From: an uncultured Bacteroidota bacterium
Lineage (GTDB): Bacteria; Bacteroidota; Bacteroidia; Flavobacteriales; Schleiferiaceae
Direction of reading: 5' to 3'
DNA length: 64,000 nucleotides
NCBI GenBank assembly: GCA_913057235.1
Contig: CAJXNI010000004.1
Location: forward strand, 62,001-126,000
The notes beneath the pieces were generated by a model. The model did not search any database, was not told the origin of the DNA, and worked only from the letters and a program-made list of their open reading frames with translations. This document shows, one piece after another, positions 1 through 64,000 of the stretch. Position 1 is the first letter of the stretch; each line of letters begins with the position of its first letter. Both the position numbers and the translations under genes were made by a program.

Positions 1-64
1 GTACCTTCAGGTTTTCAATTGCGGCAGGGTCATCATCAATTATTACGCAAGACAGTTGCTTCAT
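1..64 (-). CDS. LytTR-type response regulator, N-terminus only
   Basis: Start of a response regulator gene that runs off the left edge; 21 complete codons are visible. The peptide begins MKQLSCVIIDDDPAAIENLK, the first beta strand and acidic pocket (IIDDD) of a receiver domain. Its ATG lies in the TGA of the upstream kinase gene (ATGA, 4-base overlap), so the pair is translationally coupled. A LytTR DNA-binding output domain is expected because the partner is a LytS-type (His_kinase family) sensor, but it is outside the window, so the subfamily is inference. The receiver assignment is firm. Confidence 0.85.
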   Translation of the reverse strand, partial: MKQLSCVIIDDDPAAIENLKV

Positions 65-3000
65 TGCTGTATTCTTAGCTTTACTTTTAATCCTCCGTCA
101 GTTGAAAACTCAATAAACAATTTTTTCTTTTCCAATTGTCTGATTAAGTCTATCCTTTGTTTAACATTACTTATTCCTATAGAATTTGATTGGCTTGAGG
201 ATCTAAGGTTCTTAAATTCCATACTTGGGCCATTGTCCCTGATAACTACCTCCAAAATATCATTTTTCAATTTAATTGATATTTCTAGAACCGGAGAAGC
301 AACATCACGCAGCCCATGCTCCAAAGCATTTTCTACCAAGGGCTGTAAAAGCATTGGAGGAATGAATAATTTATCAGGATTTAGTTCTTCAGGAACGTTT
401 AATTCAAATCTAAGTTTTGACCCAAATCTTGCTTTCTCAAGAGCAACATAACTTTTTATTTGTCTCAGCTCCTCGCTCAATAACACCCTTTTACGGTCCG
501 TAGAATATACAATCCCTCTAAATAGGTCGATTAATTTCTCAATATAATTTTCAGCGTTTTTTAAGTCCCTTTGGTTCTGGTAATAGCGTATAGAACCAAG
601 TGCATTAAGAATAAAATGAGGGTTCATCTGTCGCTTTAAAGCCGAAATATTGGCGTGAAGTAATTCTTTTTCGCGCTGTGTGACTATTCGTCCAATTTTA
701 AAAGCAATAAAGAAAAGAGCAACAACACCCAATGTGACCCCTATCTTAAACCACCACGTTTCAATAAATGGCTTTTGAATCGTGAAACTTAAAATTTTTT
801 TCGGCTCTGACCACTGCCCAATTGCGCTCTCTGCTGCAGCTACTAGAGTATAGCTGCCTGGTGCTAATCCTAAGAACTTAATATTCTTTGTTGAGGTTGT
901 AATCCATTTTTCACTAAGCCCTTTAAGTTTGTACTTAATCCTATTGTTTTGATTGTTGTGTAGTGTTTTTAGCTTCAAGTTGACCTCTATGGAATTCTCA
1001 TCGTAGGCTAACTGGGCATCTCTAAGGTCTGTGGCTCCCAACCTATCCTCATTTACATAAACTTCACTAACCTTAAATGAATTGCTAAATGGGTAATTGA
1101 GAGTATTACTGTCTATAGAAAAAATCCCTTCCTTAGTGACCACATATGGGGTTCTATCTACAAAAAGTAATGCGTGAAGAGCTTGTTTCTCTAACTGTTT
1201 GTGTGGTAGCCTTGCTTTAGTCAAATTTTCGTTGGGATTATGAAGATCTAGGATGAAAATCTCTTTCTGGGTTCTTAACCACAAGTTGTTATCATGAGGG
1301 ATAATTTGAAATATTACATTCGAGTGCGGTGATGTGCCTAAGGGCTTCATGGTAAGGCTATCAGCGGTAAAGAGTCCTATTCCGCTTCCATTAGTTCCAA
1401 TTAATATGCGGTCGTTTTGTCCTCTAACCAGGGTATTAATCGCGCTATTAAGTTTCTTAGGAAACAGCTGCGTATAGCTATTATTGGCAAGATCATAAAG
1501 ATAGAGGCCATCATTACAACCTAGGTAAAGCTGATTATTCTCAAGTGGAAGCAAGCAAAGCGTATTCTTTAGAAAAAATTCAGGATGCGAATCATAGATG
1601 ATAGAGTCGTTCGCTAATACAGCAAAACCTTTGGTGGACAAATAGTAAAAGGTATCATTATCACCTTTCACAAGCCTATTTATTTGCCTAGCAGTTTGAG
1701 GACCTTTGAAGCAAAGTTTAGACCTTTTCGAACTATTAGGGGTCCAGCTCCCTAGTCCCAGACAATATGGGAGTTTCAAAAAGTCTTGACCATCTTTGTA
1801 GGAATACCGAAATCCATTATCAATATCCCAGAGGACGTTAACACTATGATCATTATGTGTAAAATTGAATAGCGTTTCTTTGTGCGCTGGATCCAATAGA
1901 GAATAACGCAGTATTTCATTGTTATTTAGAACATAGGCAGCATCTTGGGTGAGATGAACCTGGCTATAATTCTTAATGAGATCCAGATTAGTTGGCAATA
2001 AAAATTTTCGTTCTTTGAAGGATAACAATTTTAAGCACCCTTGGCCAACAGTGGTAATCCAGTAAACTCCTTCCGCATCTTTTAGGACTCGGCTTATGAA
2101 ATAGTCTTTGAAATAAATGGCTTTTAGTTTTAATCTACCGCCTAAATGGTTATAATGATAAAGGCCTTTATTAGTGGAAACGAAAATATTGTCAGTGTCC
2201 TTGAATATTTGATTAATTGGGCTTGGAACCACGATTGAATCAATCTTAACATCTAAATGGTATATAGATTTACCTAGCCAGTAAAGTCTAGATTCTGAAT
2301 CATATCCATAATTGACGTAGTTTCCTTGAGAATTTCCATCAAGAATTAGATGATCGCCTTGGTAATCCTGACTGTTTTTAAATTTCCAGTAATCCTCTTT
2401 ACTGGTGCTCCTGCCAAGAATGGTTTTGCCTTGAGTTATTTCAACCAAAAATAAAGATAACCTTGGTCCTTTTTCTAGATTTATCTTTTGTACAGTTGAA
2501 GAGTTCACATGTGTTTTAAAGAAAAAGTCTCCTCCAGAGAATAAGGTGAAATATAAAGAGTCATGCTGGTCTATTTCAAATGATCGAACGTAGCTTCTTT
2601 GATTGTAGGCTATACCCCTCAAAAGTTCGCTATTAAACTTAGGTTCTATTAAGGAGTCATTCCTTACATAAAAAAGGCCATGGCGATAGGTGGAAATCCA
2701 AATGCGTTCTTTAGGGTCCAGATAAAGTCGGAGAACAGAAATTCTTGGCTTATCTGAAGGTACTATAAGCTTGGGCTTTACACCATCATACTTAACTAAA
2801 CCCTCATCAGTGCCCATCCACATTATTCCATTGGTGTCCTGAACGATGCAATACACCTCATTACTGGGCATACCTTGTTCAATGCCAAGTTTTTGGTGAG
2901 GTATATGCACTTGCCCACCAACTGGCTTCGGAATGGCTGCAAAAATCAAGGCAAGGCCAAAAAGAAATATCCAAAGACTGGAAGTAGCGTTTTTGAACAA
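61..3000 (-). CDS. Two-component sensor: beta-propeller, Y_Y_Y and LytS-type histidine kinase
   Basis: Membrane sensor kinase of 979 residues. A signal peptide or anchor covers about residues 8-28. Next come propeller-like repeats of the Reg_prop type (for example IMWMGTDEGLVKYDG and RIWISTYRHGLFYV), then a Y_Y_Y-like beta domain near 685-745 and one membrane helix near 750-772. The catalytic part is the His_kinase (LytS/YehU) type, with the phospho-accepting His in MNPHFILN (about 795), the N-box in LVENALEHGL and a G-box in DNGPSM. It probably binds a periplasmic ligand through the propeller and phosphorylates the overlapping response regulator. In Bacteroidota such sensors often control polysaccharide use, but no such operon is visible here. 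The gene is visibly richer in A+T than most of the window. Confidence 0.92.
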   Translation of the reverse strand: MFKNATSSLWIFLFGLALIFAAIPKPVGGQVHIPHQKLGIEQGMPSNEVYCIVQDTNGIMWMGTDEGLVKYDGVKPKLIVPSDKPRISVLRLYLDPKERIWISTYRHGLFYVRNDSLIEPKFNSELLRGIAYNQRSYVRSFEIDQHDSLYFTLFSGGDFFFKTHVNSSTVQKINLEKGPRLSLFLVEITQGKTILGRSTSKEDYWKFKNSQDYQGDHLILDGNSQGNYVNYGYDSESRLYWLGKSIYHLDVKIDSIVVPSPINQIFKDTDNIFVSTNKGLYHYNHLGGRLKLKAIYFKDYFISRVLKDAEGVYWITTVGQGCLKLLSFKERKFLLPTNLDLIKNYSQVHLTQDAAYVLNNNEILRYSLLDPAHKETLFNFTHNDHSVNVLWDIDNGFRYSYKDGQDFLKLPYCLGLGSWTPNSSKRSKLCFKGPQTARQINRLVKGDNDTFYYLSTKGFAVLANDSIIYDSHPEFFLKNTLCLLPLENNQLYLGCNDGLYLYDLANNSYTQLFPKKLNSAINTLVRGQNDRILIGTNGSGIGLFTADSLTMKPLGTSPHSNVIFQIIPHDNNLWLRTQKEIFILDLHNPNENLTKARLPHKQLEKQALHALLFVDRTPYVVTKEGIFSIDSNTLNYPFSNSFKVSEVYVNEDRLGATDLRDAQLAYDENSIEVNLKLKTLHNNQNNRIKYKLKGLSEKWITTSTKNIKFLGLAPGSYTLVAAAESAIGQWSEPKKILSFTIQKPFIETWWFKIGVTLGVVALFFIAFKIGRIVTQREKELLHANISALKRQMNPHFILNALGSIRYYQNQRDLKNAENYIEKLIDLFRGIVYSTDRKRVLLSEELRQIKSYVALEKARFGSKLRFELNVPEELNPDKLFIPPMLLQPLVENALEHGLRDVASPVLEISIKLKNDILEVVIRDNGPSMEFKNLRSSSQSNSIGISNVKQRIDLIRQLEKKKLFIEFSTDGGLKVKLRIQQ

Positions 3001-3023
3001 AACTGGCAGTTTTTTACTGGGTC

Positions 3024-3082
3024 TAAATTTAGTTCATGAGCTAAAATAGGGGTTTTATGAACTCAAAACACCTGTTCATGAA
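3024..3082 (-). promoter_or_regulatory. Candidate promoter and inverted-repeat operator of the sensor kinase gene
   Basis: TAAATTTA at 3024-3031 matches the Bacteroidota -7 box TAnnTTTG at seven of eight positions and would give a short leader before the ATG at 3000. Just upstream are an inverted repeat, AGTTCAT (3031-3037) and ATGAACT (3057-3063), and a palindrome TTCATGAA (3075-3082) sharing the same core. Three copies of one core around a promoter suggest a regulator-binding site, perhaps the gene's own response regulator. This is inference. Confidence 0.4.
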
Positions 3083-3208
3083 TTAAGCATTTTTCGGTAA
3101 ACAATCTTCAATATCTTTAAGTGATAAATCAAAAAATAAAGGCCTTTGCACATTCAGGACAAATTTAGAGTATATGTAAGAAATTGTTATTAAATCTGCG
3201 TATATATG

Positions 3209-3298
3209 ATGAAGTTGCTTCCTCAGCCTTGACCAGGCTCTCTCCTGTTCAACTTCATAACAACTAAAACTGCCTCTTGGGAGGCAGTTTTTATTTTT
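3209..3298 (+). ncRNA. Candidate structured small RNA ending in an intrinsic terminator
   Basis: A 9-bp perfect inverted repeat, ATGAAGTTG (3209-3217) with CAACTTCAT (3250-3258), encloses a small stem AGCCT/AGGCT (3225-3239). Eight bases later comes an 11-bp stem with loop TTGG and a T-rich tail. Read on the + strand this is a nested hairpin followed by a terminator, the shape of a small RNA 3' end. No family is recognised and no clear promoter is seen upstream, so it could also be the processed end of a decayed transcript or a two-way terminator. Confidence 0.35.
3266..3298 (+). terminator. Strong intrinsic terminator hairpin
   Basis: AAAACTGCCTC (3266-3276), loop TTGG and GAGGCAGTTTT (3281-3291) form an 11-bp perfect stem, followed on the + strand by TTATTTTT. 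The opposite strand has a weaker T tract, so + strand use is favoured, although no intact + strand gene lies upstream. Confidence 0.7.
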
Positions 3299-3385
3299 CC
3301 TGACTTCAAATGTTAGTCTCATCAATCGTATAAGTCGGCCAAGGACCATTTTTCCTGAAAAAAAATTGATAAGCCAAACTGCCAA

Positions 3386-4001
3386 GAAACCTTAGAATCT
3401 TTAACCCACTACAGGATTGATACTTGGTTCACAAAACAGCCACGATTTTAACAGTACGTTTAGGCATAAGCAAGTTTAGCATGGATCAGCCTTATCCAAA
3501 CCTGCAAAGTCTATGAAGTAGGATAGTACAGCAATTCTTAATTTCCTAACCATCGCCAAAATTAATTGCCATGGCACTGTCTTAGAATCACTAAAGATGC
3601 TTCTACATATTCGGTTAGCTTAGACTCCTGCATGCATAAATAGGAGTCGCTTCTCGCTGAACTGCGTCAGGAATATTCTGAGTGGGACCTAATTGATTAT
3701 TATCTTAGGCGTAGCTTGGTCTACCACTTAAATTAGAATCTACAGGTCTAACGCAGCCGCAGGTTGAATTATTCAATAGGCTAGGTCAGCTGGTTTGGCA
3801 AGGCAAAAAACCTTCCCAATTAAACAATGAATGCGCAGCAACTAAATAATGGCGGTTATTGGCTTAGCGCTAAAACCTCATAGGGCAAAAGCCAAACACT
3901 AAAGCATTAATAGACTATGTTACCCTTTAAAGGGGCTGGCAGGCCGATTCTCTGCGGGTTTTCCTTTTTTTATGCTTTATTTGAAGTATTAAAAAGTAAC
4001 C
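3386..4001. other. Gene-poor region with decayed sequence
   Basis: No intact gene of normal length is seen on either strand. Coding-like stretches on the + strand are broken by stops (see 3644-3849). TTTATTTG at about 3978-3985, 16 bases before the next gene's ATG, resembles a -7 box except at the second position. No tRNA, insertion sequence end or CRISPR repeat was found. Confidence 0.5.
3644..3849 (+). pseudogene. Possible degraded coding remnant in two frames
   Basis: Frame one (3644-3736) reads ESLLAELRQEYSEWDLIDYY... up to a TAG, with normal-looking composition but no start codon. A second frame (3733-3849) continues with LTQPQVELFNRLGQLVWQGK... to a TAA. The change of frame across a stop looks like a frameshifted fragment of a lost gene. 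The family is not recognised, and chance reading frames remain possible. Confidence 0.25.
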
Positions 4002-4409
4002 ATGAAACTACTAGCCCCTGGCTCGCGCATAAACCTCCCTGAACTAGGTAAGGGGGTGGTTACCAACGTCACCAACCTTCATTACTATGTAAGTTTTATT
4101 GAAACGGGTATTGAAACCATCACGCTTGACGCTGATTTTGCAACCATTGAGGCTTTAGATTATGAGTTGGATTTAGTGAGCTTTTACGAAGTTGAAACCA
4201 GCCTAAAACACATTCTACAAAAGTGGAATGACCTAGGGCCCATGGTTACCAAAATAGCGGACAAGTGGAAGGGCGGCACTTTAAACTTAGCTCCGGCCGA
4301 TGCTAACCTGGGCAGCAAGGAGCTACCCATTGACACCTTTTTCCATAAAATAGTGATGGTGCGGGATAGGCTGCGCGTAATGGAGCAAAAAATTAATAGT
4401 AGCAATTAA
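4002..4409 (+). CDS. Conserved Bacteroidota protein of unknown function, prematurely stopped
   Basis: A 135-residue protein with a beta-rich N-terminus (PGSRINLPELGKGVVTNV, resembling small SH3/KOW-like barrels) and a helical C-terminus ending MEQKINSSN. I recognise it as a small protein widespread in Flavobacteriia, sometimes labelled 3-oxoacyl-ACP synthase in databases; nothing in the sequence supports that label. Its TAA (4407-4409) is followed in the same frame by 40 sense codons that continue the protein naturally (next entry). The window copy is therefore about three quarters of its expected length. It converges on the DUF58 gene at 4537. Function unknown. Confidence 0.75.
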   Translation: MKLLAPGSRINLPELGKGVVTNVTNLHYYVSFIETGIETITLDADFATIEALDYELDLVSFYEVETSLKHILQKWNDLGPMVTKIADKWKGGTLNLAPADANLGSKELPIDTFFHKIVMVRDRLRVMEQKINSSN

Positions 4410-4532
4410 GACGATGCCGAAAAGGTAGACCTACAACAGTACATTACCCGTATTTACGGCAGCCTTACCACTTTTAACGTACTTTTTAAAGACAAAGACA
4501 ACCACTTTGTGGGTAGCCGCAAGGGCACTTAG
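4410..4532 (+). pseudogene. In-frame C-terminal continuation of the 4002 gene beyond a TAA
   Basis: The frame of the preceding gene stays open for 40 codons after its TAA and stops at TAG 4530-4532. The peptide includes [19 protein letters not shown] and ends VGSRKGT. It has normal codon use and protein-like composition and no start of its own, so it is best read as the native C-terminus cut off by a nonsense mutation. Stop readthrough or a sequencing error would also explain it. Confidence 0.65.
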
Positions 4533-4536
4533 CCCC

Positions 4537-5865
4537 CTAAATCATGCCGCGGTTTTTAAGCTCCAAATAGCGATTAAGGGTATTTACATTTAAGTCAGCC
4601 GGTGCGGTAAGTAGGGCCTGAATACCCTGCTGCTCCAATTCTTGCGCCATTTGCTGCTTTTCCATTAAAAGCGACTCGGCCAGCCCTTTGGTGTAGATGG
4701 CCTCTACTGTAGAAGCGGGTTCTTTGCTGAGAGCCTCAATTTCTGTATTCTTAAAAAACACCACCAATAAAAGGTGATTTCGATTGATCAACTTCAAGTA
4801 AGGCAACTGCCTGCGTAGGGCATGAATGCTTTCAAAATTTGTGTAAAGTACTACCAAGCTGCGCTGACTTACCCTATACCTAAGCCAGCTGTGCACTGGC
4901 TTAAAGCTGCTTTCTTTATAGCTGGTTTTTTGGCGGTACAATTGTTCCATTAAGGTATTTAACTGACTGCCGCGATTGGCTGGGAGTACCTGCGTATTTA
5001 GCGTATTTTGAAAACTTACCAAGCCGGCTCTATCGCCCTTGCGTAAGGCAATATTGGCAATAACCAAGCTGGAGTTTATAGCGTAATCCAACAGAGACAA
5101 ACCTTCAAAAGGCATTTTCATGCTGCGGCCTTTATCTATGGCTAAGATTACATTTTGGCTTCGTTCGTCTTGGTAATGATTTACCATTAACTGGTTTTTG
5201 CGAGCGGTGGCCTTCCAATTTATTTTGCGGTAGTCATCGCCTGGAACGTAGTTTTCAATTTGCTCAAATTCACGGTTATGCCCGGCCTTTCTCAGCTTCT
5301 TAATTCCTGCGGTTACCAAACGGTTGCTAATAGCCAGCAGCTCATAATGCCGCATTTGCACAAAGCTGGGGTAAACCGCTACTTCCTTTTCTGAGGCCAA
5401 ATTGTACCTGCGCTGCACCAACCGGGCCAGCACACTCACAAATACACGCAATTGCCCAAAATGATAGGGACCCCTTTTCTTGGGCACCAAAGTGTAGGTT
5501 ATTTGTTGGGCTTCCGCCCGATGCAATGCCAGTTGAAAAGAATGATTGCGCTTTTGAAACTGCTGAGGCAACTCATCCAGCACGGTAAGATGCACCTTGG
5601 CCGGATACTGATTTTCCACCACCAGTCGCACGGTATTTTCATCTCCGTTTGAGAATTTATCGGCACAAAGCCGCTCTCCCTTTAGGGCGTCACTTCTAAA
5701 TAAAAAAAGTAACTCTAAAATGAACAGCAGGGCCAGAACAAAAAGTGCGGCATGGGCAAATGGCAACACAAAGGGTAACCAAAAGGCATTTAGATACAGC
5801 AGAATTATGGCTACTAACAAGCCGTAAAACCGCTGGGTAAGAAATATTTGTTTGAAGAATTGCAC
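4537..5865 (-). CDS. DUF58 protein (membrane-anchored, degenerate vWA)
   Basis: A 442-residue DUF58 protein. Two membrane helices lie near residues 14-58 and are followed by a beta domain. The DUF58 core GDDYRKINWKATARKNQLMV lies near 210-230, followed by a vWA-like region. The metal-binding DxSxS motif is reduced to IDKGRS, so the adhesion-site metal is probably not bound normally. It starts with GTG (5863-5865), whose first base is the last base of the MoxR stop codon TAG, so translation is coupled. DUF58 proteins usually partner MoxR AAA+ ATPases, as here; the client is unknown. It is the last gene of the leftward cluster that begins with spoIIM at 10547. Confidence 0.88.
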   Translation of the reverse strand: MQFFKQIFLTQRFYGLLVAIILLYLNAFWLPFVLPFAHAALFVLALLFILELLFLFRSDALKGERLCADKFSNGDENTVRLVVENQYPAKVHLTVLDELPQQFQKRNHSFQLALHRAEAQQITYTLVPKKRGPYHFGQLRVFVSVLARLVQRRYNLASEKEVAVYPSFVQMRHYELLAISNRLVTAGIKKLRKAGHNREFEQIENYVPGDDYRKINWKATARKNQLMVNHYQDERSQNVILAIDKGRSMKMPFEGLSLLDYAINSSLVIANIALRKGDRAGLVSFQNTLNTQVLPANRGSQLNTLMEQLYRQKTSYKESSFKPVHSWLRYRVSQRSLVVLYTNFESIHALRRQLPYLKLINRNHLLLVVFFKNTEIEALSKEPASTVEAIYTKGLAESLLMEKQQMAQELEQQGIQALLTAPADLNVNTLNRYLELKNRGMI

Positions 5866-6860
5866 TAACGGGGTACCTCAATTTTCTTTACAATTTGCTG
5901 CACGGCTTCACCCACGCTAAGGCCTTCCATCTCACGTTCTGGCGTTAAAATTACCCGGTGGTTAAGTACTGGCTCGGCTAAAAACTGCACGTCTTCTGGC
6001 GTAACAAAATCACGGCCCTGCAAAGCGGCCAAGGCACGGGCGCCCTTAAAAAGCGCCAAAGAAGCTCTGGGAGAGGCCCCCAAATAAAGAGCACTATCAT
6101 GCCGGGTGGCTTCCACAATTTTGGCAATGTATTCCAGTACGGGCCGCTCCGTATGAATTTTGGGCAGCAAAGCCTGCATTTCAAGAATATCTTTGGCGGT
6201 TAGCACCGGCTCTATACTTTTCACCGAAATTCCCTGAGCGGTATTGGCCTGCTCCAAAATGCCAATTTCTTCCTTCAAACTAGGGTAGCCCATATTAATC
6301 TTAAAGATGAAACGGTCTAACTGAGCCTCGGGCAGACGATAGGTGCCCTCTTGCTCAATGGGGTTTTGGGTGGCCAAAACCAAGTAAGGTGAATCCATGG
6401 CATGGGTTTGGCCATCTATGCTTACCTGACGCTCTTCCATCACCTCAAAAAGGGCGGCCTGGGTTTTAGCCGGGGCGCGATTTATTTCATCTACCAAAAT
6501 AAGCTGACTAAACACGGGGCCTGGTTTAAACTCAAATTCACTGGTTTTAAGGTTGTACACCGATGTACCCAGCACATCAGAAGGCATAAGGTCTGGCGTA
6601 AACTGCAAACGCCCAAAAGGCACCGATACCGAGCGAGCCAGTAGTTTGGCGGTAAGCGTCTTGGCAATACCAGGCACTCCCTCTAGCAGCACATGGCCAT
6701 CGGCTAAAAGCGCCACCAAAAGGAGGTCTACCGTTTTTTGCTGCCCCACTAAAATGCGGCCTATATTGGTTTTAATCTGATCTACCTGCTTGCTGAAGGC
6801 TTCCAGGTTTACGCGGCTGTTAAATTCTTGCGATTGGTCTTGATTTTCTTGGCTACTCAT
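5865..6860 (-). CDS. MoxR family AAA+ ATPase (first copy)
   Basis: A 331-residue cytosolic AAA+ ATPase of the MoxR group. It has Walker A GVPGIAKT (about residue 60), Walker B ILVDEINRAPAKTQ, a sensor 1 region LATQNPIEQEGTYRLPEAQ and a C-terminal lid with SPRASLALFKGARALA. MoxR ATPases act with vWA proteins as chaperones that remodel or insert metal into client complexes. Its ATG overlaps the stop of the DUF4350 gene (ATGA), and its own stop overlaps the DUF58 start, so the three genes form one translational unit. It is a distinct gene from the second MoxR at 23527. Confidence 0.95.
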   Translation of the reverse strand: MSSQENQDQSQEFNSRVNLEAFSKQVDQIKTNIGRILVGQQKTVDLLLVALLADGHVLLEGVPGIAKTLTAKLLARSVSVPFGRLQFTPDLMPSDVLGTSVYNLKTSEFEFKPGPVFSQLILVDEINRAPAKTQAALFEVMEERQVSIDGQTHAMDSPYLVLATQNPIEQEGTYRLPEAQLDRFIFKINMGYPSLKEEIGILEQANTAQGISVKSIEPVLTAKDILEMQALLPKIHTERPVLEYIAKIVEATRHDSALYLGASPRASLALFKGARALAALQGRDFVTPEDVQFLAEPVLNHRVILTPEREMEGLSVGEAVQQIVKKIEVPR

Positions 6861-8065
6861 AAAGTTTGCTTGTAAAAGGTGTTCAATAATTTCTCTTGGG
6901 TAAAGAGTGCTCCTTCACCCATGCCCTCACCGGCTTTGCTTTTAAGTGATTGCAATTGATCTATAACTTTAGCGGGTGCATGGCTACGCGCTTTAAGCTC
7001 TTCCCAGGCACCCGGGTCATCGGCTTTAAGCCTAATACGGTAATGCCGGTACACAAAGTCTGTAAAGAACTGCCAGCGCTTTTGGGCTAAACCGTAATAA
7101 TTGCGGGTACGGTAATGCAGGCTGGCCAGGGTTTTAACAAAGCGCAGACTTTGATTGGTAATGGGCACTAGTGAAGGGATGGCGCGTTGCTTGCGCTTGC
7201 TGGCAAAAATGAAATACAACAAAATGGTAAGTACGGCCAGAATTAAGGCTGCCTTTAAAGCCGGGGTTTTTAGGAAAAAACGCAAAGGCGACTGCGATTG
7301 CAAAGAGCCCACCTGGTAAAACTCAAAGTGCTGTGCTTCCTGCGCGGGCTCTAGCCAAGAGAGCAAGCCTTGGGTAAAGGTTAGCGTGGGCTTATCCATT
7401 AAAAAATAATTGCTGAAAAGCAGCGGAGTACAGGAAACCAACAATTGTCCCTGCCCCACTTGATACACCCGCGCCACCGGACGGCCACCTTCGTTAAAGG
7501 CCAGGTTTTCAAAAGGGTAGGCTGCAGCCGATGTGTTGGATTCTGCCATTTCATGCCAGGCGGCCAAGGCACTAACTCTTACCGGGCGCTTTGGCCCGCC
7601 CGAGAGCCCAGAAAATTCCAGACCTACTTCACGCTCCAGTGTTTCTTGAAAACTAAGTCCGCTGGCCCATTGGGTATTAAAATTTTGCAACTGAAACCCC
7701 AGAGTATCTTTTATAAACTGCGGAAATTGCGTGCCCGCCATAAGCACTTGATTCCCGGCTTTGAGATGTTGCTGCAGCACCTGCCAATCTGCTTCACTTA
7801 GGTTAAGATTGTTGCCAATGAGCAAAATGGTGCCCTCTAAAGCTTCTTCGGCCTCCTGTTGTTGCAGAGGCGCATACACCGACTGAACTGATTGAAGACC
7901 ATAACTCTTTAGAATGGGATGCAAGGCGTAACCGGCAAAGGGTTGCTTGCTTTTTGAGTACCAGGTTTGGCGGTAGTTGGGCTCAGCGGTTTGCAAACTG
8001 GCAACCACCACAAACAGCAGCATGCCAAAGACCAGAAGTAGCGTATTTAGATTAATTTTTTTCAA
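6857..8065 (-). CDS. DUF4350 domain membrane protein
   Basis: A 402-residue protein with an N-terminal membrane anchor (about 7-25). A DUF4350-like domain follows, recognisable from NYRQTWYSKSKQPFAGYALH, and shows a GATase-like fold pattern (GTILLIGNNLNLSEADWQVL). A second membrane helix lies near 265-288 and a cytosolic tail follows. DUF4350 proteins commonly sit beside MoxR-DUF58 pairs, and this one overlaps both neighbours by 4 bases. It has no known activity; the fold pattern suggests ligand sensing rather than catalysis. It is probably a membrane part of the MoxR system. Confidence 0.82.
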   Translation of the reverse strand: MKKINLNTLLLVFGMLLFVVVASLQTAEPNYRQTWYSKSKQPFAGYALHPILKSYGLQSVQSVYAPLQQQEAEEALEGTILLIGNNLNLSEADWQVLQQHLKAGNQVLMAGTQFPQFIKDTLGFQLQNFNTQWASGLSFQETLEREVGLEFSGLSGGPKRPVRVSALAAWHEMAESNTSAAAYPFENLAFNEGGRPVARVYQVGQGQLLVSCTPLLFSNYFLMDKPTLTFTQGLLSWLEPAQEAQHFEFYQVGSLQSQSPLRFFLKTPALKAALILAVLTILLYFIFASKRKQRAIPSLVPITNQSLRFVKTLASLHYRTRNYYGLAQKRWQFFTDFVYRHYRIRLKADDPGAWEELKARSHAPAKVIDQLQSLKSKAGEGMGEGALFTQEKLLNTFYKQTL

Positions 8066-8742
8066 AAGCTGTTCAGTAGGTTTTGCACTTCTTCATCGCA
8101 CTTTTGGGCGGTGCGTCTATTGATTTCAAAGCCCCCGTACCAGGCATAATCAAACAGCTGGCTCAATTTTTTAAAGCTGTGCAGCACGCGGGCATTTTCA
8201 ATTTCATAGCTGTACTGGTGGTTGGTTTTACCGGCCTTTACCTCAATGATACGGGCCTGGTCTAGAGCTTTTAGCACGCGCAGGTACTGGAGGCGCACGC
8301 ACAAACGCCAGTCTTGAGCCGCCCGGGCTTGGGCCAGCTCGTGGTCTAAATCACGCTTCGCTAAATTCTCTTCTTGGGCAATTACGGTAAACTGGGCCTT
8401 TTTGTTGCTTTTAAACAGCCCCATTTTGTCCATCTCAAAAAGGCGGTACAAGCCGTATAAAACCAAAGCAATGGCCAACGCATAAAATAAGTACCGCAGC
8501 CAAGAGCCGCCAATACCTTGGCCCACCAATTGCCGCCAAAAATCAGTAAGCATTAACCAAAATTTTTGCCACAGGCTAAGTTCAGGCTCTGAAAGATCTA
8601 TAGCATAGTGCAGTTCATCATCGGCTGTGAGCGCTTGCCAGGTGGAGTCTGGCACTGGGCGATAGTTTTGTGCTTTAAGCCCAAAAAAACTAAAAAGCAA
8701 CACTACCCAAAAAAGGTTTTGGAGGCGTTTTTTAATAGTCAC
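8062..8742 (-). CDS. DUF4129 domain membrane protein
   Basis: A protein of about 226 residues from the GTG at 8742. That start gives a clean signal peptide (VTIKKRLQNLFWVVLLFSFF then GLKAQ) and only an 11-base overlap with the upstream gene. Earlier ATGs at 8772 and 8781 are possible but would add a charged, proline-rich leader and a longer overlap. After a periplasmic stretch there is a membrane helix (YLFYALAIALVLYGLYRLF) and a cytosolic DUF4129 region with SYEIENARVLHSFKKLSQLF and DYAWYGGFEI. Domains of this type accompany MoxR/DUF58 modules and transglutaminase-like systems. Function unknown. Confidence 0.82.
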   Translation of the reverse strand: MTIKKRLQNLFWVVLLFSFFGLKAQNYRPVPDSTWQALTADDELHYAIDLSEPELSLWQKFWLMLTDFWRQLVGQGIGGSWLRYLFYALAIALVLYGLYRLFEMDKMGLFKSNKKAQFTVIAQEENLAKRDLDHELAQARAAQDWRLCVRLQYLRVLKALDQARIIEVKAGKTNHQYSYEIENARVLHSFKKLSQLFDYAWYGGFEINRRTAQKCDEEVQNLLNSF

Positions 8743-9601
8743 CCTCCTCGGTTTCTGGGGTGGCAGTTTCATCACTTTCAATTTCGGCCATAAGGCCCTT
8801 TGATTCTTTTTCTTCTACCAAAGATCCCATGTAAAAGGTGAGGCCGCTGTACAAAATGCTGTAGCCTAAAAAGGTTCCCGCTGCTGAGAAGATAGCCACC
8901 AACACATACTTCCAGGTAGAGAAATCATCGGCTGATATTTCGTTGCCCCTGTAAGCACTAAAAAGAGCGTCTGCGCCAAAAAACAAGACGGCCGGAGTGG
9001 TAAACACCAGTGCCACGGCATACATGATTATCAAAAGCACAATACCCAGCCCGAAACTGCGCCACCAGTTGTCCTTTACCATGGTACTGCTTCGTGAAAA
9101 ACTATCAAGCGCTATGTTTTCTGTTACCAAAAAAGGCATGATAAGCATAAAACGCACCGCTAGGTAAATGCCGGGTAGTAGTAAAAATATAAAACCCACC
9201 CCCACGGCCAAGCCGTACAGAATAGAGACACCAATAGCACTGCCTAAATGGCTCATGGTTTCGCGCCAAACATCGGCTGTAGCCACTTCTGTACCCTCTG
9301 CTTGTTGGTAGAGTTTGATGTAGCTAATAACCGCCAGGCCTAAAATCAAGGTGAAAAGCCCATTACTCAGATTTATAAGAATGACACCTAAACTGCTACT
9401 TCCGGCCAGCGACTCTTCTAAATTACCCATGCCAAAAGCGGCTTCTGCAATTACGTACACCAGCGCAAAGGGGCCAGCCACTCTTAGCATAGCCGTCAAG
9501 AATGGCTTGGAGTTTAAGCGTAAAAAAGAAAAGGCCGCATTCAGCGTATCGCCCAGGTCTCTTTTCTGGTAGAGTTTAATCTTAGGGTTGTAGGATTCCA
9601 T
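8732..9601 (-). CDS. Polytopic membrane protein of the MoxR cluster
   Basis: A 289-residue protein from the ATG at 9601 (MESYNPKIKLYQKRDLGDTL); a longer frame to 9664 exists but would overlap spoIIM by over 80 bases. A short N-terminal region is followed by about six hydrophobic segments with glycine-rich turns and an acidic C-terminal tail (ESDETATPETEEGDY). It resembles the glycerophosphoryl diester phosphodiesterase membrane-domain type of polytopic proteins, but I cannot name a family firmly. Its place between spoIIM and the DUF4129 gene suggests a membrane component of the same system. Confidence 0.75.
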   Translation of the reverse strand: MESYNPKIKLYQKRDLGDTLNAAFSFLRLNSKPFLTAMLRVAGPFALVYVIAEAAFGMGNLEESLAGSSSLGVILINLSNGLFTLILGLAVISYIKLYQQAEGTEVATADVWRETMSHLGSAIGVSILYGLAVGVGFIFLLLPGIYLAVRFMLIMPFLVTENIALDSFSRSSTMVKDNWWRSFGLGIVLLIIMYAVALVFTTPAVLFFGADALFSAYRGNEISADDFSTWKYVLVAIFSAAGTFLGYSILYSGLTFYMGSLVEEKESKGLMAEIESDETATPETEEGDY

Positions 9602-10547
9602 GTTGTTTGAGTTTGATGGGATAAAAGATGAAGTAAAAAAATATGGCGGCCGCTGATATTCCAATAATGGACAGTTTAAGGGCTATGAGCATATCCGTTT
9701 GCCGAGTAACAAAGCCTTCTAAAAAACCAGCGGTTATAAAAACCGGTACCAAACTTATTATAAGTTTTACAGCGTCTTGAGCCGCTTTGGTGAAGGACTC
9801 CTTTCGGGGATAGCTTCCTGGAAATACCCAGCCATTGCCTAAAATCATGCCGGCTGCCCCAGCTATAACTATGGCCGAAATCTCCAGGGTGCCGTGGATC
9901 CAGATGGTGAGAAAGGAAGTTAGAAATAAGCCCTTTTGGTAAAAGAAAAACTGAAAAGCGCCCACCATTATTCCATTGTAGAAAAGAATAAGACCAGAAC
10001 CTACTGCGGTAAGTATGCCAAAGGCAAAGGCTATAAATGAAACTTTTATGTTATTGAGGGTAATCGCTAAAAACATGGTGGTTTCTTCCATATTTTTATA
10101 CACAGCCATGGGGTCTTCGTTGGCAATGTTCTCTTCCGTCATGTTTACGTAATCATCTCCCAAAATGAGCCGCACGTAGCTAGGGTCATGGGCCGCACTT
10201 AAAGCTCCAATGGCCATGCAAATAGCAAAAATTAAAAAGGAGTAATACAGCTGCCTGCGGTGCCGGTAGGCCACTTGCGGCACTTGCAGGGCCCAAAAAT
10301 CACTGAACTGCTTCCAGGAACTTTTTTGATTTCTAAAAACCTGCTTGTGTATCTTGCCAGCCAAATTATGTAGGTAAGCGGTGATTTCGGCCTGGGGGAA
10401 ATGCGTTTCTGCGTAGGCCACATCATCGGTGAGTTGTAAGTAAAGCGCTTTAAGTGTGTCGGGGTCTTTGCCCGATGGGTTTTTTAAGCTTTGCTCAAAC
10501 TCTTGCCAGCGTTTTAAATTGGCGTTAATAAAGGCCGCTTGGGTCAT
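9582..10547 (-). CDS. Stage II sporulation protein M-like (SpoIIM/DUF95) membrane protein
   Basis: A 321-residue protein from the ATG at 10547 (MTQAAFINANLKRWQEFEQS); the longer frame to 10610 would run into the divergent gene's start. A helical cytosolic N-terminus is followed by about five membrane helices, including the family motif region FLTIWIHGTLEISAIVIAGA. In sporulating Firmicutes SpoIIM acts in peptidoglycan remodelling during engulfment. In non-sporulating Bacteroidota the family is membrane-bound, of unknown role, and usually next to RDD and MoxR/DUF58 genes, as here. It is the first gene of the leftward cluster, divergent from the RDD gene by 37 bases. Confidence 0.87.
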   Translation of the reverse strand: MTQAAFINANLKRWQEFEQSLKNPSGKDPDTLKALYLQLTDDVAYAETHFPQAEITAYLHNLAGKIHKQVFRNQKSSWKQFSDFWALQVPQVAYRHRRQLYYSFLIFAICMAIGALSAAHDPSYVRLILGDDYVNMTEENIANEDPMAVYKNMEETTMFLAITLNNIKVSFIAFAFGILTAVGSGLILFYNGIMVGAFQFFFYQKGLFLTSFLTIWIHGTLEISAIVIAGAAGMILGNGWVFPGSYPRKESFTKAAQDAVKLIISLVPVFITAGFLEGFVTRQTDMLIALKLSIIGISAAAIFFYFIFYPIKLKQHGILQP

Positions 10548-10584
10548 GCAACAGGTATAATTAGCAAGCCGAAAAATAGTAAAT
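10548..10584. promoter_or_regulatory. Divergent promoter region spoIIM / RDD gene
   Basis: Only 37 bases separate the two divergent start codons. On the minus strand TATTTTTC at about 10571-10578 matches the TAnnTTTG -7 box at seven of eight positions. The two starts are so close that control must be shared. No -33 element is convincing. Confidence 0.35.
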
Positions 10585-11331
10585 ATGAGTACCATTGGTA
10601 TACACACCACCCAAAATATTGCGTTAAAGCAAAATTTAGCCTCAGTGGGCCAGCGATTGCTCGCCTTTTCACTAGATTGGTTAATAATGAGTGCCTACCT
10701 TTTTGTAGTGAACTACCTCATTTTGGCGCGCAACAACATAAATGCCCCGGCCGCTTACATTATTACCCTAATTCCTGCTTTACTCTACATACCTATAATG
10801 GAAATTTTAGCCCAGGGCCAAACCTTAGGTAAACGCACCCTGGGTATACGGGTGGTTAAAACCGATGGCAGTGCACCCGGAATAAGCGCCTATCTTTTAC
10901 GCTGGTTATTAGGCTTTGTAGATTTTTACCTGGGCATGGGTGGCTTGGCCATTATTCTCATAATCTTCACCCGCAAAGGGCAGCGCCTGGGCGATTTAGC
11001 CGCAGGCACCACGGTAGTACAAGAAGGGCAAAAGCTTAACACCCTGGCTGAAAACCAAACGGCTATTGGGCAGATTCCCCAAGATTACCAACCGCAATTT
11101 AGCCAGGTTTTTAAATTGAACGACCGTGATTTTGAATTGATTCACCGCAGCCTGCGGGCTTTTAGAAATGACGGCAACCGCCAGCCCATCTATGCGCTGC
11201 AGAAAAAATTAGAACAAAAAATGCAGCTGGAACCTACCCAAATGCATCCCATTGCTTTTTTAGAAACACTGCTTAGAGACTACACCTATTACAGTAAGAA
11301 GCAAGCCGAAAAAGAAGGTTTTAAAGCCTAG
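10585..11331 (+). CDS. RDD family membrane protein
   Basis: A 248-residue protein with three or four membrane helices in the N-terminal 150 residues. It has a variant of the RDD signature (QRLLAFSLDWLIMSAYLF) and the family motif GQTLGKRTLGIRVVKTDG, followed by RKGQRLGDLAAGTTVV. A soluble tail of about 90 residues follows. RDD proteins are small integral membrane proteins, some proposed to be transporters; the substrate is unknown. It is divergent from the SpoIIM/MoxR cluster, with which this family often associates. The next gene starts 2 bases downstream. Confidence 0.9.
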   Translation: MSTIGIHTTQNIALKQNLASVGQRLLAFSLDWLIMSAYLFVVNYLILARNNINAPAAYIITLIPALLYIPIMEILAQGQTLGKRTLGIRVVKTDGSAPGISAYLLRWLLGFVDFYLGMGGLAIILIIFTRKGQRLGDLAAGTTVVQEGQKLNTLAENQTAIGQIPQDYQPQFSQVFKLNDRDFELIHRSLRAFRNDGNRQPIYALQKKLEQKMQLEPTQMHPIAFLETLLRDYTYYSKKQAEKEGFKA

Positions 11332-11333
11332 TC

Positions 11334-12722
11334 ATGCAATTAGCTTGGCGAAACTTAAATAAGCCAGAGGTTCTGGTACACCTCATTTTTGCAGTGCTTT
11401 TGGTGTTGGCCGGGCTTTTTTATGAAGAACGTTTGGTAGCTGACTCTGGCTATTATGTCTTTAGAGTCATCAACAACCAATCATTTTGGGTTGAGCATGA
11501 CCGCTACATTTTAGCCCTGTCGCAAATAGCACCTTGGGTAGGTGTCCACTTAGGCCTCTCATTAAAAGCCATTCTGGTGCTTCACTCCTTAGGGCACGTG
11601 CTCTTTTTTTACTCCGTGTACTGGATAGCACGTTACCTTTTGAAATTTAAACCGGCTGGGCCTTTACTACTCTTGCTGCAGCTTTTGGGTATACAGGAAG
11701 GCTTTTTTGTACCCATGTTTGAATTATACTATGCGGCCGGCCTATGCGTATTGCTTCTGGCTATTTGGCGTCATCCGCAAAAGCGTCTCCATTATTGGGC
11801 ATTACCTCCAATAGCCTTTTTTATACTCACCAGCCACTTTTATGCCTATATAATGCTAGGGCTACTCATAGCATTACAATTTGCCGAAAATGGCTGGAGT
11901 CAGCGTAAGCAATACTTGCTGCTTTTGACGGTTATGGCAGGGGTAAGTGTTTTAAAGAAATTCAATGTTACCCCTTATGAAGAAGGTAAAATCAATGCTT
12001 TTATAAGCACCCTAAAGCACGCTCAGTATGGTTGGAGTTACCTCAAAAACCTGGCAGCATTTTTAAGCCAGCACTATCTGGCCTTGCTGCTAGTATTATT
12101 CGCAAGCTTGGGTATGCTGCTCAAGGCTAAAAAGTGGCAACAACCCATTCTGATTTTAGGGTCCTTTTTAGCCACCTTGGTTTTAGTCAACATTTCGCAT
12201 TATGGTTTTGAAACTTCGCGCTACCAAGAACAGGTCTATTTTACGCTATCCTTTATAGTGGCCCTACCCTTTGCGCTTAGCTTTTTTAAGGGGCAAAAAG
12301 CAAGCAAAGCACCTTTTGGACTCTGGCTGCTGCTACTTTTGGTAATAAGCTATCAAATAAGCGGCATACTAAAGACCAGCGGTAAATTCACCGGAAGGAT
12401 GCAGGAAATGCAAAGTCTTATTTCACAAGCCCGCTTACAAACAGGCACAAAGTTTAGCGTAGCAGAAGATTACTTACAGTATGACCCTAATTGGTCGTAT
12501 CCTCTGGAAACCCTGCTTTTTTCCTCTCAAAATGGCCCTGAACACAGCCTAACTATTTGCACCCAAACTGATTACACCTTTGGTGAAAACCCCAAGCGCT
12601 TAACAGACCCCAACACCTATCTTTTCAGGCGTTGGGAGGTGTATCCGCTGCAGCGTTTAAACCCTACTTATTTTAGGCTTAAAGCCGATATTTACAATGG
12701 GCTTAGGCAAGCGCAACAATAA
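11334..12722 (+). CDS. Polytopic membrane protein of unknown function
   Basis: A 462-residue protein with about ten to twelve hydrophobic helices and a soluble C-terminus of about 100 residues. The loop after helix 1 (ADSGYYVFRVINNQSFWVEH, about 36-55) has an acidic residue followed by aromatic residues, reminiscent of the first periplasmic loop of GT-C glycosyltransferases, but no firm family is recognised. It sits 2 bases after the RDD gene, so the two are probably cotranscribed. A terminator-like hairpin follows. Involvement in envelope glycan transfer is only a suggestion. Confidence 0.7.
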   Translation: MQLAWRNLNKPEVLVHLIFAVLLVLAGLFYEERLVADSGYYVFRVINNQSFWVEHDRYILALSQIAPWVGVHLGLSLKAILVLHSLGHVLFFYSVYWIARYLLKFKPAGPLLLLLQLLGIQEGFFVPMFELYYAAGLCVLLLAIWRHPQKRLHYWALPPIAFFILTSHFYAYIMLGLLIALQFAENGWSQRKQYLLLLTVMAGVSVLKKFNVTPYEEGKINAFISTLKHAQYGWSYLKNLAAFLSQHYLALLLVLFASLGMLLKAKKWQQPILILGSFLATLVLVNISHYGFETSRYQEQVYFTLSFIVALPFALSFFKGQKASKAPFGLWLLLLLVISYQISGILKTSGKFTGRMQEMQSLISQARLQTGTKFSVAEDYLQYDPNWSYPLETLLFSSQNGPEHSLTICTQTDYTFGENPKRLTDPNTYLFRRWEVYPLQRLNPTYFRLKADIYNGLRQAQQ

Positions 12723-12740
12723 TTTTAAAGAGGCTCTTGC

Positions 12741-12774
12741 AAGGCAGGTTCTCTTTTGGAAAACCTTGCCTTTT
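12741..12774 (+). terminator. Probable terminator after the 11334 membrane protein gene
   Basis: AAGGCAGGTT (12741-12750) pairs with AACCTTGCCTT (12762-12772) with one bulge and an 11-base loop, followed by TT. The U tract is short, so strength is uncertain. Confidence 0.5.
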
Positions 12775-12833
12775 CCAATAATTGTTGATGCTCTTTTGAA
12801 AACAACCATTTTTTAAAGACAGTCTCTTTTCCT

Positions 12834-12847
12834 GTTCGAAAACGAAC
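12834..12847. promoter_or_regulatory. Palindrome upstream of the S46 peptidase gene
   Basis: GTTCGAAAACGAAC is a perfect 5-bp inverted repeat around AAAA, 60 bases before the peptidase start. TATATTCG at about 12879-12886 is a weak -7 candidate downstream of it. It could be an operator. Confidence 0.3.
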
Positions 12848-12907
12848 GGTTTATCCCGCTTAAGCGCCTTGTATATTTTATATTCGCACTTCTTAAAACA
12901 AATATTG

Positions 12908-15193
12908 ATGAAGAAGATACTTTCCTTTTTACTTATTTCGGCCTTAAGCCTACCCGCTATGGCTAATGAAGGCATGTGGCTACCCATGCTTTTAGGGCGC
13001 AATATGGAAGACATGAAGGCCCACGGCCTGCAACTGAGTGCTGAAGATATTTACAGCATTAACAACGGTAGCCTTAAAGACGCTATTGTTTCATTTGGTG
13101 GTTTTTGTACCGGTGAAATTATTTCCGATCAAGGTCTTATTCTTACCAACCACCACTGCGGTTTTGACGCCATTCAGACCCACTCTACCCCCAAGAATAA
13201 CTACCTTAACGATGGCTTTTGGGCGCGTGAACTCTCTGAAGAAATTCCTAATGAAGGACTTTTTGTGCGCTTTTTAGTGCGCATGGAAGACGTTACCGAC
13301 TTGGTTTTAGACGAGTTAAATGACCAGATGTCTGAAGAAGAGCGCGCAAAGGCCATTGCAGCAGTAAGCAAACAAATTGCCGATGACGCCACCAAAGATA
13401 ACGCCTATGAGGCCAACGTAAAAAGCTTTTACCACGGCAATGAATTTTACCTTTTTGTGTACGAAAAGTACAATGACGTGCGCTTGGTAGGGGCTCCGCC
13501 CAGCTCAATAGGAAAATTTGGTGGCGATACCGATAATTGGATGTGGCCCCGCCACACCGGTGATTTCTCGCTTTTTAGAGTATATGCCGGGCCCAACAAT
13601 CAGCCAGCCAATTATGCAGAAGAAAATGTACCCTTAAAGCCTAAGCACCACCTTCCCATTTCAATCAATGGCGTAAAAGAAGGTGATTTTACCATGGTAA
13701 TGGGCTACCCCGGTAGTACTGACCGTTATTTAAGCAGCCATGGAGTGGAGCAGGCCATTAGCACCTACAATCCCACCGTGGTTAAAATCAGAGACAAGAA
13801 GTTGGCCATCATGAAAAAGTACATGGATCAAAGCGATGTAACACGCATCCAATATGCCAGCAAATATGCCCAAACTGCCAACTACTGGAAATACTTTATC
13901 GGGCAAACCGAGCAATTAAAAGGCAATAAGGTTTTTGGTGCTAAAAAGGCAATTGAAGATGAATTTGCTGCCTGGGTGTCGCAAAGCCCCGAGCGTAAAG
14001 CTAAATATGGCGAAACGCTGAACCTCTTAAAAGAAGGTTACGCTGAAAAAGACGACTATGTGGCCAGTAAAGTATTTGTGATGGAAGCGGGTATACGGGG
14101 TGTTGAATTACCACTCTTTGCTTTTCGCATGAATCGTTTATTAAGAGCCTATGTAGACGCAGCCGAAAAAATGGAGGAAGAGCTGGATGAGGCTGAAACT
14201 GATTCAGCCGAAGAAGCCATTACCAGCCAATACCAAATGCGTATGGAGCAAATCAAGGGCGCTGTTTTTGGTTATGCGGCTGAATTCTACAAAGATTACA
14301 ACGCCAATTTAGATCAGGAGTTAATGGGAGCCTTATTTCAGATGTACTACAATCAGGTGCCTCAAAATCAACAACCTGAGTTTATGGTGGAAGCGGGTGA
14401 CGATTACAAAGGTGATTTTGGTGAGTACGCTGAGGAGGTTTTTGAAGAGACCATGCTCATAGACAGTGCAAGCCTGGCCGAGTTTTTTGAAGATCCGGAG
14501 CGCGATGATCTGGAAGAAGACCCAGCTATTATTGCCGGTAACTCTATTATTAAAAGGTATCGCGGTAACGCAGATGCCTACAAAGAAACCGAAGCCAAAC
14601 TGGAGAAAGGTTACCGCTTGTTAACTGCAGGCCTGCGTGAAATGAATCCAGATGTAAACTACTCAGCCGATGCCAATAGTACCATGCGCCTAACCTATGG
14701 AACCGTAGGCAGCTATGAGCCTAAAGACGGGGTGCACTATAATTACTACACCACTGCTGAAGGTATTTTACAGAAAATGGATAATGATGATCCTGAATTT
14801 GTAGTGCCTGAGCGTTTAGAAATGCTTATTAAAAAAGGTAATTACGGCCGCTACGCCAATGAGAAAGGCGAGTTGCCGGTGTGCTTTATTCACAACACTG
14901 ATATTACGGGCGGTAACAGCGGAAGCCCCGTGATAAATGGAAGGGGTGAACTCATAGGCACGGCCTTTGACGGTAATTGGGAGGCCATGAGTGGCGATAT
15001 TTTCTTTGAAGAAGAGTTGCAGCGCACCATTTCAGTAGATGCCCGTTACATCTTGTTTGTAATTGAGCAATACGCCATGGCTTACAACCTTATAAAGGAG
15101 CTGGACATTGTAGACAATGATCCGCCCAAAACCGCCAAACAAAAGGCGGCTGAAAAGCAAGAAGAGAAGCCTCAGGAGGTAATGGCTGAGTAA
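12908..15193 (+). CDS. S46 family dipeptidyl-peptidase, DPP7 type
   Basis: A 761-residue secreted serine exopeptidase from the ATG at 12908, which gives a signal peptide (MKKILSFLLISALSLPAMA); the upstream ATG at 12869 adds an unlikely leader. The chymotrypsin-like triad is visible: His in LTNHHCGFDAIQ, Asp in FGGDTDNWMWPRHTGD and Ser in TGGNSGSPVING. The specificity loop reads FDGNWEAMSGDI. In this family Gly at that position marks DPP7 (hydrophobic P1), whereas Arg marks DPP11 (acidic P1). The enzyme releases dipeptides from peptide N-termini in the periplasm, feeding peptide catabolism. It is monocistronic, with a terminator after it. Confidence 0.95.
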   Translation: MKKILSFLLISALSLPAMANEGMWLPMLLGRNMEDMKAHGLQLSAEDIYSINNGSLKDAIVSFGGFCTGEIISDQGLILTNHHCGFDAIQTHSTPKNNYLNDGFWARELSEEIPNEGLFVRFLVRMEDVTDLVLDELNDQMSEEERAKAIAAVSKQIADDATKDNAYEANVKSFYHGNEFYLFVYEKYNDVRLVGAPPSSIGKFGGDTDNWMWPRHTGDFSLFRVYAGPNNQPANYAEENVPLKPKHHLPISINGVKEGDFTMVMGYPGSTDRYLSSHGVEQAISTYNPTVVKIRDKKLAIMKKYMDQSDVTRIQYASKYAQTANYWKYFIGQTEQLKGNKVFGAKKAIEDEFAAWVSQSPERKAKYGETLNLLKEGYAEKDDYVASKVFVMEAGIRGVELPLFAFRMNRLLRAYVDAAEKMEEELDEAETDSAEEAITSQYQMRMEQIKGAVFGYAAEFYKDYNANLDQELMGALFQMYYNQVPQNQQPEFMVEAGDDYKGDFGEYAEEVFEETMLIDSASLAEFFEDPERDDLEEDPAIIAGNSIIKRYRGNADAYKETEAKLEKGYRLLTAGLREMNPDVNYSADANSTMRLTYGTVGSYEPKDGVHYNYYTTAEGILQKMDNDDPEFVVPERLEMLIKKGNYGRYANEKGELPVCFIHNTDITGGNSGSPVINGRGELIGTAFDGNWEAMSGDIFFEEELQRTISVDARYILFVIEQYAMAYNLIKELDIVDNDPPKTAKQKAAEKQEEKPQEVMAE

Positions 15194-15215
15194 GTCTTTG
15201 CCTTAATTGTACAGG

Positions 15216-15258
15216 AAAGCTGTCTTAGAGCTCAGGGCTTTAAGGCAGCTTTTTTTTA
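15216..15258 (+). terminator. Intrinsic terminator of the S46 peptidase gene
   Basis: AAAGCTGTCTTA pairs with TAAGGCAGCTTT (12 pairs including one G-U) around a 16-base loop, and the descending arm runs into TTTTTTTT. It begins about 22 bases after the peptidase stop codon. Confidence 0.85.
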
Positions 15259-15280
15259 TATTAACCCACTCATTTCAGCT

Positions 15281-16762
15281 ATGGTAAAAATTTCTTGGGT
15301 GTTTGTAGGAGCAATGTTGTGGGCGCTTGTCAGCGGATGCGAAGAACCCGAAAAAAACCTAGAAAATCCTAGCCAGGAATTGGGCACCCGGTTTAAAGGG
15401 CCCCAGGTAGAAATAGACATGGCTGAGATACGGGCTCGTGACACGCTCAAAGCCATTGCTATTTACAACAGTACCGAGTATTTCCTCTACAGGGGGCAGC
15501 CCATGGGCTTTGAGTATGAGCTTTTAAAGGAGCTGGCCGAAGATTTGGATCTGAAACTGGAGATGGTGGTAGCCCAAAATGTAAATGAGCTTTTTGACTT
15601 ACTAAACAGTGGCCGAGGCGATATTATTGCCAGCGGGCTCACCATTACGGAGCCCCGCAGAGAAATTGTTGACTTTACCAATTACCACTATGTAACGCAC
15701 CAGGCGCTGGTGCAACGCAAACCCGATAATTGGCGAAGACTACCCGGTTACAAACTAGACAAGCTTTTGGTTGATGATGTAATTGAACTGCTCGGTGACA
15801 CCGTTCACGTGCATAAGCAATCTTCTTACTATGAGCGTTTGCAAAACTTACAGCAAGAAATTGGGGGCCGCATTTTTATTGACACCAACGTAGGTGATGC
15901 CAATTCAGATGATCTGATTAAAAAGGTGGTAGACGGGCGCATCAAATTCACCGTTACCGATTACAATCTAGCGGCCATCAATAAAACCTACTACCCCATT
16001 TTAGATATTGAAACACCCATTAGCTTCTCACAGCGCATTGCCTGGGCCGTACGTAAAAACTCACCTCAGCTGCTAGACACCGTAAACCAGTGGGTTGACG
16101 CTGTGCGTAAAAAAGACCTGTATTACATTCTTTACAACAAGTATTTTAAAAACAAAAAAAGTTTTAAGCGCAGGGTGCGCAGTGAGTTTTTCAGCCGCAC
16201 CAGTGGTAAAATCTCTCCCTATGACAGTCTAATTAAGTTACAAGCCCAAAAACTCAATTGGGATTGGCGCCTGCTGGCCTCGCTGGTTTATCAAGAATCG
16301 CGTTTTGACCCCAAGGCTAAAAGCTGGGCCGGTGCCCAGGGGCTGATGCAGATGATGCCCAGCACCGCTCGGGAGTTGGGCGTGCAAAACCCTACCATAC
16401 CTAGTGAGAATTTGGCGGGAGGCACCAAATACCTCGCACAGATTTACGCTAAGTTTGACAATATTCCAGATAGTGCACAGCGTGTTAAATTCACTATGGC
16501 CAGCTACAACTGCGGTTACGGCCATTTACTGGATGCTCAGCGCCTTACTAAAAAATACGGTGGAGATCCCTTGCGTTACGATAACAATGTGGCGGACTTT
16601 CTCCGAAAAATGGGCTCAGCAAAGTATTACACAGACCCCATTGTGCGCTATGGATACGTGCGAGGCGAGGAACCCTATCGCTATGTGCGCGATATTTTTC
16701 TGCGCTACTTCCACTACACCCAATTGCTGAAAGAGCCGGCCGATAGCCTAGCTATGCCTTGA
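15281..16762 (+). CDS. mltF: MltF-like lytic transglycosylase lipoprotein
   Basis: A 493-residue lipoprotein with lipobox LVSGC (Cys about 20). An SBP_bac_3-like binding domain covers about 50-290 (AIYNSTEYFLYRGQPMGFEY, DIIASGLTITEPRREIVDFT). The SLT catalytic domain covers about 320-470, with the general acid Glu in QESRFDPKAKSWAGAQGLMQ and the downstream MASYNCGYGH. This is the MltF layout: the binding-protein domain is thought to regulate cleavage of peptidoglycan glycan strands to 1,6-anhydro ends. It stands alone between a terminator and the pdeM-like gene. Confidence 0.92.
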   Translation: MVKISWVFVGAMLWALVSGCEEPEKNLENPSQELGTRFKGPQVEIDMAEIRARDTLKAIAIYNSTEYFLYRGQPMGFEYELLKELAEDLDLKLEMVVAQNVNELFDLLNSGRGDIIASGLTITEPRREIVDFTNYHYVTHQALVQRKPDNWRRLPGYKLDKLLVDDVIELLGDTVHVHKQSSYYERLQNLQQEIGGRIFIDTNVGDANSDDLIKKVVDGRIKFTVTDYNLAAINKTYYPILDIETPISFSQRIAWAVRKNSPQLLDTVNQWVDAVRKKDLYYILYNKYFKNKKSFKRRVRSEFFSRTSGKISPYDSLIKLQAQKLNWDWRLLASLVYQESRFDPKAKSWAGAQGLMQMMPSTARELGVQNPTIPSENLAGGTKYLAQIYAKFDNIPDSAQRVKFTMASYNCGYGHLLDAQRLTKKYGGDPLRYDNNVADFLRKMGSAKYYTDPIVRYGYVRGEEPYRYVRDIFLRYFHYTQLLKEPADSLAMP

Positions 16763-16835
16763 TTCCCAAAGGTTCATTTACAGCCTAAAAATCAAACTTG
16801 GTTTTAAACCGAAAGCAAGCCAATTTTGCCCACTC

Positions 16836-17480
16836 ATGTTAGAATACACCCTGCACAATGAAAAGCTAAAGCTACTGGGAGAAAAGGCCCTATTCTGGCC
16901 CGCTCAAAACTGCCTGCTGCTGGCCGATACGCACTTTGGTAAAGTAATGCACTTTAGAAAAGCCGGTATGCGCATTCCACGCCAGGCCGCAAAAACCAAC
17001 CTGCTGCGCTTTAGTCAACTCGTAAAAGATTTGCAACCTAAACGCGTGCTCATTTTGGGCGATCTTTTTCACTCTGACCTCAATACAGAGTGGTTAGACT
17101 TTAAGAGCTGCGTTCGGCAGTTTCCAAATATTTCTTTTGAATTAGTGGCCGGTAACCACGATATTCTGCATCCGCAGAGCTACGCTCAGCTCAATTTTCA
17201 GGTGCATCAAAAACCATTAGAATTAGGGCCATTTCTTTTAAGTCACGAGCCGCTGCAACTTAAGCCTGAGGCAGGTTACAACTTATGCGGCCATATTCAC
17301 CCCGGGGTGCGCATGCAAGGCAGTGGGCGGCAAAGCCTGCGCTTACCCTGTTTCTATTTTGGAGCCTGGCAAGGTATTTTACCCGCCTTTGGTGAATTTA
17401 CCGGCCTGTACCAGCTAAAGCCCCAAAAGCAAGACGCAGTTTTCATAATCTCAGAGCAGGAAGTAATACGAGTGAACTGA
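16836..17480 (+). CDS. pdeM: PdeM-like ligase-associated metallophosphoesterase
   Basis: A 214-residue calcineurin-type metallophosphoesterase. Metal ligands appear in the usual order: DTHFGK, GDLFHSD, GNHD, SHEP and GHIHPG. Length and motifs match PdeM, the endonuclease/phosphodiesterase of the ligase-associated DNA damage cluster (usually with an Lhr-type helicase, an exonuclease and an ATP-dependent ligase). None of those partners is within the window, so the gene is an orphan here. It converges with the fructosamine kinase-like gene with only 15 bases between stops. The family call is good; the biological role is inferred. Confidence 0.88.
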   Translation: MLEYTLHNEKLKLLGEKALFWPAQNCLLLADTHFGKVMHFRKAGMRIPRQAAKTNLLRFSQLVKDLQPKRVLILGDLFHSDLNTEWLDFKSCVRQFPNISFELVAGNHDILHPQSYAQLNFQVHQKPLELGPFLLSHEPLQLKPEAGYNLCGHIHPGVRMQGSGRQSLRLPCFYFGAWQGILPAFGEFTGLYQLKPQKQDAVFIISEQEVIRVN

Positions 17481-17495
17481 AACACTTTCCCGATT

Positions 17496-18377
17496 TTAAA
17501 GATATTGCTTAAGCATGCTTTGGGCTTGCGTTTCATAGGCTCCCCCAAACAAATTTACATGCACCAAAACCGGATACAAATTGTGCAGATTTAAACGCTC
17601 TTGCCAATTAGTTTCCAGCGGAAACTGAGCGTGATACTGAGTAAAAAGTTCTGTAGGAAATCCGCCAAATAAATGCATCATGGCCAGGTCGGCCTCGCGG
17701 TGGCCATAATGTATGGCCGGGTCTATCAGGGCCGGTTCACCCTTTGGAGCTACCGCGTAATTGCCACTCCAAAGATCGCCATGCAACAGGGCCGGTGGAT
17801 CTTGCGGTACCAGGCTTTCCAGCCGATGATACAGCCTTTGGGCTTGAACGGTTAATTGGCTATTGAAATACCCTTGCTCACGCGCCATTTTAAATTGAGG
17901 CTCTAGCCTACATTCTACGAAAAAATCTACCCAATGAGCATGAGCCGTGTTGTCTTGCCGAAGGCTGCCCATGTAATTCCAGCCATCCCAACCAAAAGCT
18001 TCACGCGATTGCTGATGCATGGCAGCTAAATGTAAGCCAAAATCTTCCCAAAAACTTGGGGCCTTTTCTGAGGCCTCCATAAATTCCAAAACCAAAAAAC
18101 CCTGTCCTTCCCACTCACCGGTGGCTAAAACCTCAGGAATAAAAAAGTGGGTTTTTGCATTTAAATGCGCCAATGCCTGTGCCTCTTTCTCAAACATCTG
18201 TGGATAGCGCTCTGCATCATTGTATTTGACAAAAACGTTGCGATTCTCAAATTTCAATTGAACCGCTTGGTTAATGTCACCACCACTTAACCTTGAATAA
18301 TTTTTAAAAGCTCCTAACTTGGGGATTTGCTCTTGAAGCAGCTTAGGAAATGAGTCTAAGAACATCGTCTGAGTCAT
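17496..18377 (-). CDS. Fructosamine kinase family protein
   Basis: A 293-residue protein kinase-like fold enzyme of the fructosamine-3-kinase family. A beta-lobe with FVKYNDAERYPQMFEKEA carries the ATP-binding Lys and Glu. The catalytic loop is LLHGDLWSGNYAV, and the metal-binding motif is LIDPAIHYGHREADLAM followed by LFGGF. These enzymes phosphorylate the sugar of glycated amines so that the adduct decomposes (deglycation repair). The start could also be the Met at residue 5. It appears to be transcribed alone, downstream of the remnant sensor kinase gene. Confidence 0.92.
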   Translation of the reverse strand: MTQTMFLDSFPKLLQEQIPKLGAFKNYSRLSGGDINQAVQLKFENRNVFVKYNDAERYPQMFEKEAQALAHLNAKTHFFIPEVLATGEWEGQGFLVLEFMEASEKAPSFWEDFGLHLAAMHQQSREAFGWDGWNYMGSLRQDNTAHAHWVDFFVECRLEPQFKMAREQGYFNSQLTVQAQRLYHRLESLVPQDPPALLHGDLWSGNYAVAPKGEPALIDPAIHYGHREADLAMMHLFGGFPTELFTQYHAQFPLETNWQERLNLHNLYPVLVHVNLFGGAYETQAQSMLKQYL

Positions 18378-18417
18378 AGCTGTCTAGATAACGCCTAAGG
18401 CCTTGCCATTTAAAAAG

Positions 18418-18525
18418 TCAACCTTTAAGCATTTTAGCCTTGAACGGTTAGGCAATAAAATCGTTCATACCAGCATTTATGCAGCGTTTTTGGTAAGCCA
18501 CATCGGCAAATGATGCGATAGGTGT
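18418..18525 (-). pseudogene. C-terminal remnant of a response regulator receiver domain
   Basis: On the minus strand, one frame off the overlapping truncated sensor gene, 36 codons read TPIASFADVAYQKRCINAGM, then NDFIA, stop, then PFKAKMLKG and a stop. This is the end of a receiver domain: the T-x-A region of strand 4, the R-C-x-x-A-G-M-x-D-F helix turn, and the K-P motif of strand 5, in which the conserved Lys codon has become TAA. It marks the old 3' end of a hybrid histidine kinase whose middle was deleted. Confidence 0.7.
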
Positions 18526-19213
18526 AGAAAAAAGCAAAAAGTGCAAAAAACAGGAACGGGAGATCATTTCGCTGGAAATAAAATACCGTTAACGCAAAAA
18601 GGCCGGCAATGAGCAAGGCCCCTGCCACAAAAAGGGAATTGCTCTTTGAAAAGTTAAAAAGAAAAGATAAATGCTCATACGTCCCTAGTTGAAAAGGGTG
18701 CATGGGGACCCCTTTGAAGTGATAATTAGAAACGTGTAACACCAAAGTATTCGCCCCCTTTTGCAGATCTACCCGAGCCAGTTGCGGAAGCCAATACGGA
18801 TTAGAATGGTTGAGGCTGCTGCCTGGTTTTCCATTAGAGGCCACCCGCTCACCATTCATGTAAAGCTGGTAAGTGGTGTACACTTCCGGGACATAAAAAG
18901 CCATGTCTTCTAAAGCCTTCTCGCTGTGCAAAATGAGCTTATAACTGGCAAAACCCTGCGCTGCACCGTTAAACCTCAAACCACTGATATCATTCCAGCT
19001 TTGCGTAAAAGGCACCGTTTTATTAAGGGTGCTAATGGGCTGCTTTGGGTCTATAAATTTGTGCCAGGTAAAAGCCCACTCGCCTTTTAATTCAATACTG
19101 TTATCTGAAAAATCAGCCTCATTCAACCACAGCTCACCATCTTGCGCCAGCGGCTGTGCGAAAAGGCTGAACCCTCCCATTAAAAAAAGTATTATTTTAC
19201 AAATGATTTTCAC
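18434..19213 (-). pseudogene. Truncated 7TM-DISM-type sensor protein (remnant of hybrid kinase)
   Basis: The open frame codes 259 residues. It has a signal peptide (MKIICKIILFLMGGFSLFAQ) and a beta-sandwich extracellular domain like 7TMR-DISM extracellular 2 / glycosidase-like modules (IELKGEWAFTWHKF, YQLYMNGERVASNG, NTLVLHVSNYH). Then come the first two membrane helices, the second ending FFALFAFFYTYRII. After that the sequence turns into cysteine-rich nonsense (CRCGLPKTLHKCWYERFYC) in place of the remaining membrane helices and kinase. A receiver-domain tail lies in another frame over the same bases. I infer an internal deletion of the kinase portion. The product, if made, cannot signal by phosphotransfer. 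Confidence 0.75.
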
Positions 19214-19344
19214 CTTGGCTTTTCTGCCTCATGTTTAGCCTGCAATAGTAAAAAGGCCTTTGCATCCACTAATCATTTTTTAGACAAAGAAGCCTTAATT
19301 TAAGTTTTTTAAGCTTAAGTCAACTCAGGCTTAGCCAAAAATCA
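19214..19344. other. Intergenic region with AT-rich palindromes
   Basis: CTTAATTTAAG and TTAAGCTTAA, joined by a T run near 19292-19318, can fold into a weak hairpin that may end the peroxidase transcript. On the minus strand TACTATTG at 19243-19250 (seven of eight to TAnnTTTG) could have been the promoter of the truncated sensor gene. Confidence 0.3.
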
Positions 19345-21273
19345 CTAGTACTCCCCCCCTATCATTCGCTTATTCCATTCAGGTTTCTGTTCAAAAACCG
19401 GCAATTTTGAGGGTTTTTGGGTCAAGCCCGATGTGTCTGTTAAGGCCTCCATAAAGGCAATGAGTGCTTCCTCTTCACCGGGATTAAGGTTTAACGAGTC
19501 ACCGGGAAGGGTTTGCTGAGGCAAATCCAGGCCTAAGCCTTGCGCACCACCGTGGTTGTAAAAGTCCACTACCTGCTCTAAGGTAGTATAGGCGCCATTG
19601 TGGAAATAAGGTGCCGTAAGTGACACATTGCGCACCGTTACGGTTTTAAAAGAGTGCTTGTAAAAGTCTACCCGGTCAGCCGGGCGGCCGCTGGCATAAC
19701 GGCCCAGGTCTGGGTCTAAAGTATCACTGTTTGGTTGCGTGAGAACGCCCAGCACTTCGGTTTCATTTTCTTCAAAATAGGGCGGTACCAGACCGGCAAA
19801 GGTGGGGGCAAAATGGCAAGTACCGCAGGCCGCCTTGCCCATAAAAAGATTGAAACCATCCAGTACTTCCTGGTCTAAAGTTACCGCCTCGCCCCGCAAA
19901 TAACGGTCAACCGGTGAATTAAAGCCTTGCAAAGACAGCACGTAGGAAGAAAGTGCAGCCGAAAGCGTGTAACGGTTAATTTCAGCTGTAGTCTTTTCAG
20001 GGAACGCCTGCTTAAAAAGCTCTCGGTACTCACTACTCTGCTCTAAGCGGTTGAAAATAGTTTGGTAATTGGTGCCAAATTCATGGGCGTTAAAAATGAC
20101 GTGCTCCATTTGGCTGTCCATTTTATCGGCTCGCAAATCGTAGAAGAATTTTTCTGAAAAAATGGCATTCACCAAAGTAGGGGCATTGCGGGTAATGTTT
20201 TGCCCTTCTTTTAAAGATAAGCTAGTGGGGTAGCCATCGGTGAAAGCCAAATTAGGATTGTGGCAAGAAGCACAACTACGCTTTAGATTGGCGCTTAAAA
20301 TGGGATCAAAAAACAGGTGCTGCCCTAATTTTTGCAAGGCCGGGTTATCCATCTCATGGTACAGCGAGGTATAGAAATAAGGATTTAAAAAATCGGCCCC
20401 AAACATAGATTGTGCCTGATACTGCAAGGCGTTCTCACCTTCCACAACTTCGTCCATGGTTTCCACACCCAGGTATTGATGTAAAGCACCTATCTTTTTA
20501 TACATAGGGTCTAAAAACTCCCTGATAAACAGGGCGCGGTTAAAGGTTTGAAAATTTTGATGTTGGGCCAAATACTGTTCACCCTTCTTAAACAGGCTAT
20601 TCAGTTCTTGCGCTAAAGGCTCACCGGCCGATATTTGCAGGTAGGGTTTTAAAGCCTGGTGAATGCTTTGAAAAGCTACCCGATTTTCCGCCATGGTGTT
20701 AGCGCCCATAGGGGTGTCAAAACCCGTAAGGCCTAGGGCCATGATGCGCACCACGCCCAAGCGCGCGGCCTCCAATATATGCCGATCTTGTAAAATCAAA
20801 TGTTTTTGAAATTGCCAAATACTTTGACTGTTGGTCTGCAGGTCTTTGGTAAGGTCTACCAATGCCTGGCTTTGCAATTCCAGTTCCGCACCAAAAATCA
20901 ACTCTTCTAAAACTTGTAAGCCCTTGGGTTCCATCACCACCAGACGGGGTGCATTACGCTCGGTTTTGGGTAAAGGTGCGCCATTGAGGTAATCTTTCAC
21001 ATCCTGCGGTTGCAGGTAATCCAATAAAAATTCAATTTTTTTAAACTGCAGCCGCGTGGCAATTAGTTGATTTTGCAGCGCTTCTCGGTTGTTCTTTTCG
21101 GCATGATAGGTTTTTGCCAGCGCATACAATTCTTGAGTGTAGGTGTAAAACTGCTCTACCTCCTGCACATAATTGTTTTGGGTAAGCTGTACAGGGGCTT
21201 CCTTGCTTTTGAAGTTCACCAACACCAGCAAGGTGGCCAGAATAAATCCTACGGTCACTATTTTTTTACGCAT
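19345..21273 (-). CDS. Di-haem cytochrome c peroxidase (MauG/CcpA type) with N-terminal helical domain
   Basis: A 642-residue exported protein with an N-terminal signal anchor (about 5-21) and a helical domain to about residue 290. Two c-type haem motifs then lie within a peroxidase domain: CASCH in KRSCASCHNPNLAFTDG and CGTCH in GKAACGTCHFAPTFAG. These proteins reduce hydrogen peroxide or oxidise partners in the periplasm. The extra N-terminal helical part resembles the imelysin-like fusions seen in Bacteroidota peroxidases, but I hold that loosely. It lies downstream of the PhoX-like gene, with a strong hairpin between them, so some readthrough coexpression is possible. Confidence 0.88.
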   Translation of the reverse strand: MRKKIVTVGFILATLLVLVNFKSKEAPVQLTQNNYVQEVEQFYTYTQELYALAKTYHAEKNNREALQNQLIATRLQFKKIEFLLDYLQPQDVKDYLNGAPLPKTERNAPRLVVMEPKGLQVLEELIFGAELELQSQALVDLTKDLQTNSQSIWQFQKHLILQDRHILEAARLGVVRIMALGLTGFDTPMGANTMAENRVAFQSIHQALKPYLQISAGEPLAQELNSLFKKGEQYLAQHQNFQTFNRALFIREFLDPMYKKIGALHQYLGVETMDEVVEGENALQYQAQSMFGADFLNPYFYTSLYHEMDNPALQKLGQHLFFDPILSANLKRSCASCHNPNLAFTDGYPTSLSLKEGQNITRNAPTLVNAIFSEKFFYDLRADKMDSQMEHVIFNAHEFGTNYQTIFNRLEQSSEYRELFKQAFPEKTTAEINRYTLSAALSSYVLSLQGFNSPVDRYLRGEAVTLDQEVLDGFNLFMGKAACGTCHFAPTFAGLVPPYFEENETEVLGVLTQPNSDTLDPDLGRYASGRPADRVDFYKHSFKTVTVRNVSLTAPYFHNGAYTTLEQVVDFYNHGGAQGLGLDLPQQTLPGDSLNLNPGEEEALIAFMEALTDTSGLTQKPSKLPVFEQKPEWNKRMIGGEY

Positions 21274-21296
21274 GATCTAAAGCTTGAAAAATTGAA

Positions 21297-21327
21297 AAAT
21301 CCCGGAGAAGAAACTGCTCCGGGATTT
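21297..21327 (-). terminator. Intrinsic terminator between PhoX-like and peroxidase genes
   Basis: AAATCCCGGAG and CTCCGGGATTT form a perfect 11-bp stem with a 9-base loop. On the minus strand the stem is followed by TTCAATTTTT, a usable U tract. It ends the PhoX-like transcript 25 bases after its stop codon and could act as an attenuator for the peroxidase gene. Confidence 0.8.
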
Positions 21328-21351
21328 CTTAAAAATGGGATCTAAATGGGT

Positions 21352-23187
21352 CTATTCAACCACTAGTTTTTGGGTATCGCCATTGGCGTTCTGCACAAAG
21401 TACACGCCAGTGGCCAATCCACTGATATCAATATCTTTTACGTTACGGTACACTTTCAAACGCTTACCATTCATATCATAAATGGCAATATCGGTTTGCT
21501 CGCTAAAGTAAAGTGTGCGGGTAGCGGGGTTCGGGTACATGGAGAAGGTTTCACCGGCAAAAGCATCTTCGGGTAAACCAATGGTGGCTTTATCCCATCC
21601 GGTAACGGCAACCGTTAAAGAGTTATTAAACGGGAATGGGTTGTTGCCACTAGGATGCTGCACGTTAAACATGATGGTTTTGCCATCAGGAGTACCTAAA
21701 GCACCGGTAACCTCTGCACCCACCGGCACAACTGCAATCCGTACCAAGTCATTGAGGCCAGGGTTCTGGATGCCTAGGTCTAGCAAGAACAACTCACAAG
21801 TACGGTTGCTGATACCAGCAGGAGTACGACCTCTGGAGGTACCGTTCAAATCTTCATTGATTAGCAGGTAGTCTCTGCCGTTAATGGTAACGGTGTTGAG
21901 TCCATCAGGATTGGAAAGGTGTACTGCGGGGTACTGATTCACGGAAGGATCAACGGTAAAATAGGGTCCGCCCTCCAGGTACACACTGGTTTGGCCAGTA
22001 GCCGGGTCATATTCTATTATCCGTCCGTAGTAGTCCCAATATTCAGAGCTATCTGGGGTAAGGGTTTTTCCAAACTCGTTGCTTTGCGCTGCCGCGCGAT
22101 CCATGTGATGCGGGGCATACACTGCTCCGGCCGCTTTGATGTTTCTCCAGCGACCAGCGGGGTTATCACGACCGGTTTCGGTGAAGTATACTTTTCCACC
22201 AGCATTGGTTACCCACTCAATACGGTTAAACATGGTAGCTCCGGCTGCTACAGCCTCAGCGCTAAAGTTTAACATCTTGTTCAAATCGGTATTGTCAATT
22301 TCTACCCATTTGCTCCCGGTTGCGTCATGCTTGTACACATAGGTTTTACCATCGGTGAAATCACCAGCCGTGGTAGCCACAAACTTGGTAAAGAAACCAG
22401 GGGTGGCGTCTGAACCTAAATACACGGTTTTATTGTCGGCCATTATAGTGCCCCCTTCAAAAGGCTGGCGGCCCCAGTTGTACTGCTTGCGCACGGCTTT
22501 CGCCTCACGCGGATCAATCTCTACCATGTAGTTGTAGTTTTCATACTTTTTGATGGTTTGGCCATCAAAACCAGGAAAACCTTCTGATACCGGGTAGTTG
22601 GCAGTACCGGTACCAATGGTAAAATCACCGGTGTCGCGGTCGGCAATAGAACCATTACCACTTCTCCACCATTCTTCGGCCGTCCATATACGACCCATAG
22701 GGCCGGTAATACCGCCACAGTTCATGCCGGTTTCACCTACGGTATTGGCAAAATCAACGGCAAAAAATTTCCCTTGACGACCATCGGCCAGGGTTTGATC
22801 AACTATAATTAATGAGTCAGTAGCGGGGTCACGTTTTACTTTAAAAACGCTCATGCCACCACCGTCTCCAATGCTGTCATTTTGCACCACCATTTCGTGG
22901 TTTACACTTACCCAACCCAGGTCAGCGGAATTGTCATCGGGTGTAAAACCCAAGAAGTCATGCCACTGTTTGGCCAAGGCTTCACCAGCCGCATTGCCAT
23001 AGGTAGCGGTAGTTTGCACTTTATGATGACCGCCAATGAAAAGATATTGGGTGATCATGGGTGAAGGAGGAACCACCACCGTGGTGGGCTCCCAGTCCGT
23101 TACATTAATTTTGGGGCTAAAGGCATTTTGGGCCATCGCCACCAGGCTAAAGCTTACAGCTGCGCCTAAGAGTACTAGTTTTTTCAT
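21352..23187 (-). CDS. PhoX-like (DUF839) secreted protein with T9SS sorting domain
   Basis: A 611-residue protein from the ATG at 23187, which gives a signal peptide (MKKLVLLGAAVSFSLVAMAQ). The frame extends upstream but has no credible start there. The body is PhoX/DUF839-like, a multibladed propeller fold used by Ca/Fe-dependent alkaline phosphatases (HEMVVQNDSIGDGGGMSVFK, NRIEWVTNAGGKVYFTETGR). The C-terminus is a type A T9SS sorting domain (MYPNPATRTLYF, IAIYDMNGKRLK, GLATGVYFVQ). The protein should be exported by Sec and then released or anchored at the surface. Phosphatase activity is inferred from family; some members lack it. Confidence 0.85.
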   Translation of the reverse strand: MKKLVLLGAAVSFSLVAMAQNAFSPKINVTDWEPTTVVVPPSPMITQYLFIGGHHKVQTTATYGNAAGEALAKQWHDFLGFTPDDNSADLGWVSVNHEMVVQNDSIGDGGGMSVFKVKRDPATDSLIIVDQTLADGRQGKFFAVDFANTVGETGMNCGGITGPMGRIWTAEEWWRSGNGSIADRDTGDFTIGTGTANYPVSEGFPGFDGQTIKKYENYNYMVEIDPREAKAVRKQYNWGRQPFEGGTIMADNKTVYLGSDATPGFFTKFVATTAGDFTDGKTYVYKHDATGSKWVEIDNTDLNKMLNFSAEAVAAGATMFNRIEWVTNAGGKVYFTETGRDNPAGRWRNIKAAGAVYAPHHMDRAAAQSNEFGKTLTPDSSEYWDYYGRIIEYDPATGQTSVYLEGGPYFTVDPSVNQYPAVHLSNPDGLNTVTINGRDYLLINEDLNGTSRGRTPAGISNRTCELFLLDLGIQNPGLNDLVRIAVVPVGAEVTGALGTPDGKTIMFNVQHPSGNNPFPFNNSLTVAVTGWDKATIGLPEDAFAGETFSMYPNPATRTLYFSEQTDIAIYDMNGKRLKVYRNVKDIDISGLATGVYFVQNANGDTQKLVVE

Positions 23188-23526
23188 GTGTTGTGAATTT
23201 GAGATTTTTTGAAAGCCTAAAGATGCCGGGGTAAGGTTAAGTGACCCCTTTATTAGGTTTAAGAAAAGGTTGCTAAAATCAGCCGCGCTTAACAATTATT
23301 TGAGACGGGCTTAACAAAGCTCCTTTGCGAGGCGCTTCTTTTAATAGTTAGAATTCTTCAGGCCCTTGGCTTCCAGGGTTTAATTTTCACCCCTAAGGTT
23401 AAGGCAGTGTTAGGTGCCGTTTCTCAAAACCTTTTAACAAGGCTTTAACAAGGCAAAAAAACTTTTAAAAGCAATTTCGCGTACCCTATTGGCACACTAA
23501 AGTGCCGAGAAAATGATGCTACTGAT
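23188..23526. other. Divergent intergenic region PhoX-like gene / bat operon
   Basis: About 340 bases with no gene. It must hold the promoters of both flanking transcripts, but I see no perfect TAnnTTTG box. GGCAC-ACTAAA-GTGCC (23491-23506), 20 bases before the moxR ATG, is a small palindrome that could be an operator or leader hairpin. CATCTTTA on the minus strand near 23216-23223 is a weak -7 candidate for the PhoX-like gene. Confidence 0.35.
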
Positions 23527-24531
23527 ATGGAAACAACCAACAGCGCTGTAGACATTAAAGCCATTAATGAAAAAATTGAGCGTGAGAGTGCTTTCATTGA
23601 CTTGTTAATGATGGAAGTAAACAAGAGTATTGTGGGCCAGAAAAAAATGCTGGAACGCTTGCTCATTGGATTGCTCGGCAATGGCCACATTTTACTGGAA
23701 GGCGTACCCGGGCTGGCCAAAACGCTAGCCGTGAAATCTTTAGCCTCGGCCATTGATGCACACTATAGCCGCATACAATTCACCCCAGATTTGCTACCCA
23801 GTGATGTGGTGGGCACGCAAATCTACAACATGCAAAAAAATGAGTTTGCCATAAAGCACGGACCGGTATTTGCCAACTTTGTGCTGGCCGATGAGATTAA
23901 CCGCGCCCCGGCCAAAGTGCAAAGTGCCTTGCTGGAAGCTATGCAAGAACGGCAGGTAACCATTGGGGAGGAAACGTTTAAATTACCCGAACCCTTTTTG
24001 GTGCTGGCCACCCAAAACCCGGTAGAACAGGAAGGCACCTATCCCCTGCCTGAGGCCCAGAGCGACCGCTTTATGCTGAAAACTGTCATCACCTACCCCA
24101 GCCAGGAAGAAGAGCGTATGATTATGCGTCAAAATCTACGCGGCACCAATGAGCCCGTGAAAAAGGTGATAAGCATTGATACTATTTTAAAGGCCCGTAA
24201 AACCGTGCAGGAGGTGTACATGGATGAGAAAATTGAGAAGTACATTTTAGACATCATTTTTGCCACCCGTACGCCCGAAGTATACCGCATGAACAGCCTT
24301 AAGCCCTTGATTGATTTTGGAGCTTCACCGCGGGGTAGCATTAATTTGGCCAATGCGGCTCGAGTGTATGCCTTTATTAAACGCAGAGGCTATGTAATTC
24401 CGGAAGATGTGCGGGCGGTAGCGCATGATGTGCTGCGCCACCGTATTGGCATTACCTATGAGGCTGAGGCCGAAAACGTAGGCTCTGAAGACATTATCAA
24501 TCAGATTTTAGACCACGTAGAAGTACCGTGA
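23527..24531 (+). CDS. MoxR family AAA+ ATPase of the aerotolerance operon
   Basis: A 334-residue MoxR-type ATPase with Walker A GVPGLAKT, Walker B LADEINRAPAKVQSALLEAM, sensor region LATQNPVEQEGTYPLPEAQ and lid motif FGASPRGSINLANAARVYA. In Bacteroidota this gene heads the bat (Bacteroides aerotolerance) operon. It probably acts with the following DUF58 and vWA proteins as a membrane-linked chaperone. It is clearly diverged from the MoxR at 5865. Spacing to the next gene is 121 bases; the rest of the operon is almost gap-free. Confidence 0.95.
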   Translation: METTNSAVDIKAINEKIERESAFIDLLMMEVNKSIVGQKKMLERLLIGLLGNGHILLEGVPGLAKTLAVKSLASAIDAHYSRIQFTPDLLPSDVVGTQIYNMQKNEFAIKHGPVFANFVLADEINRAPAKVQSALLEAMQERQVTIGEETFKLPEPFLVLATQNPVEQEGTYPLPEAQSDRFMLKTVITYPSQEEERMIMRQNLRGTNEPVKKVISIDTILKARKTVQEVYMDEKIEKYILDIIFATRTPEVYRMNSLKPLIDFGASPRGSINLANAARVYAFIKRRGYVIPEDVRAVAHDVLRHRIGITYEAEAENVGSEDIINQILDHVEVP

Positions 24532-24593
24532 GAAGCGCGGAAGACGGAAGTTGATTTTTTAGAGCCGGATGAGTGTTTGACCCATAACTAAAC

Positions 24594-24643
24594 AAGTCTC
24601 AGAAGCGAAGTCTCACTACTTAATACTTAGTACCCAAGTCTCA
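24594..24643 (+). repeat. Three copies of AAGTCTCA in the moxR-DUF58 spacer
   Basis: AAGTCTCA occurs at 24594-24601, 24608-24615 and 24636-24643, the last two separated by CTACTTAATACTTAGTACCC, which itself repeats ACTTA. Short tandem-like runs of this kind are typical of spacers in some Bacteroidota. Whether they affect expression of the downstream bat genes is unknown. Confidence 0.55.
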
Positions 24644-24652
24644 TATAAAACC

Positions 24653-25522
24653 ATGGATACCCAAGAGCTACTCAAAAAAGTACGCAGAATTGAAATTAAG
24701 ACCAGGCGGCTGAGTAACCACATTTTTAGTGGGGAATACCACAGCAGCTTTAAGGGGCGGGGTATGGCTTTTAGCGAAGTGCGTAAATACGCAGCGGGAG
24801 ACGACATTCGCGCTATTGACTGGAATGTATCGGCTAAGTTGAATGAACCCTACATTAAAGTTTTTGAAGAAGAAAGGGAGCTTACGCTGATGCTTTTGGT
24901 AGACGTGAGCGGCTCAGGAGATTTTGGTACCCAAGTGCAATTAAAGCGAGAAATGATCACCGAAATTTGCGCAACGTTGGCCTTTTCGGCTATTCAAAAT
25001 AACGACAAGGTGGGGGTGATTTTTTTCAGTGACAGGGTAGAGAAATTCATACCTCCCGCCAAGGGAAAAACGCATACGCTGCGCATTATTCGCGAGCTTA
25101 TTGACTTTCAACCCCAAAGCCGAAAAACCAATATTGCAGAGGCGCTGCGCTTTTTCACCTCATTTCAAAAACGCAGGGCTATTGCCTTTGTGCTGTCTGA
25201 TTTCAGAGATCTCAACTATCGGGATGCATTACAGATAATGGCCCGCAAGCACGATGTTACTGGTATTCAAATCTTTGATGAGCGTGAACGGGAATTGCCG
25301 GCCCTGGGCATCATTCCCATGAAAGACCCTGAAACAGGGCAAATTGCCTGGGTGAACACTTCCAGCGCTAAAATTCAACAAAGGGTGCGGCAGCGTTTTG
25401 CCCAACACCAAAAATATTTTGTGCAAAGCTTTACCAAAAGCGGGGCGGGCCAGCTAAGCATTAATGTGAATGAAAGCTACGCTAAACAATTGTTAGGTTA
25501 CTTTAAAAAACGCAGTGCATGA
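24653..25522 (+). CDS. DUF58 protein of the aerotolerance operon
   Basis: A 289-residue soluble DUF58 protein. The DUF58 motif AAGDDIRAIDWNVSAKLNEP lies near residues 48-67, followed by a vWA-like domain with an intact metal motif LLVDVSGSGDFG. Unlike the DUF58 protein at 4537 it has no membrane helices at its N-terminus and keeps DxSxS. It partners the preceding MoxR. Its stop overlaps the next start (ATGA). Confidence 0.93.
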   Translation: MDTQELLKKVRRIEIKTRRLSNHIFSGEYHSSFKGRGMAFSEVRKYAAGDDIRAIDWNVSAKLNEPYIKVFEEERELTLMLLVDVSGSGDFGTQVQLKREMITEICATLAFSAIQNNDKVGVIFFSDRVEKFIPPAKGKTHTLRIIRELIDFQPQSRKTNIAEALRFFTSFQKRRAIAFVLSDFRDLNYRDALQIMARKHDVTGIQIFDERERELPALGIIPMKDPETGQIAWVNTSSAKIQQRVRQRFAQHQKYFVQSFTKSGAGQLSINVNESYAKQLLGYFKKRSA

Positions 25523-26421
25523 GAAAGTGGCTTTTCTTTTTGGTGTTTACAAGCGCCTTAAGCCTGCTTAAGGCCCAGCCGGCAAAGCTTACCCTGGATG
25601 CCGACACCAGCCAACTAAGCATTGGTGAACAGGTAGTTTTAACGGTAAACGCTCAATTTGAAGGCCAGGCACAACTTCCCTTTTTACCGGATACCATATC
25701 GGGTTTAACCCTGGTTAAAACCAGCGCAGTAGATACTCTTAACACCAAGCAGGGCCTTCAATTACAACAGCGTTTTACCATCACTTCTTTTGATAGTGGT
25801 TTTGTGGTTATTCCGGCTTTAAGCCTGATGCAGAACGGTAAAGCCATCGCGCAAAGCCAGCGATTAATCTTGGAAGTATTCATGCCTGATGTAAAGGAGG
25901 GGCCTGAATTGTACGACATTAAAAAACCCTTGGCGGTAGAAAAATCTTTGTGGGACACCTTAAAATGGGTGCTTTTGGCTTTGGGTATTGTAGGCTTGGC
26001 CTTGGCCGTTTTCTTCTATTTGCGTAAACAAAAGAAACCCGAGTCAGCCATAGCTCTACGCAGGCAGATAAGCCCGCATGAAACAGCCCTGCAAGACCTT
26101 AAAGAATTAGCAGCCCAAGAGCTCTGGCAAAAAGGCGGCATCAAGTTGTACTACTCGGAGTTGGTAGACATTCTACGCCACTATTTAGAAGCTGCCTACG
26201 CCCTTAAGGCCATGGAAAGTACCGCGGCTGAGCTAGCGCAAAAAATGGATAGGCTTCCCATAAGCGAAAGCCTTAAAGGCCAGCTTAAGGACTTTTTACA
26301 CACTAGCGCCTTGGTAAAGTTTGCCAAAGAAAAGCCGCTAGCCGCAACCCATGAGCAAGCACTGCAAAGCGTACGCAATCTGGTGCATGAAACTTTAAAA
26401 CAGGAGGAGGCCCATGTTTAA
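25519..26421 (+). CDS. BatD-like N-terminal, single-pass membrane protein of the bat operon
   Basis: A 300-residue protein with a signal peptide (MRKWLFFLVFTSALSLLKAQ), a periplasmic beta domain resembling the first BatD repeat (LSIGEQVVLTVNAQFEG), a membrane helix near 148-168 (WVLLALGIVGLALAVFFYL) and a cytosolic helical tail. It corresponds to the unnamed gene often present between DUF58 and batA in Bacteroidota. It overlaps both neighbours by 4 to 8 bases. It may link periplasmic signals to the cytosolic MoxR/DUF58 pair; that is inference. Confidence 0.82.
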   Translation: MRKWLFFLVFTSALSLLKAQPAKLTLDADTSQLSIGEQVVLTVNAQFEGQAQLPFLPDTISGLTLVKTSAVDTLNTKQGLQLQQRFTITSFDSGFVVIPALSLMQNGKAIAQSQRLILEVFMPDVKEGPELYDIKKPLAVEKSLWDTLKWVLLALGIVGLALAVFFYLRKQKKPESAIALRRQISPHETALQDLKELAAQELWQKGGIKLYYSELVDILRHYLEAAYALKAMESTAAELAQKMDRLPISESLKGQLKDFLHTSALVKFAKEKPLAATHEQALQSVRNLVHETLKQEEAHV

Positions 26422-27415
26422 CTACCAATTTGAAAATCCGGAGTTTTTATGGGGGCTGTTGGTGATGCCCCTGCTGGCTTTTTGGTTTTGGTACAAACGG
26501 GCAAAGCTCAGTCCGGAATTACGCTACCCCGGCACCGAGTTTTTAGCACGCGGTCAGGGTAATCTACTTAGCTACCTCAGGCACCTCTTGCCTACCCTCC
26601 GTATTTTTGCCATTGGCTTGGCCATTGTAGGCCTGGCTCGTCCCCGCACGGCTGAAGAGCAGTCTAAGAGCAAGGACCTAGAAGGCATCGACATTATTAT
26701 GGCCTTGGATGTTTCGGCCAGTATGCTTTCGCAAGACTTGCGGCCCAATCGGCTGGAAGCCACCAAAGAAGTAGCCTCTGACTTTATTAACGACCGGCCC
26801 AATGACCGTATTGGCTTGGCCGTGTATGCCGGTGAAAGTTTTACGCAAACACCCCTTACCAGTGACCATAAAGTTTTAAAAAATGCCTTGCTCGAATTGA
26901 AATACGGGCTTATTGAAGACGGTACGGCCATTGGCATGGGTCTGGCCACAGCGGTAAATCGGCTCAAAGAAAGTACTGCCAAAAGCAAGGTAATCATACT
27001 TCTTACCGATGGGGAAAACAACCGCGGTGAGATTGCGCCACTCACCGCAGCGCAATTGGCTCAGGAATTCAAAATCAGAGTCTACACTATTGGGGTGGGC
27101 ACTAAAGGCCAGGCTCGCAGCCCGGTAGCCTATTTACCAAATGGCAGCTTCCGCTATGGTTATGTGCCGGTAAATATTGATGAAAAACTGCTTAAAAAAA
27201 TAGCTGATTTAACCGGTGGGCGTTACTTCCGGGCCACCGACAATAAAAAGCTGGAGGAAATTTACAAGGAAATTGACAGCCTGGAAAAGACCAAGTTGCA
27301 GGAAATGAAGTTTTACACCTATGATGAGAAGTTCACGGGGTTTGTGCTTTGGGCCTTGGGCCTTTTTTGTGGAGAACTTTTATTACGCTACACTCTCTTA
27401 AAAAGCTTTGTGTAA
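26414..27415 (+). CDS. batA: BatA, vWA membrane protein
   Basis: A 333-residue protein with two N-terminal membrane helices and one at the C-terminus, with a vWA domain between. The domain has the metal motif MALDVSASM (about residue 96) and LLTDGENNRGEI. This is the layout of aerotolerance protein BatA. The vWA domain probably binds a protein partner through Mg2+. It overlaps the preceding gene by 8 bases and batB by 1 base (TAATG). Confidence 0.93.
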   Translation: MFNYQFENPEFLWGLLVMPLLAFWFWYKRAKLSPELRYPGTEFLARGQGNLLSYLRHLLPTLRIFAIGLAIVGLARPRTAEEQSKSKDLEGIDIIMALDVSASMLSQDLRPNRLEATKEVASDFINDRPNDRIGLAVYAGESFTQTPLTSDHKVLKNALLELKYGLIEDGTAIGMGLATAVNRLKESTAKSKVIILLTDGENNRGEIAPLTAAQLAQEFKIRVYTIGVGTKGQARSPVAYLPNGSFRYGYVPVNIDEKLLKKIADLTGGRYFRATDNKKLEEIYKEIDSLEKTKLQEMKFYTYDEKFTGFVLWALGLFCGELLLRYTLLKSFV

Positions 27416-28461
27416 TGTATCAGTTTCAAGCACCTGAATATTTTTATATCCTTCTGCTGTTACCAGCGGTCTTGTTGCTATTTGCCTTTTACCTGCGCTG
27501 GCGTAAAAAGGCGCAGCGGGCTTTTGCCGAGAGCCCCCTTTTGCAAAAACTAGTGCCCGAGCGTAGTTTCAATAAGCCCGTGCTCAAACTGGTGTTGAGC
27601 CTACTAATTATTAGCCTGCTCAGTTTGGCCCTGGTAAACCCGCAAGTGGGTACTAGCCTGGAAACGGTAAAACGCAAGGGCGTAGATATTGTCTTTGCCA
27701 TTGACGTAAGTAAAAGCATGCTGGCCGAGGATATTCAACCCAACCGTTTGGAGCGCGCTAAACTGACCGTTTCCCGAACCTTGGATGAACTGGTGGGCGA
27801 TCGTGTAGGAATTATCACCTATGCCGGACGGGCTTATCCGCAGTTGCCCATTACCACAGACTATGGCGCTGCCCGCCTGTTTTTGTCCAATATTTCTACT
27901 GATTTGATTCCCTCGCAAGGCACCGCCATAGGAGAAGCTATAGAGTTGGCTTCCAATTACTTTGACGATGAGGACCAGAAAAACCGCTTACTGATCATTC
28001 TCTCGGATGGCGAAGACCACGAAGCCGGCATTGAAGACGCGCTGGCCCTTGCCAAGGAAAACAATATTACCATTTATGGGGTGGGCTTGGGTACCGCCCG
28101 CGGAGGACCCATACCCGTTACCCGCAACGGCCAGCGCGTGGGCTACAAAAAAAACCGAGCCGGAGACGTGGTAATTACCCAATTGAATGAAGACTTAATG
28201 GCTGAAATTGCCACTGGCAGTGGTGGGGCCTACCTTAGCGGGAAGAGCACCCGCACCGTGGTTAAAACCCTTATGGAAGAAATTATGAAAATGGAGAAAA
28301 AGGAATTTGAAGCCAGCCTTTTTTCCGATTATGAAGACCAGTTTCAATGGCTGCTAGGACCGGCCATCCTTCTGCTTTTGCTGGATGCCTTTATCCTGCA
28401 CCGTAAAACTCAATGGTTCAAAAATTTAAATCTCTTTGCCCGTCATGAAAAAGATGCTTAG
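27415..28461 (+). CDS. batB: BatB, vWA membrane protein
   Basis: A 348-residue paralogue of BatA, starting at the ATG embedded in BatA's TAA (TAATG); a longer frame from 27349 is not needed. N-terminal membrane helices (YFYILLLLPAVLLLFAFYL and a second near 60-80), vWA metal motif FAIDVSKSM, LILSDGEDHEAGIE, and a C-terminal membrane helix. It is expected to pair with BatA in a membrane complex. It overlaps batC by 17 bases. Confidence 0.92.
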   Translation: MYQFQAPEYFYILLLLPAVLLLFAFYLRWRKKAQRAFAESPLLQKLVPERSFNKPVLKLVLSLLIISLLSLALVNPQVGTSLETVKRKGVDIVFAIDVSKSMLAEDIQPNRLERAKLTVSRTLDELVGDRVGIITYAGRAYPQLPITTDYGAARLFLSNISTDLIPSQGTAIGEAIELASNYFDDEDQKNRLLIILSDGEDHEAGIEDALALAKENNITIYGVGLGTARGGPIPVTRNGQRVGYKKNRAGDVVITQLNEDLMAEIATGSGGAYLSGKSTRTVVKTLMEEIMKMEKKEFEASLFSDYEDQFQWLLGPAILLLLLDAFILHRKTQWFKNLNLFARHEKDA

Positions 28462-29260
28462 AATTTTTAGTAGCACTTTGCTCTTAGGGCTTGCCTGGAG
28501 TATTTCGGGGCAAACCCAAGCTTACCGCGAAAAGGTAAACCAAGGCAACAGCCTGTATGAGGGCAACAAGTTTGATGAAGCCGAAGTATCGTACCGTAAG
28601 GCCCTGGAAGAACCCAAACAGGAGAAAAAGGTGGAGGCGCAACTAAATCTGGGCAATGCCTTGTACAAGCAAGAACGCTATGATGAGGCTTTAGAGGCTT
28701 TTCAGCAAGGTTTGGCCGCTGCCGAAACCGAGGACCTGCAAGCCCACGCTTTACACAATTTGGGCAACACCTATCGCCAGCAAAAAAACCTGCAAAAGGC
28801 CGTGGAAAGCTACAAGCAATCACTACTCAAGAATCCTAAAGATGATGAGACCCGCTACAATTTGGCTAAAACCATGCGCGAGCTAAAGCAGCAACAACAG
28901 CAGCAGAAAAACCAGGATAAAGACCAAGATCAAAAAGACGACCAAAAGGATAAAGAGAAAAATAAAGACTCGCAACAAGATCAAAAGAAACAGAACCCTG
29001 AAGACAAAGAGGGTGACCAGAATAAACCGCAAGAGAACGAACAAAAACAAGACGAACAAAAACCTCAGGAGGGCGATCAGCAAGATTCCGAAAAGAAGCC
29101 TAAAGAAGGTGAGCGGGGTGAACCGCAAAAAAACCAGATTAGCCGTGAAGATGCGGAGCGCCTGTTGAAGGCACTGGAACGCGATGAAGAAAAGCTACAG
29201 AAGAAACTCCTGAAGAAAAAAGTGAAAAGCAAACCTAATCCCTCTGAAAAAGATTGGTAA
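28445..29260 (+). CDS. batC: BatC, TPR protein with charged repeat tail
   Basis: A protein of about 271 residues from the ATG at 28445 (MKKMLRIFSS...); 28436 is an alternative. Signal peptide, then three TPR units (NQGNSLYEGNKFDEAEVSYR, LGNALYKQERYDEALEAFQ, LGNTYRQQKNLQKAVESYK), then about 100 residues made almost only of Q, K, D, E, N and P, and a lysine-rich end. The tail is probably disordered and periplasmic. TPR units suggest assembly with the other Bat proteins. It is joined to batD by TAATG. Confidence 0.9.
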   Translation: MKKMLRIFSSTLLLGLAWSISGQTQAYREKVNQGNSLYEGNKFDEAEVSYRKALEEPKQEKKVEAQLNLGNALYKQERYDEALEAFQQGLAAAETEDLQAHALHNLGNTYRQQKNLQKAVESYKQSLLKNPKDDETRYNLAKTMRELKQQQQQQKNQDKDQDQKDDQKDKEKNKDSQQDQKKQNPEDKEGDQNKPQENEQKQDEQKPQEGDQQDSEKKPKEGERGEPQKNQISREDAERLLKALERDEEKLQKKLLKKKVKSKPNPSEKDW

Positions 29261-31026
29261 TGACTAGCCGGGTGGCCCATATTGTAGTTAGCATCTTGCT
29301 TTGCACGGTTGTGAGCTTAAGCGCGCAAATTGATTTTAGCGCCTCAGTAAACAGCACTACCGTGGCGGTTGATGAGCGCTTTACCGTAGAGTTTAGCGTA
29401 AATGTGCGCGGCCAAAATTTTACGCCCCCAAATTTCAACGGCTTTCAGGTGCTAGGCGGGCCCAACACCTCTATGAGCACGTACATGGACAATACCGGCA
29501 CGCGCTTTAAAATGTCGTACGGCTATACCCTCATCGCGCGTTCTAAAGGTACCTACACCATTGCCCCGGCTTTTATTAAGCATGATGGTAAAACCTACAA
29601 AACGGAGCCCCTCACCATTACGGTTACCGACAAAAAACCGGTGCAGGAAAACAGTCCGGAGGGGCGTGCCCGAAAAAATGTGTACTTCAAGCCGCTGGTA
29701 AGCAAACGCTCTGTGTACCAAGGTGAGCCCATCTACGCCCGATACAAGGTGTTTTTCCGCAATGAAATTGGCAACCCTCAGTTGATCAAGGAGCCTGAAT
29801 TTACAGGCTTTTACAAAGAAGAAGTAGATCAGGACCGCATAACAACAGAGTCAGAGGTTATAAACGGAGAGCGCTTCAACACCGCCAGCATCCGTGAGCT
29901 GGTGCTGATTCCCCAAAAATCAGGTAACCAAAAGCCAGGGGCGGTTGAAATGACCATCCCCACCAGCGTACCCACTGGTCGCTATGATTTTTTTGGTCGG
30001 GCCATTGGCCGCAGAGTAGACCTGGAGCTGAAAGAAAGCTTCCCCACCATTGAGGTGAAACCCCTACCCCTTTCGGGGAAACCCGCTAATTTTAGCGGGG
30101 CGGTTGGCAACTTTGACTTTGAAGCCCGTCTCAGCCAAAGCAACATTACCACTGATGAATCAGTAACGCTTACCTTGGAACTTAAGGGCACCGGGAATAT
30201 CAAGTTGGCCACCTTACCAGAAGTAGAGTTTCCGGCCGCCTTTGAAGTCTTTGACCCAGAGCGGGAAGAGTCTAGCCGGGTGGGGAGTTTTGGCATGCGC
30301 GGTCAAAAAAAGGTAGAGTACCTCTTGGTGCCACGCTACAGCGGAACCTATAAAATTGGTCCCATCAGCTTTAGCTTTTTTAATCCTAAAACCGGCCGTT
30401 ACCAAACCCTAACCAGCCAAACTTTTGAAATTACCGTAACGGGCGGGCAGGCGCCTCCCCCCGGTGTAGCAGACGGGGGCGTAACCAGCAGTGAAAAAGA
30501 AGCGGTCAAGTTTATTGGTAAAGACATTCTTTTTATAAAAACAGAGCTGCCGCAGTGGCAAAGCACCAACAGCACCTTTTTAGGCAGCACTTTATTTTAT
30601 GCGCTTTTCAGCGGATTGTTAGCCCTGGCTCTAGGCTTGATTGCCTGGTACCGTTGGCAAAACCGAGCCGGACAAAACCCGGGCGCGCTGCGCCAACAAA
30701 AGGCCGCCAAAATGGCCCGTAAGCATTTAGCTTCGGCCAAAAAAGCCTTAAAAACCCAAAATGCCGATGCTTTTTACCAGGCCCTGGCTTCTGCCTTATG
30801 GGGTTATTTTGGCAATAAGCTGGGTATGCCCCCAAGTCAATTGAGCAAAGAAAACATAGCCGAAAACCTGCGCAAATTAGGCGTGCAGGAAGATACCCTG
30901 CAAAAAGCTCTGGACACCCTTAATGCCGCGGAAATGGCCCGGTACACCTCGGCCGGTGGGCAAAACCCACAAGAAGATTTTGAAACTACCGCCAATTTGC
31001 TCACTGAAATTGAAAAACAAGTATGA
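29260..31026 (+). CDS. batD: BatD, oxygen tolerance protein
   Basis: A 588-residue protein from the ATG overlapping the batC stop. Signal peptide (MTSRVAHIVVSILLCTVVSL), then several Ig-like beta repeats of the BatD family (VAVDERFTVEFSVNVRG, ITTDESVTLTLELKGTGNIK), a membrane helix near 447-467 and a cytosolic helical tail. The large periplasmic portion probably contacts BatA/BatB. Loss of bat genes in Bacteroides was linked to aerotolerance, but the molecular job is unsettled. The stop overlaps the next start by 4 bases. Confidence 0.92.
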   Translation: MTSRVAHIVVSILLCTVVSLSAQIDFSASVNSTTVAVDERFTVEFSVNVRGQNFTPPNFNGFQVLGGPNTSMSTYMDNTGTRFKMSYGYTLIARSKGTYTIAPAFIKHDGKTYKTEPLTITVTDKKPVQENSPEGRARKNVYFKPLVSKRSVYQGEPIYARYKVFFRNEIGNPQLIKEPEFTGFYKEEVDQDRITTESEVINGERFNTASIRELVLIPQKSGNQKPGAVEMTIPTSVPTGRYDFFGRAIGRRVDLELKESFPTIEVKPLPLSGKPANFSGAVGNFDFEARLSQSNITTDESVTLTLELKGTGNIKLATLPEVEFPAAFEVFDPEREESSRVGSFGMRGQKKVEYLLVPRYSGTYKIGPISFSFFNPKTGRYQTLTSQTFEITVTGGQAPPPGVADGGVTSSEKEAVKFIGKDILFIKTELPQWQSTNSTFLGSTLFYALFSGLLALALGLIAWYRWQNRAGQNPGALRQQKAAKMARKHLASAKKALKTQNADAFYQALASALWGYFGNKLGMPPSQLSKENIAENLRKLGVQEDTLQKALDTLNAAEMARYTSAGGQNPQEDFETTANLLTEIEKQV

Positions 31027-31775
31027 AAACACTTTGGCTCAGTTTAGCACTTCTGGCCGCAGGTTTTCTGCAAGCGCAAGAAAATAAGGCGGCTGCCCTC
31101 TTTCAAAAAGGCAATGCCGCTTATCAAGCGGAAAGGTATGATTCTGCCTTGGTGTGGTATCAGCAAATACCGGCAGAGCAAAACTTGGAAAGTGCGGCCC
31201 TGCATTACAATCTGGGGAATACCTATTACAAACTGGGAAATTTGGGACGGGCCATTTTGCATTACGAGCGTGCCCTAAAGCTAAAGCCCAATGATGAAGA
31301 TACCCAGCAAAACTTGGCCATTGCCCATGAAAAAACGGTAGACCGTTTTGAGGAGCTGCCCAAAACGTTGGTGCGCACGGCCTACCTGGGGCTGCTGCAA
31401 TTGCTCTCCCCAAAAGGTTGGGCTATTTTAAGCCTGCTAGGCTTGGGTTTGCTGGTGCTGGGCTTGGCGCTGTACCTCTACAGCCGTTTAGGGCGGGTAG
31501 GTTTTAGTACGGCTGCAGCCGGATTACTGCTAGGCATTGTAAGTTTGGTTTTGGCTTTTAGCCACCGGCACAACTTAAAAAACAACCAGGGAGCCATAGT
31601 GCTGAGCACCAGTGCTTACGTAAAAAGCGGTCCCTCTGAAACAGCCGAAGACGTGCTCATTTTGCACGAAGGCACCAAAGCCACCGTGCTGCAAAGCTTT
31701 GAGGGCTGGCGCAAGATCCGCCTGCCCGATGGCAAGCTGGGCTGGATTCCCGCTGAAGATTTGGAGTTGATTTAG
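31023..31775 (+). CDS. batE: BatE, TPR and SH3-domain membrane protein
   Basis: A 250-residue protein with a signal peptide (MKTLWLSLALLAAGFLQAQE), two or three TPR units (FQKGNAAYQAERYDSALVWY, LGNTYYKLGNLGRAILHYER), two membrane helices (about 130-185) and a C-terminal bacterial SH3-like domain (SAYVKSGPSETAEDVLILHE, GWRKIRLPDGKLGWIPAED). It closes the bat operon. The SH3 domain may bind peptidoglycan or a peptide partner. Confidence 0.92.
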   Translation: MKTLWLSLALLAAGFLQAQENKAAALFQKGNAAYQAERYDSALVWYQQIPAEQNLESAALHYNLGNTYYKLGNLGRAILHYERALKLKPNDEDTQQNLAIAHEKTVDRFEELPKTLVRTAYLGLLQLLSPKGWAILSLLGLGLLVLGLALYLYSRLGRVGFSTAAAGLLLGIVSLVLAFSHRHNLKNNQGAIVLSTSAYVKSGPSETAEDVLILHEGTKATVLQSFEGWRKIRLPDGKLGWIPAEDLELI

Positions 31776-31980
31776 CTTCGGCTCCGCTTAAGGTGAACTT
31801 GTACAGAATACAATTTCTTGGGAAGTCACTTCACCGCTCCATGTCATGGTGAGCGGTAGTCGAACCATGGCGGGCTGTATAGCAGGATGAGTTAGTTATT
31901 CGAATTTACTTCAAACCAGCTCTTAATTTTTATAGATAGGCCTTGGGTTTACCCCCTTCGACTCCGCTCAGGGTGACACC
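31776..31980. repeat. Three copies of a CCTTCGACTCCGCTCAGG-type intergenic repeat
   Basis: The 210-base gap after batE holds one clean copy of CTTCGACTCCGCTCAGGGTG (31953-31980). A diverged direct copy directly follows the batE stop (CTTCGGCTCCGCTTAAGGTG, 31776-31795). A diverged inverted copy lies at about 31842-31869 (GTGAGCGGTAGTCGAACC). Inverted copies can pair to form a large hairpin. This short motif recurs in intergenic DNA of many Bacteroidota; its origin is unclear. No gene is present here. Confidence 0.65.
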
Positions 31981-31985
31981 TTCGG

Positions 31986-33362
31986 CTAAATCGTAGGTAC
32001 AGAAATACCTCTCAAATTCCGATACAGTTCCAGGGCATAGTTATCGGTCATGCCCGATACATAATCCAACATGCACATCACTTTTTCATAGGCACTATCC
32101 TGCTCCTCAAAACGAAACTGCAAGGGAACCAGTGAAAGCAGTTTTTTATGCCGCTTTTGCCGCATGTTGACCGAAGTGAGCGCAGCCTCCACCAAATCTT
32201 CAATGAGGCCACTCATAATCTTAAAGCCGGCTAGTTCAATTTTAATCACACTCTCATGGTTGTAAATCTTGCCCACCGATTTTTTAGCAATCCGCTCCAG
32301 CGGCACCCTTAGCTCAGTGAGGCTATCCATAAGTGAAGTCTTAAACTCACCCTTTAACAAGGCTTCCTGGTTTTCTAAAAATACCTGCGCACAAGAGCGC
32401 ACCAAAAAATTAATGGCTTTGGCTCGTAAATAGGCTACCGACTCATTTTTATCCTCCCGCAGATTTTCCAGGTTTTGATAAAGGCGGCTGCGGTTTTCCT
32501 GGGGGTTTAACTCAATGAGCTGCAGAAGATCTTCTCTTACCTCCTCAAAAGTGAGAATTCCCAAACGGTGGGCATCTTCATAATCAATAATGCTATAGCA
32601 AATATCATCAGCGGCCTCCACCAAAAACACAAAAGGGTGGCGCAAATAAGCCAGTGGCTCTGCGCTTTCGCGGATGAGACCCAAGTGGCCCGCAATCTCC
32701 AGGAATGTTTCTTTATCGGATTGGAAAAACCCGTATTTAGAGCGATGCTTCCCAGCTAATTTATGCGTTGCGGTAGATTCACAAGGGTATTTTAAAATAC
32801 TGGCCAAACTGGTATAGGTAAGCTGATAGCCGCCCTTTAACCGCCCTTTGAATTGCCGGGTTAAAATGCGTAAGGCATTGGCATTGCCTTCAAAGCGAAT
32901 GAGATCTTGCCATTGTTTTTTGGTAAACAAATCGCGAAAAGCCCGGTCATTTTGCCGATCTAGAAAATACTTGGAAATCGCCTCCTCGCCAGAATGACCA
33001 AAGGCAGGATTGCCTAAATCGTGCGCCAGACAAGCGGTAGAAATCACGTTTCGCAGTTGATTTTCGTAAAAATAGCGTGCCTCAGGATCGTCAAAAATTT
33101 CCTTTTGCTCAGAGAGTTGCTGGCCCACCATCATGCCCAGGGAACGCCCTACACTTACCACTTCCAGGGAGTGGGTAAGGCGGTTGTGCACAAAAACATG
33201 CTCAGGTAATGGAAATACCTGCGTCTTGTTTTGCAGGCGCCTAAAGGCCGATGAAAAGATCAGTCGGTCGTAGTCACGTTCGTAATCAGAGCGTGAGTCT
33301 ACCGAGTCGCGTTTTACACCAAAACGTTGAGGTGTAAAACAAGTATGCCAGTCCATTTTCAT
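31986..33362 (-). CDS. dgt: Deoxyguanosinetriphosphate triphosphohydrolase
   Basis: A 458-residue HD-superfamily dNTPase. HD ligands are visible: His in NRLTHSLEV (about 64) and the HD pair in AHDLGNPAFGHSGEEA (about 114-115), with a later Asp in AADDICYSIIDYED. It hydrolyses dGTP (and perhaps other dNTPs) to the nucleoside and triphosphate, affecting dNTP balance and phage resistance. A canonical -7 box ends 6 bases before the first ATG, so the second ATG (33356) may be the real start on an almost leaderless mRNA. Confidence 0.94.
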   Translation of the reverse strand: MKMDWHTCFTPQRFGVKRDSVDSRSDYERDYDRLIFSSAFRRLQNKTQVFPLPEHVFVHNRLTHSLEVVSVGRSLGMMVGQQLSEQKEIFDDPEARYFYENQLRNVISTACLAHDLGNPAFGHSGEEAISKYFLDRQNDRAFRDLFTKKQWQDLIRFEGNANALRILTRQFKGRLKGGYQLTYTSLASILKYPCESTATHKLAGKHRSKYGFFQSDKETFLEIAGHLGLIRESAEPLAYLRHPFVFLVEAADDICYSIIDYEDAHRLGILTFEEVREDLLQLIELNPQENRSRLYQNLENLREDKNESVAYLRAKAINFLVRSCAQVFLENQEALLKGEFKTSLMDSLTELRVPLERIAKKSVGKIYNHESVIKIELAGFKIMSGLIEDLVEAALTSVNMRQKRHKKLLSLVPLQFRFEEQDSAYEKVMCMLDYVSGMTDNYALELYRNLRGISVPTI

Positions 33363-33367
33363 AAAGA

Positions 33368-33375
33368 CAAAGGTA
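33368..33375 (-). promoter_or_regulatory. Canonical -7 box of the dgt gene
   Basis: TACCTTTG on the minus strand matches TAnnTTTG exactly, with TTG 17 bases upstream as a -33 candidate. Transcription should begin within a few bases of the dgt ATG, suggesting a leaderless or very short-leader mRNA. Confidence 0.6.
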
Positions 33376-33383
33376 GCGTAGCT

Positions 33384-33716
33384 TTAATAACGCAATAGGT
33401 CATTTAAACAAGACTTAATTTGCTCTAATTCAGGCTTTGAAATTTGACCTAACTTTTTGGAAAACCGCTTTTTAGAGATAGAGCGGATATGAAAAGTTAA
33501 AATCTCTGATGGGGCCTTGAGGCCATTTAAATCAGTAGGCTTTAGCACCACATTGCCTTTATAATTTTTAACACTGGTAGTTAACGGGCAAACAATTACC
33601 ACTTGTAAATAATGGTTTACCAAGTTTCCACTTACTATTACCGCTGGCCGCTTCCCACTTTGCTCACTGCCTTGGGTAGGGTTAAAGTACACCTCCCAAA
33701 TTTCACCTTGTAGCAT
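33384..33716 (-). CDS. MazF/PemK-type mRNA interferase toxin
   Basis: A 110-residue toxin of the PemK/MazF fold. It begins MLQGEIWEVYFNPTQGSEQS and includes GKRPAVIVSG, VIVCPLTTSV and the end strand motif ILTFHIRSISKKRF. It is predicted to cleave mRNA at specific sites and slow growth when the antitoxin is lost. It overlaps the antitoxin gene by 14 bases, the usual toxin-second order. Confidence 0.9.
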   Translation of the reverse strand: MLQGEIWEVYFNPTQGSEQSGKRPAVIVSGNLVNHYLQVVIVCPLTTSVKNYKGNVVLKPTDLNGLKAPSEILTFHIRSISKKRFSKKLGQISKPELEQIKSCLNDLLRY

Positions 33717-33966
33717 CCGCTTGCTCTAGTTGTTTAAAATAATCCAACATACCTTCTTCGGCCATAGCCATAGCCTCTTTATCTTGCCCTGCTTTCCTGT
33801 AAGACTGCACGTACTGAGCTCGTTTCAACTGATCTAGGTATAGGGTCAATGCTTTTTCAATCAGCTTGTTTTTGGGCATATTTAAACTTTTAGCCGCCTC
33901 ATTAAGCTGTTTTAAAAGGGCATCGGGTAAGGAAGAGGTAAAGATGCTTATTGGTACTTTATATTT
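33703..33966 (-). CDS. RHH/MazE-type antitoxin, start codon unclear
   Basis: Open frame upstream of and overlapping the toxin, reading KYKVPISIFTSSLPDALLKQ... and ending LEQADATR. The N-terminal strand, the following helices (SLNMPKNKLIEKALTLYL) and the acidic tail fit a ribbon-helix-helix antitoxin. No ATG, GTG or TTG precedes the strand in frame: the expected ATG before KYKV is replaced by CAT, and a stop lies 9 codons upstream (33991-33993). The first in-frame ATG is 33879, after the strand. Either a rare start codon is used, or the copy makes a protein without its DNA-binding strand, or the gene is damaged. Confidence 0.7.
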   Translation of the reverse strand, partial: KYKVPISIFTSSLPDALLKQLNEAAKSLNMPKNKLIEKALTLYLDQLKRAQYVQSYRKAGQDKEAMAMAEEGMLDYFKQLEQADATR

Positions 33967-34083
33967 ATGATTTGTAAATACAAAATCTAATTACTCCGCA
34001 TCCAATTAAATGGTCCCTTTCCAGTTTCAAAAAAATGCATTTATAAAAAGCCCTTTTCGTACTTTGGCTTTAAAGCCGATACC

Positions 34084-34797
34084 ATGCGAGAGATAAACCT
34101 TTCTAAAATCCTTTTTTTAGACATTGAAACCGTAAGCCAGCAAGAGCATTTTGCCGATTTACCCGAAAACTGGCAGCACCTCTGGGATGAAAAAACCCGC
34201 TACCAACGGCAGGAACTTAGTGCCGAAGAGTTCTACCCTCAACGGGCGGCCATCTTGGCTGAGTTTGGCCGGGTAGTTTGCATCTCCTGCGGCTTCTTTA
34301 CGCAAGAACCATCGGGTTTAACCCTACGGGTAAAGAGCTTTTGCGGCCACCAAGAACACGAGCTTTTACAGGCTTTTGCCAGTCTTTTGCAGGATCACGC
34401 CCAAGGCTACAGTCTATGTGCCCATAACGGTAAGGAGTTTGACTTCCCCTACCTGAGCCGCAGAATGCTCATAAACGGCCTCGCTCTGCCGCCTCAATTA
34501 GACACCAGTGGCGCCAAACCCTGGGAGGTGCCGCATTTAGACACTTTAGAAATGTGGAAATTTGGCGACCGTAAGAATTTTACCAGCCTGAAATTGCTGG
34601 CCGCGGCCTTCGGTTTGCCCACGCCTAAAGATGATATTGACGGCAGCCAAGTGGGAGCGGTATACTGGCAAGAAAAAGACCTGGAAAGGATTAGCCGCTA
34701 TTGCGAAAAGGATACCGTTACCTTGGCCCGGGTTTTCCTAAAGCTTACGGGCTTCACTAACTTTGATGATTTTAAAGTGGTTTCCTCTCATGCCTGA
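34084..34797 (+). CDS. DEDD-family 3'-5' exonuclease (PolB-like domain)
   Basis: A 237-residue DnaQ-fold nuclease. Exo I is ILFLDIETVS (Asp, Glu), Exo II lies in LCAHNGKEFDFPYLSRR (Asp), and Exo III has Tyr/Asp in ISRYCEKDTVTLA, so it is of the DEDDy type. It belongs to the group of predicted PolB-associated 3'-5' exonucleases that occur alone in Bacteroidota, probably in DNA repair or RNA turnover. TACTTTG (34061-34067) before the gene may be part of a -7 box. The stop overlaps the next start by 8 bases. Confidence 0.88.
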   Translation: MREINLSKILFLDIETVSQQEHFADLPENWQHLWDEKTRYQRQELSAEEFYPQRAAILAEFGRVVCISCGFFTQEPSGLTLRVKSFCGHQEHELLQAFASLLQDHAQGYSLCAHNGKEFDFPYLSRRMLINGLALPPQLDTSGAKPWEVPHLDTLEMWKFGDRKNFTSLKLLAAAFGLPTPKDDIDGSQVGAVYWQEKDLERISRYCEKDTVTLARVFLKLTGFTNFDDFKVVSSHA

Positions 34798-36454
34798 AAC
34801 TCTCTTAGAGGCGCAAAATTTTTCCGTGCAAGCGGGCGACCAAATTCTGGTGCACCCGCTTAGTTTTACGGTGCAGGCTGGTGAAACACTGGGTATTGTA
34901 GGGGAAAGTGGCAGTGGTAAATCTTTAACCAGCCTAGCCATCATGGGCCTGTTGCCACCCAACTTGCGGGCTAGTGGCCATCTCCTTTTTAAGGCGAAGA
35001 ACCTTCTGAACCTCACCGAAGATCAATTTAGCCCCATGCGCGGCCAGCAAATGGCCATGATTTTTCAGGAGCCCATGAGCGCCCTAAACCCCAGTATCCG
35101 CTGCGGGGCACAGGTGGCCGAAATGCTTCGTCAGCATACCACCCTCAAAGCCACAGCCCGCAAAAAAAAGGTGATAGCCTTATTTGAAGAAGTAGAGTTG
35201 CCCCGCGCCAAACAAATGTACAGGGCCTACCCACACCAACTGAGTGGTGGCCAAAAACAAAGGGTTATGATTGCTATGGCTTTGGCCTGCAAACCCAAGC
35301 TGCTTATTGCCGATGAGCCCACCACCGCTTTAGACGTAAGTGTGCAAGCCGGGATTTTAAAGCTGCTTAAAAAACTGCAGCAAGAGTATGGCATGGCACT
35401 GATTTTCATTAGTCATGATTTGCAAGTGGTGCACCAAGTGGCTGATTCTATTCTGGTGTTGCACCAAGGGCATTTGAAAGAATATGCCTCAGCCCATACC
35501 GTTTTTAATCATCCGCAAGATCCGTACACCAAAGGGCTTTTGGCTTGCCGGCCCACGGCAGATTCGTATGATAAGCGCCTCCCTTTGGTGCGGGACTTTT
35601 TATTAAATGAAAATGCCAGCCGCGAAGTAATTAGCCCCCAGGTAAAAGAGGAGCGCACCTTAAGTCGCTTAAAACAAGCGCCCCTTTTTGAAATTCGTAA
35701 TCTTTCCAAGTTCTTTCAATCGGCTCAGGGGCTTTTTAAAAGCGCTCAGTCTGTGGCCGCGCTCAATCAGGTTTCTTTAGAAGTGTATCCTGGTGAGTCG
35801 CTGGGTTTGGTGGGCGAATCAGGGTCTGGAAAAACCACCTTAGGCCGTTTGTTGGTAGGTCTGGAAAAAGCCAGTGCAGGTGAAATTTTCTACGAAAAAA
35901 TTGATCTGGCAAAAGCCTCCACTGCCCAGTGGCGCAAACTGCACCGCAAAATCCAAATTATTTTTCAAGACCCTTTTGCCTCCTTAAATCCGCGTATGCC
36001 CATCGGTAATGCTATTGCCGAAGTACTGCAAGTGCAACACAAGCGCAGCTCGGCCCAAGCTAAAGAGGAGGCGGAAAGTCTACTGGAAAAAGTGGGTTTG
36101 CTAAAAGAGTACTACGGCCGCTACCCCCATGAATTTAGCGGTGGCCAACGCCAACGTATTGGCATTGCCCGGGCTTTGGCGGTACAACCCGATTTTATTG
36201 TTTGCGATGAATCAGTGAGTGCCCTAGACGTGAGCGTGCAAGCGCAAATTCTCAACCTGCTTAACGACTTGAAAGACGAGTTTGGCTTCACCTACCTGTT
36301 TATTAGCCACGACCTCAATGTGGTCAAATACTTTTGCGACCGCATGGTGGTCTTGCAAGATGGTAAGGTAGTAGAAGCCGGCCTGGCTGAGGATGTGTAC
36401 CGTCAGCCAAAGCAAGAGTACACCCAGAAGTTGATTGCCGCCAGTCAGTTGTAG
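34790..36454 (+). CDS. Double-ATPase ABC protein (DppD-DppF/GsiA type)
   Basis: A 554-residue fusion of two ABC ATPases from the ATG at 34790; the frame to 34763 is longer but overlaps more. The first half has Walker A GESGSGKS, signature LSGGQKQRV and Walker B LLIADEPTTALD. The second half has GESGSGKTTLG, FSGGQRQRIGIARA and FIVCDESVSALD. This matches the fused ATPase of oligopeptide/dipeptide or glutathione importers. The permease and binding-protein genes are not adjacent, so they must lie elsewhere. Substrate unknown. Confidence 0.93.
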   Translation: MPETLLEAQNFSVQAGDQILVHPLSFTVQAGETLGIVGESGSGKSLTSLAIMGLLPPNLRASGHLLFKAKNLLNLTEDQFSPMRGQQMAMIFQEPMSALNPSIRCGAQVAEMLRQHTTLKATARKKKVIALFEEVELPRAKQMYRAYPHQLSGGQKQRVMIAMALACKPKLLIADEPTTALDVSVQAGILKLLKKLQQEYGMALIFISHDLQVVHQVADSILVLHQGHLKEYASAHTVFNHPQDPYTKGLLACRPTADSYDKRLPLVRDFLLNENASREVISPQVKEERTLSRLKQAPLFEIRNLSKFFQSAQGLFKSAQSVAALNQVSLEVYPGESLGLVGESGSGKTTLGRLLVGLEKASAGEIFYEKIDLAKASTAQWRKLHRKIQIIFQDPFASLNPRMPIGNAIAEVLQVQHKRSSAQAKEEAESLLEKVGLLKEYYGRYPHEFSGGQRQRIGIARALAVQPDFIVCDESVSALDVSVQAQILNLLNDLKDEFGFTYLFISHDLNVVKYFCDRMVVLQDGKVVEAGLAEDVYRQPKQEYTQKLIAASQL

Positions 36455-36464
36455 TTTCTTGTTT

Positions 36465-36509
36465 TTGAATCTAAATTTCACATGGCTCTAAAAAAGCGCC
36501 AAGATTCAA
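36465..36509. terminator. Possible bidirectional terminator in a convergent gap
   Basis: TTGAATCT (36465-36472) and AGATTCAA (36502-36509) form an 8-bp inverted repeat with a 29-base loop between two convergent genes. The tract is only moderately T-rich, so this is a weak call. Confidence 0.3.
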
Positions 36510-36543
36510 GTATATTGAAACCTTTCAAAAGGGAAGAAGGGTA

Positions 36544-38046
36544 TTAATCGCGCTTTGAGTAAACCTCGTGTACCATGCCCAAACCTCGGTAATAAGCGTA
36601 ATCCAAAGTGTCCCAATGATGCACCGGAGAGGTTTTAACTAAAACCTGCTTTTGCTGAATCAGGGTATCCCTTAATTCAGGTACACAACCATTGCGCACA
36701 AACACCACTGGTTTCCGAAACATTTTTAGGTAATAATCAAAATAACGCGCTTCTGAGCCTTGGCAGGGCAGGGGGAAAATTAAATCATTCTGCGCACCGG
36801 TTAAATAAGCGTTCCAATAAGTGCTCATAAAGCCCAATTCATTGTCTCCGTTCTCATGCACTAAATGCGCGGCAAAGTCTTTAGACTGGGCGTTCGTGAG
36901 CCGGTCTTCAAAATTAAAGCTGTGCTTCTCAATAAAAATTAGGCTTGCCAACAGATGCGCCAATAGGTACAATCCCAAAGCGGTTTGCGCCATTCTTTGA
37001 ACTGGTTGGCCTTGCCATTTTTTAAAGACCTCTTGCCAGACCGCTAAAAAAGCCAAGAGTAAAAAGAAAAAGGCGGGCACAAAATAATTGAAGGGCCTAC
37101 TCATGAAAACCGCCCAGGCGGAAATGACTACAGCTACGACTGTCCCTCCGGCCGTAAGGACCGAAAACAGGAAGAAGCGATTTTGAACTAAGCTGCGCCA
37201 GGGTGCCACTACTCCAAGCACCCCCACTTGAATAATAAGCACATAGGCCAAAAATGAATTGTAGGGTTTATTCCCGGCAAACTGAAGAACCTCTCCCAAA
37301 TGATGGGCATAAATAGTTACCGTCTCTTGAATTTGCGGCCAAGAAGCCACCGTTTGCTGATAGGGAGCCAGGTGGTGCGCAGTAGCCTTAGCGTAATACA
37401 AAAAGCCTGCGCTGAAGAGTACCCCCAGCGTGAAAAACAAAGCATGCTTTTTTAAGAGCGGGCGGTAAAAACGCGGGTAGCAGAGGGCAAAAGCTATGAT
37501 TCCCACCAAGGCTAGTTCAGAACTCCACAGAGCCAAACCCATCAGCACGGGTAAGAGCATGGCCTGCCAGCGCCTAGCAAGCTTGGTGCTTAGCGGCAAG
37601 GCTAAGAAAGCGGCCGTAAAAAAGTGATGGGCCAAATAGGGATGGCCAATCATCACTTGCATTAAAAAAGGGTAAATGGGCAGAAATAGGATGAGCGCCA
37701 TCGCCAGCTTAAACCAAGCATGGCTAAAGTGTTTTTGCAAAAAATAGAAAGTGCTTAAGATTACCAAAAGTTGACTGATGGATGCCGCCCACAAAGAGGG
37801 GATGCCTAAATTCTGCAGGGGGGCGGCCAGCATGGGAATAAAACTCCCCAAGCGATCTTGCCCCCAGTAATAGAGGTTTTCATCCAACTGAAACTTACGC
37901 GCCATTAAGGCGTGTATGGCGTGATCTGAATTGAGACCTTTAAAATTGATGGCCCAGAAATAATAGAGGAACAATCCTAAGATAAGCACGCCCAAAAGCA
38001 GAGAGAGTATTACGCTGAGTGGTTGATTCGTAAGGCGTTTGGCCAC
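36544..38046 (-). CDS. Polytopic membrane protein, possible glycosyltransferase
   Basis: A 500-residue protein with about eleven hydrophobic helices and a soluble C-terminus of about 110 residues. The first external loop (NFKGLNSDHAIHALMARKFQ) has the D-H placed after helix 1, as in GT-C fold glycosyltransferases. No exact family is recognised. It lies 6 bases after the 38053 gene, so the pair is cotranscribed and probably acts on lipid-linked sugars. It is the last gene of the long leftward run from ricT. Confidence 0.72.
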   Translation of the reverse strand: MAKRLTNQPLSVILSLLLGVLILGLFLYYFWAINFKGLNSDHAIHALMARKFQLDENLYYWGQDRLGSFIPMLAAPLQNLGIPSLWAASISQLLVILSTFYFLQKHFSHAWFKLAMALILFLPIYPFLMQVMIGHPYLAHHFFTAAFLALPLSTKLARRWQAMLLPVLMGLALWSSELALVGIIAFALCYPRFYRPLLKKHALFFTLGVLFSAGFLYYAKATAHHLAPYQQTVASWPQIQETVTIYAHHLGEVLQFAGNKPYNSFLAYVLIIQVGVLGVVAPWRSLVQNRFFLFSVLTAGGTVVAVVISAWAVFMSRPFNYFVPAFFFLLLAFLAVWQEVFKKWQGQPVQRMAQTALGLYLLAHLLASLIFIEKHSFNFEDRLTNAQSKDFAAHLVHENGDNELGFMSTYWNAYLTGAQNDLIFPLPCQGSEARYFDYYLKMFRKPVVFVRNGCVPELRDTLIQQKQVLVKTSPVHHWDTLDYAYYRGLGMVHEVYSKRD

Positions 38047-38052
38047 AGCAAA

Positions 38053-39414
38053 CTAATTTACATTCTTATTTTGCTTAGCCGCTTCGTAATCGGGGGGATC
38101 TGTGAGTTGATTGTAGTTCTCAACAAAGTGATCCTTAAAAAACTGCGCCCAAAACAGCTCTTTGCTCATGCTATCCCAATGAAAAATCTGGCTTTTGTAT
38201 TGCTTATTCATAAAGATACTCCAACCGGTTACAAACACCAAGGCGGCTATGGCCGGAGCTTTCCAGTACACCTTTAAGCCAGACACAGCTTGCAGAGTGG
38301 CGGCCAAAGCCAGGGCCATTAAGGGTAAAAACTCAATCATAGGGCGGGCGCCAAAACCACCGCCATACCACCAACACCACCAGCTAAAGGTTACCCAACT
38401 GGCCGCCAAAACGGTTAGCACCATGCCCAACACTAAAGGGCGCTTGGCGCGATGGCGGGCCAGCAGAATAAAACCGGGCAGGCTGAACCACAAGATAGGG
38501 GCGTACACAAACCAGCCTTTACGGTAGCTGAAATAACCCTTCCAAATTTCGGGGTCGTGGAAGAAAAAGCTTTCATCATTGTAGCTGTACACTACCCAGT
38601 TTCCGGTAGCGTAGTGCCAGTAAAACAATTGCGGACTGATCATCAGCGCCCCTAACACCCCCGCCAGCAACAGGTGGGGTGCCATGGTTTTGAGCGTGGG
38701 CCTCTTTCGGCTGAAAAGCCAATAAGCTACTGGAAAGAGCAGTACTAAAATATCAGTGGGTCTGATGAGCGTGAGTAAGCCGGAAGCCAGGCCAATGAGG
38801 GCGGCCAGAGCCCAGCGAGGTTTATTAAAATATTTGAAAAAGGCCCAGAGAATCAAGCTTACTAAAAAGAAGTTGTAGGCGTGGGTCATAGGCTCTACAA
38901 AGCTGTAATAGGGTAAATTGGAGCCACAGTAGATGAGAATCACACCCAGCACCGCTATCCAGGGGCTGAAAAAACGCTGCAAGACCATCCGTAAAAAGTG
39001 CAAACCCCAAAGTGTAAAAAAGAGGGCACTTAAAAGCAATGCAAAACGATAGGGCACACTAAAACCATCGGCTGGAAAAGCCTGCGAATTGGTGGCAAAA
39101 AGATGCGCACCCACAAAAAACGGACTGTACAAAAAGGCCAGCCCGCTGGTCATTTTTAAATAGTTATTGCCAGCGGTGTCAGTATTTAAATAGAACTGTC
39201 GTTTGGCCCACTCATCAGTACTGATGTTTTCAAATTTTAAATCATCATAAATGAAAATAGCGGGCAGGTAGGCGTAGTAAATAGTTACGTCCCATTCAAT
39301 AACCTGCTTTTTTTCCCAGTAACGTGAAAAGCTAAATATAACTAGACAAACCAGTACCAGTAAGGCAAACAGAGCGTTAGTTTGCCTTTTCATTTTAGGG
39401 GTAGCTCTAGACAA
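38053..39414 (-). CDS. Polytopic membrane protein, GT39-like
   Basis: A 453-residue protein with about ten membrane helices. The loop after helix 1 carries WDVTIYYAYLPAIFIYDDL, a D-x-x-x-Y pattern similar to the catalytic first loop of GT-C/GT39-like glycosyltransferases. It starts 12 bases after the scoB stop and precedes a second similar gene by 6 bases. A role in attaching sugars at the outer face of the inner membrane is likely but not proven. Confidence 0.72.
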   Translation of the reverse strand: MSRATPKMKRQTNALFALLVLVCLVIFSFSRYWEKKQVIEWDVTIYYAYLPAIFIYDDLKFENISTDEWAKRQFYLNTDTAGNNYLKMTSGLAFLYSPFFVGAHLFATNSQAFPADGFSVPYRFALLLSALFFTLWGLHFLRMVLQRFFSPWIAVLGVILIYCGSNLPYYSFVEPMTHAYNFFLVSLILWAFFKYFNKPRWALAALIGLASGLLTLIRPTDILVLLFPVAYWLFSRKRPTLKTMAPHLLLAGVLGALMISPQLFYWHYATGNWVVYSYNDESFFFHDPEIWKGYFSYRKGWFVYAPILWFSLPGFILLARHRAKRPLVLGMVLTVLAASWVTFSWWCWWYGGGFGARPMIEFLPLMALALAATLQAVSGLKVYWKAPAIAALVFVTGWSIFMNKQYKSQIFHWDSMSKELFWAQFFKDHFVENYNQLTDPPDYEAAKQNKNVN

Positions 39415-39426
39415 GGCTTCCGCGGT

Positions 39427-40080
39427 TTAAAGCTTCATTTCAGGCACATCGCCATCTACGATCAGCTTCCCCTCGGTAGCGGCTTGAATTTCCTCTACGC
39501 CTACGCCTGGTGCGCGCTCCATTAAGTGAAAGGCATTGTCTTTTACCTCCAGCACGGCCAGGTTGGTCACAATTTTTTTCACACAGTTTACCCCGGTTAA
39601 GGGTAAAGTACATTTGGTCAGAAGCTTGCTGTCGCCTTTTTTGTTGGTGTGCATCATGGCCACAATAATATTCTCGGCACTGGCCACTAAATCCATGGCG
39701 CCCCCCATGCCTTTAACCATTTTACCAGGAATTTTCCAGTTGGCAATGTCGCCATTCTGGGCTACCTCCATGGCGCCCAGCACCGTCATTTGTACGTGTT
39801 GCCCACGAATCATGGCAAAGCTGGTGCTGCTGTTAAAAAAAGCGGCTCCCGGTTGGGCGGTAATGGTTTGCTTACCGGCATTGATTAAATCGGCATCTTC
39901 CTCTCCCTCAAAGGGGAAAGGCCCCATGCCTAAAATGCCGTTCTCACTTTGAAACTCTACCGAAATACCTTCGGGAATGTAATTGGCTACTAAGGTGGGA
40001 ATACCAATCCCCAGGTTTACGTAGTAGCCGTCTTCCATTTCTTGGGCAATGCGTTGGGCGATTTGTTCTTTTGTTAGCAT
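39427..40080 (-). CDS. scoB: 3-oxoacid CoA-transferase subunit B
   Basis: A 217-residue beta subunit of the succinyl-CoA:3-ketoacid (acetoacetate) CoA-transferase. Family motifs: YYVNLGIGIPTLVANYIPEG, the active-site Glu in FQSENGILGMGPFP, and GAMDLVASAENIIVAM. With subunit A it moves CoA between succinate and acetoacetate in ketone body or amino acid breakdown. The two subunit genes are normally adjacent but are here separated by the gene at 40145. Confidence 0.95.
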   Translation of the reverse strand: MLTKEQIAQRIAQEMEDGYYVNLGIGIPTLVANYIPEGISVEFQSENGILGMGPFPFEGEEDADLINAGKQTITAQPGAAFFNSSTSFAMIRGQHVQMTVLGAMEVAQNGDIANWKIPGKMVKGMGGAMDLVASAENIIVAMMHTNKKGDSKLLTKCTLPLTGVNCVKKIVTNLAVLEVKDNAFHLMERAPGVGVEEIQAATEGKLIVDGDVPEMKL

Positions 40081-40104
40081 ACTTTGTATTTTGTTAGATG
40101 ATTG

Positions 40105-40125
40105 ATGACCGATGACCGGTGCATT
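40105..40125. repeat. GATGACCG repeat flanking the four-helix-bundle gene (downstream side)
   Basis: GATGACCGATGACCGG repeats a GATGACC unit, with a partly similar ATGACCGCTG unit on the other side of the inserted gene (opposite strand). Such units may be the edges of an inserted cassette. Confidence 0.4.
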
Positions 40126-40144
40126 TTATCTTCAATTCCTATAA

Positions 40145-40504
40145 CTAATTTTTAATGCTGCTCTTAAGAGCTGAAAGTTTATTGGTAATTTTAAAGCACT
40201 CTTTATAATGCTGGTCAAATTTATCTTTATCAATGTATCCCCGTCTTTTGGCCTTTATTAAACAGGTAGCTGTTTCAGCTGCGGAACGTATGGCATAGGA
40301 CAAGAATCTTCTGAACTCTGGTCCGGTTTGTCCAATACATCCCTCCGCAATATTTAATGCAATAGAGTCTGCGGCTCTAGTAATTTGAGAAGTTAAGTTG
40401 TAAAGTTCGCTTTTGGGAAAAGTCTTTGAATCAGCAACGATTTCCTCAGCAAAATCCATGGCCAAATGCCAAACCTCTAATTTTTCAAATTTAAAATAGG
40501 TCAT
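40145..40504 (-). CDS. Four-helix-bundle protein (23S rRNA intervening-sequence type)
   Basis: A 119-residue all-helical protein from the ATG at 40504 (MTYFKFEKLEVWHLAMDFAE); an upstream ATG at 40540 is less likely. Family motifs: FEKLEVWHLAMD, LTSQITRAADSIALNIAEG and FRRFLSYAIRSAAE. The family was named from ORFs inside 23S rRNA intervening sequences, but in Bacteroidota it is scattered between genes and flanked by short repeats. Its function is unknown. Here it sits between scoA and scoB, with repeat units on both sides. Confidence 0.88.
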   Translation of the reverse strand: MTYFKFEKLEVWHLAMDFAEEIVADSKTFPKSELYNLTSQITRAADSIALNIAEGCIGQTGPEFRRFLSYAIRSAAETATCLIKAKRRGYIDKDKFDQHYKECFKITNKLSALKSSIKN

Positions 40505-40540
40505 CTTAAACTCTATTGGTTTGTAGACTCCACCTTTCAA

Positions 40541-40566
40541 CAGCGGTCAGCTAACAGCGGTCATCC
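40541..40566 (-). repeat. GATGACCGCTGTTAGCTGACCGCTGTTG repeat at the scoA/insert boundary
   Basis: On the minus strand the unit GACCGCTGTTRGCT occurs twice in tandem, and the TGA of scoA lies inside it. It marks the upstream edge of the inserted four-helix-bundle gene. Confidence 0.55.
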
Positions 40567-41271
40567 AGCATCTTCCCGCTGCCTCACCGTTCTTTGCTCT
40601 ATTCGCTTCTCATAGTTGGTGCCCTTAAAAATGCGTTGGACAAAAATGCCCGGGGTATGGATTTCATTGGGGTCTAAGGTGCCTACGGGTACTAACTCTT
40701 CTACCTCGGCTACGGTTACTTTTCCGGCCATGGCCATGAGTGGATTGAAGTTACGGGCTGTACCCTTAAAAATGAGATTGCCTGTTTCATCGCCCTTCCA
40801 GGCTTTTACAAAGGCAAAATCAGCTTCAAAGGCATGTTCTAAAATATGGGGCTTGCCCTTGAACCAGCGTACTTCTTTACCCAGGGCTACTTCTGTGCCG
40901 TAGCCGGCCGGAGTGTAAAAGGCGGGAATGCCCGCTCCCGCAGCCCGGCAGCGTTCGGCCAAAGTGCCTTGCGGTACCAATTCCACGTCAAGCACGCCAC
41001 TGAGCATTTGCTTTTCAAAAAGGTCATTTTCACCCACGTAAGAGCTAATCATTTTTTTGATTTGCCGGGTTTGCAAAAGCAGCCCCAGGCCAAAATCATC
41101 TACACCCGCGTTGTTACTAATGCAGGTTAAATTTTTAGCTCCGTTTGCCCGGATGGCGCTGATGGCATTTTCGGGAATACCACACAAGCCAAAGCCCCCT
41201 AGCATCAGGGTCATATCGTCTTGCAGGCCTTGTACGGCCGCGTTAGCGTTTTCAACAACTTTAGAAATCAT
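40561..41271 (-). CDS. scoA: 3-oxoacid CoA-transferase subunit A
   Basis: A 236-residue alpha subunit. It has the CoA-binding motif [15 protein letters not shown] near residue 23 and family motifs [33 protein letters not shown] and [15 protein letters not shown]. It forms the enzyme with scoB at 39427. The protein ends [10 protein letters not shown], with the last codons and the stop inside a short repeat. Family members usually end near RTV plus one or two residues, so the tail was probably replaced when the four-helix-bundle cassette inserted. Catalytic residues are in subunit B and are unaffected. Confidence 0.94.
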
Positions 41272-41308
41272 AGTCTTTTCAATGCTTTAAATTCTAAGTT
41301 AAAAATTC

Positions 41309-43633
41309 TTAGTAGTTAAACTGGTTTTGCGCCTCATTGCTAAACTCAGGATCAGTAGCGGTTTGGCTGGCCTTGTAGCGTTCGCAGTTCAGCTCAATGC
41401 TTAATTCCTGATCGGGTTTGGGAAAATCTTCTTTGCTGATGTTCAGTTCAGGATCAGCATAGCATTTTTCCATGAACAGTGCCCAAACCGGGAGAGCTAC
41501 CGTGGCGCCTTGTCCGTAGTAGGTGGCACCAAAGTGGGCGGCCCGGTCTTCACAGCCACTCCACACTCCGGTAATTAAATTGGGAACCGCCCCCATAAAC
41601 CAACCGTCTGAATTGTTTTGCGTGGTGCCGGTTTTACCAGCAATGGGGTTTTTAAAATCCCAGGGAAAGCCCGTCACCACATCATTCATGTAGCGACCAT
41701 AACCCGCACGCAAACGGATGCCCGTTCCTCCTTGTACGGTGGTTACCCCTTTGAGTAAATCCAACACCACATAAGCGTCTTCTTCATTGAGCACTTCGTT
41801 GGTTTTAGGCGTAAATTCTTGCAGCACCACGCCATTTTTGTCCTCTATCCGGGTAACCGTAATGGGCTGGGTGTACACGCCTTTATTCACAAAGGTGGTG
41901 TAGCTGCCTACCATTTCATACACCGAAAGGTCTACCGAGCCCAGGGCAATAGATGGCTGCACCGGAACCTCAGCTTCTACGCCCATTTCCTTCATGAGCC
42001 GCACTACCGGCTCAGGGCCGATTTGTTTCATTAAAAAGGTGGTTACGGTGTTTTTACTTTTGGCCAAAGCCTCTTTGAGGGTAAGCACCCCACCGTATTC
42101 ATTATCGGAGTTTTCTGGACACCAATCTTTGAGAATGCCAAACTTTCCTTTTTCAATGCAGGTGCGCACGTTGGGTACCTCAAAGCAGGGCGAGTAATGT
42201 TTTTGCTTAATGGCGGTACTGTACACAAAGGGCTTAAAAGTAGAACCTACCTGCCGTCTGCCCTGCTTTACGTGGTCGTACTTGAAATGCTCATAATTGA
42301 TGCCTCCCACCCAGGCCTTTACAAAACCGGTTTGCGGCTCTACCGACATCATGCCACTTTGGTAAAAGTGTTTGTAGTAGCGAATGGAGTCCATGGGAGA
42401 CATCACGGTATCAATGTCTCCTTCCCAAGCAAAAACCGACATCTGCACAGGCGTATTAAAGATCCGCTCAATGCTGTCGGCACTGAGTCCTTGCCGTTTT
42501 AAATTGCGGTAGCGCTCACTACGTTTCATGGCGCGCTTTAGGATGCTGTTAATTTCATCTTGACTCACCCGGTGGAAAGGAGCGTATTTTCGGTTTTTTT
42601 CCATTTTAAAGAACACCCGCTGCAAATTGCTGATGTGCTCCTGCACGGCTTCTTCGGCATAGCGCTGCATGCGCGAGTCAATGGTGGTGTATATTTTTAA
42701 GCCATCGGTGTACAAATTGTAGGGCTCGCCATCAGGCTTAGGGTTGGCCTTAATCCAGTCTTTCATGTAGGCGCGCAGGTATTCCCTAAAATAAGGGGCC
42801 TGGCCTTCCAGGTGGTTTTGCCTTTTAAACTGTAGTTCAATTTCCAGCTCTTTAAGGCTGTCGTACTCCGTTTCTGTAATCATTTGGTTGCGCAGCATTT
42901 GGTAAAAAACGGTATTTCTGCGCTTGAGCATTAACTCGGGGTTGATGCGCGGGTTGTAAATACTGGGGTTTTTAACCATGCCCACCAACACAGCCGCTTC
43001 TTCAATCTTAAGGCTATCGGGTGATTTGTTAAAGTAAATGGCGGCAGCCGAGTTGATGCCATCGGCCTGGTAGAGAAAATCAATTTGATTGAAGTACATC
43101 ACAATAATTTCCTCTTTGGTGTAGTGCCTTTCCAAGCGCACGGCAATCACCCACTCCTTTAATTTTTGCGGAATGCGCTCCCAAATGCTGCTGGCCGTTT
43201 CGGTAAAAAGTTGCTTGGCCAGCTGCTGGGTAATGGTACTTCCTCCCCCTGCTTGCCCCAGGGTACCAATGGCACGGGCAATGGCCCAAAAATCAATACC
43301 ACTGTGCTCGTAGTAGCGCTCATCTTCGGTGGCCACCAAGGCGTTGACCAAATGGGGTGAAAGCTCGTCATACTCCGCATGGGTGCGATTGTCCAGGTAA
43401 AATTTACCCAGTAATTCCCCGTCAGCGGTAATGATTTGGCTGGCCAGGTTGCTGCGCGGGTTTTCGATTTCAGCAAAGCTGGGTAGTTTACCAAAAGCAC
43501 CTAAACCCGCTAAAAGCAGGGCCAGAAAAGCACCCAGCGCAGCTAAGACCAGTAAAAGCCAAAAGCGTTTTACCAGCTTAGAGTAATCTTTTTTTTGGGC
43601 AGCTTTTTTCTTAGTTGTTTTCTTCTTTGCCAT
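41309..43633 (-). CDS. Class A penicillin-binding protein 1A
   Basis: A 774-residue bifunctional peptidoglycan synthase. A lysine-rich cytosolic start and membrane helix (about 24-46) are followed by a GT51 transglycosylase domain with the catalytic Glu in ATEDERYYEHSGID and QAGGGSTITQQLAKQLF. A transpeptidase domain follows, with the SxxK serine in GSTFKPFVYS, SKNT as SxN (AKSKNTVTTFLM) and KTGTT as KTG. Active in septal and lateral wall synthesis. It overlaps gldH by 23 bases. Confidence 0.95.
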   Translation of the reverse strand: MAKKKTTKKKAAQKKDYSKLVKRFWLLLVLAALGAFLALLLAGLGAFGKLPSFAEIENPRSNLASQIITADGELLGKFYLDNRTHAEYDELSPHLVNALVATEDERYYEHSGIDFWAIARAIGTLGQAGGGSTITQQLAKQLFTETASSIWERIPQKLKEWVIAVRLERHYTKEEIIVMYFNQIDFLYQADGINSAAAIYFNKSPDSLKIEEAAVLVGMVKNPSIYNPRINPELMLKRRNTVFYQMLRNQMITETEYDSLKELEIELQFKRQNHLEGQAPYFREYLRAYMKDWIKANPKPDGEPYNLYTDGLKIYTTIDSRMQRYAEEAVQEHISNLQRVFFKMEKNRKYAPFHRVSQDEINSILKRAMKRSERYRNLKRQGLSADSIERIFNTPVQMSVFAWEGDIDTVMSPMDSIRYYKHFYQSGMMSVEPQTGFVKAWVGGINYEHFKYDHVKQGRRQVGSTFKPFVYSTAIKQKHYSPCFEVPNVRTCIEKGKFGILKDWCPENSDNEYGGVLTLKEALAKSKNTVTTFLMKQIGPEPVVRLMKEMGVEAEVPVQPSIALGSVDLSVYEMVGSYTTFVNKGVYTQPITVTRIEDKNGVVLQEFTPKTNEVLNEEDAYVVLDLLKGVTTVQGGTGIRLRAGYGRYMNDVVTGFPWDFKNPIAGKTGTTQNNSDGWFMGAVPNLITGVWSGCEDRAAHFGATYYGQGATVALPVWALFMEKCYADPELNISKEDFPKPDQELSIELNCERYKASQTATDPEFSNEAQNQFNY

Positions 43634-44114
43634 TTTCTTCTTTGTAAAGGGTAAGCCCTACGGCCTCCACACCTGGTAGTTGGGCGGTACGCATGGCTTG
43701 TGTAAAAGTAAAGGTGTAGGTGCCCTTCCGGTTAAACCGAAGGGGTTGAGCGCGGTAGGGCCGGCTGTAGGTTTTTAATTCGCCAATACCTTCTCCTAAC
43801 CAGCGGCCGTAAGCATCCGCTAAAGTTACTTCTGCGGTATCCCGATATTCCAGGCCTTCTTCTGAGCGAATCTCTCTGAAGAGGTATAAGTTGGAATAGG
43901 GGTAAGCATCGTTAGCCCGTAAATTAAAAATCACCATATAGGGAGCGTTGGTATCGGTAATCTCCACCTGAAAACTGGCGGTGCTATCCTGGTGCCAGCC
44001 CACTGACTCTACCGGCAGATAGTTCTCGTACATGGGGCCGGGCTCACAGGCCACAACTAGACCCAATAGGAGCAAAGCAGCCCGTGATTTAATTGTTCTT
44101 TTTCGGTTTCCCAC
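43611..44114 (-). CDS. gldH: Gliding motility lipoprotein GldH
   Basis: A 167-residue lipoprotein from the GTG at 44114, with lipobox LVVAC and cysteine followed by EPGPMYENYLPVESVGWHQD. The open frame continues upstream but only inside the ricT gene. Length, the beta-rich body (TDTNAPYMVIFNLRANDAYP) and position between ricT and PBP1A match GldH, needed for gliding and T9SS function in Flavobacteriia. It overlaps ricT by 26 bases. Confidence 0.88.
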   Translation of the reverse strand: MGNRKRTIKSRAALLLLGLVVACEPGPMYENYLPVESVGWHQDSTASFQVEITDTNAPYMVIFNLRANDAYPYSNLYLFREIRSEEGLEYRDTAEVTLADAYGRWLGEGIGELKTYSRPYRAQPLRFNRKGTYTFTFTQAMRTAQLPGVEAVGLTLYKEENGKEENN

Positions 44115-45297
44115 GTCTCCCCTTTCCTTTTTGGGCGTTATTATTCTGTGTTTTGGAACCATTTTGCTGAGGTCTGTTTCCAGAACGTCTTTTTTTACGT
44201 TTCCTTTTTCGCTGCCCATCAAAACGGGTAAGCTCATCCTGGCCCACTACATTTTCATATTCAATCTGGGCGGCCTGTTGCTTACTGGCGTCAAAAGCTT
44301 CTAATGATTCGGGTTTTTTACCCTCTTCATTTTGCTGATACAAACGCTTCACATCGTTTAGGCGCAGCGCCACCCATTCACTACCGGGCTCCTTATACGT
44401 GTACCAAAGCAGCTCTTTGAAAATATCCATTTTTTGGAAAACCGCTTCTCCTTTTTGCGTCTGTATATTTTTCTGCGTGTCTGGAAATTTATCCAGCGCA
44501 TCTAAATACGAGTCCAGCTCATAGTTGAGACAGCATTTAAGCTTGCCGCATTGCCCGGCCAGCTTTTGCGGATTTAATGACAATTGCTGGTAACGCGCAG
44601 CCGAGGTATTTACACTTCTAAAGTCTGTTAGCCAGGTAGAGCAGCACAACTCGCGACCACAGGAACCAATGCCGCCAATTTTAGCGGCCTCCTGACGGCT
44701 ACCAATTTGACGCATTTCTATACGCACTTTAAATTCACCGGCTAGTACCCTAATGAGCTCTCTAAAGTCTACGCGAGATTCAGCCGTGTAATAAAAGGTG
44801 GCTTTGTTGTTATCGCCTTGATACTCAACATCGCTAATTTTCATTTGCAAACCCAGGCGATCAACAATTTGCCGGGTTTTAATCATGGTTTCTTGTTCTC
44901 TGGACTGGGCTTCCTTCCAAAGGTCAATGTCGCGCTGATTGGCTTTTCGGTACAGCTTTTTCACTTCTGGTGAATCGGGTTTAAGCTTACGGTTTTTCAA
45001 CTGCAGCCTTACCAATTCGCCCGTAAGGGAAACCGCCCCAACATCATGGCCAGGAGAACCTTCAACCGCCACAACATCTCCCATATAAAGGCGAATATTG
45101 GAGGCGTTTTTAAAGTACTCCTTGCGGCCGTTCTTAAACCGTACTTCTACTATATCAAAAGCCTCCACTTGCGTGGGAAGCTCCATATCACTTAACCAAT
45201 CAAAAACGGTGAGTTTTTCACAACCGTTTACGCCACATGAACCGTTGTTTTTACAGCCTTTTGGGAGCCCACTGGTACTACAACTTCCGCATCCCAT
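44089..45297 (-). CDS. ricT: RicT-like PSP1 domain protein with cysteine-rich N-terminus
   Basis: A 402-residue cytosolic protein. The first 30 residues carry six Cys (MGCGSCSTSGLPKGCKNNGS and on to Cys 26); the PSP1 domain follows, with SRVDFRELIRVLAGEFKVRI and the Cys pairs GSCGRELCCSTWL and GQCGKLKCCLNYEL. The tail after about residue 365 is strongly basic (RKRKKRR). PSP1/RicT proteins bind an iron-sulfur cluster and act with RicA and RicF in Bacillus RNA maturation; in Bacteroidota the partners are not evident and the role is unknown. It opens the run ricT-gldH-PBP1A-sco. Confidence 0.85.
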   Translation of the reverse strand: MGCGSCSTSGLPKGCKNNGSCGVNGCEKLTVFDWLSDMELPTQVEAFDIVEVRFKNGRKEYFKNASNIRLYMGDVVAVEGSPGHDVGAVSLTGELVRLQLKNRKLKPDSPEVKKLYRKANQRDIDLWKEAQSREQETMIKTRQIVDRLGLQMKISDVEYQGDNNKATFYYTAESRVDFRELIRVLAGEFKVRIEMRQIGSRQEAAKIGGIGSCGRELCCSTWLTDFRSVNTSAARYQQLSLNPQKLAGQCGKLKCCLNYELDSYLDALDKFPDTQKNIQTQKGEAVFQKMDIFKELLWYTYKEPGSEWVALRLNDVKRLYQQNEEGKKPESLEAFDASKQQAAQIEYENVVGQDELTRFDGQRKRKRKKRRSGNRPQQNGSKTQNNNAQKGKGRRGKPKKNN

Positions 45298-45346
45298 ACG
45301 CTCTTTCTAGCTTTAATTTTTACGATTAATACTCTTTGTGACTCAA

Positions 45347-45354
45347 CAAAGATA
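45347..45354 (-). promoter_or_regulatory. Canonical -7 box of the ricT-gldH-PBP1A operon
   Basis: TATCTTTG on the minus strand matches TAnnTTTG exactly, about 50 bases before the ricT ATG. No clear -33 element was identified at the right distance. Confidence 0.6.
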
Positions 45355-45457
45355 TTATTCCTGTGCCAAGCGCAGCCACCCGCTTGGTTTTCTTATCCAA
45401 GCCTATCATTTTTAGCCACTTTTTTCGTTAGCACTGCCAGCCACCCGGCACATCTGT

Positions 45458-45465
45458 TACTTTTG
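45458..45465 (+). promoter_or_regulatory. Canonical -7 box of porZ
   Basis: TACTTTTG matches TAnnTTTG exactly, about 50 bases before the porZ ATG. The divergent ricT promoter lies about 104 bases away. Confidence 0.6.
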
Positions 45466-45515
45466 CACAACAGGGTGCAGGCCATGGCCCACTACTGTAC
45501 CATTAAACCCACACT

Positions 45516-47825
45516 ATGAAACAGTTTTTTTCTCTGTTCCTTTTGGCCGCGGTTACCCCATTAAGCAGCCAGGTTTCCAATGATTTAGGCGTTTGGGTAG
45601 ACCACCTGCCCTATACCAACGCCATTGATATTGAAGAGCATGACGAAATTACCTACGTGGCTACCACACAAGGCCTCTTCATTTACAATGTAGTAGACAA
45701 AACCCTGGAGCGTATTAGCAAAGTAAACGGCCTTAGTGACGTGGGCCTTACGGATATTGCCTACAGTGAGCGCTTTGACGTTTTGCTCATAGGCTATGAA
45801 AATGGCAATTTAGATGTGTACGACAACGGCCGGGTGACCAACTACCCAGACATTAGGTTGAGCACCAACTACAGCGGTTTAAAAAGCATTAACCACATAC
45901 ATGTAGCAGGTGAATTAGCCTACCTCTCTACAGATTTTGGGGTGCTGGCTTATGATATTGCCGAAGACTTGGTGCTGGAAACCTACATCATTGGCCCCAA
46001 CGGCACTATTTTAGGCGTAAATCAAACCGCTACTGATGAAGACAGCCTATACGCGGCCACCGAGGAGGGATTGTACAGCGTAGCCCTGGAGGCTCCTAAA
46101 TTCTTTTTTCAAAACTGGCAGCGCAGCGCGGTTATCAATCGGGAAATTGATGCCATCACCGTTTTTAATAATCAGGTTTTTGTAAATATTGAAGTGCCGC
46201 CTAATGGCGATACCATACGTTACCGCCAAAACCGACAATGGCGCACCTTTACCCAAAATGAGGTAGCGAATAATCGCGCCCTGCGCACCTCCAAAAACCG
46301 CCTGATTGTGGTGAATAATTTTAGCGCCCGCGCCTATGACACCAGCTTTACGCTTTTTAAGAACTTTAACACAACCACCGCTGAGGAGCCTACTTTTAGC
46401 CCCGTAAATGCGGTGGTGGGCGAAAACGAAAACAACTTTTGGGTAGCCGATGGCAACAACGGCCTCTTTCACTTTTTCCAGATTTTCCCCATTCCTATTA
46501 TTCCCAACAGCCCCAAAACGCGCAATTTGAACCAGCTGAGCACCTATGAAGACCTACTCTTTGTAAGCCCTGGGGCCTTTAATGATGTGGGCGCCCCGCA
46601 GTTTAATAACGATGGCTTTTTCCTGTTGGAAGATTTTAGCTGGAGCAACTACAGCAGCCTCTCGCTAGGTGATTACCGCGATGTGGTAGATGTGGAGGTT
46701 GACCCCAATGACCCTTCCCGCCTGTTTGCCGCCGTCTACAGCCGCGGCATTTTAGAGCTGCGCAGAGAAGGCGACACCATTTTGCCCGTGCAGCTTTACA
46801 ACGAGGCTACTACCGGAGGAGCTTTTCCCTCAACCGGGGGCAGTGGTGACCACCGTATAGCCGATTTAGACATGGACAATCAGGGAAACCTTTGGTTTAC
46901 CAATGCCCTTACCGAAAGACCCCTGGGCGTTATTTGGGCCGATGGCCGGGTGGAAAGTTTTGCCCTGGGAGCGGTGGGCAGTGGCGCCAATGTTTTACGG
47001 ATTATGGCTACCAGCGGAGGCCAGGTTTGGCTACGCTTGCGCAACAGTGGCATCTTGGTAGTTAAGGTAGACGACCCTAACAACATTGAGTTCAAAGTTT
47101 TGGGAGCCAGTGAAGGCAACGGCAATTTGCCCTCAGAATCAGTTTTTTGCTTTGCCGAAGACTTAGACGGTGAAATTTGGATTGGCACTAACGAAGGGTT
47201 GGCCGTGCTCTTTAGCCCTGAAAATATTTTTGAGCCCAACCGTAGTTTTGACGCCTCCATTATTGTCATTGATGAAGATGGGGACGGTAACGGGGAGCGT
47301 GTTTTGGGCTCAGAATCCATCAATGACATTGAAATTGACGGCAGTAATAAAAAGTGGTTTGCCACGCAAAATAGTGGCGTGTTTTTTACCTCAGCCAGCG
47401 GGCGTACCCAGTTGCAGCGCTTTTCAAGAGATAATAGCCCTTTGCCCAGCAACAGCGTACGCGATATTGCCATTAACCCCAACACCGGCATGGTGTATTT
47501 TGGTACCGTGCAAGGTATTGTTAGCTACCAGGGCCAGGCCACCGAGGGGGAAGAAACCATGACCGATGTGTTTGCCTACCCCAATCCGGTTAAACCGGAC
47601 TACAACGGGCCCATTTTAATACGAGGCCTGGTGACCAACGCCCAGGTAAAAATCACGGACATTGAAGGCAATATTGTCTTTGAAACGGTGGCCGAAGGTG
47701 GGCAAGCTGTTTGGTACGGGCGCACCTTTAGCGGAGAGCGCGTGAGCAGCGGAGTATATTTGGCCTACATTACCGATGACCTGGGCGCTAACACCGAGGT
47801 AACCAAAATTTTAGTGGTGAATTAA
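45516..47825 (+). CDS. porZ: PorZ, T9SS surface attachment-complex protein
   Basis: A 769-residue secreted protein. A signal peptide is followed by two seven-bladed propellers (GVWVDHLPYTNAIDIEEHDE; NGLSDVGLTDIAYSERFDVL; later WIGTNEGLAVLFSP) and a C-terminal T9SS sorting domain (YPNPVKPDYNGPILI, GERVSSGVYLAYITD). Family length and the recO neighbour match PorZ, which delivers anionic LPS to the T9SS attachment complex. The C-terminal domain targets it to its own secretion system. Confidence 0.92.
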   Translation: MKQFFSLFLLAAVTPLSSQVSNDLGVWVDHLPYTNAIDIEEHDEITYVATTQGLFIYNVVDKTLERISKVNGLSDVGLTDIAYSERFDVLLIGYENGNLDVYDNGRVTNYPDIRLSTNYSGLKSINHIHVAGELAYLSTDFGVLAYDIAEDLVLETYIIGPNGTILGVNQTATDEDSLYAATEEGLYSVALEAPKFFFQNWQRSAVINREIDAITVFNNQVFVNIEVPPNGDTIRYRQNRQWRTFTQNEVANNRALRTSKNRLIVVNNFSARAYDTSFTLFKNFNTTTAEEPTFSPVNAVVGENENNFWVADGNNGLFHFFQIFPIPIIPNSPKTRNLNQLSTYEDLLFVSPGAFNDVGAPQFNNDGFFLLEDFSWSNYSSLSLGDYRDVVDVEVDPNDPSRLFAAVYSRGILELRREGDTILPVQLYNEATTGGAFPSTGGSGDHRIADLDMDNQGNLWFTNALTERPLGVIWADGRVESFALGAVGSGANVLRIMATSGGQVWLRLRNSGILVVKVDDPNNIEFKVLGASEGNGNLPSESVFCFAEDLDGEIWIGTNEGLAVLFSPENIFEPNRSFDASIIVIDEDGDGNGERVLGSESINDIEIDGSNKKWFATQNSGVFFTSASGRTQLQRFSRDNSPLPSNSVRDIAINPNTGMVYFGTVQGIVSYQGQATEGEETMTDVFAYPNPVKPDYNGPILIRGLVTNAQVKITDIEGNIVFETVAEGGQAVWYGRTFSGERVSSGVYLAYITDDLGANTEVTKILVVN

Positions 47826-47834
47826 TAGGCCTAA

Positions 47835-47846
47835 GTTGAATTCAAC
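47835..47846. promoter_or_regulatory. Perfect 12-bp palindrome before recO
   Basis: GTTGAATTCAAC is a perfect palindrome in the 24-base gap between porZ and recO, ending 3 bases before the recO start codon. It could bind a dimeric repressor or form an RNA hairpin over the ribosome-binding region. Confidence 0.4.
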
Positions 47847-47849
47847 GCC

Positions 47850-48572
47850 ATGCTGCAAAAAACAGAACTGTTGATTTTACGCACCATCCGCTATGGCGAT
47901 AGTTCCTTAATTCTAAAAACCTACAGCCAGGAACAAGGGGTACTCTCGCTAATTGCCTCGGTTTCTAAAAAATCTAAAAGCAATTTAAAACCCTCCCTGT
48001 TGCAGCCCCTTAATTGGCTGGAAAGCGTGTACTACAGCAAAAGTAAGGGAGATTTAAAACGCTTGAAAGAGGTGCGGGTTACTTACCACTACCAAAGTTT
48101 GCCCTATGAACCGGTTAAAAGCTGCCTGGCGCTTTTCCTGGCTGAGATTTTACAGCATAGCTTGCAGGAAGAGGAGCCTCAAACCGGCCTTTATGACTTT
48201 CTTAAAACTAGCCTGCAGCAACTGGATCAAACCTCGCATCCGGTGGGTAATTTTCATTTGGGCTTTCTCTTGGCTTTAAGCCGATATTTAGGCTTTGCGC
48301 CCCAAAAAGCGGGACAAGAACCCCTGTATTTTGATTTGCTGGAAGGGCAGTATACGGGCATTCAACCGCATCACGGTCATTTTATAGGCCAACCAGAATT
48401 AGCGTATTGGCAGGATTTGCAAGAATTGCCGCTGGAAGAATGCCACCAACTTAAAATGCCCGCCACCCTGCGCGCGCAACTTCTGCAACATTTACTTGCC
48501 TTTTACCGCCTGCACGTACATGATTTTGGAAAACTAAAATCGCTGGAAATTCTACAGCAGGTGTTAAGGTAG
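47850..48572 (+). CDS. recO: DNA repair protein RecO
   Basis: A 240-residue RecO. It has the N-terminal OB-fold (TELLILRTIRYGDSSLILKT, YSQEQGVLSLIA), then the helical domain with VKSCLALFLAEILQHSLQEE and a C-terminal HDFGKLKSLEIL motif. RecO helps RecA load on SSB-coated single strands together with RecR, and anneals strands. The porZ-recO pairing is conserved in Bacteroidota. It may be cotranscribed with porZ, from which it is separated by a palindrome. Confidence 0.94.
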   Translation: MLQKTELLILRTIRYGDSSLILKTYSQEQGVLSLIASVSKKSKSNLKPSLLQPLNWLESVYYSKSKGDLKRLKEVRVTYHYQSLPYEPVKSCLALFLAEILQHSLQEEEPQTGLYDFLKTSLQQLDQTSHPVGNFHLGFLLALSRYLGFAPQKAGQEPLYFDLLEGQYTGIQPHHGHFIGQPELAYWQDLQELPLEECHQLKMPATLRAQLLQHLLAFYRLHVHDFGKLKSLEILQQVLR

Positions 48573-48589
48573 CCTTTAGAGTTTTTCCT

Positions 48590-49594
48590 TTACAAAATCT
48601 CCACTCCCCGCAAAATAGCTTCTAATTCAAACAGGGTATTGCGCTTTTTTTGATCGGGGGCAAAAATGAAGGCATCCAGGTAAATGATTTGCGCGTGCTC
48701 TTCATCGTAAATGGTATAACTCAAAAAGGGGCCTCCTAAAATATCGCCTTCCATACGCCAGAGCCCACGGGCCTCCATGGCAAATTGCCCGGCCAGCTCC
48801 ATGGCCGTGAGCTGTGGTTTCAGCAAATCTTCGGTTACCATATAGGCATCGTTACGTTCACCTTGCACGTAGAGCTTCGTTAAACTATCGCGCACCGGTA
48901 CTATCTTTTCACCCATTAAGGTTTGCTCCTGGGGCATGGGCCTAAAATGCACCAAAATGCCTAAGTCCTGAGCAGCGGTTTTTTTCCAGTACAAAAGCGT
49001 TTGGGGCTCTTCCACCTCTAGATCGTAGCCTCGGGGTATACCCAGTTCAATGTGATTTTGCGCTAAAACGTCTGAAGTGTTAAAACGTAATTTAGACTTT
49101 ATGCGGCTGCTTATGCGATTTAAATCTTTCTCACGGAAAGTTTTGCGCAGATCTTCTTGCGTGGCGGCAATCATTTTAGCCAAGGCAATTTCATCAGGAG
49201 CGCTGTAATAAGCCAACAACTGGTTTTTGGCATATTGATTGGTTTTCAGCTCCAAAGCGCTATCACCTTGTGTGAGCAGAATTTGATAACGGCTACGCTT
49301 GAGCAAATCATTGTACTCACTGGGGTCTACCTGATTCACCACAAAGCGTGGTTCCGGTTGCGGTAAGCCATATTGCATTTGGGTGTAATACTTTCTAATC
49401 AGCTCTCCCGGCATTCCTTCCCACACCGGATCTTTAGCTACCACAATCAGGTCAAGTGTACCCCCATGGCTATCGGGTAACACCCGGTATTTCTCCTTTT
49501 TTTCTGCAGAACCAGAAGATGAAGACTCGGAATTTTGGCAGGCGGATAGCAAGCCCAAGCTGGCTAGAAGTAGGTATAGAATGCCTTTTTTCAT
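48590..49594 (-). CDS. DUF4837 family lipoprotein
   Basis: A 334-residue protein from the ATG at 49594 with signal peptide and lipobox LLSACQNSES; a longer frame to 49636 adds an unlikely leader. The conserved body includes GGTLDLIVVAKDPVWEGMPG, RYQILLTQGDSALELKTNQY and a C-terminal YLDAFIFAPDQKKRN. DUF4837 lipoproteins are common in Bacteroidota, of unknown function and probably outer-membrane. It is the last gene of the tatA-gatA-mltD run. Confidence 0.86.
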   Translation of the reverse strand: MKKGILYLLLASLGLLSACQNSESSSSGSAEKKEKYRVLPDSHGGTLDLIVVAKDPVWEGMPGELIRKYYTQMQYGLPQPEPRFVVNQVDPSEYNDLLKRSRYQILLTQGDSALELKTNQYAKNQLLAYYSAPDEIALAKMIAATQEDLRKTFREKDLNRISSRIKSKLRFNTSDVLAQNHIELGIPRGYDLEVEEPQTLLYWKKTAAQDLGILVHFRPMPQEQTLMGEKIVPVRDSLTKLYVQGERNDAYMVTEDLLKPQLTAMELAGQFAMEARGLWRMEGDILGGPFLSYTIYDEEHAQIIYLDAFIFAPDQKKRNTLFELEAILRGVEIL

Positions 49595-49655
49595 AAGCTG
49601 CTTATTTTTTTGCTTCACCAAAGCCAAACACACCAATTGCTAAGGCCCTCCTGGC

Positions 49656-51182
49656 TTAGCCTCGGTTGGGATAGATCTTTAAGCGAGCGCCCGGCTTTAA
49701 GCTACGCGAATTGCGGTAATTGTTCCAGCCCATAATATTTTGGGCACTTACCCCCGGGTATTTGCGCGCAATGCTGTAGAAGCTTTCACCGCTCCGTACT
49801 TTGTACAAGACATAATCGCCCTCCTTAGGCTTTGATACTTGGCTAGATGATGCGATAGCGGTGCTGGCACTGCTCCCATTCTTTTTGGGGTAAATAGTTA
49901 AATTTTGACCTACTCTTATGGTGTTACCACGCAGACCATTCCAGCGCCTTATGCTGCTTACCCGCACTCCGTATCTTTCCGCAATGGTGCCCAAAACTTC
50001 ACCTCTACGCACCTTATGGCGGATGCGGTCATTCACGGCTACCACGGTATTTTCTTCTTTTTTATTCTGCTCAAAATCCTTTTTAGCCAAGGCGTAAATG
50101 CTGTCTTCATGGCTTACAAAAAGGCCTACTTTGTTAGAGGGAAGTACCAAGGCATAAGGATCTGTTTCTACCTTGGGGATTACCTTGTATCTAAAACTTG
50201 GGTTTAAAAACCGAAGCTCATCTTCATCAATATCAATTAACTCTTGAATTTGGGCAAAGCTAATTTGCTCTTTCACTAAAACCGTATCGGTGTTGTAAAA
50301 AGAAGACTTCACTTCCGTGGGATAGATCAAGTGCTCTTCGTGGTAATTCATCATGTAGTTTACGGCAATAAAAGCGGGTACATACCCTGCTGTTTCACGC
50401 GGCAAATACGGTCTTATAGACCAATAGTCTTTCTTTCCACCTGATCTTCGTATAGCTTTACTCACGTTGCCCGGCCCTGAATTGTACGCAGCCAGCGCCA
50501 GATCCCAATCGTCAAAAATGCTGTAGAGCTTGGTTAAGTACTCACAGGCGGCAATGGTAGATTTTATTGGATCGGTGCGCTCATCTACATAACTGGTAAT
50601 TTCCAGGCCTTGCAGGCGGGCGGTGCTGTACATAAACTGCCAAAGGCCCGTGGCTCCTACCCGGCTACGTGCTACTGGATTGAGGGCAGACTCTACTACC
50701 GCCAGATATTTAATCTCCAGCGGCATGTTGTATTGGTCCAGTTTCTCTTCAAACATGGGGAAGTAGTACTCGGCCAGGCCCAGCATGCGGCTCAACTGTT
50801 CTCTGCGTTCTTTGGCGTACAAATCAATAAAAGCGCGCACCGTGGGATTGTAGGTGAGATTCATGGGCGTAGCCAAATTCAGCTGTCTTATGCGCTCTTC
50901 GTACACAGTGTCATGCCAGTCAATTCTTTCGGGCAAGGCGCTGTCTGCTACGGTTACGGCAAACTCTTCAGTGGCATTTTGCCGGTCACTGTCTGTACTA
51001 AAGAAGTTCAACACCAACAGGCTATCCAAACGGGCCATAAAAGGATCGTCTTCCAACACTATTTCAGAAAGGTCTATTTTTTTCTTCTTAATAGTATCAG
51101 TATCGCCCTGAGCGAACCAAGCAAAACCCCAAAGGGGTAGTGCCAATAGACCGCTGATTGATAAGAGTTTTTGAGTTTTCAT
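49656..51182 (-). CDS. mltD: MltD-like lytic transglycosylase with LysM domains
   Basis: A 508-residue exported enzyme: signal peptide, an SLT catalytic domain near 145-270 with the general acid Glu in AVVESALNPVARSRVGATGL and the following WQFMYSTARLQGLEI and AYNSGPGNVSKAI, then two LysM domains (about 393-435 and 458-503; VRRGEVLGTIAERYGVRVSS, VRSGESFYSIARKYPGVSAQ). It cleaves the glycan backbone of peptidoglycan; the LysM units bind peptidoglycan. The second transglycosylase of the window, alongside the MltF-like protein at 15281. Confidence 0.93.
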   Translation of the reverse strand: MKTQKLLSISGLLALPLWGFAWFAQGDTDTIKKKKIDLSEIVLEDDPFMARLDSLLVLNFFSTDSDRQNATEEFAVTVADSALPERIDWHDTVYEERIRQLNLATPMNLTYNPTVRAFIDLYAKERREQLSRMLGLAEYYFPMFEEKLDQYNMPLEIKYLAVVESALNPVARSRVGATGLWQFMYSTARLQGLEITSYVDERTDPIKSTIAACEYLTKLYSIFDDWDLALAAYNSGPGNVSKAIRRSGGKKDYWSIRPYLPRETAGYVPAFIAVNYMMNYHEEHLIYPTEVKSSFYNTDTVLVKEQISFAQIQELIDIDEDELRFLNPSFRYKVIPKVETDPYALVLPSNKVGLFVSHEDSIYALAKKDFEQNKKEENTVVAVNDRIRHKVRRGEVLGTIAERYGVRVSSIRRWNGLRGNTIRVGQNLTIYPKKNGSSASTAIASSSQVSKPKEGDYVLYKVRSGESFYSIARKYPGVSAQNIMGWNNYRNSRSLKPGARLKIYPNRG

Positions 51183-51256
51183 TTCGAGTTTTCAATTAGC
51201 CTAATATACGGGATTGCCGGCCACCTGTATTTATTACAAAAGCGTTTTGTTAACGC

Positions 51257-52675
51257 TTACTTGTTTATGAAGTTCTTGGCAAAGTTCAGTAAATCAGCCT
51301 CTTGGAAAGAGTTTGCGGAAAACTGCATACCGAAAGGAAGCTTTTTACTGTTTTGAAACAAGGGTAATGAAACGCTGGGAATGCCGGTAATATTGGCGTG
51401 TACGGTAAAAATATCCTCTAGATACATTTTAGTAGGATCCGTGCTTTCAGCCGAAATATCAAAAGCTGCATGGGGGGTGGTAGGCGACAAAATGAAATCG
51501 TATTCTTCAAAAATGGCCTTAGTTTTGTCGCTCACCAATCTGCGGGCTTTTTGCGCTTTTCCATAATAGGCCTCGTAATAACCACTGCTTAGTACAAAGG
51601 TACCCAAGAGAATTCTGCGCTTTACTTCTGCGCCAAAACCCTCAGTGCGCGAAAGCTTGTAGGTGCTTTCCAAGTCATGGGCATTTTCACTGCGGTAACC
51701 AAAGTGAATACCGTCATAGCGTGCCAGGTTGCTGCTGGCCTCTGCGGTGGTTAAAATATAGTAGATGGGCACCAGGTAGTCTAGCAAGGGGAACTCTATC
51801 CCGGTAACGGTGTGGCCTTTAGCTTTAAGGTCTTCTATAAATTCAAAGGTGGCCTCTTTTACCTCCTTGTCTATATGCTCACTGGTAAGGGCATCTTTAA
51901 AGTAGGCAATCTTGCGCGGTTTTTCATTTTGCTCTGGAGGAACGGTCTCTACCTCCTTTTGACTTACGGTATTGTCATAGTCATCCGGCCCGGCCATGGT
52001 TTCATATAGTAGATTAATGTTTTCCAGACTGCGGGCAAAAGGGCCTATTTGGTCAAAACTACTGGCAAAGGCAATGAGGCCGTGGCGTGAAACGCGCCCA
52101 TAGGTAGGCTTAAAGCCGATGGTTCCCGTAAAGCTTGCCGGTTGGCGAATGCTGCCCCCAGTATCACTACCCAACGCTGCGTGGCACAAACCAGCCGCCA
52201 CCGCAGCTGCGCTTCCACCGCTGGATCCGCCTGGTACCTTTTTGAGGTTTAAGGGGTTTTTTACAGGACCGTAGTGGCTAAACTTATTGGCTGAGCCCAT
52301 GGCAAACTCATCGCAATTTAAACGCCCAATAATAATGGCGTCTTCCTCTAAAAGCCGTTCTACCACAGTGGCGCTAAACAAAGACTCAAAGCCTTCTAAC
52401 ATTTTAGAAGCAGCCGTAACCTTATGGCCACGGTATACAATATTATCCTTTAAACCCACTACTAAGCCGGCCAGCTTTCCGGCCGTTCCGTGTTTCAACT
52501 TGGCATCTATAACTGTGGCACGGCTGCGCGCGTCATGGGCGTAAACCTCTACAAAGGCATTTAAATTTTGGTGCTTTTCAATTCGCTCTAAAAAAGCTTC
52601 TATCATTTGCGCACAGGTAAAAGCTCCGTTTTTTAGGTTTTCCTGTACTTCCGTAAGGGTGTCAAATTGCGTCAA
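51257..52675 (-). CDS. gatA: Glutamyl-tRNA(Gln)/aspartyl-tRNA(Asn) amidotransferase subunit A
   Basis: A 472-residue amidase-family enzyme. The Ser-Ser-Lys catalytic triad is present: Lys76 in VVGLKDNIVYRG, Ser151 in GGSSGGSAAAVAA and Ser175 in GSDTGGSIRQPASF. GatA hydrolyses glutamine to supply ammonia for converting Glu-tRNA(Gln) to Gln-tRNA(Gln), with GatB and GatC, which are not in the window. It starts 12 bases after the tatA stop. Confidence 0.96.
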   Translation of the reverse strand: MTQFDTLTEVQENLKNGAFTCAQMIEAFLERIEKHQNLNAFVEVYAHDARSRATVIDAKLKHGTAGKLAGLVVGLKDNIVYRGHKVTAASKMLEGFESLFSATVVERLLEEDAIIIGRLNCDEFAMGSANKFSHYGPVKNPLNLKKVPGGSSGGSAAAVAAGLCHAALGSDTGGSIRQPASFTGTIGFKPTYGRVSRHGLIAFASSFDQIGPFARSLENINLLYETMAGPDDYDNTVSQKEVETVPPEQNEKPRKIAYFKDALTSEHIDKEVKEATFEFIEDLKAKGHTVTGIEFPLLDYLVPIYYILTTAEASSNLARYDGIHFGYRSENAHDLESTYKLSRTEGFGAEVKRRILLGTFVLSSGYYEAYYGKAQKARRLVSDKTKAIFEEYDFILSPTTPHAAFDISAESTDPTKMYLEDIFTVHANITGIPSVSLPLFQNSKKLPFGMQFSANSFQEADLLNFAKNFINK

Positions 52676-52687
52676 GGTAGGCGGGGT

Positions 52688-52906
52688 TTAGCTTTTTGAA
52701 TCTGATTTTTTACGGCCGTCTGTGGTAGCGTTTTTATCCTCGTCATCATCTTCCTTTACGGCTCCTTTAAACTCTTTGATGCCGCTACCTAAACCACGCA
52801 TCAACTCAGGAATTTTGCGGCCCCCAAATAAAAGAAGCACCAAGGCCACAATCAAAACTATTTGCCAGGGCCCAATCATGCCGAGTAAAATACTTGCTAA
52901 GTTCAT
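52688..52906 (-). CDS. tatA: Twin-arginine translocase subunit TatA/E
   Basis: A 72-residue protein from the ATG at 52906. The frame continues to 52969, but a canonical -7 box inside that extension (52926-52933) rules out the longer start. One membrane helix ([19 protein letters not shown]), then the amphipathic-helix motif [20 protein letters not shown] and a charged tail. It forms the export pore for folded proteins with TatC. It heads the run tatA-gatA-mltD-DUF4837. Confidence 0.93.
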
Positions 52907-52925
52907 AACTTTAATTTCTGAGCGG

Positions 52926-52933
52926 CAAAGGTA
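52926..52933 (-). promoter_or_regulatory. Canonical -7 box of the tatA operon
   Basis: TACCTTTG on the minus strand matches TAnnTTTG exactly and sits about 20 bases before the ATG at 52906, fixing that start. Confidence 0.65.
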
Positions 52934-53093
52934 CAAAATGCCCGTACCAATTTGACTTTGGAGTGGCATTGTTACGGTGAGGTTGCAAAACCTTAAAAAG
53001 TGTTAAAGCGCTGGTTGACCTTTAGTTTTAACCCTAAGCGGTTTAAACAGCCTATGCCTTTTTGGTATCTTGCCGCCTCGCATAACAATCCCT

Positions 53094-53783
53094 ATGAACG
53101 AAATCATAAAACTGGAGAAAATTACCCGTGATTTCCCCTTGGGCAGTCAGGTGGTAAAAGTGCTAAAAGGCATAGACCTCAGCATTGCCCAAAATGAGTA
53201 TGTGGCACTGATGGGCCCATCGGGTAGTGGCAAATCTACCCTCATGAATTTATTGGGTTGCCTGGATACTCCCACCAGTGGGCGCTACACGCTCAATCAA
53301 AAAGACGTAAGCGCTTTAAATGACAATGAGCTGGCCGAAATCCGCAACAAGGAAATTGGCTTTGTTTTTCAGACCTTTAATCTTTTGCCGCGCAGTACCG
53401 CTTTAGAAAATGTAAGCTTGCCGCTGGTGTATGCCGGCCTGGCTACAGCCGATAGAAACACCCGCGCCACCGAGGTACTTAACCAAGTAGGCCTGGCAGA
53501 CCGTATGGACCACCGGCCCAATCAGCTTTCAGGAGGGCAACGCCAAAGGGTAGCCGTGGCCCGGGCTCTGGTGAACAAGCCTTCCATCATTTTAGCCGAT
53601 GAGCCAACCGGAAACCTGGATAGCAAAACCTCGGTGGAAATTATGCGCCTTTTTGAAGAAATCCATAAAAATGGCAACACCATTATTTTAGTAACCCACG
53701 AAGAAGACATTGCGCAACACGCTAAACGCATTATTCGCTTGCGCGATGGCCAAATAGAATCTGACGAAAAGACAAAAGCATGA
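53094..53783 (+). CDS. ABC transporter ATP-binding protein (LolD/MacB type)
   Basis: A 229-residue ATPase from the ATG at 53094 ([20 protein letters not shown]). Walker [10 protein letters not shown], signature [16 protein letters not shown], Walker [13 protein letters not shown] and the H-loop in LVTHEED. The family couples to FtsX-like (MacB/LolE) permeases for lipoprotein or peptide export. No permease gene is adjacent; instead its stop overlaps the SDR start (ATGA). Promoter candidate TATCTTGC lies about 25 bases upstream. Confidence 0.9.
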
Positions 53784-54568
53784 ATTTAAATCTCACTGAT
53801 CAACACGCACTGGTATGCGGCAGCAGTGATGGCATTGGCAAGGCAGCCGCGCATGAATTGGCCCGTATGGGTGCACGCGTAACTCTTTTAGCCCGAAACG
53901 CCCAGAAGCTGGCCGCAGTGCAAAAAGAGCTCAGCACCAGCCACGGCCAAAAACACCAATACCTGGTAGCTGATTTTGACGACCCCATCGCCCTAGAGGC
54001 CACTCTAAACCAAAGCTTGCAAAAAGGAAATGCCTACACCATTTTAATTAACAACACGGGCGGACCGCCTGCCGGGCCTGCGCATGAAGCAGATGTAGAG
54101 GAGTACGTAACGGCTTTCAGACGGCACTTACTGGCCAATCAAATTTTAACTAAACTGGTGCTGCCGGGCATGAAAAAAGCCGGCTACGGCCGCATTGTAA
54201 ACGTGATTTCCACCTCGGTGAAAGCCCCTTTACCCAACCTGGGGGTGAGCAATACCGTGCGCGGTGCCGTGGCCAATTGGGCCAAAACCCTTTCTCGAGA
54301 ATTGGGACCCTTTGGTATTACCGTTAACAACGTGCTGCCAGGCGCTACTGAAACCGGCCGCCTGACCAACATTATTGAAAATAAGGCGCAAAAAACGGGC
54401 ATTTCTCAAGAAGAAGCCAGCCGAGCCATGACTGCTCAAATTCCGCTGCAGCGCTTTGCTGCGCCCGAAGAGGTAGCCAATGCCATTGCATTTTTAGCCG
54501 CTCCGGCTGCGGCCTACATCAGCGGGGTTAATCTGCCGGTGGATGGCGGCCGAACTCCTAATTTGTAA
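53780..54568 (+). CDS. SDR family oxidoreductase with replaced catalytic Tyr/Lys
   Basis: A 262-residue Rossmann protein with the cofactor motif GSSDGIG (14-20), the NNTGG motif (91-95) and the active-site Ser144. The YxxxK pair is replaced by Ser157 and Arg161 ([16 protein letters not shown]), at the right spacing. The typical SDR ending ([14 protein letters not shown]) is present. A classic proton-relay mechanism is therefore unlikely; it may bind nucleotide or use another mechanism. It is coupled to the ABC ATPase upstream (ATGA overlap) and 35 bases before the aldehyde dehydrogenase gene. Confidence 0.88.
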
Positions 54569-54603
54569 GGGTTGATGAACCCAAAACGGAATAAACCCAA
54601 CTG

Positions 54604-56046
54604 ATGAAAAAAATACTCAATTTTATAGGCGGTGAATTTGTAGAGCCGCAAAACGGGACTTACCTGGATAATTACGATCCCTCGCGTGGTAAGGTGTACA
54701 GTAAAATTCCGCGCAGTGGCGCCCCAGATGTGGAGGCAGCCGTTGCTGCCGCCCAGCAGGCTTTTCCGGCCTGGAGTGCACTCAGCGCTCAAGAGCGCAG
54801 CAGGCACTTAATGGCCATTTCTAAACTCATTGATCAAAAACTACCCGATTTGGCCAAGGCCGAAAGTTTGGATAACGGCAAGCCGCTAAAACTGGCCCAA
54901 AGTGTTGATATCCCCAGAGCCCGGGATAATTTTGCCTTTTTTGCTACCGCCATTTTGCATGAGGAAGACCCTTTCCACAACATGGGGAGCAAAGGTTTTA
55001 ATTACACCTTGCGCCAACCCCTGGGCACGGTAGCTTGTATTTCGCCCTGGAATTTACCGCTGTATCTTTTTACCTGGAAAATTGCCCCGGCACTGGCAGC
55101 CGGCAATTGCGTGGTAGCCAAACCCAGCGAGGTTACGCCCATGACAGCCTTTTTGCTTTCGCTCATTTGCCATGAGGCTGGCCTGCCCAAAGGCGTGCTC
55201 AATCTGGTGCATGGCTTAGGCCCGGAAGCAGGTGAAGCACTCATTCAAAATAACACCATAAAGGCCATTTCCTTTACCGGAGGCACTAAAACCGGTGCAC
55301 ACATTGCCAGCGTGGCCGCACCCAAGTTCAAAAAACTATCCCTGGAGCTGGGGGGCAAAAATCCTAACATCGTTTTTGCCGATGCCGATTTTGACCGAGC
55401 CGTAAAAACCAGTGTGCGCGCTTCATTTGCCAACCAAGGGCAAATTTGCCTCTGCGGCAGCCGCATTTTTGTGCAAGCTGCTATCTATGATAAATTTAAA
55501 TCAGCCTTTTTAGAGCGGGTCAAAGGGCTTACTGTAGGACCTCCTCAAGAAGAAGATTCACGCATGGGCGCCTTGGTTTCTAAAGAACATCTGGAAAAAG
55601 TAATGGGCTACATTGATTTGGCTCAAGCCGAAGGAGGTACCTTACTCACGGGCGGCAAACAAGTGCAAATGCAGGGTGAGTATGCGCAAGGCTACTACCT
55701 TGAACCCACCGTTTTTGAAAATTTAAGCTACAACTGCCGCACTAACCAAGAAGAAATCTTTGGTCCGGTGGTAACCCTTACCCCTTTTGAAACCGAAGAA
55801 GAAGTTTTAAAAATGGCCAACAGCACAGAATATGGACTGGCGGCCACGGTTTTTACCCAAAACTTGAGCCGTGCCCACCGGGTTGCTCAGGAACTACAAA
55901 GCGGCATTGTTTGGATTAACGATTGGCTGGTGCGCGATTTACGTACGCCCTTTGGGGGCGCTAAAAACAGTGGCGTGGGTCGCGAGGGAGGCTTTGAAGC
56001 GCTGCACTTTTTTACAGAGGCTAAAAATGTGTGCTTCAATTTTTAA
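54604..56046 (+). CDS. Aldehyde dehydrogenase (hydroxymuconic-semialdehyde dehydrogenase-like)
   Basis: A 480-residue NAD(P)-dependent aldehyde dehydrogenase. Catalytic Cys282 in NQGQICLCGSR, general base Glu248 in LELGGKNP, cofactor region SFTGGTKTG and the C-terminal FGGAKNSGVGREGG. The catalytic neighbourhood resembles the 2-hydroxymuconic semialdehyde dehydrogenases, but the substrate cannot be set from sequence. It follows the SDR gene closely, so an alcohol-aldehyde-acid pathway is possible, although the SDR lacks its catalytic pair. Confidence 0.92.
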   Translation: MKKILNFIGGEFVEPQNGTYLDNYDPSRGKVYSKIPRSGAPDVEAAVAAAQQAFPAWSALSAQERSRHLMAISKLIDQKLPDLAKAESLDNGKPLKLAQSVDIPRARDNFAFFATAILHEEDPFHNMGSKGFNYTLRQPLGTVACISPWNLPLYLFTWKIAPALAAGNCVVAKPSEVTPMTAFLLSLICHEAGLPKGVLNLVHGLGPEAGEALIQNNTIKAISFTGGTKTGAHIASVAAPKFKKLSLELGGKNPNIVFADADFDRAVKTSVRASFANQGQICLCGSRIFVQAAIYDKFKSAFLERVKGLTVGPPQEEDSRMGALVSKEHLEKVMGYIDLAQAEGGTLLTGGKQVQMQGEYAQGYYLEPTVFENLSYNCRTNQEEIFGPVVTLTPFETEEEVLKMANSTEYGLAATVFTQNLSRAHRVAQELQSGIVWINDWLVRDLRTPFGGAKNSGVGREGGFEALHFFTEAKNVCFNF

Positions 56047-56178
56047 AAATTAAGCCCTTCCATTTCCAGCCGATCATCCGCAGCAGCGACACCCAAAAGT
56101 TCCATTTTAAGCAATTTTTATTGAACTTTTAAGCCCAAAGCGCCCTTGTTTACCCTCAGGCCATTGGCATTAATTGGC

Positions 56179-56186
56179 TATTTTTG
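56179..56186 (+). promoter_or_regulatory. Canonical -7 box of the cupin-like gene
   Basis: TATTTTTG matches TAnnTTTG exactly, about 20 bases before the ATG at 56207, and lies inside the longer open frame, which argues against the earlier ATG at 56174. Confidence 0.6.
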
Positions 56187-56206
56187 CACGGTTAAATCTT
56201 ACCACC

Positions 56207-57091
56207 ATGGACTTACAACCCGTAGAAGTTGTAGATGACATTCATCCCGAGGAGTTTTACCAACGTTTTGTAAAAACCCGAACCCCCGTAAAACTGCTTA
56301 ACTATGCCAAGAATTGGCCAGCGGTAGAAAAGTGGACTTACGACTATCTGCGTAAAGTAGCGGGTCACCATAAAGTAAAGTTACACGGGGCCTGGCAGGA
56401 TAATGAACCCACCAAAATTGAAATGCCTCCGGTAAAAGAGGTGCCTTTTTCTGAATATTTAGACATGCTAGAGAATGACGTAAAGTCTGATTTACGTATT
56501 TTCTTGTTCAACCTTTTTAAGTTAGAGCCGCAGTTGCTAAAAGATTTTAGCTACACCCCCATTATGGATGGCTACTTAAAAGATTACCCTTACATGTTTT
56601 TTGGTTGTGCCGGTAGTGACGTGCGCTTGCATTACGATATTGACCTTTCCAATGTGTTTATTACCCAGTTTGGCGGCACTAAAAGGGTTAAGCTTTTTGA
56701 CCAAGAGCAGACCAAATATTTGTATAAAATGCCTTTTACTACCCACAGTGCGGCTGACTTGCATACCATAGACTATGAAAAATATCCCGCATTAAAGCTG
56801 GCTAAAGGCTATGAAACCGACTTGGTGCCAGGTGAGACGCTTTTTATGCCCAGCGGTATTTGGCACCACATGACCTACTTAGACGGCAGTTTCTCGCTTA
56901 GCCTACGCACCTTAAACCCCTCACGTATGGGTAAGTTGCAAGGTGCCTATAATGTATTTGTGATCCGTAAACTGGATGAGTTTATTAATAAATTCTACAA
57001 AAATACCTGGAGCGATTACAAGCTGAAAAGCGCCATTGAAAACACCAACCAAATATTGCAGGAGCAAGAGGAAGATCGGGTTTTAAAATAA
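56207..57091 (+). CDS. Cupin-like (JmjC/Cupin_8) protein
   Basis: A 294-residue protein from the ATG at 56207. Jelly-roll core with iron ligands in RLHYDIDLSNVFITQFGG (HxD) and the distal His in GIWHHMTYLDGSFSLSLR. Proteins of this family (Cupin_8, related to FIH) are Fe(II)/2-oxoglutarate-dependent hydroxylases; targets in bacteria are mostly unknown. A canonical promoter precedes it, and it is 4 bases before the AI-2E transporter gene. Confidence 0.9.
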   Translation: MDLQPVEVVDDIHPEEFYQRFVKTRTPVKLLNYAKNWPAVEKWTYDYLRKVAGHHKVKLHGAWQDNEPTKIEMPPVKEVPFSEYLDMLENDVKSDLRIFLFNLFKLEPQLLKDFSYTPIMDGYLKDYPYMFFGCAGSDVRLHYDIDLSNVFITQFGGTKRVKLFDQEQTKYLYKMPFTTHSAADLHTIDYEKYPALKLAKGYETDLVPGETLFMPSGIWHHMTYLDGSFSLSLRTLNPSRMGKLQGAYNVFVIRKLDEFINKFYKNTWSDYKLKSAIENTNQILQEQEEDRVLK

Positions 57092-57095
57092 AAGT

Positions 57096-58139
57096 ATGCC
57101 TGTAACGGAGGCCTTTAAAACCAAATTAAAGCTCTACAGCCAAGCCTGTATTGTAATTACCTTCTTGGTGGTCCTGGCTATAGCAGCCAGGTCTTTTATT
57201 ATTCCCTTAGCTTTCAGCGCTCTTTTTGCTATTGTGCTTAACCCACTTTTGCGCAAGCTAGAGGGTTGGGGTGTCCCCCGAATATTAGCCATTATTCTGG
57301 CCATGCTCAGTTTCACCTTAATTCTGAGCGCCTTGGCCACCTACAGCGCCTACCAACTTAATTTGCTCATGGAAGATTTACCCTCCATACAAAAAAGGGT
57401 GGTGGAACTCTTTGACCAGGTGCTTGCAAATCTTGAGTCTGTTTTGGGCTTTGAGCTGGCAGAGCGCAACGGCTCCATGTGGAAAGACGCCCTCAAACGC
57501 GTTGCTCCTTTTTTTGGTGATTTTATCAGCGGCACCTCCTCGGCCGCTACCATTATTGTTCAAATTCCCATTTACATTTTTCTCATTCTTTTGTACAAAG
57601 AAAAATTCTTACGCTTTTTAGGCGAAGTGCTTACCGATAGCTCCACTGCCCACTCGCGGGTAAGCGAAGTTAAAAAAGTGGTGCAAGGCTATGTAAGCGG
57701 TCTTTTCATTGTAATTCTAATACTGGCCATTTTAAATTCTTTAGGCCTATGGATTTTAGGTATCCGCTACGCGCTGTTTTTTGGAATTTTCTCAGCCGTT
57801 CTAACGGTAATACCCTATCTAGGAAATTTTATTGGTGGCCTCTTTCCTTTTCTGGTGGCCTTGGTTACCAAAGATTCCGCTTGGTATGCCGTGGGGGTAA
57901 TTGCCATTTATGCGGTGGTGCAGTTTTTAGAAGGCAATTTTATTACGCCTAACATCATGGGCTCCAAAGTGAGTGTAAACCCTTTGGCGGCTTTAATTTC
58001 GCTGATTATTGGTGGACAAATACTCGGCTTGGCGGGCATCATTCTAGCCATTCCTCTGGTTGGAATTATTAAAACCATGCTCAGCCACAGCGAAACACTC
58101 AGGCCTCTGGTCATTCTTATTGAAGATGAAAGCAGTTAA
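57096..58139 (+). CDS. AI-2E family transporter
   Basis: A 347-residue integral membrane protein with about eight helices. Family features: an N-terminal pair of helices (FIIPLAFSALFAIVLNPLLR), a middle cytosolic segment, and the C-terminal half with LNSLGLWILGIRYALFFGIF, VIPYLGNFIGGLFPF and FLEGNFITPNIMGSKVSVNP. The family includes the E. coli exporter TqsA and various Na+/H+ antiporters, so the substrate is not determined. It is cotranscribed with the cupin-like gene. Confidence 0.94.
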   Translation: MPVTEAFKTKLKLYSQACIVITFLVVLAIAARSFIIPLAFSALFAIVLNPLLRKLEGWGVPRILAIILAMLSFTLILSALATYSAYQLNLLMEDLPSIQKRVVELFDQVLANLESVLGFELAERNGSMWKDALKRVAPFFGDFISGTSSAATIIVQIPIYIFLILLYKEKFLRFLGEVLTDSSTAHSRVSEVKKVVQGYVSGLFIVILILAILNSLGLWILGIRYALFFGIFSAVLTVIPYLGNFIGGLFPFLVALVTKDSAWYAVGVIAIYAVVQFLEGNFITPNIMGSKVSVNPLAALISLIIGGQILGLAGIILAIPLVGIIKTMLSHSETLRPLVILIEDESS

Positions 58140-58254
58140 TCAAAACTGGTTTACCCCTCACGGTATCGCTTTCCTGAGTAAGTCCCTGGTCAAATTTGAT
58201 AAATAATGTTCACCTTTAAACCTCAGTGGGTTTCAAGCATCAAAGGGGAATATT
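58140..58254. other. Intergenic, no element seen
   Basis: A 115-base gap before the serine hydrolase gene with no clear -7 box, hairpin or small gene. Confidence 0.5.
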
Positions 58255-59529
58255 ATGCGCAGTTTAATTTTAGTACTTACATTATTAAGTGGGCTTTTAG
58301 CCGATGCCCAAACCTATTTTCCGCCCCAGAGCGGCACCACTTGGGATACCTTAAACGCACAGCAGCTGGGCTGGTGCCCGCAGTATCTTGACACCCTGGA
58401 TGCCTTTCTGGCCCAAGCCAACACGAAAAGCTTTATTATTTTAAAAGATGGCAAAATTGTGCACGAAAGGTACTTTGGCAGCTTTCAACAAGACTCAGTT
58501 TGGTACTGGGCCAGTGCCGGTAAAACCCTCATGGCCTTTCTGGTGGGCAAAGCTCAGGAGGAGGGCTTGGTGGATATTCAGCTGCCCGTTAGTTCCTATC
58601 TAGGCGCAGGCTGGACCAGCACCACCCCAGCTCAGGAGCAGCAAATTAGGGTGTTGGATCAACTGCAAATGACTACAGGCTTGGACTACCAGGTTCCCGA
58701 TTTAGATTGTACACAGCCTGCCTGCCTAAACTTCAAAGCCCCGGCTGGAAATCAGTGGTATTACCATAACGCGCCCTATCTGCTGGTGCATGATGTGCTG
58801 GAAAATGCTACTGGCGGCAGCACTAACCTTTACACTTTTCAACAACTTCACCAGAGCATTGGCTTTAGTGGTTTCTGGAGCGGTACGCTGTACATTAGCA
58901 CCGCCCGCGCTATGGCTCGCTTTGGGTTGCTGATGCTGGCAGAGGGAAAATGGAACGGCCAAAGCATTTTAAACGACAGCCTCTACTTTAAGGCCATGGT
59001 TAGTCCCAGCCAAAGTTTAAACCCCGCCTACGGGTACCTTACCTGGCTGAATGGCCAGAGCAGCTATATTCAACCCGGACTGCCTTTTAGTTTTAACGGG
59101 CCCATAGTGCCCAATGCTCCGGCCGATATGTACATGGCAGCCGGCAAAAATGACCAGCGTATTTACGTAGTGCCCTCGGAGAAATTAGTGGTGGTGCGCC
59201 AGGGAAACGCGGCTGATAGCAGCCTGCTGGCCCTATCGGGCTTTGACCCCAACCTTTGGACTATTCTTAACCAATTGCGGTGCACGGGGGTAAACCTGAC
59301 CAATATCCTAAAAAACCAAGACTATGGCGTATACCCGAACCCCAGCCGGGGAAGCTTTAAAATAGGGCCCAGCTGGAGTAAGCAACTCAAAATTTTAACG
59401 CTTAATGGTCAAAGGCTGCCATTTGAGCAAACTGGACGCACACTGAGGATTAAAACGCATCACCCCGGTTTGTACCTGCTGGTAGATGAAGAACGTGGGG
59501 TCGTCCAAAAAATAAGCCTCCGTCCTTGA
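58255..59529 (+). CDS. Secreted serine hydrolase (class C beta-lactamase fold) with T9SS sorting domain
   Basis: A 424-residue protein: signal peptide (MRSLILVLTLLSGLLADAQ), a penicillin-binding-fold hydrolase with the catalytic SxxK in YWASAGKTLMAF, YxN in WYYHNAPYLL, and C-terminal T9SS sorting domain (YPNPSRGSFKIG, LKILTLNGQRLPFEQTG, HHPGLYLLVDEERG). Members are esterases, beta-lactamases or peptidases; the substrate is unknown. It should be placed on the cell surface or released. It converges with rmuC. Confidence 0.9.
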   Translation: MRSLILVLTLLSGLLADAQTYFPPQSGTTWDTLNAQQLGWCPQYLDTLDAFLAQANTKSFIILKDGKIVHERYFGSFQQDSVWYWASAGKTLMAFLVGKAQEEGLVDIQLPVSSYLGAGWTSTTPAQEQQIRVLDQLQMTTGLDYQVPDLDCTQPACLNFKAPAGNQWYYHNAPYLLVHDVLENATGGSTNLYTFQQLHQSIGFSGFWSGTLYISTARAMARFGLLMLAEGKWNGQSILNDSLYFKAMVSPSQSLNPAYGYLTWLNGQSSYIQPGLPFSFNGPIVPNAPADMYMAAGKNDQRIYVVPSEKLVVVRQGNAADSSLLALSGFDPNLWTILNQLRCTGVNLTNILKNQDYGVYPNPSRGSFKIGPSWSKQLKILTLNGQRLPFEQTGRTLRIKTHHPGLYLLVDEERGVVQKISLRP

Positions 59530-59540
59530 AGAAATTGGAG

Positions 59541-60833
59541 TTAATCTTCTGTTTTAGAACGCAATCCATCCGATAATTTCTTACTGGTTTCGGCTCCCAG
59601 CTCCCGCAGTTTTTCGCTCCTGCGGATGAGATTCCCGGATCCCTCGCTGAGTTTTTTCATGGCCTCATGGTAGGTTTTGGTGGCCGTGTTCATTTGGTTG
59701 CCTAGCTTCTGCATGTCTTCGGTAAAGCCTACAAACTTGTCATAGAGGGCTCCGGCCTGCCGGGCAATCAGTTGGGCATTTTGGTTTTGCGCTTCCTGCC
59801 GCCAAATGTAACTCACCGTGCGCATGGTGGCCATTAAAGTGCTGGCACTTACCAGAACCAAATTCTGTTGCAGGGCCTTTTCATACAGCTCAGGGTCTTC
59901 GCGCAGGGCTAAATTTAAGGCCGGCTCATTGGCCACAAAAAGCATCACATAATCTGGCGTGTTAATGGCGTACAGCTCTTGATAATTTTTGGCACTGAGC
60001 GTTTTCATATGCGCATACACGCTTTGCAAATGCTGCTTTTTATAGCGCTCCTGATCTTTAGGCTCTGTGGCCTGGTAATAATTGGCGTAGGCGGTTAGCG
60101 AAACTTTAGAGTCAATAATCAGGTGTTTGCCATCGGGCAGGTCAATGATGTAATCCAGGCGCTGCTGCTGGCCCGTTTCATTTTTAAAGCTTTCTTCTTT
60201 GCGATAATGGGTTCCTTTTTCCAGGCCGCTTTTCTGCAAAATTTTCTCCAGTTGCATTTCGCCCCAATTGCCTTGCAGCTTGCTATCGCCCCGCAAGGCC
60301 TGGCTCAGGTTTTTGGCCTCTTCGGTAATTTGTTGATTGAGCTCTTGCAGGCTTTTTAATTGTTGGCTCAAGGCCGATGTGCGCTTCTCCCCCGCCAGGT
60401 GACTTTCTTCTACCCGCTTTTGAAAAAGCATGAGTCGCTCCCGCAAAGGATCTAAAAGCTGACCCAGCTGATCTTTATTGAGGTGGGTGATTTTCTGCGA
60501 ATTCTCTTCCAGGATTTTCTGCCCCAAGCGCTCAAATTGCAGCAGAAGCTGCTGATTTTCTTTTTCGGAGCGGCTTTCCAGTTCGGTTACTTTCCGCTGC
60601 AGCTCCCCATTTAAAGTTTCTACTGAGGCCAGTTGCTTTCCCTCGAGACGCAGACGTTCTTGCAAGTCCTGAACTTCCGTTTTAAGCTCTTTCAGTTGCT
60701 CTTCCGCGGAAGCGACCTGCTGAACTAAATTTTGATTTTGAGTGCTTAGTTTAGACCCTTTTAAACGGCTGATTAGCCATCCTAAAAAGGCCCCTAAAGC
60801 CAAGGCCAACGCTATGTACAGCTCCTTAGGCAT
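59541..60833 (-). CDS. rmuC: DNA recombination protein RmuC
   Basis: A 430-residue protein with an N-terminal membrane helix (about 4-18), a long coiled coil (about 30-190) and the RmuC nuclease-like domain: GNWGEMQLEKILQKSGLEKG, DYIIDLPDGKHLIIDSKVSL (Asp, Glu/Lys core), and PDYVMLFVANEPALNLAL. RmuC limits recombination at inverted repeats. It overlaps marC by 8 bases. Confidence 0.93.
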   Translation of the reverse strand: MPKELYIALALALGAFLGWLISRLKGSKLSTQNQNLVQQVASAEEQLKELKTEVQDLQERLRLEGKQLASVETLNGELQRKVTELESRSEKENQQLLLQFERLGQKILEENSQKITHLNKDQLGQLLDPLRERLMLFQKRVEESHLAGEKRTSALSQQLKSLQELNQQITEEAKNLSQALRGDSKLQGNWGEMQLEKILQKSGLEKGTHYRKEESFKNETGQQQRLDYIIDLPDGKHLIIDSKVSLTAYANYYQATEPKDQERYKKQHLQSVYAHMKTLSAKNYQELYAINTPDYVMLFVANEPALNLALREDPELYEKALQQNLVLVSASTLMATMRTVSYIWRQEAQNQNAQLIARQAGALYDKFVGFTEDMQKLGNQMNTATKTYHEAMKKLSEGSGNLIRRSEKLRELGAETSKKLSDGLRSKTED

Positions 60834-61470
60834 AATAGGTTTTTACCAAAGCCGATAAACCGCTGATAATCATTTGGGCCGCCAGGGAGCCCACAATCAA
60901 ACCCATTAAACGGTTAAAAACCTTGAGCCCGTTAATGCCCAGGGTTTTCTTGATAAAAGGCATGCGCTGTAAAATCAGCACGGCTGCCAGCGAACAAATC
61001 ACAATGGCCAAAACACCGCTCAGGTAATCTTGCCAAACCCGGGCCTCAACGCTCATGGTAATAAGTGTGGTAGCCAGCCCAGCCCCCACGGTAACCGGTA
61101 TGGCCAAAGGCACAATACTGATGTCATCACGGTTTTGCGCGGCCTTTTGGTCTTTTTCATTGTGGTTTACCTTTTTGCCATAACCCTGCACCATATTAAA
61201 GCCCATGGTGAGGAGAATGATGCCGCCAAAAACCTTGAGGCCGTTGGTGGAAATACCGAAAAAGCCAAAAATGTAGGTGCCCAAAAGAAAAATCACCAGC
61301 ATGGTGATAAAGGACGCTTTAACGCTTTTACGGGCCGTTTGCTTAATTTCTTGCTTAGAGGCATTATCATCCAGCAACGAGAGCATGATTACCCCTACCG
61401 AAAGAGGGTTCATGATGGTAAACACCGAAATGGTATCGCCAAGAATTTGTTTGAGCAAGTCTAGAATCAA
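60826..61470 (-). CDS. MarC family membrane protein
   Basis: A protein of about 214 residues from a TTG at 61470, with five or six membrane helices. The first carries the MarC motif IMNPLSVGVIM, and later AIPVTVGAGLATTLITMS. An ATG-started frame reaches 61521, but a canonical -7 box (61488-61495, minus strand) falls inside it, so the native start must lie downstream. MarC proteins were once tied to antibiotic resistance, but the function is unclear. Overlaps rmuC by 8 bases. Confidence 0.88.
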   Translation of the reverse strand: MILDLLKQILGDTISVFTIMNPLSVGVIMLSLLDDNASKQEIKQTARKSVKASFITMLVIFLLGTYIFGFFGISTNGLKVFGGIILLTMGFNMVQGYGKKVNHNEKDQKAAQNRDDISIVPLAIPVTVGAGLATTLITMSVEARVWQDYLSGVLAIVICSLAAVLILQRMPFIKKTLGINGLKVFNRLMGLIVGSLAAQMIISGLSALVKTYYA

Positions 61471-61487
61471 GGACCTTGTATTTGGAG

Positions 61488-61495
61488 CAAAGGTA
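61488..61495 (-). promoter_or_regulatory. Canonical -7 box of marC-rmuC
   Basis: TACCTTTG on the minus strand matches TAnnTTTG exactly. Transcription would begin about 10-15 bases before TTG 61470, supporting that codon as the start. Confidence 0.55.
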
Positions 61496-61592
61496 GAAAT
61501 AAGGCGGGAGCTGGTCGCCATGCTAGTTCGCTTTCAAAAGCCCCCATTATTTTCAACCGCTTTAATATCTTTACCAGGCATTTAGAAGTAAC

Positions 61593-62456
61593 ATGTTTCC
61601 CAATTTAATCCATTACGCCATTCCCTTTTTTGTGGGCTTCATTGTTTTGGAGGTAGCCATTACCGCCTACCGCAAATCTGATTTCTACGAAACCAAAGAT
61701 GCCCTCAGCAGCATTGCCATGGGACTAGGCAATGTGATTATTGGGCTGCTTACCAAAGGACTGGTCTTAGGGGCCTACACCCTGGTGTATCAATTCAGGC
61801 TCTTTGAAATGGGCTACACCTGGTGGGCTTGGGTTTTGGTCTTTTTTGCCGATGATTTCAGCTATTACTGGTTCCACCGTACCGCGCACAACGTGCGGTA
61901 TTTTTGGGCCAGCCACGTGATTCACCACAGTTCTACCAAGTACAATTTAGCAACAGCTTTACGCCAAACCTGGACTGGCTCTATCACCGGTAGTTTTATC
62001 TTTTACCTCTGGATGCCTTTAGTGGGCTTTCCGCCCCTGATGATTCTCTTTATGCACAGCATTAGCTTGCTTTACCAATTTTGGATTCACACGGAAGTGA
62101 TTCAAAAAATGCCTCGCTGGTTTGAGGCTATTTTCAACACGCCCAGTCACCACCGGGTGCACCACGCCAGCAACTATAAATACCTGGATCGCAACCATGC
62201 CGGTATTCTGATTATTTGGGATAAAATGTTTGGCACCTTTCAAGCCGAGGAAGAAAGACCTACCTACGGCTTAACCCAAAATATAAAAAGCTTTAACCCC
62301 TTGCACATTGCCACGCATGAGTGGCAAAGCATTTTTAAAGACGTGGTAAAATACCCCCGCCACGCCTGGCAGTACATTTTTGGCAAACCCGGCTACAGCC
62401 ATGATGGTAGCCGGCAAACCAGCGAGCAACTGCGTCAAAAGCAACAAGGTGTCTAA
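61593..62456 (+). CDS. Sterol desaturase/fatty acid hydroxylase family protein
   Basis: A 287-residue di-iron membrane oxygenase. Histidine clusters are in the expected order: FHRTAHNVRYFWASHVIHHS (HxxxH then HxxHH), HTEVIQ, and HHRVHHASNYKYLDRNHAG, ending with HIATHEW. Several helices precede and separate them. The family hydroxylates or desaturates lipids. Promoter candidate TATCTTTA (61566-61573). It overlaps the small carbohydrate-binding gene by 8 bases. Confidence 0.92.
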   Translation: MFPNLIHYAIPFFVGFIVLEVAITAYRKSDFYETKDALSSIAMGLGNVIIGLLTKGLVLGAYTLVYQFRLFEMGYTWWAWVLVFFADDFSYYWFHRTAHNVRYFWASHVIHHSSTKYNLATALRQTWTGSITGSFIFYLWMPLVGFPPLMILFMHSISLLYQFWIHTEVIQKMPRWFEAIFNTPSHHRVHHASNYKYLDRNHAGILIIWDKMFGTFQAEEERPTYGLTQNIKSFNPLHIATHEWQSIFKDVVKYPRHAWQYIFGKPGYSHDGSRQTSEQLRQKQQGV

Positions 62457-62823
62457 AAAATTAAGCCTGTTTTTAGTAGGCTTCTGCTTAAGCTTGAGCA
62501 GTGCAGGCGCGCCAGCCCTGCTTGAAAAGGTTTGGAACCCACGCTTAATGCTGGAGCGCCCCCAACCCAAGGGCGATTTTAAAAAGCTGGATACTTTTCC
62601 CGAAGCCGGGGAAATTGGAATAGCCAGAGATTTTAACGGCTGGCAAGAGCAGGGATTTAGGCTTTACCGTTCAGGAGAGCTATGGCGTATTAAACTGCAC
62701 TTGCCCAGGGGGAAAAATCGCTATAAGCTCATTGTAGACGGTGAATGGATCTTAGACCCCAGCAACCCCACCTGGGAGGGCAATGAATACGGCTCGGGCA
62801 ACTCCGTGGTGTGGGTGCCTTAA
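62449..62823 (+). CDS. Small exported protein with a glycogen-binding (CBM48/AMPK1) domain
   Basis: A 124-residue protein from a GTG at 62449, whose first bases overlap the desaturase stop (GTGTCTAA). An N-terminal signal peptide (VSKKLSLFLVGFCLSLSSAG) is followed by a single beta domain with FNGWQEQGFRLYRSGELWRI and GKNRYKLIVDGEWILDP, the pattern of a CBM48/AMPK glycogen-binding module. It binds alpha-glucan or a related sugar in cytosolic relatives; here it is probably periplasmic. Cotranslation with a lipid oxygenase is unusual. Confidence 0.8.
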   Translation: MSKKLSLFLVGFCLSLSSAGAPALLEKVWNPRLMLERPQPKGDFKKLDTFPEAGEIGIARDFNGWQEQGFRLYRSGELWRIKLHLPRGKNRYKLIVDGEWILDPSNPTWEGNEYGSGNSVVWVP

Positions 62824-63214
62824 AAGGTAACTCTCCGCCAACTGAAACTGTAAGCCAACACAGTGTGAAGCAGTATATCACATTCGTCCAACCTGCGTTG
62901 CAATAGAAAACTGGTAGTTGAAACCTATGTTCCACATTTTTATGGTCATTTTAGCAACAGTATGCAAGAATTTAAGAAATTGGCACCAGGGATATTTAGA
63001 AAAAACCATTTCAAGCGACTTATAGATTTGGGGGCCTCGATAAGGGTTTAGATAACGTGATTCAACAAGTTTTTATATCTTTAGTAATAATTAGTGGTAC
63101 ATGTGTTAAATTGCAAATTATAGTTAGAGACCTTAAAATTAACCTTCCGCACTCAATGCTATCTTAATTATAGGAATCCTTTTGAGCATATAACTGCCTA
63201 AATCCTTTACAAAG
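62824..63214. other. A+T-rich intergenic region
   Basis: About 390 bases without an obvious gene. A 29-codon frame from the ATG near 62961 (MQEFKKLAPGIFRKNHFKRL...) is probably chance. TATCTTTA (63076-63083) resembles a -7 box and may drive the right-edge gene. Composition is richer in A+T than the sequence to its left. Confidence 0.4.
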
Positions 63215-64000
63215 GTGAAAATCACTAGCCTAATTATTGTTTACCTGCTTCTAAACACCTATCTACCAGCAAACGACACAAAGCGTGATTTAACTACATA
63301 CCTTAACAATGGTGATTTTGCAGAAATAGTTAATCAATGTAACGTTCAATTGATAAACGCTGAGACAGATAGCGCACACTTTGTGCTTTACGAATTATTG
63401 GCACAAGCGTATCTAGAGCTTAACTACTTACCTGCCTATTTACGAACTATTGAATTAATAAAGCAAGTTAACCCCAATAAGGCACTGGCCAAAGCACTTT
63501 ACCATACACAACGTGCAAATTATTACCATTACATGCTAATAACGGACTCTGCGGTGTTTAACTCTATGCAGGCATTAAAATTGCTCAAGAGGAACATGGA
63601 AGAAGCCGACTCCAACATGATATCACGCGTGTATGCCTGCTACGGCAACGTGAACAGAAATTTAGGACCTAGTAATTTGAACCATAACCTAACGCCTTAT
63701 AAAAGTAATGATCTTGTCTATAGAAAAATACTTTTGAACTATTTAGACACCGCACTCTCTTATGCTACTAACAATTTTAGGCGAGCAGATATCTTACAGA
63801 AAAAAGCTAATGTCCTTGGAGATATAATATCGCCAGCTAAAGTATATAGCTGTGATAGTGTTAAACCCTGGGCGTATGAGAAGAGTTTTAATTGTCATAA
63901 AAAAGCTCTTCTTCTTTCCTCTGCGCCAGCAAAACAAGCAAGATCCTACTCACTTATGGGCTTATCTACTTTCTATTTTAGGGATTACAAAAGTGCTGAC
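63215..64000 (+). CDS. Exported helical-repeat protein, N-terminal part
   Basis: Open frame of 262 codons running off the right edge, starting at GTG 63215 (VKITSLIIVYLLLNTYLPAN, signal peptide-like). The rest is helical with TPR-like periodicity (HFVLYELLAQAYLELNYLPA; ALYHTQRANYYHYM). In Bacteroidota such N-termini often precede CHAT, kinase or LuxR-type output domains, but none is visible, so function is open. It shares the A+T-rich composition of the left edge. Confidence 0.65.
   Translation, partial: MKITSLIIVYLLLNTYLPANDTKRDLTTYLNNGDFAEIVNQCNVQLINAETDSAHFVLYELLAQAYLELNYLPAYLRTIELIKQVNPNKALAKALYHTQRANYYHYMLITDSAVFNSMQALKLLKRNMEEADSNMISRVYACYGNVNRNLGPSNLNHNLTPYKSNDLVYRKILLNYLDTALSYATNNFRRADILQKKANVLGDIISPAKVYSCDSVKPWAYEKSFNCHKKALLLSSAPAKQARSYSLMGLSTFYFRDYKSAD

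Follow-up and report, generated by a model that had tools for sequence, protein, structure and literature searches.

Remains of a 7TM-DISM-type hybrid histidine kinase, very probably a pseudogene with its middle deleted, in an uncultured member of the Schleiferiaceae

Results

A short frame at the place of a full-length sensor kinase

Does a short reading frame that begins like a sensor and ends in nonsense encode a small membrane protein, or is it what is left of a larger kinase? The frame in question (18434-19213, reverse strand, 259 codons from a GTG start) lies in a stretch of 64,000 nucleotides from an uncultured Bacteroidota bacterium of the Schleiferiaceae (GenBank assembly GCA_913057235.1, contig CAJXNI010000004.1, positions 62,001 to 126,000), here called the window; coordinates count from its first letter. 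The initial annotation, made from the letters alone, read this frame as an extracellular domain with two membrane helices and a cysteine-rich nonsense end, and proposed a hybrid kinase that had lost its middle. Both statements held: the frame and its AlphaFold model have these parts, and the syntenic orthologues are proteins of about 800 residues of which the window retains the two ends, out of frame with one another and with about 505 codons gone (Table 1). The locus is very probably a pseudogene of an approximately 800-residue 7TM-DISM-type hybrid histidine kinase whose middle has been deleted.

The gene order PhoX-like protein, di-haem peroxidase, kinase, fructosamine kinase, phosphoesterase is conserved in the related genomes G014, G052, G050, G048 and G047, and the neighbourhood is also matched, in whole or in part, in G016, G012, G040, G051, G007, G018 and G041. 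In most relatives checked, the order around the kinase is that of the window. The fructosamine-kinase gene starts before the kinase remnant ends, and the relatives show the same order and overlap. Since this neighbourhood is shared, the positional orthology of the kinase locus is secure. When named genomes were scanned with the PhoX-like neighbour as the query, an intact kinase was located at the equivalent position in CAJXKC010000001.1, CP051243.1, DLRW01000041.1 and CAKZJV010000007.1.

Table 1 Features of the kinase locus and its neighbours (window coordinates).
Feature	Position	Strand	Evidence
CCP_MauG di-haem cytochrome c peroxidase gene, intact, upstream	19345..21273	(-)	PF03150 (E 6e-43); synteny
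N-terminal remnant, 235 codons: signal peptide, extracellular jelly-roll (GH2-N-like, modelled) domain, TM1 and TM2	18509..19213	(-)	orthologue match, AF2, Foldseek
Deletion junction; about 505 codons (about 1.5 kb) of the ancestral gene gone	18507..18509		DNA comparison with orthologues
Out-of-frame Cys-rich tail past the junction, stop at 18434-18436	18434..18508	(-)	ORF list and translation
C-terminal remnant: last ~32 residues of the receiver and conserved tail KWQGLRRYLD...LRLIS, natural stop TAA at 18343-18345	18343..18507	(-), neighbouring frame	orthologue C-termini, shuffle control
In-frame TAA replacing the conserved KP lysine codon (AAG/AAA in orthologues)	18448..18450	(-)	DNA alignment
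Second in-frame stop, TGA, ten codons after the TAA	18418..18420	(-)	translation; counted in the G014 search
Fructosamine-kinase-family gene, intact, downstream	17496..18377	(-)	PF03881 (E 1.5e-80)

Two ends of one kinase and the junction between them

Alignment of both fragments to full-length relatives, the check proposed together with the initial reading, showed that they match one and the same hybrid kinase of about 800 residues. When the 800-residue G014 protein was searched against the window's genome, its residues 10-240 matched the N-terminal remnant (44% identity, E 2.6e-60) and its residues 742-800 matched the C-terminal remnant (59% identity, E 1.3e-13), with one TGA and one TAA counted in the latter. 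Searched the other way, among the relatives, the first 235 residues retrieved proteins of about 800 residues, including that of G014 (44% identity, E 3.5e-61). Twelve different orthologues each returned the same two pieces at the window locus. The spacing between these pieces is 504-506 residues in the orthologues, and the two remnant frames are offset by one base. In the DNA alignment with the orthologues, homology on the N-terminal side stops at ATT (18509) and homology on the C-terminal side starts at (T)GCC (18508/18507). This places the junction at about 18508, and not near 18525 as first proposed. No direct repeats were seen there, and the shared sequence amounts to 1-2 bases at most.

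On the scale of the G014 protein, residues ~241-745 have been lost, which comprise TM3-7, HisKA (414-478), HATPase (525-637) and most of the receiver (666-777). TM1 and TM2 are thus all that remains of the seven-helix 7TMR-DISM_7TM domain, the HisKA and HATPase_c core is absent from the locus, and the receiver is incomplete, lacking its phospho-Asp and having a stop in place of the KP lysine. A search of the window's genome with the G014 middle (241-741) found no close copy of the lost block elsewhere; the matches were only 21-35% identical, which indicates paralogues.

The sensor end

The AlphaFold model of the 259-residue frame comprises a helix resembling a signal peptide, a beta domain and a pair of long helices (residues 179-213 and 218-234), with a pLDDT of 87 over the N-terminal remnant, orthologues being present in the alignment. 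Beyond the junction the frame ends in the aberrant cysteine-rich stretch CRCGLPKTLHKCWYERFYCLTVQG. The frame was without any Pfam match, PF07695 included. With the model of the extracellular domain as the query, Foldseek returned GH2 beta-glucuronidases and galactosidases (best E 2.7e-7), and profile support for a GH2-like domain was weak (E 0.78). As modelled, the extracellular domain of this sensor resembles a GH2 sugar-binding jelly roll of the GH2-N-like type. The 7TM-DISM label given at first is apt for the membrane portion of the orthologous proteins, in which Pfam recognizes 7TMR-DISM_7TM (PF07695), HisKA, HATPase_c and Response_reg (one divergent copy has no HATPase match), and not for the extracellular part, which models as GH2-N-like. 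In the orthologues (e.g. L015:4111-6510) a GH2-N-like jelly roll, modelled and likewise without a Pfam match, is fused to the 7TM-DISM membrane domain and the hybrid kinase.

The receiver end

From about 18525 downwards, the neighbouring frame reads ASFADVAYQKRCINAGMNDFIA, a stop, PFKAKMLKG, a second stop, LFKWQGLRRYLDSYDSDDVLRLIS and a final stop. From 18507 this frame, one over from that of the N-terminal remnant, encodes the final ~55 codons of the hybrid kinase. A receiver tail in this frame had been recognized from the outset, as had the TAA in place of the KP lysine codon, which the DNA alignment bears out; the end assigned to the tail, 18418, has to be moved. Past the TGA another 24 codons follow in frame, up to IS-TAA, and they encode the C-terminal tail that is conserved in the family. 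The piece is 58-62% identical to the C-termini of the G014 and G007 orthologues (E 1e-13 to 2e-15). The initial annotation had named a receiver match no better than chance as grounds for dismissal: the tail scores 65-72 bits, and neither the remainder of the window nor any of 15 shuffles exceeds 24 bits, whilst the receiver piece alone has no Pfam Response_reg match (0 families at E≤0.1). Thus, the identity of the C-terminal remnant is proven by the full-length orthologues and not by a domain profile.

Distribution in the family

The kinase was matched in 24 of 88 family genomes: 20 carry intact frames of 778-837 residues, and the others are the window, G049, G057 and G022. An intact short gene among relatives would have spoken for a naturally short protein, and none was found in the 88 genomes. 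The short kinase frames of G049 and G057 were considered as parallel collapses and rejected, as both are cut by contig ends. In G022, which belongs to another genus, a single in-frame TAA (L019, G022:C8, ~4007-4009, reverse strand) follows 320 codons and the rest of the frame is open; it is either a sequencing error or a nonsense allele that arose independently. No kinase match came from genera g6, g11 and g12, whose genomes are small. Loss of the kinase may be recurrent and accompany genome reduction, divergence below detection being the alternative. Genomes with the fructosamine kinase and no kinase match had no remnant adjoining the fructosamine kinase. Scans of named genomes gave no relatives with the N-terminal protein and no conserved stretch with alignment A1, and there was no close relative among the matches listed in a metagenome scan.

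Rate of change of the N-terminal remnant

We compared the N-terminal remnant with three of its neighbours, the peroxidase, the fructosamine kinase and the PhoX-like protein, using a fixed tree built from these three proteins. The ratio of the branch of the window's genome to the rest of the tree was 0.243 for the N-terminal part (bootstrap 5-95%, 0.193-0.346), compared with 0.128, 0.146 and 0.111 for the peroxidase, fructosamine kinase and PhoX-like protein, respectively (bootstrap at most 0.182). On this lineage the remnant has therefore changed about twice as fast as the three neighbouring genes. Among sites of the N-terminal part that are invariant in all other sequences, the window departs at 8 of 59, and the other sequences depart at 0-2; in the neighbouring genes the window is not unusual at such sites. 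The SNxxHHKGG motif (SNF-HHKGG in the others) has become SNY-HFKGV, with one residue deleted. Both measures indicate relaxed constraint.

The 235 N-terminal codons contain no stops and no frameshifts. In simulations, the chance of finding no stop in 235 codons was 0.15-0.35 at 0.04-0.08 substitutions per site, a decay that would change about 9-16% of residues and is in keeping with the share of invariant sites lost. The open N-terminal frame is thus not proof of retention and not decisive, and neutral decay fits the data for the N-terminal remnant. Promoter and terminator scans at the locus gave nothing above chance.

Discussion

At both ends the locus is homologous to a full-length orthologue that is intact in the same position, and its lesions are disabling. 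We picture an illegitimate deletion of about 1.5 kb, probably a single event, that would have fused TM2 to the receiver's last third and put the two parts out of frame. It would have taken TM3-7, HisKA, HATPase and the receiver's phospho-acceptor with it, and with these lost signalling is impossible. Both ends now appear to be drifting, with two nonsense mutations in the tail and faster change and loss of invariant residues in the N-terminal part. The product, if any, would be a two-helix membrane protein of ~260 residues with a nonsense tail, probably degraded, and the remnant presumably has no function. Its 3' end is probably kept in part for the start of the overlapping fructosamine-kinase gene.

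It had been suggested that the truncated product might persist as a membrane decoy, and a decoy or helper that is still made and binds its ligand without signalling would account for the open 259-codon frame, for the finding of no stop in 235 N-terminal codons against two in 54, and for an extracellular domain that models well, albeit with orthologues in the alignment. Against this stand the roughly twofold acceleration relative to the neighbours, the loss of invariant residues including those of the SNxxHHKGG motif, the absence of the short form from all relatives in the family, and promoter-like sites that do not exceed chance. We therefore judge retention as a decoy or helper unlikely, at long odds, and longer still for the fuller proposal of a new two-helix membrane sensor-domain protein, encoded by the short frame and expressed as a ligand-binding decoy after loss of the kinase.

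The draft state of the assembly (49 contigs) invites the thought that an intact gene was collapsed or mis-joined. However, a mis-join would produce neither two nonsense codons in the tail nor an accelerated N-terminal branch, the junction has no repeat, and the missing middle is on no other contig; such an artefact is very unlikely. Equally, the genome holds other kinases and receivers, from which one could imagine that the gene was split and rearranged and that its kinase part operates from a different locus. That the best candidates for the orthologue's middle are paralogues, whereas the kinase middle is 39-74% identical among syntenic relatives, makes this extremely unlikely. Pseudogenization by deletion is the reading that we retain.

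Cases in which a single hybrid kinase is lost are already known, and the remnant is a real but ordinary pseudogene. The ladS gene of Pseudomonas aeruginosa PA14, a 7TMR-DISM hybrid sensor kinase with a sensor - kinase - receiver architecture, is naturally inactivated (PMC3245244). The lesion there is a duplication of 49 bp, unaccompanied by secondary mutations and judged to be recent, and the species has intact copies (PMC3245244). As in PA14 ladS, the sensing part is left and is followed by an out-of-frame tail (PMC3245244). Unlike it, the present locus carries a ~1.5-kb deletion and secondary stops, and the relatives compared belong to other genera. The intact syntenic kinases (for example that of G014, 800 residues; contig CAJXKC010000001.1, uncultured Flavobacteriales) share the N-terminus, C-terminus and neighbourhood of the remnant, but keep all seven helices, HisKA, HATPase_c and the full receiver. 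A keyword search of the literature for pseudogenized histidine kinases in Flavobacteriales found no paper.

Elsewhere in the same genome, outside the window (G000:C5:18600-20420; L045, about 4040-5960), frameshifts and stops break up a second 7TM-DISM sensor, and its kinase part is gone. The LytTR response regulator that comes next has likewise been split between frames and interrupted. In relatives the frames are intact, at 677-721 residues.

For annotation, the 259-residue frame is better entered as a pseudogene fragment than as a short membrane protein. The locus shows cleanly how a sensor kinase can die whilst its neighbours stay intact, and two broken 7TM-DISM sensors in one genome hint at a lineage that is shedding extracellular sensing.
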